Source: a virus. From it: a DNA stretch of 23,120 bases. Positions 1 to 23,120 of this stretch are shown here, in pieces. The stretch covers positions 1 through 23,120 of the IMG/VR virus record IMGVR_UViG_3300025132_000319. One strand, given 5' to 3'. Position 1 is the stretch's first letter; each line of letters starts with the position of its first letter. A program made the translations under genes and the position numbers. Under the pieces are notes generated by a model. That model ran no database searches. It was not told the DNA's origin and saw only the letters and a program-made list of their open reading frames with translations.

Positions 1-3
1 GTT

Positions 4-2253
4 TTGGAAAACTCAAACAATATGCAAACTGGTAAATTATTTGGTGTTTCAGATTTTCCATCTTTTTTACAAATAGTACATCCACAAGAACAAAATGAAT
101 CATTTGAAGAATATCAAATAAGAATTGCAGAAATGGATAAAAATCGTTTGGCTTATATAACTGACCAAAGAAATATAGGTACTTTTATTCAAGATGGTGA
201 GGTAAAGCCAGAGATTATACAGCTAATAAAATATGGCAATTTTCCAATGAAAGAAATGTTTGAAGTTCTTGATGTTTATTATGATGGAAGAGAAGATATG
301 TTTTCACGTGGCGCAAATATACTTATGCCATTAAAAATAATTCAAGCAGCTATTCGTCATGAAGATGGTAATCTTTTAACTCCAGAGTTAATGACAGAAA
401 TAACAAAAGATGATAAGAACCCATGGATTTCTTTTATAAATTATATTGATAAAAATCCAGAAATTACAGGTGCAGATGGTGTTCTTTTAACTGGTGATGA
501 CGCTGTAAAACAAGCATTAAAAAAATATAATCAAAGAATAGATAGTGGATTTGTTGAAAAACAAATAGAAAAAATATCTGCTGGTGGAAGAATGGATTTA
601 AAAGCTTTTATTTTAGATCAAACAGATCTAGATCCATTTGGTCCAACTATAAATGTTTTTGAAGATATTATTAATTCTGCAATAGCTGTAGAAGGTCTTA
701 ACACACCAAAAAAAATTAAAGCTGCTATAAAAGATCTTGAAGAAAATATATTCCCAAAAAGTTCTATTGTTTTTGAAAACATTAATAATTTGAATGAAGA
801 AAATAATACTGCGAACTCATTAGAAAAATATGGTGGAGAAGATACAAAGTTAATTGTAAATGATACATTGATGATGGATATCTTACCAACATTAAATAAT
901 ATACAAGTTAATTATAATGGAGTAAATTTAAGTTTAAGTAATTTTCCAATTAAAATTGGTAATTATGAAACATTTAATCATAAAGATATAGCTATTGAAA
1001 ATGTTGAAACTTTTGAAAGAAGAGCAAATTTACCAAAAAATGTAGAACCAAGACCTCTTCGTGTATTTCATGTAAATAGTTTGCAAAATCAAAGAGATAT
1101 AAAAGAATGGGATAACTTATATAGTTTAGATTATAATCCTAATGGTTCATTAAAAGAAGATAAAAGAGTTGCAATATATCCACCTATTGAATTGAGGTTA
1201 ATGCCTGTAGGTCAAGAATTACCACCTGATATTATGTTAGAAACAAATCTTGGTCATTCTGGTGGATTAGATGAAGTTGATGGTCAAGTTTTTTACGCTA
1301 CAAAAGGTGATAAAAAGTATGCTGTTTTTTTTAAAATGCCAGATGATACATGGAATGATGGTTTACCATTAATGGAAACTAAATCAGCTATTGAGATGGA
1401 TGCTACAACATTGCATCATTATCAAACTATTGCAGATGGTACATATATACAAAGACCGGGTATATCAAATAATACAGTTTTTGGAGTTAAAGTTCCTAAT
1501 ACTGATGTTGTAAAGTATTATGTAATACCAAAAGTATTTGATGGTAAAGTATTTCCTACTAATGATATTAAGGATTTAAAAGTTTTACATGATAGAATAC
1601 TTCAAGATTATAAATTAGAAGAGTTTCCATCATTTTATAATATAGATGATGCTGTTTTTTGGTTGAAAAAGAACAAAGAAAAATGGAATAAAAAGAATGT
1701 AACAGTAGAAGATGCAAAAGATATACTTGAAAAAAATAAAATAATATTTCAAGAAGCTGTTATTGTTAATCCTATGTTTCATAAAAGAAAATATGATGAG
1801 ATAAATGCTTACAAAAGTGAAGCTTCTGCACAATTTGATGCAAATTTAAACACAGCTATGGTGCAAGAAATAGCACAATTTGAATATGAATCTAATAATC
1901 TTATTAAAGGGTATTTTGGTGGTTTCTTTAGTGGAAACTTTGAAGAAGATATTGCTCCAAGAAAACCTTCATTAACATTTGATAAGAATTTTTTACAATC
2001 AAAAAGAAAACAAAAACAATGGGTAAAAACCTATGGTGATTATTTTGATGCAGATGGTACATTAAAAGAAGGTATTACTATTTTTCCAGCTCTTCTTGAA
2101 GAATACAATAATATTATTTCTATAAATGGTTTACCAAGTACACATCCTAAATTTTACAAAAAAGGTCTTACTCGTATGGAAATGTGGTTAAGAAATTATA
2201 GAAGAACTTTTATTGGTGGTGATGATGAAACTTATGGAAAAGCAAAACAGTAA
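4..2253 (+). CDS. Large virion protein, probable internal virion / DNA-ejection component
   Basis: A 749-residue protein, read from a TTG at 4. The frame is open to the left edge, so the true start may lie outside the window; an in-frame ATG is at 22. It is mostly hydrophilic with no signal peptide. Around residues 510-560 it has a segment of the kind seen in large phage virion proteins, YVIPKVFDGKVFPTNDIKDL followed by FPSFYNIDDAVFWLKKN, resembling the 'NFPSF..IEEA...A' motif of internal or tail-associated proteins. Its stop overlaps the start of the next large gene by one base (TAATG), which implies translational coupling. Position before the tail fibre and next to another giant protein suggests the internal core / ejection set of podoviruses. 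The exact role is inferred; no enzymatic motif is visible. Confidence 0.6.
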   Translation: MENSNNMQTGKLFGVSDFPSFLQIVHPQEQNESFEEYQIRIAEMDKNRLAYITDQRNIGTFIQDGEVKPEIIQLIKYGNFPMKEMFEVLDVYYDGREDMFSRGANILMPLKIIQAAIRHEDGNLLTPELMTEITKDDKNPWISFINYIDKNPEITGADGVLLTGDDAVKQALKKYNQRIDSGFVEKQIEKISAGGRMDLKAFILDQTDLDPFGPTINVFEDIINSAIAVEGLNTPKKIKAAIKDLEENIFPKSSIVFENINNLNEENNTANSLEKYGGEDTKLIVNDTLMMDILPTLNNIQVNYNGVNLSLSNFPIKIGNYETFNHKDIAIENVETFERRANLPKNVEPRPLRVFHVNSLQNQRDIKEWDNLYSLDYNPNGSLKEDKRVAIYPPIELRLMPVGQELPPDIMLETNLGHSGGLDEVDGQVFYATKGDKKYAVFFKMPDDTWNDGLPLMETKSAIEMDATTLHHYQTIADGTYIQRPGISNNTVFGVKVPNTDVVKYYVIPKVFDGKVFPTNDIKDLKVLHDRILQDYKLEEFPSFYNIDDAVFWLKKNKEKWNKKNVTVEDAKDILEKNKIIFQEAVIVNPMFHKRKYDEINAYKSEASAQFDANLNTAMVQEIAQFEYESNNLIKGYFGGFFSGNFEEDIAPRKPSLTFDKNFLQSKRKQKQWVKTYGDYFDADGTLKEGITIFPALLEEYNNIISINGLPSTHPKFYKKGLTRMEMWLRNYRRTFIGGDDETYGKAKQ

Positions 2254-5200
2254 TGAATAGAGTTAAACCAAATCAAATGCAAATAAATTTAAACTCTGGT
2301 GCAAATATGGATTTGAACAGAGGTGAAACAAGTGGATTTGGTCCAACTATATCTGCAATGTTTGGTGATAGATATAATTCTATTATGACTAATTTTACTT
2401 TTGGTGGTTCTGAAAGACAAACTACTATTGGTCGAGATGGTAATGTAAAAGTATGGAGTCCTTATACAGATGAAAATACAAAGAATTTATTTAACAATTC
2501 AAGATATAGTCCGTTTAGAGGTGATTTAGCTTGGGCTAGAACTCCAGAACATTTTTATCAAATGATTAAAGACATTGATTCAAAGTTTGAAAACATTGAA
2601 ATTATAAAAAATAGTTCTTGGCCGCAATGGATAGTTGGAGCATTAGTAGATCCTGTTAATCTTGCTACTATATTTATTCCAATAGCTAAAACTCCTAGCG
2701 TTTGGAAAGCAATAAATACTTCTATAAAAATATCTGCTGGTACTGTAGCTCCAATAGAAGCGTTAAGAGCAAAAACAGATCCAACGGTAGGAGCAGAAGA
2801 AGCTGTATTAAACACAGCACTTACTACAGTTTTTGCAGCTGGTGTTACTGGTGCTGGTAAAACTATATTTAATAGTATTGCTGGTAGAAAAGCATTAGCG
2901 CAAGCAGAAACAGAAACAAGATTAATGTTACAGTCTGTACAGTCAGAAGATACTGTTCCTATCTATAGAACAGGAGATGGTGAAATAGTTGGTGCTAAAG
3001 ATGGAGGAACACTTACATTAAATACAAGAGATGATTTTACAATACCGACTATTAAAGATCCAGAAGGTATTGCAAGAAATGCTTATATTGATAGTTGGTT
3101 GTTTCAAGGACTTACTAATCCAGAAAAAAGAATTTTATTAGATGATTCATTAGATGATTCTGTAAAAGCTGATTTTAATAAAATGTTTAGTTCTTTTGCT
3201 TTTCAATTAAATAAAAACAAATATGGGGTAGCTTCAACACAATCTGTACATTTGAAAGCTTCAATGGATAGAGGTGTATGGGCAGAATTATATGAAGATT
3301 TTTTAGATCTTTATACTGCTGATACAAATAATAAAGTTGGTAGACTATTAGATTATAATATTACTGGTACAAAAAATTATAATACATGGTTATCAGATTT
3401 AAATTTTAAATATGTAACAGGTCAAACACATAATCTTTCTTCTGCTCAAAAGAGTGTAATTAGTAAGATGACTAGTTATTGGAAAGATTGGGGTAAGAAA
3501 TTAGAATCTGTAGGTTTAATTGGAACTAGAGGTTCTTTGTTAAAAGCTTTAGAAAGAAATAATTTAAGAGTTACAGAGTTAGAAAATGCGTTAAAGCAAA
3601 GAGAATCTGGTGCATCATTTGGTATGGCAGATGATGTTGCTTATTATAAAAGACAAATTGCAAAAGTAAAAAATGAAATAGAAGAAGATCAACTTTCATT
3701 AGATAATATAGGTGAAGTAATGCCAACTAATGAATTGTTTTATCTTCCTCGTTTTTGGCATCATGATAAAATTAAATCTAATAGATTAGAATTAGAAGAA
3801 ATATTAACTAATTATTATGAAAAAAATCCGTATGTAAATAAGAAAGGCGAAGCAACATTACTCCCATTTGATAGAAATAGTGCTAATTTAAGAGCTAAAC
3901 AAACTGTTGATAATATTCTTAATGATGAGAAAATAGATTTTGATAGCACTTATTCTGGTGTTGGGTCTATGCATACAAGACATAGAGCATTAGATATTCC
4001 AAATGAGCTTGTATGGGATTTTATTGAACAAAACCCTATTAAAATTATGCAAGCTTACACTTCAAAAATATCTGCTAAGTATCATTATTTAAAAGAAATG
4101 GGTGAAAGCTTTGAATCTTTCCAAGAAAGATTGTTTACAAAAGTACAACGCAAGAATGGTACAGATAAAGCTAATGCTGTATTAAGAGATTTTACAGCTA
4201 TGTATAATCGTGTTGTTGGTAATGTTTTAGATAATCCCGGATCTTGGTCACAAATGGTAAGAACTGCTTTAGTAGATTTAGCACAGTTTAACTATCTTGG
4301 ATCTGCTGGTTTTGCAACTCTTACTGACTATGCAGCTATATTTATGCAAAGAGATATGGGGCATTTACTTAAATTTGGATTTGCTGTTCTTGATGGCAAT
4401 CAAGTAAAACTAAATGCAAGAGAAGGTAAAATTGCTGGTGAAGCTTTGGAAATTATATTAGGTGATACTAATTTAAGATTAGCTGATGATATAACTAATA
4501 ACCCACTCAATAGAAATCTTTATGATAAAACAGTCGGTAAAGCAAAACACGCATATTTTGCATTAAATTTATTGGGACCAGCTACTAATATTGCAAAAAG
4601 ATTTGAAGCGTCTTTAAGAGCGCATGAGAGTATATTTAATTGCATAGAGGTAAGTAAAAATAGTAAATTAGCTACATCACAAATAAGAATGAATTTAGCA
4701 AAACAAGGATTTACTTCAAAAGCAATTAATGAAATTGCAAATAAAGCACCATGGGAGCAAAGTAGAAAAGGTGGATTTATTACTGCTAATAGTTCTGCAT
4801 GGTTAGAAGCTGGTGTATCACAAGAAACAATAAATATATTTAGAGCAAACATGAATGCTGGTTTATTTAATACAGTTATTATGGCATCACCTACAGATAA
4901 ACCATTATTGATGGATGGCACTGCTTTTGTTCCATGGAAATACGCAAAGTTTGTCCCAGGTATGAAAGAGAGTAGTCAGTTTAAAGGATATTCTAAAATA
5001 GAAAATGGTTTATTAGCATTGCCATTTACCTTTTATTCATACTCTTTAGGTGCTGCAAACAAAATTACAGCTGCAATGTCACAAGGTACATTACATAATA
5101 GAGCTATGGGTATTATGGTTGGAATGGGTTTAGCTTATATGGGTTTACAACTAAGATATAGAAACAAACCCTATATTCTTGAGAACATGACTACACAAGA

Positions 5201-5540
5201 TAAGATACTTAGAGCTTTTGATTATAGTGGTATTGCTTCTATATACTCAGATATTTTTTATAAAACATTGGCAACAGGTGCTAATCTTGGTTATCCTAAT
5301 GGCTTCTTTAAGCCTAAATATGTAACTAAAAATCAAGATGAAAGACCTGTTGATATAGCATTAGAGTTTGGTGGAGCTGGCCCATCTATTGCAGTAGATT
5401 ATTACAGAGCTTTAACTCAACTCATAAGAGGTGACTACACTGATGGTACAAAAGACTTAGTAAAGTCTTTACCATTTGCTCGTCTTTGGTTTTTAGAAAG
5501 TTTTCATTCTGAGTTAGGTAGACAGTTAAATAAATTTTAG
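2253..5540 (+). CDS. Giant internal virion protein (gp16-like role inferred)
   Basis: A 1095-residue protein starting at the ATG that overlaps the upstream stop. It has several hydrophobic stretches: near residues 125-145 (WIVGALVDPVNLATIFIPIA), near 180-200, near 672-695 (AQFNYLGSAGFATLTDYAAI) and near 930-985. They alternate with charged helical regions, including a coiled-coil-like part near 440-480. Large size, amphipathic membrane-active segments and location just before the tail fibre fit the internal virion proteins that podoviruses eject to carry DNA across the cell envelope. A G-A-G-K-T string near residue 205 is not in a convincing P-loop context. No lytic transglycosylase motif was recognised. 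Function is inferred from size, composition and position. Confidence 0.6.
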   Translation: MNRVKPNQMQINLNSGANMDLNRGETSGFGPTISAMFGDRYNSIMTNFTFGGSERQTTIGRDGNVKVWSPYTDENTKNLFNNSRYSPFRGDLAWARTPEHFYQMIKDIDSKFENIEIIKNSSWPQWIVGALVDPVNLATIFIPIAKTPSVWKAINTSIKISAGTVAPIEALRAKTDPTVGAEEAVLNTALTTVFAAGVTGAGKTIFNSIAGRKALAQAETETRLMLQSVQSEDTVPIYRTGDGEIVGAKDGGTLTLNTRDDFTIPTIKDPEGIARNAYIDSWLFQGLTNPEKRILLDDSLDDSVKADFNKMFSSFAFQLNKNKYGVASTQSVHLKASMDRGVWAELYEDFLDLYTADTNNKVGRLLDYNITGTKNYNTWLSDLNFKYVTGQTHNLSSAQKSVISKMTSYWKDWGKKLESVGLIGTRGSLLKALERNNLRVTELENALKQRESGASFGMADDVAYYKRQIAKVKNEIEEDQLSLDNIGEVMPTNELFYLPRFWHHDKIKSNRLELEEILTNYYEKNPYVNKKGEATLLPFDRNSANLRAKQTVDNILNDEKIDFDSTYSGVGSMHTRHRALDIPNELVWDFIEQNPIKIMQAYTSKISAKYHYLKEMGESFESFQERLFTKVQRKNGTDKANAVLRDFTAMYNRVVGNVLDNPGSWSQMVRTALVDLAQFNYLGSAGFATLTDYAAIFMQRDMGHLLKFGFAVLDGNQVKLNAREGKIAGEALEIILGDTNLRLADDITNNPLNRNLYDKTVGKAKHAYFALNLLGPATNIAKRFEASLRAHESIFNCIEVSKNSKLATSQIRMNLAKQGFTSKAINEIANKAPWEQSRKGGFITANSSAWLEAGVSQETINIFRANMNAGLFNTVIMASPTDKPLLMDGTAFVPWKYAKFVPGMKESSQFKGYSKIENGLLALPFTFYSYSLGAANKITAAMSQGTLHNRAMGIMVGMGLAYMGLQLRYRNKPYILENMTTQDKILRAFDYSGIASIYSDIFYKTLATGANLGYPNGFFKPKYVTKNQDERPVDIALEFGGAGPSIAVDYYRALTQLIRGDYTDGTKDLVKSLPFARLWFLESFHSELGRQLNKF

Positions 5541-5574
5541 TTGAGAAAATAAATAAAAAGGATATGATTTAGCC

Positions 5575-7191
5575 ATGACTATAGATTTAACAGATAATGC
5601 CCCACGAGTTTCGTACTCGGTGTCACAAGGAGCTACAACAACTAGCTTTGCTGTACCTTTTGAGTTTTTTGATACAACAGATTTAAAGGTAGTTGTTGAT
5701 GGAACAACTAAAACGATTACTTCACACTACACAGTAAGTGGTGGAGATGGTTCTACAGGCACAGTTACTATGTCAGTTACTGGTGCAACAGGTGGAAGTA
5801 CAGTAATTATATATAGAGAAATACCATTAAGCAGAACAACTGACTTTCCAGCTTCTGGTGCTTTTCCTATAGCTACACTTAACACAGAATTAGATAGAAC
5901 GGTTGCTTTGTTTGATGATCGTAAAGATCGTATTGATAGATCAATAAGATTACTTGATACAGATGATGCAGCAACTATGACATTACCAGCAAAAGCAAGC
6001 AGAGTAGGTACTGTTCTTGGTTTTAATGCTACAACAGGTGCAGTAGAAGCTGGACCAACAATAGCAAATGTAAATTCTTTATCAGCTATTACTGCTAATA
6101 TTAATACAGTAGCTGGAATATCTAGCAATGTAACCACTGTAGCTGGAATACAAGCTAATGTTACTACTGTTGCTGGTATATCATCTAATGTTTCAACGGT
6201 AGCTGGTATATCATCCAATGTTACAACGGTTGCTGGTAAGGCAAGTTTAATTACTTCTGACTTTGCAACTGATATGGCGTTAATTGATAGCACATTTGTT
6301 ACAAAAATGGCATTAGTTACAAGTGATTTTATTACAGATATGGGTTTGGTAACTGCTGATTTTGTTAGTGATGTAAATACATTAGCAACATCTGATATAG
6401 TTAGCGATTTAAATACTTTGGCTACAAGTGACATCGTTGCAGATCTTGCTATTTTAGCTACAACAGACGTAGTTAGTGATCTTAACACCCTTGCTACAAG
6501 TGATATAGTAAGCGATTTAAATCAGCTTGCTACAAGTGATTTTGTTTCTGACTTAAATGCTATTGAAGCTATAAAAGCAAACGTAACAACAGTAGCTGGT
6601 GTAAGTAGTAACGTAACAACAGTAGCTGGCATCTCAAGTAATGTAACGACAGTAGCTGGTATTAGTAGTAATGTAACAACAGTAGCTTCTTCAATTGCAA
6701 ATATTAATACAGTAGCTAGTAATATTAGTGGAGTAAATAGTTTTGGTGAAAGGTATAGGGTAGGTTCTTCTGATCCAACATCATCTTTAGATGAAGGTGA
6801 TTTATTTTATAATACAACTACAAATGCACTAAAGTTTTATAATGGTTCTAGTTTTCAAGCAATTACCACTTTGGAAACAGGCATTACAAATGGTGATGTT
6901 CCTGTTTTTACTAGTGGTGCAGCAGATGATGACTTTCTAAGGATTGCTGGTACAAGCATAGAAGGTAGAAGTGCTTCGGAAGTATTATCTGATATTGGTG
7001 GTCAAGCATCTTTGACTTTTGGTATATCTAACACAAATGCAGTTAAGATTGATAGTTCATCTGTAGCTGATGACGAGTATGCTCGTTTTACAGCAAATGG
7101 ATTAGAAAGTCGTAGTCCATCAGAAGTTGCATCTGACATTGGTGCAGCTTCAACTGGTAAGGCAATCGCAATGGCAATCGTTTTTGGTTAG
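5575..7191 (+). CDS. Tail fibre protein with T7 gp17-like N-terminal domain and repeat shaft
   Basis: A 538-residue receptor-binding fibre. Residues 1 to about 125 match the phage T7 tail fibre N-terminal domain that attaches the fibre to the tail: YSVSQGATTTSFAVPFEFF, a beta-rich stretch, then the DRTVALFDDRKDRIDRSIRL helix. Residues 175-224 are five 10-residue repeats of NVTTVAGISS type. Residues 225 to about 334 are 11- then 12-residue repeats (TSDIVSDLNTLA type). Residues 336-385 are five more 10-residue repeats. A small domain (YRVGSSDPTSSLDEGDLFYN) follows, then two related 'EGRSASEVLSDIG' / 'ESRSPSEVASDIG' motifs and a C-terminal TGKAIAMAIVFG. The repeats probably form a trimeric shaft and the C-terminus the tip. 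A weak AAGGA precedes the start at long spacing. Confidence 0.88.
   Translation: MTIDLTDNAPRVSYSVSQGATTTSFAVPFEFFDTTDLKVVVDGTTKTITSHYTVSGGDGSTGTVTMSVTGATGGSTVIIYREIPLSRTTDFPASGAFPIATLNTELDRTVALFDDRKDRIDRSIRLLDTDDAATMTLPAKASRVGTVLGFNATTGAVEAGPTIANVNSLSAITANINTVAGISSNVTTVAGIQANVTTVAGISSNVSTVAGISSNVTTVAGKASLITSDFATDMALIDSTFVTKMALVTSDFITDMGLVTADFVSDVNTLATSDIVSDLNTLATSDIVADLAILATTDVVSDLNTLATSDIVSDLNQLATSDFVSDLNAIEAIKANVTTVAGVSSNVTTVAGISSNVTTVAGISSNVTTVASSIANINTVASNISGVNSFGERYRVGSSDPTSSLDEGDLFYNTTTNALKFYNGSSFQAITTLETGITNGDVPVFTSGAADDDFLRIAGTSIEGRSASEVLSDIGGQASLTFGISNTNAVKIDSSSVADDEYARFTANGLESRSPSEVASDIGAASTGKAIAMAIVFG
6097..6729 (+). repeat. In-frame repeat tract in the tail fibre gene
   Basis: Five 30-bp units (6097-6246) encode NVTTVAGISS-type decapeptides. 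About nine units of 33 then 36 bp (6247-6579) encode TSDF/TSDIVSDLNTLA-type repeats, and five more 30-bp units (6580-6729) encode the decapeptide again. Units are diverged at synonymous sites, so this is a protein-level repeat and not a CRISPR or a recent DNA duplication. Confidence 0.85.
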
Positions 7192-7201
7192 GAGGTGAAA
7201 A

Positions 7202-7594
7202 ATGGCTAATCCAAATATAGTAAATGTTGCAACAATCAATGGTGGTAATGCAGGATTTAATTTAAGTGCAACTGCAACTGCTACATTACTTACAGTAGCA
7301 TCTGATAAAATAGTGAAAATAAATACAATTATGGTCGCAAATGTAGATGGTACTAATGCTGCAACTGTTGATTTATTTATTGATGGTCTTGGTAGTGGTG
7401 CAACTGGAGTAACATTAACGGGTGCAGATGCAACAGTTTATTTAGCAAAAACAGTTACTGTTCCAGCAGATGCAACATTATCTTTATTAACAAGTCCTAT
7501 TTATTTGATGGAAGGTGACATTCTTAAAGGTGGAGCCAGTGCAGCAAGTGATTTAGATTTGTTTATTTCTTATGAAATTCTTGATGATGCATAG
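7202..7594 (+). CDS. Small beta-rich virion protein, tail-associated
   Basis: A 130-residue protein preceded by a strong ribosome site (AGGAGGTGAAAA) ten bases after the fibre stop. It is Gly/Ala/Thr/Val-rich with alternating hydrophobic residues typical of a beta-sandwich: a repeating pattern of short strands, then YLMEGDILKGGASAASDLDL and a Tyr-Glu-rich end. It has no signal peptide, no membrane segment and almost no Cys or Trp. Proteins of this size and style commonly follow tail fibres in marine phages and are usually annotated only as structural. It may be a fibre accessory, a head-decoration-like protein or a tip protein; the sequence does not decide. Virion role is inferred from position and composition. 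Confidence 0.55.
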   Translation: MANPNIVNVATINGGNAGFNLSATATATLLTVASDKIVKINTIMVANVDGTNAATVDLFIDGLGSGATGVTLTGADATVYLAKTVTVPADATLSLLTSPIYLMEGDILKGGASAASDLDLFISYEILDDA

Positions 7595-7602
7595 GGGGTT
7601 TA

Positions 7603-8553
7603 ATGTCTTATAAATTTTCTAATACAAATGGTGTTATTGGTAAAAAGTTAGATACAACAAGTGCTGGAAATACAGTAGCATCTTCTGGTGTATTTACTAT
7701 GGCTGATTGTTATGAACGTCGATTAGAAGCTACATGGCCTGAACCAAATCTTAGATATAATCCAAGATTCCATAATGCTACTACAAATCCAGGTGCTGCA
7801 TTAACTAAAGATATGCAAACTGACGCTAAAACACTTGCTTATCCAGCTTCATTTCATCCAGACGGAAGTACTTCATCTCTTACTGGTTTTGCATTTGCAG
7901 ACTTTGGTAATGACTTGTTTGATCCCCATTTTGGTCATTTTACAATTTATATTCCAAGTAGTAGCACTAGTATTCAGATACCTTTTACAACTAAAAATCA
8001 AGCAGATGGCGAAGCCAATATGACTACAGAAACATTTACTGGTGGCGGTAAAACATTTCAAATTAAACATGGTTTCCCAGATGTGGGAATTTGGGCGTTT
8101 CGTTTAATAAATCAAACTGATGATACTACACCTTTTCATTTGTTATTTAATGGTGCAATAGGTTCAGATGCTGCTAGTCATAATAGAATGACAACAGTAA
8201 ATGCAACATTAAATAGTCCATCTGAAACATTCAAAATACACTTTTTCCAAAATTCATCAATGGATGCAGGCGATGTAGATGAAACAAATTTTGTAGCTTC
8301 TGATGGTAATGAGATGTTTCAAATAGCTGTTATTCCAATGAGATCATTGGATTATGGTACTGGTACAGATACAACGCAAATTTTAACTAATACACCAACA
8401 ACATTTTCAAGTAGTCGTGGAGAAATGGATCCACAACATTTTAAAACAATTGCTTTAACTGTAGGACTTACTTTTTATATTACTAAGGGTAATCATTTGA
8501 CAAATACTGCCAATTATATTGCAGCAGATTTAAACAGAGAATCACCATCATAG
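7603..8553 (+). CDS. Predicted virion / tail-appendage protein, unknown
   Basis: A 316-residue hydrophilic protein beginning MSYKFSNTNGVIGKKLDTTS, eight bases after the preceding stop and with a weak GGGGG-like ribosome site. It is rich in Thr, Asn, Gly and aromatic residues with short alternating strands, so a mostly beta fold is likely. There is no signal peptide, membrane helix or recognisable catalytic motif. Aromatic-rich clusters (FGHFTIYIPSSSTSIQIPF; FRLINQTDDTTPFHLLFNG) look like those in surface-exposed binding or capsid-associated proteins. Position after the fibre and before lysis genes makes a tail or receptor-binding accessory role plausible. I do not recognise the family. Confidence 0.5.
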   Translation: MSYKFSNTNGVIGKKLDTTSAGNTVASSGVFTMADCYERRLEATWPEPNLRYNPRFHNATTNPGAALTKDMQTDAKTLAYPASFHPDGSTSSLTGFAFADFGNDLFDPHFGHFTIYIPSSSTSIQIPFTTKNQADGEANMTTETFTGGGKTFQIKHGFPDVGIWAFRLINQTDDTTPFHLLFNGAIGSDAASHNRMTTVNATLNSPSETFKIHFFQNSSMDAGDVDETNFVASDGNEMFQIAVIPMRSLDYGTGTDTTQILTNTPTTFSSSRGEMDPQHFKTIALTVGLTFYITKGNHLTNTANYIAADLNRESPS

Positions 8554-8566
8554 AGGAGGTAATACT

Positions 8567-8638
8567 ATGCCAAAAGGAATGGCTACTTATGGAACAAAAA
8601 AAGGTAGACCGCCTAAACCTAAAGGTTCAAAAAAGTAA
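8567..8638 (+). CDS. 23-residue basic peptide with AT-hook-like core
   Basis: A short ORF with a very strong ribosome site (GAGGAGGT, five bases before ATG) encodes MPKGMATYGTKKGRPPKPKG followed by SKK. The K-K-G-R-P-P-K-P-K core resembles an AT-hook (G-R-P flanked by basic residues), which binds the minor groove of AT-rich DNA. Stop is two bases before the next ATG. The strong ribosome site is the main argument that it is translated; similar tiny Lys-rich ORFs are frequent in marine phage late regions. DNA binding is inference. Confidence 0.5.
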   Translation: MPKGMATYGTKKGRPPKPKGSKK

Positions 8639-8640
8639 TT

Positions 8641-9126
8641 ATGTTTGATCCAGCGTCGATAGCTACTGCGGTAAGTTTATCGACTGCTGCATTTAATAAC
8701 ATAAAGAAAGCATTTGCTATTGGTCGTGATCTGGAAGGTATGTCTGGTGATCTATCAAGATGGATGAAAGCTAGTTCAGATATAGAACAAGCAGTTAAGT
8801 CTAGTAAAAATCCTCCCTTTTATAAAAAGATGTTAAGTGGTGACTCTGTTGAGGAAGCTGCAATGAAAAGTTTAGTTGCTCAAAAGACTTTGGAAAAACA
8901 AAGATATGAGTTACAACAGTATGTTAAATTTAAATTTGGTGTTAAAGCTTGGGATGATTTGCTAAAGATGGAAGGTAGTATTCGTAAACAAAGACAAGAG
9001 TTAGTTTATAAAAGACAAGAGTTTCAACAGAAATGTATTGAAGGATTCTTTTTTTGTGTGTTATTAGCTACTATTATTGGTTTTATTTTCTTTGTTATCT
9101 GGTTGAAGAAGCAACAAAATGTCTGA
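8641..9126 (+). CDS. Conserved-type membrane-anchored coiled-coil protein
   Basis: A 161-residue protein. The first 60 residues (starting FDPASIATAVSLSTAAFNNI) include a small helical region with Gly-Arg-Asp. Residues about 80-130 are charged and Gln-rich and probably coiled coil. Residues about 134-154 form one C-terminal transmembrane helix (FFFCVLLATIIGFIFFVIWL) followed by a short basic tail. Proteins of this plan are recurrent in marine phages near lysis genes, with unproven function. Being first in the lysis block, it could be a spanin-like or holin-accessory protein, or a tail-associated membrane protein. Its last codons overlap the start of the next small ORF (ATG at 9119). Confidence 0.6.
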   Translation: MFDPASIATAVSLSTAAFNNIKKAFAIGRDLEGMSGDLSRWMKASSDIEQAVKSSKNPPFYKKMLSGDSVEEAAMKSLVAQKTLEKQRYELQQYVKFKFGVKAWDDLLKMEGSIRKQRQELVYKRQEFQQKCIEGFFFCVLLATIIGFIFFVIWLKKQQNV

Positions 9127-9211
9127 GAAAGATATTATATTTGTAATGATGGTTCTTTTGTCTTATGTTTGGTGTACATGGTATGAGCCAAAATGGTTAT
9201 TTATTAAGTGA
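9119..9211 (+). CDS. 30-residue single-span membrane peptide
   Basis: A short ORF overlapping the upstream stop by eight bases. It begins MSEKDIIFVMMVLLSYVWCT and ends WYEPKWLFIK. One hydrophobic helix with an aromatic-rich, weakly basic end suggests a small membrane peptide. It is followed after six bases by the next ATG, and its end supplies the AGTGAGGT ribosome site of that gene. Its place among membrane proteins just before the holin and endolysin suggests a lysis accessory role, but no family is recognised. Confidence 0.4.
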   Translation: MSEKDIIFVMMVLLSYVWCTWYEPKWLFIK

Positions 9212-9217
9212 GGTAAT

Positions 9218-9433
9218 ATGCCAGCTACAATTATAGATGATTATAAAATATTCCCAAGACTTATGATGCTTGTAGTTACTATTCTAACTTACCAAAGTGT
9301 TCATTGGTATATGGGATTAGATGATCCAACAATACAACAAAGTGGGTTAGTGTCTGTTTGTATGGGTGCATTAACAGGTTGCTTTGGAATCTGGATGAAT
9401 GGAGAAAGAAAAAATGATACTGACAATCGTTAA
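9218..9433 (+). CDS. Two-helix membrane protein, holin-like candidate
   Basis: A 71-residue protein with a short charged N-terminus, a hydrophobic helix at about residues 14-32 (RLMMLVVTILTYQSVHWYMG), a loop, a second helix at about 43-61 (SVCMGALTGCFGIWM) and a charged tail (GERKNDTDNR). Small size, two membrane spans and position just before a 3TM holin and an endolysin fit a class II holin or an antiholin. The ribosome site is GAGGTAAT. It overlaps the next gene by 20 bases if that gene starts at 9414. Holin function is inferred. Confidence 0.5.
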   Translation: MPATIIDDYKIFPRLMMLVVTILTYQSVHWYMGLDDPTIQQSGLVSVCMGALTGCFGIWMNGERKNDTDNR

Positions 9434-9770
9434 ATCTTTAGGCTCATTGGCATCTAGTTATGTAGATGGCAAGGTACAAACACAAAAAGTAAAAGCAGAA
9501 ATACAAAAGAAACAACTGACTGGTGAGATTGATTGGGATTTAGAAGCTATCAAAGCTACACAATCTAGCTGGAAAGATGAATGGATAACCGTTCTATTAA
9601 GTCTACCATTTTTGTTGTGCTTCATTTCTGATGAAACAAGAGCAATGGCATTTGCTGGTTTCCAAGCATTAGAGCAAGCTCCAGCTTGGTATACATATTC
9701 TTTTGGTGTAGTAATTGCTGCATCTTTTGGTATAAGATCAGCAACTAAATTTTTTGGAGGTAGAAAATAA
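9414..9770 (+). CDS. 3TM-type holin (GTA_holin_3TM-like)
   Basis: A 118-residue protein from the ATG at 9414, chosen because GGAG at 9401-9404 is nine bases upstream; an alternative ATG at 9399 adds five residues. The N-terminal 50 residues are a charged amphipathic helix. The C-terminal half, with KDEWITVLLSLPFLLCFI, then EQAPAWYTYSFGVVIAASFG, closely resembles the holin family described for gene transfer agents (K-D-E-W...L-P...W-Y...A-S-F-G). Holins form inner-membrane lesions that let endolysin reach peptidoglycan. The M15 endolysin two genes downstream supports this. Stop overlaps the next start (TAATG). Confidence 0.72.
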   Translation: MILTIVKSLGSLASSYVDGKVQTQKVKAEIQKKQLTGEIDWDLEAIKATQSSWKDEWITVLLSLPFLLCFISDETRAMAFAGFQALEQAPAWYTYSFGVVIAASFGIRSATKFFGGRK

Positions 9771-10456
9771 TGGCTTATAATGATGGCTATGGAGTTAGAG
9801 GTAAGTTTACATCTAATACTGGTAAGAAAGCTGCACAACAAAATAAAATAAAAGAATCTAGCAGAAGACAGAAAGCTGAAACTTTTAGAGAACGTGAAAA
9901 AAAAAGTCTGACCAAATCTATTGGGACTGCTGGACCAAAAGTAACTGGCGATCCTTCTAAAGATAGATCAGAACCTACTGCTGCACAAAAGATAGCATTC
10001 AGACAACAAGAAGATACTTATCGTACTAAATCACCCGGTACTGTAGGAGATAAGTATTATAAAAATCCAGAAGGTACAGGAACAGGTCAAGGTGGTAGTG
10101 GTATACCAAAAGATACAACCAAACAAACAAGTGGTGCTGTAACAACAGCAACTCCACCTGTTGAAAGGCCAGAAAGTATTCAACAAACTGTAACATCACC
10201 TGTTGTATCAACTGATTCAAACACCTCTCAGTCATCTCTGTCACCTCTGTCACCCACAGAAACAGCAGAAGTTTATACACCAACTTATACTTTTTTAGAA
10301 GAAAATGAAGTTATAAGAACTGGAAGAGGTAAAGAAATTCAAAGAGGTACTGGTGTTGGGTTACTTACTTTATCACTGAAACCATCAGTAAATTTATTTA
10401 ATAGATCAAAACCATTCTTTGACGGAATGGAACTTAAAGGAGAGGTAAAATTCTAA
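9770..10456 (+). CDS. Disordered, low-complexity protein between holin and endolysin
   Basis: A 228-residue protein with a basic N-terminal third (many Lys/Arg, GKKAAQQNKIKESSRRQKAE), a Gly/Thr/Ser/Pro-rich middle with almost no hydrophobic residues, and a more ordered end (about residues 175-228) containing RTGRGKEIQRGTGVGLLTLS and a Phe-rich tail. It has no signal peptide, membrane span or Cys. The coding frame is bounded by TAATG overlaps at both ends, so it is translationally coupled to holin and endolysin genes. I do not recognise a family; possibilities are a virion-associated linker protein or a lysis regulator. Confidence 0.5.
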   Translation: MAYNDGYGVRGKFTSNTGKKAAQQNKIKESSRRQKAETFREREKKSLTKSIGTAGPKVTGDPSKDRSEPTAAQKIAFRQQEDTYRTKSPGTVGDKYYKNPEGTGTGQGGSGIPKDTTKQTSGAVTTATPPVERPESIQQTVTSPVVSTDSNTSQSSLSPLSPTETAEVYTPTYTFLEENEVIRTGRGKEIQRGTGVGLLTLSLKPSVNLFNRSKPFFDGMELKGEVKF

Positions 10457-10908
10457 TGTATAAACTATCACAAAGAAGCAAAGATAATTTAAGTGGTGTT
10501 AAAACAGAACTTGTAGCTGTAGTTACCACAGCCATAGAACATACATCTATTGATTTTGGTGTGATACAAGGACTCAGAACTTTGGAACAACAGAAAGAAC
10601 TTGTTGCCAAAGGTGCAAGTCAAACAATGAAATCAAAACATTTGACTGGTGATGCAGTGGACCTCATGGCTTATGTTGGTTCGAGGGCATCATGGGAGCT
10701 GACTCTTTATGATAACATTGCAGATGCAATGAAGAGATCAGCTGAGATATGTGGTGTTGGAATACGTTGGGGTTGTGCTTGGCATATACCAGACATAAGA
10801 GAGTATGATGGTTCAATGCAAGATGCAATGAATGATTACATTGATCTAAGAAAAGGACAAGGGCGTAGACCTTTTATTGATGGTCCTCATTTTGAGCTTT
10901 CCCAATAA
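10456..10908 (+). CDS. M15-family endolysin (peptidoglycan L,D-endopeptidase)
   Basis: A 150-residue zinc peptidase of the VanY/D-Ala-D-Ala / L-alanyl-D-glutamate peptidase type that cuts peptide stems of peptidoglycan at lysis. Visible zinc ligands are H62 in S-K-H-L-T-G-D-A-V-D-L, D69 in the same motif, and H145 in G-P-H-F-E-L. An R-T-x-x-x-Q motif at about 41-46 (GLRTLEQQKEL) is usual for these enzymes. There is no signal peptide, consistent with export through the holin lesion. It is the last late gene on this strand: its final 35 bases overlap the 3' end of the convergent DUF6378 gene. Confidence 0.88.
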   Translation: MYKLSQRSKDNLSGVKTELVAVVTTAIEHTSIDFGVIQGLRTLEQQKELVAKGASQTMKSKHLTGDAVDLMAYVGSRASWELTLYDNIADAMKRSAEICGVGIRWGCAWHIPDIREYDGSMQDAMNDYIDLRKGQGRRPFIDGPHFELSQ

Positions 10909-11155
10909 ACTCCATAGCTAATGTAGAATAACCAGCTATATCTTTATATGAATCCTCATGATTGGGTTGCTGTTTTAATCTCATAGCTTTTGTAAGTATC
11001 ATCATAATACATACATCTAGGTATGTGAAATCTATACCTTTGTACTCCGACCAACACTTAGCTATAGCTCTAAGATTATCATTTGGATTGCCATACACGT
11101 GTTGTCTTTTATCAAGTGTATCACCAACTTCTCTGAGAAACTGCGCTCTTGTCAT
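10874..11155 (-). CDS. DUF6378-family protein
   Basis: A 93-residue protein. The ATG at 11155 is preferred because of the upstream AGAGGAAAACAA ribosome site; the frame is open further to 11206 but without such a site. The sequence has the hallmarks of DUF6378: a T-L-D-K-R-Q-x-x-Y-G-N-P segment, then W-S-E-Y-K-G, then V-C-I-M-M-I-L-T-K-A-M-R-L and H-E-D-S-Y-K-D-I-A-G-Y. The family is common in phages near replication and recombination genes. The Tyr-Gly and His-x-Asp-x-x-x-D-x-A-G-Y pattern is reminiscent of all-alpha nucleotide-handling proteins, but activity is not established. It is the distal gene of the recombination operon. Confidence 0.72.
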   Translation of the reverse strand: MTRAQFLREVGDTLDKRQHVYGNPNDNLRAIAKCWSEYKGIDFTYLDVCIMMILTKAMRLKQQPNHEDSYKDIAGYSTLAMEFIGKAQNEDHQ

Positions 11156-11170
11156 TTGTTTTCCTCTGGT

Positions 11171-11206
11171 GTGCATAGTCGTGAAAGGGTGTAAACAACT
11201 ATGCAC
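11171..11206. repeat. 9-bp perfect inverted repeat between SSB-like and DUF6378 genes
   Basis: Arms GTGCATAGT (11171-11179) and ACTATGCAC (11198-11206) are separated by 18 bases. No T-run follows on either strand, so it is not a canonical intrinsic terminator. It could be an mRNA-processing hairpin or a protein site that tunes expression of the distal gene. Confidence 0.5.
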
Positions 11207-11212
11207 GCTTTT

Positions 11213-11617
11213 CTAAAATGGAATTTCATCATCTATTGGTAATGAATCATTTGCTGTTGTTGAATTTTGTTTAGATAATTTTTCTGAAACTTGCAAGCTT
11301 AACATATTCTTACCATCTTTGGTTTGTCTTTTCCAAGCAGCTAATCTCATTGGTTTATCTTTATTAAACCTTTCATTTAAAGATCCAGAGTATTTTGGTG
11401 CGCCTTCCGTAGCACTATCATTCTCAAACAAAGCACAGAACTCTGTATATACTTTGAGAATAATCTTACCGTTCTTTGTTTTTTCTTTTACAACTGCCAG
11501 CTTATGTTCTTGCCCTTCCATATCTAGCTTACCGGTTAGCATCAGCTTATCATCTGAACTAAATGGTGGGAAGACAGCTCCTTTGTTTGTATTATCATAC
11601 TCTTCAGAACTCATCAT
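11213..11617 (-). CDS. SSB-like protein with tandem DUF736-like halves
   Basis: A 134-residue protein whose C-terminus, LPIDDEIPF, copies the acidic tip of bacterial SSB (D-D-D-I-P-F), the docking site for replication and repair proteins. The body has two similar beta segments: residues about 26-58 (GKLDMEGQEHKLAVVKEKTK, N-G-K) and 76-113 (YSGSLN...MRLAAWKRQTKDGKNMLSLQ). The second resembles DUF736 proteins (G-S-L...L-A-A-W-K...K-x-G-K-x-x-L-S-L). An OB-type ssDNA-binding fold is a reasonable inference. It lies directly after the annealing protein (14-base overlap), as expected for a Red-like module. Ribosome site AAAGGAAACA precedes the start. Confidence 0.6.
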   Translation of the reverse strand: MMSSEEYDNTNKGAVFPPFSSDDKLMLTGKLDMEGQEHKLAVVKEKTKNGKIILKVYTEFCALFENDSATEGAPKYSGSLNERFNKDKPMRLAAWKRQTKDGKNMLSLQVSEKLSKQNSTTANDSLPIDDEIPF

Positions 11618-12146
11618 TGTTTCCTTTCACATATTTGTTATCATCATATTTACCTAAGAATACATCAGCATCAAATCCAAGATGTGATAAACCTTTGGTT
11701 AGTGCATCTGTTAATGCCATCTTTGGAGCATCATCATTTGCTTTCTTTTTGTTATCAAGATTTACAAATGTTCTTGATCCAGCTATTGGTCCAAAGGAAC
11801 CAAAGTATGTAGTGATAGTTACCTTTGCTACCACCATCATAATATTTCCTAATGTGGGATAGTCATACTCTACAGTATATGTCCAGCCATCATTCTTTGT
11901 ATCATTACCAACAGGACCAAGAACAGCAGTAGCTTTTAAAATTTGGTACATAGGATCTATTGCGTTAAAAGATCTGGCACCGAATGATACTTTACTTATA
12001 AATTCTGGATCTGTTTCACAAACTGCTTTCCATAATTTTAAATTAGTATTTGCAACTTCATCAGCTTTTTTAATTTTTTCTACTAATCTTTTTTTTAATA
12101 ACCATCTAGGTTTTTTATCACCAATATTATCTTTTCTCATAGTCAT
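11604..12146 (-). CDS. Rad52/ERF-like single-strand annealing protein (candidate)
   Basis: A 180-residue protein, start chosen at the ATG at 12146 (AAGGGTG seven bases upstream; a GTG at 12155 is also in frame). The N-terminus is basic. The central part, with PMYQILKATAVLGPVGNDTK and a Y-T-V-E-Y-D-Y-P strand series, is beta-rich. The C-terminal motif DDAPKMALTDALTKGLSHLG, then F-D-A-D-V-F-L-G-K-Y-D-D-N-K-Y, is the type found in phage Rad52/ERF-superfamily recombinases (beta-hairpin fold followed by a helix with A-x-T-x-A-L-x-x-x-L). It lies between a YqaJ-type exonuclease and an SSB-like gene, the standard gene order of a Red-like pathway. Family assignment is moderate. Confidence 0.55.
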   Translation of the reverse strand: MTMRKDNIGDKKPRWLLKKRLVEKIKKADEVANTNLKLWKAVCETDPEFISKVSFGARSFNAIDPMYQILKATAVLGPVGNDTKNDGWTYTVEYDYPTLGNIMMVVAKVTITTYFGSFGPIAGSRTFVNLDNKKKANDDAPKMALTDALTKGLSHLGFDADVFLGKYDDNKYVKGNNDEF

Positions 12147-12147
12147 T

Positions 12148-12684
12148 TTATTCACCCTTTATTTCTGGCTCTTTATCTTCAATTACATACTGCCAAAACT
12201 TGAATACTTTTTCTTTGAGCCGATCAAGAAAAACTCCATCTTTAGGTATGGCAATACACTTCCACGGTTTCCCATTACCAAAAAAGTTTGGGAAATAACA
12301 CAAGCTGGTATTAGATAGCCACATATAAAACTGTAATTGTGGGTAATATCTTTCAGCTTGAGCATCTATTTTAGAAAATGAATTAGTATGTTTAGCTTCA
12401 ACAATAGCTGTTTGATTAACTACTGATGCATCTATTGTACCTTTCAATGGTACTCCATTGTAATTCAATGTGTATTCTTTTTGAAAGTTTTCAAGTTCAA
12501 CTTCATATTCCTTTGCAAAAACTTCTAAGTTGTAAGCTTCTGTTAAGATACCAATTTGTACCTGATGGTTTTCAGACAGATCATCTGGTTCTTTTCTTTT
12601 GGTTTTGATTTGCCATAGGTCATGCCAATCACCTTGCATGATTTTTGTACAATCAGATCCACCAATAAAACCTATTCTATTCAT
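12148..12684 (-). CDS. YqaJ/lambda-exonuclease-type recombination nuclease
   Basis: A 178-residue PD-(D/E)XK exonuclease expected to resect double-strand ends to give 3' ssDNA for annealing. Visible motifs: N-terminal F-I-G-G-S-D (residues 6-11) and D-L-W-x-x-K-T (22-28), typical of YqaJ enzymes; acidic E49; T-I-D85-A-S; E96-A-K98; and the Y-Y-P-Q-L-Q-F-Y-M helix (residues 113-121). It is slightly shorter than usual. It is the first gene of its operon, behind the promoter at 12766-12794 and a structured leader, with a modest AAAGGG ribosome site. Confidence 0.82.
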   Translation of the reverse strand: MNRIGFIGGSDCTKIMQGDWHDLWQIKTKRKEPDDLSENHQVQIGILTEAYNLEVFAKEYEVELENFQKEYTLNYNGVPLKGTIDASVVNQTAIVEAKHTNSFSKIDAQAERYYPQLQFYMWLSNTSLCYFPNFFGNGKPWKCIAIPKDGVFLDRLKEKVFKFWQYVIEDKEPEIKGE

Positions 12685-12706
12685 GAGTTACCCTTTCTTT
12701 GGGTAA

Positions 12707-12736
12707 GGCCAGCTTGGTTGAGCGGCTAAGCTGACC
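12707..12736 (-). promoter_or_regulatory. Leader hairpin before the exonuclease gene
   Basis: Arms GGCCAGCTT (12707-12715) and AAGCTGACC (12728-12736) pair over nine base pairs (one G-T) with a 12-base loop. It lies in the predicted 5' leader of the recombination operon, about 23 bases before the start codon. Role unknown: mRNA stability or binding of a regulator are both possible. Confidence 0.45.
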
Positions 12737-12742
12737 CTACAA

Positions 12743-12760
12743 ATGACGCACAACCGTCAT
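12743..12760. promoter_or_regulatory. Operator-like palindrome at the recombination promoter start site
   Basis: ATGACG (12743-12748) and CGTCAT (12755-12760) form a perfect 6-bp inverted repeat with a 6-base spacer. It covers the predicted transcription start (about 12759) of the exonuclease operon promoter, where a dimeric repressor would block initiation. The XRE and winged-helix proteins encoded at 15453-15961 are candidate binders. Inference from position. Confidence 0.4.
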
Positions 12761-12765
12761 TAAAA

Positions 12766-12794
12766 ATTATAATACTTGACTTAAAAAATGTAAA
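12766..12794 (-). promoter_or_regulatory. Sigma70-type promoter of the recombination operon
   Basis: On the minus strand, TTTACA (12789-12794) and TATAAT (12766-12771) are separated by exactly 17 bases. The -10 box is perfect and the -35 box has five of six consensus bases. It points at the exonuclease gene, giving a leader of about 75 nt. Confidence 0.65.
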
Positions 12795-12810
12795 GCAATA
12801 ATGTTTTATT

Positions 12811-12886
12811 CGTGAATGAAATAAACATTTTTTTTCTCCCTAAACCACTACAAAAATGGCTGTAATTTTGTAGTGGTTATTTTTTT
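12811..12886 (+). ncRNA. Candidate short plus-strand RNA between divergent signals
   Basis: A plus-strand promoter-like pair, TTGACT (12776-12781) and TAATGT (12799-12804) with a 17-base spacer, faces the intrinsic terminator at 12843-12886. If active it would give an RNA of about 76 nt with one strong hairpin, in a region where all genes are on the minus strand. Layout recalls the lambda OOP RNA (77 nt, antisense, near the replication genes), but only the final bases overlap a gene. The -10 box is poor, so this is speculative. Confidence 0.25.
12843..12886 (+). terminator. Intrinsic terminator on the plus strand
   Basis: A perfect 13-bp stem AACCACTACAAAA / TTTTGTAGTGGTT (12843-12855 and 12866-12878) with a 10-base loop, followed on the plus strand by A and seven T's. 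On the minus strand the stem is followed by an A-rich run, so it terminates rightward RNA. It may stop late transcription running on past the endolysin gene, or end a local short RNA. Confidence 0.7.
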
Positions 12887-13071
12887 CTGTTGTTAAGAAG
12901 CTTATCATTCCATGGTTTGTATTTAAAATCTTCTTCAGAAGAAAGTTCATACAAATCTTCAGCAGCATACATCCAATCTGGATAGATTTTTTTTGTATCT
13001 GGCATAGGTGGTAAAGTTATCTTTGTTTTACGATAGGTAGCACCACCAAAGATCCTTCTTATTTTATTCAT
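12877..13071 (-). CDS. Small basic protein, unknown
   Basis: A 64-residue protein starting MNKIRRIFGGATYRKTKITL. The ATG at 13071 lies one base after the upstream TAA with GAGA in ribosome-site position; an in-frame GTG at 13098 would add nine residues. The N-terminal third is basic (R-R, R-K-T-K); the centre has P-P-M-P-D and an acidic run (DLYELSSEEDFKYKPW), then a basic tail. No family is recognised. It is the last gene of the long leftward operon, and its stop codon sits inside the arm of the plus-strand terminator. Confidence 0.5.
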   Translation of the reverse strand: MNKIRRIFGGATYRKTKITLPPMPDTKKIYPDWMYAAEDLYELSSEEDFKYKPWNDKLLNNRKK

Positions 13072-13072
13072 T

Positions 13073-13264
13073 TTATTTCTCATATCCGTAATACTCACTT
13101 TCTGGTCTTTTCAATGGGGGTTTCTCTAAATAAAACTCTTCATACTTGTATGTCTTACTGCATTTAAATCCTTCACCATAGATTCTATCTGACCACATTT
13201 GGCAAGCTTCTTCAGTATCAAAATGCATGACAGTCAGCAAACTGTATAATATAATTTTATTCAT
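13073..13264 (-). CDS. Small protein with hydrophobic N-terminus, unknown
   Basis: A 63-residue protein starting MNKIILYSLLTVMHFDTEEA. The short hydrophobic start (residues 3-13) is brief for a membrane span. Next come an acidic helix with Cys-Gln-Met-Trp, a G-F-K-C-S-K motif and a Tyr/Glu/Pro-rich tail ending Y-Y-G-Y-E-K. Two Cys could form a disulfide or bind metal. Its start overlaps the stop region of the upstream 56-residue gene by eight bases. Function unknown. Confidence 0.5.
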   Translation of the reverse strand: MNKIILYSLLTVMHFDTEEACQMWSDRIYGEGFKCSKTYKYEEFYLEKPPLKRPESEYYGYEK

Positions 13265-13427
13265 TTTTTAACCTTGCGTTTACACCTAAATTATAAATAC
13301 ATTCACGCTTAAATGCATCAAGTTCTTTCAAACCAAGTGCATCATCTTCTTGAAACAACTTCCAAATACCTTCAATTCTGCTTGTTACATAAAACAAACA
13401 AACTCTATCATCTATTTCATTACTCAT
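13257..13427 (-). CDS. 56-residue hypothetical protein
   Basis: A short ORF starting MSNEIDDRVCLFYVTSRIEG and continuing through IWKLFQEDDALGLKELDAFK to NARLKNE. It is mostly helical and acidic, with two Cys. It starts in an ATGA overlap with the upstream 47-residue gene and overlaps the downstream start by eight bases, so it is framed by coupling signals on both sides, which supports translation. No family recognised. Confidence 0.5.
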   Translation of the reverse strand: MSNEIDDRVCLFYVTSRIEGIWKLFQEDDALGLKELDAFKRECIYNLGVNARLKNE

Positions 13428-13567
13428 TTTTTATTCCCTTTCTCAAGCTGTTTAATTATCTTCAGCTTTTCTTTCAATGAAGAACTACGGAAGTGTCGTT
13501 CCAATGGTAAGACTTTCTTCCAATTAAATTTCTTAGTTAAGATTCTAAACTGTTCATCGAGATCCAT
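13424..13567 (-). CDS. 47-residue basic helical protein
   Basis: A short ORF starting MDLDEQFRILTKKFNWKKVL and ending EKLKIIKQLEKGNKK. It is Lys-rich and predicted helical, with a pattern (K-K-V-L-P-L-E-R-H-F) that could be a small helix-turn-helix or protein-interaction element. A GGAGGTG motif lies 12 bases upstream of the ATG (long spacing). It overlaps the loader-like gene by 31 bases and the next gene by four (ATGA). Function unknown. Confidence 0.45.
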   Translation of the reverse strand: MDLDEQFRILTKKFNWKKVLPLERHFRSSSLKEKLKIIKQLEKGNKK

Positions 13568-13947
13568 GTACTATCTAACACCTCCAAATATCTCTGTCTG
13601 TTTTTTATTCTCCAGTTTATTTTCTTAGCAAACTTTGACCAACTTGGAAAGTAATCTTCCTCTTCTGCAATCTCTTTGATTGAATGAACAAGAATATCAG
13701 CTGGCACATCTTGTAGATTTTCTACAAAAGCTTTCATTCGATACTTCAAATCTTTAACTGTCTCACCAAATGGTGGCTTCAGTAACGCTGTAAGCTTCAC
13801 CAAGCGTGCAAGTATCTCTTCTGAAGGTAAAGGTACTAGTGTAGAAAGTATGGCTTTCCTTGCTCGTTTAAATACATCTTCAGATTTGACACTCATTTCC
13901 AAATGTTTGATTTGATTGTCACTCGTCGTAATTATTTTCGTAATCAT
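13537..13947 (-). CDS. Helicase-loader-like phage replication protein (lambda P-type role inferred)
   Basis: The frame is open to 14169, but most of that lies over the upstream initiator gene. I prefer the ATG at 13947 (GAG seven bases upstream, 29-base overlap); the ATG at 13896 leaves no overlap. The core (EEILARLVKLTALLKP, then LKYRMKAFVENLQDVPADIL, then EEEDYFPSWSKFAKKINWRI) follows the pattern of small phage replication proteins: a two-helix domain, a P-A-D-x-x-x-x-x-I helix and an F-P-x-x-x-x-F motif. These lie next to O-like initiators and are often described as helicase loaders. There is no Walker motif, so it is not DnaC-like. Assignment rests on pattern and neighbour. Confidence 0.5.
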   Translation of the reverse strand: MITKIITTSDNQIKHLEMSVKSEDVFKRARKAILSTLVPLPSEEILARLVKLTALLKPPFGETVKDLKYRMKAFVENLQDVPADILVHSIKEIAEEEDYFPSWSKFAKKINWRIKNRQRYLEVLDSTWISMNSLES

Positions 13948-14593
13948 TCTTGAACTCGTCAGCGAGTCCAGCAAAGAAGCCATCGCTATGTCCGTTTCGA
14001 TTGGAAATTTTATTTCTTTTAAATTGGTTAATGCTTGTGATGTTTCCTCTTTGCTTAAAGTCAACTGCCTTATTGCACCAATTCTGGTAAGCCTTGTCCC
14101 AGTCTTTCCATTTTCTTTGTTGGGCTGTGCCAATGTAATATAAGGTGAAGTTATGCGTTTCATTGTCATGGTCTATATTCCCCTTTCCATGCTTTTGATT
14201 AATCTTTTCTATAGTTTCTGGCTTTGGTTTCCAATTTTCTGTGATTACTTTAGTGGGTTTATCTAGGTTAGATGATAGGTTAGTGGCTCTCTCTGAGCTT
14301 ACGTAGGCTCTCTCTGAGCTTACCTTGTACACTGTTGGATATAGATGATACCTATTGGACCTTCTTGAATCTCCTGATACTCTAACAATGTATTCTCTAT
14401 CTTCTAATTTATCTAAGTGTCTTTTGATTGTAGCCAATGCAAAACCTGTGCGTTTGGATATACTTGTTAAGCTTGGAAAACAATCGAAGGTTTCATTGTT
14501 TGCATAGTCAGCCAAACAAAGCAGTATAAATTTACTTACACCATCATCTACAGTTTCATCGTCCCATACTTTAGCCATTAAATGAAAACTCAT
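13919..14593 (-). CDS. Phage replication initiator-like protein (O-type, winged helix N-terminus)
   Basis: A 224-residue protein. Residues 1 to about 85 are a winged-helix/HTH domain of the O/HTH_36 type: D-D-G-V-S-K-F-I-L-L-C-L-A-D-Y-A-N, then FPSLTSISKRTGFALATIKR, then a wing R-V-S-G-D-S-R-R-S-N-R-Y. A Ser-rich linker contains a duplicated V-S-S-E-R-A-x motif (residues about 91-104). The C-terminal part (KPKPETIEKINQKHGK, later WKDWDKAYQNWCNKA) resembles the tail of phage replication proteins (phenylalanine/tryptophan F-x-D-Y/W-D-x-A-x-x-N-W). It overlaps the upstream gene by four bases (ATGA). The iteron-like repeats lie inside it, as the lambda origin lies inside O. Confidence 0.68.
   Translation of the reverse strand: MSFHLMAKVWDDETVDDGVSKFILLCLADYANNETFDCFPSLTSISKRTGFALATIKRHLDKLEDREYIVRVSGDSRRSNRYHLYPTVYKVSSERAYVSSERATNLSSNLDKPTKVITENWKPKPETIEKINQKHGKGNIDHDNETHNFTLYYIGTAQQRKWKDWDKAYQNWCNKAVDFKQRGNITSINQFKRNKISNRNGHSDGFFAGLADEFKNDYENNYDE
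14264..14323. repeat. Iteron-like direct repeats inside the initiator gene
   Basis: Two copies of TAGGTTAG (14264-14271, 14276-14283; 12-base period) are followed by two perfect 18-bp copies of GGCTCTCTCTGAGCTTAC (14285-14302, 14306-14323; 21-base period, two helical turns). An AT-rich stretch (about 14200-14262) lies next to them. This arrangement in the middle of an O-like gene resembles the lambda origin. Origin function is inference. Confidence 0.45.
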
Positions 14594-15153
14594 GTGAATA
14601 AATCTCCCTGTGCTGGTGGTTCTCCAAGTTCACTAAGTATATAATCTCTTAGTTCATTGGCTTTAATATATTCACTAGCATCTCTTCTAAGTATATGACC
14701 AGAACGATAGCCAGTGCTAGTAGTTGGTAATGGTATGGTATCAACTGCGTCGTAAATACCATTCTTTTGTTTTACAAATTCTACTTTATTACCTCTGGCT
14801 TCATAAGAATATTCATGGTGATGTGATCCACCATTCTTCTCTAAACAATAACCAAAGTGTTTGATCTTTACATCAATAGTAATTCTATTCCATTCTATTT
14901 CAAATGTTTCTTCATTAGTTCCATCAACAAATGTCCAGAAGTTTGAGTGTTTATTGTGCCACCAATTATACTTACTAAATTTTTCATGAATAAATTTGTT
15001 TGCATCTTCTTCATAGGTTTCTTCACCTTTACGGTACTTGCAATCTCCACCGTGTTTACTCCATATATATTCTGATATATAAAATCTTTTACCAGATTCA
15101 TTGAGTACTTCAGCTACATAATCAAGAGGTATTGTCGGTCTTAATATCGGCAT
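14590..15153 (-). CDS. Unknown protein with C-terminal clamp-binding-like motif
   Basis: A 187-residue hydrophilic protein with a strong ribosome site (AGGAGAAAAAA). The middle is rich in aromatic, His and Glu residues (KYNWWHNKHSNFWTFVDGTN; FEIEWNRITIDVKIKHFGYC; GGSHHHEYSYEARGNK), suggesting a beta-sheet domain, possibly metal-binding at H-H-H-E. A helical C-terminal part follows (RDASEYIKANELRDYILSEL). It ends A-Q-G-D-L-F-T, close to the beta sliding-clamp binding pentapeptide Q-L-x-L-F. Placed between a Hjc-like resolvase and the initiator gene (ATGA overlap), it probably works in replication or repair. No family recognised. Confidence 0.5.
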   Translation of the reverse strand: MPILRPTIPLDYVAEVLNESGKRFYISEYIWSKHGGDCKYRKGEETYEEDANKFIHEKFSKYNWWHNKHSNFWTFVDGTNEETFEIEWNRITIDVKIKHFGYCLEKNGGSHHHEYSYEARGNKVEFVKQKNGIYDAVDTIPLPTTSTGYRSGHILRRDASEYIKANELRDYILSELGEPPAQGDLFT

Positions 15154-15469
15154 TTTTTTCTCCTAATAATTCTTCAAATATTTCTCCACTCATTATCACT
15201 AGAGTGTTTGGTTTGCCTGTCTTTCTTTTATACAATGCTATGTCCCTTTTGTCTAACACATTGAAAGGATTAGGAAATTTATCTTTGGTTCGGTACTTAA
15301 CTTCGGCAATATAATTTTTGTTCTTTGGGGACAAAATTATATCACCTCTGTATTCCCCTCCCAAACTGCCCGAAAGTGGTTGTCGTTTAGCTGCAATGCC
15401 TATCTTGTTTAGCCAATCAACAAACCACTTTTCGTGATAGGTTCCTTTGTTTTTATTCTTGTGTGCCAT
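15122..15469 (-). CDS. Hjc-like Holliday junction resolvase / PD-(D/E)XK nuclease
   Basis: A 115-residue endonuclease. The core is clear: Y-H-E13-K-W-F-V-D-W-L helix, K-R-Q-P-L-S-G-S-L-G-G-E-Y-R-G-D43-I-I-L, then Y-I-A-E56-V-K58-Y-R, i.e. E...GD...ExK of archaeal-type Holliday junction resolvases and their phage relatives. A second helix (LDKRDIALYKRKTGKPNTLV) follows. It would resolve branched intermediates made during recombination-dependent replication or before packaging. It overlaps the XRE gene upstream by 17 bases and the next gene by 32. No good ribosome site precedes the ATG, so coupled initiation is likely. Confidence 0.8.
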   Translation of the reverse strand: MAHKNKNKGTYHEKWFVDWLNKIGIAAKRQPLSGSLGGEYRGDIILSPKNKNYIAEVKYRTKDKFPNPFNVLDKRDIALYKRKTGKPNTLVIMSGEIFEELLGEKNADIKTDNTS

Positions 15470-15659
15470 TGGGATATATCACTAGTTTACAATTCAAAGC
15501 AGTAATCCAACATAAAAAGTTATGAAAGCTTGGAGTTCTTGATCCATTCTCCCACCTTGATAGTGTAGATGTTTCAATTCCAATATCAAAAGCTAATCTT
15601 TCTTGTGATATTTTTCTATGTTCTCTCAATGATTTAAGCATACTAAGATAACCTTTCAT
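15453..15659 (-). CDS. XRE/Cro-C1-type helix-turn-helix regulator
   Basis: A 68-residue protein from the ATG at 15659, chosen because GGAGG lies eight bases upstream and the ATG overlaps the previous stop (TAATG). It is almost entirely one HTH_3 domain: LKSLREHRKISQERLAFDIG, then I-E-T-S-T-L-S-R-W-E-N-G-S-R-T-P as turn and recognition helix, and a short hydrophobic end (FLCWITALNCKLVIYPNG). The size suits a Cro-like repressor or transcriptional switch without a protease-sensitive oligomerisation domain. Candidate sites are the palindromes at 17475-17491 and 12743-12760. Confidence 0.82.
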   Translation of the reverse strand: MKGYLSMLKSLREHRKISQERLAFDIGIETSTLSRWENGSRTPSFHNFLCWITALNCKLVIYPNGTQE

Positions 15660-15961
15660 TAAGAAATCCTCCAACATATTTCAAACTTACCCCACTTATT
15701 TAACCTACGAATATCTGATTGCTCTATCCAACCTTCATTATATAACTCAGTTAGTCTTGGTCTTACAGTAAGTATATTCATGAATAATAAGTCAGCTATT
15801 TCAGAACTTGAAGCACAATTAAACGGTGGTTTATGATCTGCTATGCTACTTAAATGATGTAAAACAATTTGCTTTGCAGTAAATCTTTTTGTTGGATCTC
15901 CAATAGCTTTGAAACTTGTGTCGGTTTTTTGGTAGCCGTGACCTTTCTCAGTATAAGGCAT
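15659..15961 (-). CDS. Winged-helix phage regulatory protein
   Basis: A 100-residue protein. After a polar N-terminus, residues about 27-98 form a winged helix: F-T-A-K-Q-I-V-L-H-H-L, then S-S-S-E-I-A-D-L-L, recognition helix F-M-N-I-L-T-V-R-P-R-L-T-E-L, and a wing E-G-W-I-E-Q-S-D-I-R-R...F-E-I-C-W-R-I. This fold is common in phage early regions for small DNA-binding proteins that act in regulation or replication. Ribosome site TTAGGAG eight bases upstream of the start; TAATG overlaps on both sides couple it to its neighbours. Confidence 0.65.
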   Translation of the reverse strand: MPYTEKGHGYQKTDTSFKAIGDPTKRFTAKQIVLHHLSSIADHKPPFNCASSSEIADLLFMNILTVRPRLTELYNEGWIEQSDIRRLNKWGKFEICWRIS

Positions 15962-16188
15962 TAGTAAACTCCTAACTTTTGTTTGATATGTGACTCATTA
16001 AATGGCTCATGATGATCTTCAGTACCTGGTATAAATTCAATCTCTTCACCATCACTATTACTAGCCCACCATACATCTGGATCATATTCATCTTGATCCA
16101 GCACCCATGCTTGACCTCTTGTATGTATCAAATCACCTTTAGAATAGTGACGTAGTTCTCCACAAATTTCATATGTTCTATACTCCAT
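15961..16188 (-). CDS. Acidic hypothetical protein
   Basis: A 75-residue strongly acidic protein (many Asp, Glu, His), beginning MEYRTYEICGELRHYSKGDL. The middle, with WVLDQDEYDPDVWWASNSDG, suggests a small beta barrel; the tail has H-H-E-P-F-N-E-S-H. No membrane span. The acidic nature could suit a DNA mimic or protein-binding inhibitor, but that is only a thought from composition. Strong GGGAGGAA ribosome site. It overlaps its upstream neighbour by 11 bases and its downstream neighbour by one. Confidence 0.55.
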   Translation of the reverse strand: MEYRTYEICGELRHYSKGDLIHTRGQAWVLDQDEYDPDVWWASNSDGEEIEFIPGTEDHHEPFNESHIKQKLGVY

Positions 16189-16408
16189 AGTTCCATTCCT
16201 CCCATACTTGAAGTAGTGCTGCTTGAATTTTTGATGCTGTTAAAGAGTCATCAGCTAAGTAATGTATTAATCTTTCATCAGCTCTTACTGTTTGGACATG
16301 GCTTGAACCATGTCCACCAAAATCAGTAATGTTGAAAAGAGTTCCTTTATCCCAAGTCACTAAATAATTTTCAATAACTAAGGCAAGTTTTCCTAAATCT
16401 TGACTCAT
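16178..16408 (-). CDS. Hypothetical protein
   Basis: A 76-residue protein starting MSQDLGKLALVIENYLVTWD. The start at 16408 forms an ATGA overlap with the upstream stop and has GGAG seven bases before it; an in-frame ATG at 16426 lacks this. Predicted order is helix, two or three strands (LFNITDFGGHGSSHVQTVRA), then two helices ending W-E-E-W-N-Y-G-V. No family recognised. Part of the leftward operon. Confidence 0.55.
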   Translation of the reverse strand: MSQDLGKLALVIENYLVTWDKGTLFNITDFGGHGSSHVQTVRADERLIHYLADDSLTASKIQAALLQVWEEWNYGV

Positions 16409-16689
16409 TTTATATCTCCACTCCAATATAAATCTCTTTCAATCTTACCACCAAACTGTAAAGTCATAGACTTAAGTTCATTTAAATCTACATATCCAAG
16501 TTCAGTTTCATAACCTAGATTGCAGTAACCAAATGCAATGTCATTGTCATCTAGTTCTGATAGATACCAAGTACCTACACCATACGGATTAAATAGTTTA
16601 ACGATTGGTGCAAATGTTTTTTCTCCATCAGCGTTAGCTTTATAGTTAGCACGAAGCTGACTTTCTATTTTCTTTGTTAATAGTTGCAT
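16405..16689 (-). CDS. DUF2958-family protein
   Basis: A 94-residue protein from the ATG at 16689, which has a GGAAGGAAAAAA ribosome site; 16704 is an in-frame alternative. It follows the DUF2958 plan: start M-Q-L-L-T-K-K-I-E, then P-I-V-K-L-F-N-P-x-G-x-G-T-W-Y-L-S-E-L, an acidic turn, F-G-Y-C-N-L-G-Y-E-T-E-L-G-Y-V, and the closing G-G-K-I-E-R-D-L-Y-W. The family is widespread on phages and plasmids, often with unknown function and often near replication or transfer genes. Here it is encoded early in the leftward operon. Confidence 0.75.
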   Translation of the reverse strand: MQLLTKKIESQLRANYKANADGEKTFAPIVKLFNPYGVGTWYLSELDDNDIAFGYCNLGYETELGYVDLNELKSMTLQFGGKIERDLYWSGDIK

Positions 16690-16922
16690 TTTTTTTCCTT
16701 CCATTTTATTTCACCGTTATAGTCTTGTTGGTTGAAACAACGACAACATAAGCAATCGTAATCACCCATGTCATATTTCTCCTCAATATCACCATGCCAA
16801 TAAAAATATAGATTTGGGTTGTAATTAGGACTCTCTTCCATAGCTTTTATTTCAGCATCATTTATTGCTATGTTGTCTATTTCATCATCATTGAAATCAT
16901 TGCAAATTTCACATTGTGCCAT
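16677..16922 (-). CDS. Cys-rich acidic protein, putative zinc-binding
   Basis: An 81-residue protein from the ATG at 16922 (AGAGA upstream); a second ATG two codons earlier is possible. Near the N-terminus it has C-E-I-C, and near residues 57-63 D-C-L-C-C-R-C-F: two knuckles about 50 residues apart that could make one zinc site. Between them is an acidic stretch with Asn/Asp and aromatic residues (SPNYNPNLYFYWHGDIEEKY). The basic tail overlaps the next gene by 13 bases. Function unknown; small zinc proteins of phages often bind host proteins. Confidence 0.55.
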   Translation of the reverse strand: MAQCEICNDFNDDEIDNIAINDAEIKAMEESPNYNPNLYFYWHGDIEEKYDMGDYDCLCCRCFNQQDYNGEIKWKEKKCNY

Positions 16923-16934
16923 TATCATATTCTC

Positions 16935-17015
16935 TTATGAAATGAAAATTATAAATGAAACGAATGCAATGACAGCGAGTGCCGCCATTGCTTCAGTAAT
17001 GTAATACCTAATCAT
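16935..17015 (-). CDS. 26-residue membrane peptide
   Basis: A short ORF starting MIRYYITEAMAALAVIAFVS and ending F-I-I-F-I-S, nearly all one transmembrane helix. It begins eight bases inside the 3' end of the 69-residue gene and fills the only gap between it and the Cys-rich gene. A weak GAG lies about eight bases upstream. The gap-filling position supports it, but there is no family evidence. Confidence 0.35.
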   Translation of the reverse strand: MIRYYITEAMAALAVIAFVSFIIFIS

Positions 17016-17217
17016 TGTGGATCTCGTTCCATAATTCTTTTACTTGGTCCGGTATCATGCTAGGTAAACCTAGCATTGGATTTGTTCTTGACTCACGCAC
17101 TGCGTAATCAATAACTGATTGAAGTTCTTCAGCATGGTCACTATGTCGTATCATTTCTATGATAGTAGACCATTTACTTTCAACTTCATCTAGTAATAAA
17201 TCTTTGTAAGCGTTCAT
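17008..17217 (-). CDS. Small helical protein, unknown
   Basis: A 69-residue acidic, all-helical protein starting MNAYKDLLLDEVESKWSTII. It contains H-S-D-H-A-E-E-L and ends P-D-Q-V-K-E-L-W-N-E-I-H-N-D. Strong GGAGAG ribosome site; its ATG overlaps the upstream stop (TAATG). Second gene of the operon driven by the perfect promoter, so probably made very early. No family recognised. Confidence 0.55.
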   Translation of the reverse strand: MNAYKDLLLDEVESKWSTIIEMIRHSDHAEELQSVIDYAVRESRTNPMLGLPSMIPDQVKELWNEIHND

Positions 17218-17459
17218 TATATTCTCTCCAATCTTTGCATTGCTATTTCCTGTTGCTGTTCTATGCCATCAAAAACAGTCTCGATCTCTTGAATGATCCG
17301 ACTGTTTTTGTAAGCACGTTCTTTAAATTTATGTGCATCAAATCTTTTATTTGTTTGATGTAGTACATCTGCTACTCTATCAATTTCTGTAGCTGTCATT
17401 TCAGTACATAAATTGTCTGCAATAAATTGAAAATGTTGTCTTGTAAATAATATCGCCAT
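17217..17459 (-). CDS. First gene of leftward early operon, unknown helical protein
   Basis: An 80-residue protein starting MAILFTRQHFQFIADNLCTE. The first 55 residues have a pattern seen in small phage proteins of unknown function (HF-x-x-I-A-D...A-D-V-L-H-Q-T-N-K-R-F-D-A-H-K-F). The C-terminal 25 residues are a Glu/Gln-rich helix, possibly coiled coil. It starts about 25 nt downstream of the predicted transcription start and has an AAAGGG ribosome site. Being first behind a consensus promoter, it is a candidate host-takeover or regulatory protein. Confidence 0.6.
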   Translation of the reverse strand: MAILFTRQHFQFIADNLCTEMTATEIDRVADVLHQTNKRFDAHKFKERAYKNSRIIQEIETVFDGIEQQQEIAMQRLERI

Positions 17460-17474
17460 TATAAAACCCTTTCT

Positions 17475-17491
17475 TTAATTACGATAATTAA
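17475..17491. promoter_or_regulatory. Operator-like palindrome at the early promoter
   Basis: TTAATTA-CGA-TAATTAA is a perfect 7-bp inverted repeat with a 3-base centre. It covers the predicted transcription start and touches the -10 box of the leftward promoter, a classic repressor position. The XRE protein at 15453-15659 is the obvious candidate ligand. Confidence 0.45.
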
Positions 17492-17519
17492 TTATAAAAA
17501 ATCCTTACCATAGTGTCAA
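17491..17519 (-). promoter_or_regulatory. Perfect consensus sigma70 promoter (early leftward)
   Basis: Minus strand TTGACA (17514-17519), 17-base spacer, TATAAT (17491-17496): all twelve consensus bases at optimal spacing. It would be read by host RNA polymerase immediately after infection and drives the operon running from 17459 down to about 12877. The -35 box lies inside the 3' end of the 38-residue ORF. Confidence 0.82.
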
Positions 17520-17621
17520 GCATAACATTACAATACTGACAGAAATGAATGAACTGACAATGAATGTAACACACACTGTTAGTAATAATAGGTTCATTGT
17601 TTCTCTGAATTGTCGCATCAT
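17505..17621 (-). CDS. 38-residue membrane peptide
   Basis: A short ORF starting MMRQFRETMNLLLLTVCVTF and ending I-V-M-L-C-L-T-L-W. It has a charged N-terminus followed by a long hydrophobic helix, typical of a small inner-membrane protein. CGGAG lies five bases before the ATG, a good ribosome site. Its last codons contain the -35 element of the early promoter. No family recognised; superinfection exclusion or membrane modulation are possible roles for such peptides. Confidence 0.45.
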   Translation of the reverse strand: MMRQFRETMNLLLLTVCVTFIVSSFISVSIVMLCLTLW

Positions 17622-17638
17622 ACAAACTCCGAAATGTC

Positions 17639-17669
17639 GTAGGTTATTTAATAGCATTTAATAACCTAC
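17639..17669. repeat. 10-bp perfect inverted repeat
   Basis: GTAGGTTATT (17639-17648) and AATAACCTAC (17660-17669) flank an 11-base AT-rich spacer. It lies beside the terminator stem at 17680-17701. It is AT-rich and not followed by a T-run, so a protein site or an extra RNA hairpin is more likely than a terminator. Confidence 0.5.
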
Positions 17670-17679
17670 AGTAAGTTAA

Positions 17680-17707
17680 GCACCACCCCGAAGGGTGGTG
17701 CGTTTTT
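17680..17707 (+). terminator. Strong GC-rich hairpin terminator, possibly bidirectional
   Basis: A 9-bp stem GCACCACCC / GGGTGGTGC (17680-17688, 17693-17701). On the plus strand it is followed by G and five T's. On the minus strand the loop is TTCG closed by C-G, the stabilising UUCG tetraloop, but only TTAACTT follows. It ends transcription of the 126-residue gene (minus) at least partly, and is a better terminator for plus-strand RNA. Confidence 0.65.
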
Positions 17708-17708
17708 G

Positions 17709-18089
17709 CTAGGCTACCTTAGCCAAGCTCTCTACAGTTTCACCAGTGTCAACGCACTCTTGAACTGCTCTGAACACTTTCATCAGACCTTGCTCAGCCT
17801 TGTGTTGTGCTTGGTATCTATGATACTTATCACTAACTGATTTTTGCATTTCATCTGTGAAAGCGTCTGGATCAGATTCAAGCTTGCGTTCCATTCCGAG
17901 AAATGTCATCTCAGCTTCATCGAATCTTTCTTTAGTACCTTTGTAAGTACCACCTTTTACTCTAGTATTAAGACCATCTGCTACCCACTTAGCTGAGTAA
18001 GAGAAGTCACTATATACTTCACATTCACTTACAAACTTCATGATTGCATTTGCTAGCTTTACTTGTTCTTTGCTTAACTCTATTGTCAT
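17709..18089 (-). CDS. Hypothetical helical protein in its own transcription unit
   Basis: A 126-residue protein starting MTIELSKEQVKLANAIMKFV. It is almost entirely helical, rich in Glu and Lys, with one Cys-Glu-Val-Tyr segment, an aromatic part (YSDFSYSAKWVADGLN) and a Gln/His-rich helix (DKYHRYQAQHKAEQGLMKVF). It is isolated from the next leftward gene by a strong hairpin and preceded by a highly structured 5' region (18134-18214). Ribosome site is AGGAGA seven bases upstream. Base composition is richer in G+C than the genes to its left, like terS. I do not recognise a family; an early regulatory role is possible from position. Confidence 0.6.
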   Translation of the reverse strand: MTIELSKEQVKLANAIMKFVSECEVYSDFSYSAKWVADGLNTRVKGGTYKGTKERFDEAEMTFLGMERKLESDPDAFTDEMQKSVSDKYHRYQAQHKAEQGLMKVFRAVQECVDTGETVESLAKVA

Positions 18090-18133
18090 TAGCTTTCTCC
18101 TAGTTGTTTATTAATTGAATGGTCACACCTCGA

Positions 18134-18214
18134 TGATTGGGGTAGCTCTGTCAAGTCTCGCACTTGACATAGCTAGGGCGTTCGGCTTGCCCGAATCCCC
18201 CGAAGCCCCAATCA
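18134..18214. other. 81-nt multi-branch inverted-repeat element
   Basis: The outer stem TGATTGGGG (18134-18142) pairs with CCCCAATCA (18206-18214). Inside, TAGCT-C-TGTCAAG (18143-18155) pairs with CTTGACA-T-AGCTA (18163-18175), leaving a 7-base loop. A second inner hairpin is formed by TTCGG / CCGAA (18181-18185, 18191-18195) or GGGC / GCCC. The result is a three-way junction. As RNA it would lie in the leader of the minus-strand 126-residue gene, 45 bases before its start. As DNA it lies 170 bp before terS. It may be a structured RNA, a pac/cos-type site or an origin element. Confidence 0.6.
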
Positions 18215-18344
18215 GCTAGGTTTGAACAGGCAAGGAATGAATAACTAGGAGAATGATGACCGAGTTGCAAAGCAAGTAAAGCTAGCAAATGTGATCAAGA
18301 AGTCACGCATAGCCACGAATAGTTGCCCTCGCCTTACTTGGCTG

Positions 18345-18374
18345 TTGACAGGGTTGTTGCAGATACGCTAGACA
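18345..18374 (+). promoter_or_regulatory. Possible terS promoter giving a nearly leaderless mRNA
   Basis: TTGACA (18345-18350) is a perfect -35 box; TAGACA (18369-18374) is a weak -10 at 18-base spacing. The predicted start falls at about 18381, directly at the terS ATG, which has no ribosome site. Weak evidence because of the -10 box. Confidence 0.3.
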
Positions 18375-18381
18375 CACAAGT

Positions 18382-18765
18382 ATGAACTCGGTGACGAATA
18401 ACAATGCTAGTCTGACAGCCAAACAAAGGCTACTCGTTGATACGCTCGTAGCAACGGGTTGCACCATTACTGAAGCTAGCCAGATAGCAGGCTATGCTAA
18501 AGGCGACTCAGGTAGAGTCAGTGCGAGCAAGGCCTTGAAGGTTCCACACGTGCAAGCTTACATGATGCAACAGATCACTGAGTCTTTAGGATTGAATGCT
18601 ACGAAAGCTAGCAGAAAGCTAATGGAGCTTAGCTCTGGTGCTAAAAGCGAGTATGTTCAGCTTGAAGCTAGTAAGGACATTCTGGATAGAGCTGGATTCA
18701 GAGCGGTAGATAGGCATCAGCATATGCTCATTGGTGAGCTTAAAGTGAACATACAGCTAGATTAG
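18382..18765 (+). CDS. terS: Terminase small subunit
   Basis: A 127-residue DNA-recognition subunit of the packaging motor. Residues about 10-50 form an HTH of terS type (LTAKQRLLVDTLVATGCTIT, then E-A-S-Q-I-A-G-Y-A, S-A-S-K-A-L-K-V-P-H-V-Q-A-Y). A helical oligomerisation part (KASRKLMELSSGAKSEYVQL, L-D-R-A-G-F) and a short end follow. The only in-frame start is this ATG (upstream TGA at 18346-18348); no ribosome site precedes it. terL is downstream at 20665, separated by a block of small genes. The gene is G+C-richer than its neighbours and uses AGC for Ser unusually often. Palindromic elements flank it on both sides. Confidence 0.8.
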   Translation: MNSVTNNNASLTAKQRLLVDTLVATGCTITEASQIAGYAKGDSGRVSASKALKVPHVQAYMMQQITESLGLNATKASRKLMELSSGAKSEYVQLEASKDILDRAGFRAVDRHQHMLIGELKVNIQLD

Positions 18766-18780
18766 CCCAGAGCTGGTGTT

Positions 18781-18887
18781 AATGTCTAGGCTTCGCCTAG
18801 GCTGTTTAAATATGGTCAAGCATAGCTTGACTATGTTTAAAAATGTCTAGGCTGCGCCTAGGCTATAACACCATGGCAAAGCCATGG
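18781..18887. repeat. Cluster of four 3-base-loop palindromes with a 23-bp direct repeat
   Basis: In order: CTAGGC-TTC-GCCTAG (18786-18800); a near-palindrome with 17-bp arms (two mismatches) centred on ATA (18805-18841), core GTCAAGC-ATA-GCTTGAC; CTAGGC-TGC-GCCTAG (18847-18861); CCATGGC-AAA-GCCATGG (18871-18887). The first and third lie in 23-bp direct repeats (18781-18803 and 18842-18864) with one mismatch. All four share a GC-NNN-GC centre. No T-run follows, so they are not simple terminators. Possible roles: packaging recognition, origin, recombination site or RNA element. Confidence 0.7.
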
Positions 18888-18955
18888 GGGGCAAAAACGC
18901 AAGTTGATAGTTACTGGGAGATAGCGTTCTAACATTTTTTTCTTGAAAAGCTCTG

Positions 18956-18974
18956 AACTTAGTTTAACTTAGTT
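18956..18974 (+). repeat. Tandem AACTTAGTT repeat upstream of the DUF6321-like gene
   Basis: AACTTAGTT occurs at 18956-18964 and again at 18966-18974, a 10-base period close to one helical turn, 16 bases before the ATG at 18991. TTGAAA at 18943-18948 is a possible -35 box with no good -10. It could be an activator or late-regulator site; evidence is weak. Confidence 0.3.
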
Positions 18975-18990
18975 GGCAAAGGAGGACATC

Positions 18991-19281
18991 ATGGCTAAGA
19001 CTCCAGCATGGACACGCAAAGAAGGTAAGAACCCTAAAGGTGGTTTGAATGCCAAAGGTAGAGCAAGCTACAAGAAGGGTACTCTAAAGCCACCAGTTAA
19101 GAGTGGTGATAATCCTAGAAGAGCTTCTTTCTTAGCAAGGATGGGTAATATGCGTGGACCAGAAAGAGATTCCAAAGGAAAGCCTACCAGACTTCTTCTT
19201 AGTTTAAAGGCTTGGGGTGCTAGTTCGAAGGCAGATGCTAGAGCCAAAGCAAGAGCAATCAGTAAAAGGAATAAAGCATGA
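18991..19281 (+). CDS. DUF6321-like small basic protein
   Basis: A 96-residue very basic protein. The ATG at 18991 is chosen because a perfect AAGGAGG lies six bases upstream; a TTG at 18973 is in frame but unneeded. It begins MAKTPAWTRKEGKNPKGGLN and continues A-K-G-R-A-S-Y, then P-R-R-A-S-F-L-A-R-M-G-N-M-R-G-P and K-G-K-P-T-R-L-L-L-S-L-K-A-W-G, the pattern of DUF6321 proteins that are frequent in marine phages near terminase genes. Nucleic-acid binding is likely from charge, but not shown. It overlaps the next gene by four bases (ATGA). Confidence 0.75.
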   Translation: MAKTPAWTRKEGKNPKGGLNAKGRASYKKGTLKPPVKSGDNPRRASFLARMGNMRGPERDSKGKPTRLLLSLKAWGASSKADARAKARAISKRNKA

Positions 19282-19526
19282 GCAAGAAAGTAAGATGGTG
19301 GGAAGAAGATGCAGATAATCTTCAAGAGAATGTAAGAAAAATGAAAGAGAAGATTGATAACAACGAAGTTGATTTAGATATGTGTGCTGATTTTCTAGAG
19401 TATCACTATGATAAATATATAGCTCAACAACCTAGTTCATATAAGACATGGCTTGAAAAGAAGTTTAGAGTTGCTGAAATGTTATCAAGGTCACCAACAG
19501 ATATAGATATAGGGAAGTTAAAATAA
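19278..19526 (+). CDS. Hypothetical helical protein
   Basis: An 82-residue, acidic and helical protein beginning MSKKVRWWEEDADNLQENVR. It has a likely coiled coil (residues 13-35), then DMCADFLEYHYDKY and a K-T-W-L-E-K-K-F-R-V-A-E-M-L helix. It contrasts with its basic neighbours and might pair with one of them. Starts in an ATGA overlap and ends in a TAATG overlap. No family recognised. Confidence 0.6.
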   Translation: MSKKVRWWEEDADNLQENVRKMKEKIDNNEVDLDMCADFLEYHYDKYIAQQPSSYKTWLEKKFRVAEMLSRSPTDIDIGKLK

Positions 19527-19651
19527 TGAAAGAACCAGAAGTTGAAGTTTTGAAACCAGAGGAGATGTCAGATCAAGAGATGGCTGATTTGTGTGAAAAA
19601 GAAGTAGACAAACAAGTTAAATGGATATTAACAAGAAAGTTATTTGAGTAG
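19526..19651 (+). CDS. 41-residue acidic peptide
   Basis: A short ORF starting MKEPEVEVLKPEEMSDQEMA and ending K-W-I-L-T-R-K-L-F-E. It has an acidic N-terminal two-thirds and a basic amphipathic end. It starts at the TAATG overlap with the preceding stop, so translation is probably coupled. Ten bases separate it from the next ATG. No family recognised. Confidence 0.5.
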   Translation: MKEPEVEVLKPEEMSDQEMADLCEKEVDKQVKWILTRKLFE

Positions 19652-19660
19652 GATTTAATT

Positions 19661-19825
19661 ATGGCAGTAAACGCAGCTGGTAATTATACCAAACCAACAA
19701 TGAGAAAGAGTTTATTCAACAGAATCAAAGCTGGTGGTAAAGGTGGCAAAACTGGGCAATGGTCAGCAAGAAAGGCACAGATGCTGGCTAGGATGTATAA
19801 AGCCAAAGGTGGAGGATATACATGA
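19661..19825 (+). CDS. DUF5872-like small basic protein
   Basis: A 54-residue protein starting MAVNAAGNYTKPTMRKSLFN. Its hallmark is G-G-K-G-G-K-T-G-Q-W-S-A-R-K-A-Q-M-L-A, then M-Y-K-A-K-G-G-G-Y, a motif found in many phage and some giant-virus and bacterial proteins (DUF5872, as far as I can recall). The motif is basic and probably binds nucleic acid; function is not known. Overlaps the next gene by four bases (ATGA). Confidence 0.65.
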   Translation: MAVNAAGNYTKPTMRKSLFNRIKAGGKGGKTGQWSARKAQMLARMYKAKGGGYT

Positions 19826-19974
19826 TAAAACTTACTAAACGACAAGAAACTACTTTAAAAAAACATTCAAAGCACCATACTCCAAAACATATGAAGATGA
19901 TGCGTATTGCTATGCGAAAAGGTTTGTCATTTACAAAAGCACATAAAAAGGCACAAAAGGAAGTTGGAACTTAA
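19822..19974 (+). CDS. 50-residue Lys/His-rich protein
   Basis: A short ORF starting MIKLTKRQETTLKKHSKHHT, followed by P-K-H-M-K-M-M-R-I-A-M-R-K-G and S-F-T-K-A-H-K-K-A-Q-K-E-V-G. It is a recurrent kind of small phage protein: two basic helices with the L-T-K-R-Q-x-x-x-L-K-K-H-S-x-H-H-T-P-K-H-M motif. The role is unknown; the charge suggests DNA or RNA binding. ATGA overlap upstream and TAATG overlap downstream. Confidence 0.6.
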   Translation: MIKLTKRQETTLKKHSKHHTPKHMKMMRIAMRKGLSFTKAHKKAQKEVGT

Positions 19975-20207
19975 TGAAAGCTCCTCAACGATCTTTACTT
20001 AATTGGGGTAAGCAGAAGTGGAGAACTTCTGATGGCTCTCCATCAAAAGGTAAGAAAAGATATTTACCAGATAAGGCTTGGAAGTCTTTGAGTGCTGGTG
20101 AAAAAGCAGCAACGAATCGTGCTAAAGCAGAAGGAAATAGAAAAGGAAAACAATTTGTTAAACAACCTAAGAGTATTGCTAAGAAAGTGAGGAAGTATCG
20201 AACATGA
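19974..20207 (+). CDS. Small basic protein (marine-phage type, unknown function)
   Basis: A 77-residue protein beginning MKAPQRSLLNWGKQKWRTSD, with K-R-Y-L-P-D-K-A-W-K-S-L-S, then A-A-T-N-R-A-K-A-E-G and K-G-K-Q-F-V-K-Q-P-K-S-I-A-K-K. The pattern is one repeatedly seen next to the previous two families near terminase genes. Strong positive charge and a Trp-containing N-terminus suggest nucleic-acid binding, by inference only. It overlaps both neighbours (TAATG, then ATGA). Confidence 0.65.
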   Translation: MKAPQRSLLNWGKQKWRTSDGSPSKGKKRYLPDKAWKSLSAGEKAATNRAKAEGNRKGKQFVKQPKSIAKKVRKYRT

Positions 20208-20323
20208 GTATACTATCTAAAATATTATTTTTTTGGTTGCCTTCAAGGAAGCCTAAATCAACTACACCAAAATATCTATCTAAACGAACTGAACGAACTA
20301 AACGAACTAAAAAGAAGAAATGA
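20204..20323 (+). CDS. 39-residue peptide with hydrophobic start and very basic tail
   Basis: A short ORF starting MSILSKILFFWLPSRKPKST. A short hydrophobic patch (I-L-F-F-W-L) is followed by a tail of K-R-T-E-R-T-K-R-T-K-K-K-K. The tail is encoded by three CGAACT repeats (20285-20309). It is framed by ATGA overlaps at both ends, which supports translation. It could associate with membrane or nucleic acid; no family. Confidence 0.45.
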   Translation: MSILSKILFFWLPSRKPKSTTPKYLSKRTERTKRTKKKK

Positions 20324-20514
20324 GTTTTTTACATACTCTAAATAATAAAGAAAGAAGAATACTTAGGAACGTAGTTAAGACAGTACATCTTAAACATTTT
20401 CCAAAGCAATTCTGTACGGATTACGAAGCTGATAGATTAATTGCAACGATTGCACCAGAAACGATTGAGAAGTTAATTAAAGTAGGTGTAAACTATAAGA
20501 TTGACGAGAGGTAA
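20320..20514 (+). CDS. Small helical phage protein, unknown
   Basis: A 64-residue basic protein beginning MSFLHTLNNKERRILRNVVK. It then has H-L-K-H-F-P, F-C-T-D-Y-E-A-D-R-L-I-A-T-I-A-P and E-K-L-I-K-V-G-V-N. The layout (two helices, a short motif C-T-D-Y-E-A-D, a closing helix) resembles small proteins seen just upstream of terL in marine phages. Starts with an ATGA overlap; its end supplies the GAGAGGT ribosome site for the next ORF. Confidence 0.55.
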   Translation: MSFLHTLNNKERRILRNVVKTVHLKHFPKQFCTDYEADRLIATIAPETIEKLIKVGVNYKIDER

Positions 20515-20515
20515 T

Positions 20516-20662
20516 ATGGAAAAACTTAACACAAAAGATTATGTAGATTTATATAGAATATACAAAAGAAAGATGGGTCACAATAAAGCTATTATTGCGA
20601 TTAAAAGAGATTTTGGTGTTAATACAGCAAAAACAGTAGAAGATTTTTTAAGTAAAAAATAA
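20516..20662 (+). CDS. 48-residue HTH-like basic peptide
   Basis: A short ORF starting MEKLNTKDYVDLYRIYKRKM, followed by G-H-N-K-A-I-I-A-I-K-R-D-F-G-V-N-T-A-K-T-V-E-D-F. The second half (A-I-I-A-I-K-R-D-F-G-V-N-T-A-K-T) looks like a short helix-turn-helix. GAGAGGTAAT gives a good ribosome site. Two bases separate it from terL, so it may be a DNA-binding partner of packaging; that is inference. Confidence 0.5.
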   Translation: MEKLNTKDYVDLYRIYKRKMGHNKAIIAIKRDFGVNTAKTVEDFLSKK

Positions 20663-20664
20663 TT

Positions 20665-22191
20665 GTGGCTTCTTTTGATTACAAACCAGATGGGAATACT
20701 ATTAAAGTATTTATGAAAGACTCTAAGTTTTTTAGAGGAATTAGAGGTCCAGTTGGTTCTGGCAAGTCAGTTGCTTGTTGTGTTGAGGTATTTCGTAGAA
20801 GCCTTGAGCAAAAGAAAAACAAAGAAGGTATTCGTAAATCTCGTTGGGCTGTTATAAGAAATACAAACCCACAATTAAGAACGACTACTATTAAGACTTG
20901 GCTTGATTGGTTTCCAGAAGATGTATGGGGTAGGTTTCATTGGTCAGTACCTTATACTCATCATGTTAAAAAAAATGATTTGGATATGGAAATTATATTT
21001 TTAGCATTAGATAGACCAGAAGATGTAAAGAAACTTCTTTCTTTGGAACTTACTGGTGTATGGATTAACGAAGCTAGGGAAATACCAAAGAGTATTATTG
21101 ATGCGTGTACTATGCGTGTTGGTCGTTATCCTTCTATGAGAGATGGTGGAGCAAGTTGGTCTGGAGTGATTGCAGATACCAATGCTCCAGAAGAAGATCA
21201 TTGGTGGCCTATTATGGCTGGAGAAGTTCCGATACCAGATCATATTCCAAAAGAACAAGCAACTATGTTAGTAAAGCCAGATAATTGGGGATTCTTTACA
21301 CAACCATCTGCAATGATAGAAGCTTATGATGATAAGGGTGAAGTAAAAGATTATACTATGAATAAAGAAGCAGAGAACGCAAAGAATATATTAGCTACTT
21401 ATTATCCTAATCTTATTCGTGGTAAGACTAAAAGCTGGATAGATGTTTATGTTATGAATAGGCTAGGTGCTATACAAGATGGTAAACCTGTTTATCCACA
21501 GTTTGTAAGTGAAACGCATATTGCAAGTGAAGAAATACCAATAGCTATTGGTGTACCTCTTTATATTGGAATTGATTTTGGTCTTACTCCTTCTGCTGTG
21601 TTTGGACAGAAAGTTCGAGGTCGGTGGTTACTACAGTCAGAGATTGTAGCCATTGATATGGGTATAGTTCGTTTTGCCGAACTTCTAAGACAGGAGATTG
21701 CTACACGATTTAATAGTCTTGATGTCTATATTTATGGTGACCCAGCTGGAGATTTCAGAGCGCAGACAGATGAAACAACTCCTTTTCAAATACTACGAGG
21801 TGCTGGACTGAAAGCAACGCCAGCTCCTAGCAACAGCATAGACCTTAGACTTGAATCTGTTTCTTCACAACTTACTAAGATGGTAGATGGCAAATCTGGA
21901 TTGTTAATAGATAGAAGATGTCCTCAGATTATTAAAGGATTTCAAGGTGGCTACTGCTATAGAAGAATGCAAGTGTCTGGAGAAAGATATGAAGATAAAC
22001 CTGAAAAAAATATGTTCTCTCACATTCATGATGCTTTGCAATACTTAATGTTAGGTGCTGGAGAGGGTCGAAGTTTGATGGCTGGACAAAAACCAGTACA
22101 AGCTTTCAATGCAAGAAAAGGCTTTGATTTATTTAAAAGACCTAGTATTAGTAGAAATAGAACCTTTTTTGGAAATGATTTAAGGAGGTAG
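20665..22191 (+). CDS. terL: Terminase large subunit (ATPase-nuclease)
   Basis: A 508-residue packaging motor starting at GTG, two bases after the previous stop and without a good ribosome site, so probably coupled. ATPase domain: Walker A G-P-V-G-S-G-K34-S (28-35), Walker B with G-V-W-I-N-E136-A-R (131-138). Nuclease domain of RNase H type: D304 in Y-I-G-I-D-F-G, D359 in Y-G-D-P-A-G-D, and H-I-H-D456-A-L-Q-Y. The length is normal for podovirus-like TerL. It moves DNA into the prohead and cuts it; specificity comes from TerS. The portal follows after one small gene. Confidence 0.93.
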   Translation: MASFDYKPDGNTIKVFMKDSKFFRGIRGPVGSGKSVACCVEVFRRSLEQKKNKEGIRKSRWAVIRNTNPQLRTTTIKTWLDWFPEDVWGRFHWSVPYTHHVKKNDLDMEIIFLALDRPEDVKKLLSLELTGVWINEAREIPKSIIDACTMRVGRYPSMRDGGASWSGVIADTNAPEEDHWWPIMAGEVPIPDHIPKEQATMLVKPDNWGFFTQPSAMIEAYDDKGEVKDYTMNKEAENAKNILATYYPNLIRGKTKSWIDVYVMNRLGAIQDGKPVYPQFVSETHIASEEIPIAIGVPLYIGIDFGLTPSAVFGQKVRGRWLLQSEIVAIDMGIVRFAELLRQEIATRFNSLDVYIYGDPAGDFRAQTDETTPFQILRGAGLKATPAPSNSIDLRLESVSSQLTKMVDGKSGLLIDRRCPQIIKGFQGGYCYRRMQVSGERYEDKPEKNMFSHIHDALQYLMLGAGEGRSLMAGQKPVQAFNARKGFDLFKRPSISRNRTFFGNDLRR

Positions 22192-22193
22192 AT

Positions 22194-22487
22194 ATGTGTT
22201 TTGGTGGTGGTGGTAGTAGAACTCCTGAACCTAGAGAAGAGGTTAAGGAAGAAACTAAACAAGCAAAAAAAGAAGAAGAAGAAGTAAAAATAAAAAACAG
22301 ACAAGAAGCTCTTGAAAAAGAAGTGGAAACGTCTGCACCAGTCAAAACAAGTTTGTTCTATGATACTGGAGGAACAGTCTTTAGAAGAAAGGTTGGTCGA
22401 GGTTCATTATTTACAAGCAGCCCAGGGGGGTCTGGTTTTCTTTCACAGGGTAGAGAGCAAACACCTACAGGATTGAGAAGGTACTAA
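22194..22487 (+). CDS. Small linker protein between terL and portal
   Basis: A 97-residue protein with a GGAGG ribosome site, starting MCFGGGGSRTPEPREEVKEE. A Cys/Gly-rich start is followed by a Lys/Glu coiled-coil-like stretch (residues 14-48) and a Gly/Arg/Ser-rich end (VGRGSLFTSSPGGSGFLSQG). Proteins of this plan (M-C-x-G-G-G..., charged helix, R-G-S-x-L-x-T-S-P-x-G) are often found at this position in marine podoviruses. Function is unknown; a scaffold-like or ejection-related role is possible. One base before the portal ATG. Confidence 0.65.
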   Translation: MCFGGGGSRTPEPREEVKEETKQAKKEEEEVKIKNRQEALEKEVETSAPVKTSLFYDTGGTVFRRKVGRGSLFTSSPGGSGFLSQGREQTPTGLRRY

Positions 22488-22488
22488 T

Positions 22489-23120
22489 ATGCATATTGGT
22501 ATGCCAACAGAACCAAAAGCATTAGCTCAATATTATATGGAAAAGTTTGAAAAGGCGAAAGCTATTCGTCAACACTTCGAAGATGTCTATGATGATTGTT
22601 ATGAATTTACTATGCCTATGCGAGAAACATTTAAATCTAAGACCATAGGAGAACGTAGAGATGAAAAGATATTTGATGAAACTGCTGTCGTTGGAGTACA
22701 AGAATTTGCATCAAGACTCCAGCAAGGACTTGTCCCCAACTTTGCTCGTTGGGCTGATTTTACTGCTGGCTCAGAAATACCAGAATCAGAACGAGATGCA
22801 ATTAATAATCAGCTTGAAGAAATAACTGAGTTTGTTTTTGAGATACTACAGAACTCAAATTTTTCACAAGAGGTGCATGAATCATTTATGGACTTGGCTG
22901 TTGGTACTGGTGTGCTTTATGTTTCTGAAGGGGATGCTATTAATCCAATTACTTTTTCTGCTATACCATTACCGCATGTAGTTCTTGATGTTGGTCCGAA
23001 TGATAATATTGACCATGTATATAGAGAAAGAAGTGTTCGGTATTCTGATTTGCATATTTTGTTTCCTGATATTGAGTTGCCACAAGAGTTACAAAATTCA
23101 ATGATGTCGAGTCCAGACCA
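22489..23120 (+). CDS. Head-tail connector (portal) protein, N-terminal part
   Basis: The ORF is open to the right edge, with 210 residues visible. It begins MHIGMPTEPKALAQYYMEKF, then Y-D-D-C-Y-E-F-T-M-P, E-R-R-D-E-K-I-F-D-E-T-A-V-V-G-V-Q-E-F-A-S-R-L-Q-Q-G-L-V-P-N-F-A-R-W, and F-M-D-L-A-V-G-T-G-V-L-Y-V. This is the T7-type head-tail connector pattern (dimerised 12-mer ring at the head vertex through which DNA enters and leaves, interacting with TerL). Ordinary portals are 500-600 residues, so roughly the first third is present. It places the start of the head module just right of the window. Confidence 0.88.
   Translation, partial: MHIGMPTEPKALAQYYMEKFEKAKAIRQHFEDVYDDCYEFTMPMRETFKSKTIGERRDEKIFDETAVVGVQEFASRLQQGLVPNFARWADFTAGSEIPESERDAINNQLEEITEFVFEILQNSNFSQEVHESFMDLAVGTGVLYVSEGDAINPITFSAIPLPHVVLDVGPNDNIDHVYRERSVRYSDLHILFPDIELPQELQNSMMSSPD

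Follow-up and report, generated by a model that had tools for sequence, protein, structure and literature searches.

Known pac and cos sites, among them P22 pac, lambda cos and PaP3 cos, lie in or near terS. Phage phi29 depends on a branched packaging RNA (pRNA), which is essential, and its packaging motor is of a different kind. Two other kinds of small hairpin are relevant here: REP/BIME and other mobile palindromic repeats, imperfect hairpins of small size that one phage or bacterium may have and a close relative lack, and the promoters of the N4 virion RNA polymerase, which have short stems and loops of three bases, in many cases with a purine centre on one strand. SAR11 phages rank among the most abundant viruses of the sea; a limited literature search found no mapped packaging site for them. 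To our knowledge, RNA structure next to a terminase gene is known so far mainly from the cabRNAs. Staphylococcal phages make these structured RNAs from the terS/terL region, with no sequence relationship from one phage to the next; they came to light through their binding to a CBASS cyclase, which they activate (PMC10686824). In P22, pac sits inside the TerS gene (PMC7672466).

The locus described here, a cassette of four hairpins behind terS followed by a conserved block, resembles each of these systems only in part. Like the cabRNAs, the cassette and the other insert families are structured hairpins of the terminase region without sequence in common, their RNA being a prediction; the cabRNAs derive from terS/terL sequence itself, whereas the cassette is inserted, in some phages and not in others, between terS and a conserved DNA block. 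The phi29 pRNA is required for packaging, whereas the cassette is dispensable, and relatives with near-identical TerS lack it. With respect to the pac and cos sites of tailed phages, the block has the expected place and a modular, rigid spacing; the palindromic cassette differs in being dispensable and without conservation. Since known sites lie in or near terS, the block fits this precedent and the palindromes do not.

Genomic setting

By sequence, the window (the whole stretch of DNA analysed, 23,120 nucleotides) belongs to a virus that infects ocean bacteria and is allied to the SAR11 phages, with Pelagibacter phage EXVC031P among its relatives; its TerS is 61% identical to a protein of that phage, and its TerL 65.5%. 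The small-subunit gene is the first of a rightward late operon that follows a divergent region, and the early genes run leftward. An earlier note on this DNA had considered a replication origin among the roles of the palindromes. We found no support for this: the GC skew does turn near 18 kb, but this is the same place at which the gene strand switches, and the switch explains the turn. A scan of positions 17500-19400 for promoter-like matches ahead of the cassette, to which phage promoters may not conform, returned none but one weak site.

Table 1. Features of the terS region and of the hairpin cassette, in window coordinates.
Feature	Position	Strand	Remarks
Viral fragment IMGVR_UViG_3300025132_000319	1-23,120		IMG/VR record, 23,120 bases
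terS, terminase small subunit (Terminase_2)	18382..18765	+	PF03592, E 4e-8; PHROG 2538, E 2e-10
Accessory hairpin cassette	18766..18885	+	Insert from terS stop to conserved block; in L160 and L161, not in L002
Outer stem, 5' arm GGTGTTA	18775..18781	+	Pairs with 18866-18872
Hairpin 1, GTCTAGGC-TTC-GCCTAGGC	18784..18802	+	Within direct repeat 18781-18803
Hairpin 2, TTTAAATATGGTCAAGC-ATA-GCTTGACTATGTTTAAA	18805..18841	+	17-pair stem
Hairpin 3, GTCTAGGC-TGC-GCCTAGGC	18845..18863	+	Within direct repeat 18842-18864
Outer stem, 3' arm TAACACC	18866..18872	+	Pairs with 18775-18781
Hairpin 4, CCATGGC-AAA-GCCATGG	18871..18887	+	Abuts G-run of conserved block
Conserved terS-linked block, candidate cos/pac site	18886..18955	+	GGGGGGCAAAAAC, core 18920-18939 with TAACATTTTTTT, then TTGAAAAGCTC
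terL, terminase large subunit	20665..22191	+	PHROG 2, E 4e-20

Several other features of the window were observed. A degenerate inverted duplication, with copies at 18035-18140 and 18206-18303 that share about 69-77% identity, extends over the region of the divergent early and late promoters, and the start of a leftward gene (17709-18089) appears to have been copied in reverse within it; the duplication is also present in the relatives L002 and L164. Between two leftward genes, at 17680-17701, lies a strong hairpin (GCACCACCC-CGAA-GGGTGGTGC) that has GTTTTT after it on the + strand; it resembles a terminator, though the flanking genes lie on the other strand. Farther away, on the - strand at 11604-12684, a recombination pair is encoded: a YqaJ-type exonuclease (PF09588) and a neighbour that matches an exonuclease-annotated PHROG.

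Architecture and fold stability of the cassette

The earlier note had described four palindromes with 3-base centres in 107 bases, a GC-NNN-GC centre common to all of them, and 23-bp direct repeats differing by one base. All of these are present (Table 1). Its 17-bp-arm palindrome, our hairpin 2, indeed forms 17 pairs, of which 15 are Watson-Crick and two are G.T wobbles. What that description did not include is the outer stem (GGTGTTA/TAACACC), which closes hairpins 1-3 into a single nested unit and leaves hairpin 4 next to it. Hairpins 1 and 3 are both near-palindromes of one sequence, so two folds are available to the region: a single long hairpin, or three hairpins that share a stem. The computed energies of the two forms are close, with the long hairpin favoured (-63.1 vs. 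-56.4 as RNA, -29.6 vs. -26.9 as DNA).

Chance is excluded as the origin of these palindromes. The 23-kb window contains eight hairpins with perfect arms of 6 bp or more and a 3-base loop, and four of the eight fall within the 107-bp cassette stretch, where about 0.03 would be expected at 4^-6 per position (Poisson P ~2e-8, by hand arithmetic). The folding z-scores of the cassette were -6.1 as DNA and -7.7 as RNA, and none of 200 shuffled sequences was as stable.

The absence of T-runs reported earlier holds for the + strand; on the - strand, ACATTTTTAA comes after hairpin 3 and makes a weak match to a terminator, the only one at the cassette. An intrinsic terminator was accordingly rejected as an identity for the cassette.

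The cassette in close relatives

To find further copies, the pattern GTCTAGGCNNNGCCTAGGC was scanned against 2.9 million viral contigs. Both repeats were recovered in two further phages, L160 and L161, each time behind terS; the other six contigs carried the pattern in unrelated places, in line with chance. The window, L160 and L161, which are close relatives of one another, make up family A. Their stem pairs were counted by script on structure-guided arms and not on MAFFT columns, as MAFFT misplaced some stems. The outer stem is paired in all 21 cells, and five of its seven pairs have undergone double changes (the stem of L161 reads GTTAAAC/GTTTAAC). Within the family, the arms of hairpin 4 change from CCATGGC/GCCATGG to TGGGGGC/GCCCCCA; pairing holds in 20 of 21 cells, and four of seven pairs carry double changes. 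These compensatory changes, in three relatives only, bear out the earlier impression that the symmetry is selected, with the proviso that quasi-palindromes corrected by template switching could show a similar pattern. In hairpin 1 the stem is invariant and the loop variable in L160 and L161; the stem octamer GYCTAGGC is retained throughout the family, with loops that vary.

A fourth phage, L002, has a TerS 94% identical to that of the window and the same conserved block, and it lacks the palindromes. It matches the window at 92% identity up to 18766 and at 97% from 18879, with about 26 other bases in between. To judge from this genome and from a further relative, L194 (see below), the cassette is dispensable and optional. 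Since L002 combines a near-identical TerS and closely matching flanks with the absence of the cassette, an outcome that the earlier note had itself named as refuting, the palindromes are not required for packaging. The earlier note had raised the possibility that the terminase recognises the palindromes as its pac/cos site, and their location directly behind terS and next to the conserved block is what such a site would lead one to expect. Given L002 and the fact that most TerS relatives likewise keep the block without palindromes, we regard that proposal as highly improbable.

A conserved block as the packaging-site candidate

The block of about 70 bp is found just 3' of terS in 101 of 104 distinct TerS relatives, irrespective of the downstream gene. 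Its consensus consists of a G- or C-run, AAAA, a gap that measures 21-24 nt from the A-run to the core in nearly all relatives, a core like GTCCCnCACTMACATTATT, and then AAAAGGTTCG. Blocks were located by PWM, with a correction for CTCGACC variants. A scan of all 2.9 million IMG/VR viral contigs with GGGGTNAAAAN{28,32}CACTMACATTWTT returned 22 matches, every one beside terS or in a terS-type setting: 20 had a detectable terS directly upstream, one had the 3' end of terS at the contig edge, and the remaining one stood behind a hairpin insert that is known also from behind terS. Contig ends showed no sharp pile-up at the block, in a sample that is biased and from assemblies, which do not report virion ends.

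The rigid spacing, the strict linkage to terS and the indifference to the downstream gene make the block the best cos/pac candidate, and it is probably the true packaging site. The earlier expectation of a packaging site nearby is supported as to position, and not as to the palindromes. The block provides a precise packaging-site candidate for SAR11-type phages, and it can now be separated from the adjoining optional element, which turns over quickly while its pairing is kept.

Other inserts between terS and the block

The gap from the terS stop to the block is usually about 5-14 nt, and most TerS relatives have the block without palindromes. In EXVC031P, an isolate whose host is HTCC1062, the distance from terS stop to block is about 33 nt. 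A substantial minority of lineages, however, carry inserts of 45-290 nt at this point, several of which are strongly folded and unrelated in sequence to each other. Two phages whose TerS proteins are 98% identical differ in just this way: L062 has 132 bases where L194 has five. On a TerS tree built from few columns, it takes about 15 changes to explain the structured state, and well-supported branches force seven or more of these. A third family of inserts was observed in L077, L181 and L221, with stems CTTGCCCGAATGGGCAAG and GTCAATCCG...CGGATTGAC.

The second family, B, is defined by a conserved apical hairpin, GCRATC-CTA-GATYGC (CNGCRATCCTAGATYGCG). A database search for this tip yielded 22 matches; 18 lie in the terS-block gap and share a single orientation, and the remaining four are in unrelated coding or chance-like places. 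Below the tip, an 8-bp lower stem has been wholly replaced among five lineages with all 40 of 40 pairs kept, and six of its eight positions show two or three pair types.

Such elements might have no function at all: template switching at free DNA ends, at a place where terminase cuts, could both create quasi-palindromes and keep them homogeneous. Perfect arms around 3-base loops are the expected leftover of hairpin-primed correction, gain and loss have been repeated, and a larger degenerate inverted duplication lies nearby (18035-18303). We think this quite unlikely, as correction alone does not predict a tip that is kept while the stem beneath it is fully exchanged, and the orientation is fixed. 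Nor does the cassette appear to be a mobile palindrome of the REP/MITE type. REP/BIME elements are likewise short imperfect hairpins that are present or absent between close relatives; this identity was rejected because families A and B are confined to the terS-block gap apart from chance-like matches. Pattern scans found no dispersed copies of either family in viruses or host genomes.

How the cassette may act

Tentatively, we view the cassette as an accessory structured element inserted beside the probable packaging site, its most likely form of action being that of a cis-acting RNA within the late mRNA. This mRNA, made in the rightward direction, would contain the cassette just after terS, and the outer stem would gather three triloop hairpins, with the fourth beside them, into a compact RNA fold. 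This fold could act in cis on the message by protecting or processing the 3' end of terS, and it may set the amount of transcript that continues past the packaging site. That the cassette is transcribed, that RNA and not DNA is the acting form, and that its role is regulatory are what we infer to be most likely. The case for an RNA structure draws on folding far beyond that of shuffled sequences, on the compensatory changes, on the conservation of the family B tip over exchanged stems, on the density of triloop hairpins in the terS-block gap, and on the strand asymmetry of family A.

This asymmetry consists in better folding of the + strand than of the - strand, beyond what composition accounts for (z_delta of -2.8, -2.0 and -2.7). 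It arises because stem positions that depart from Watson-Crick pairing are mostly G.T on the + strand, the exception being one A.G in L160. Among the other inserts, z_delta ranged from -2.2 to +1.4, and most had no strand asymmetry. The preference for + strand RNA in family A, which comprises three close relatives only, is thus suggestive.

Alternatively, the cassette might act as DNA next to the packaging site, its palindromes being bound by proteins or extruded as cruciforms; it could, for example, supply auxiliary sites that load TerS or a host protein, or protect the free end after cutting. The cassette does abut the block, with hairpin 4 overlapping the G-run, and the invariant octamer stem with variable loops in family A is operator-like in its dyad symmetry; the fixed orientation fits DNA as well as RNA. 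Both the general idea and these particular roles nevertheless strike us as somewhat unlikely. Most relatives have the same block without a cassette, the insert families share no sequence and hence no common protein site, and the wobbles of family A favour one strand.

A structured RNA acting in trans is another candidate, whether as a packaging RNA, as a decoy or anti-defence RNA, or as a kind of RNA sensed by bacterial defence. The staphylococcal terS/terL hairpin RNAs that activate CBASS despite being unrelated in sequence set a precedent (PMC10686824), and unrelated inserts turning over at one site would be compatible with an arms race, as they would with an accessory function. Two points speak against a trans-acting RNA: the location of the cabRNA sequences, inside terS/terL and not in an optional insert, and the lack of an Rfam match: covariance models gave no hit to the cassette at the gathering score, the best sub-threshold one being mir-789 (E 1.5). 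We judge a trans-acting role unlikely. In a broader form of the idea, which we hold to be doubtful, the stretch that separates terS from the packaging site would be a hotspot that acquires unrelated structured RNAs acting in trans on packaging choice or host defence; a parallel with the terminase-region RNAs sensed by staphylococcal CBASS, drawn by analogy, seems to us just as doubtful.

To return to the hairpins themselves, short stems with 3-base loops are a trait that the cassette has in common with N4 promoters. An N4-type hairpin promoter was rejected: the 33.8-kb contig of L160, which is maybe not quite complete, has no ORF of more than 1370 residues and therefore no N4-type polymerase.

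Triloop hairpins occur at 0.83 per kb in the gap bin (the first 250 bases after terS) vs. about 0.05 in the next kilobase, a difference of about 16-fold. A second hairpin-rich zone was seen in relatives 0.5-2 kb upstream of terS, in the early region (for example L052, about -1640 to -950; L006, -1482; L063, -1333; L075, -1612). Several perfect hairpins of this upstream zone have GC-GAA-GC centres, a DNA mini-hairpin motif of unusual stability.
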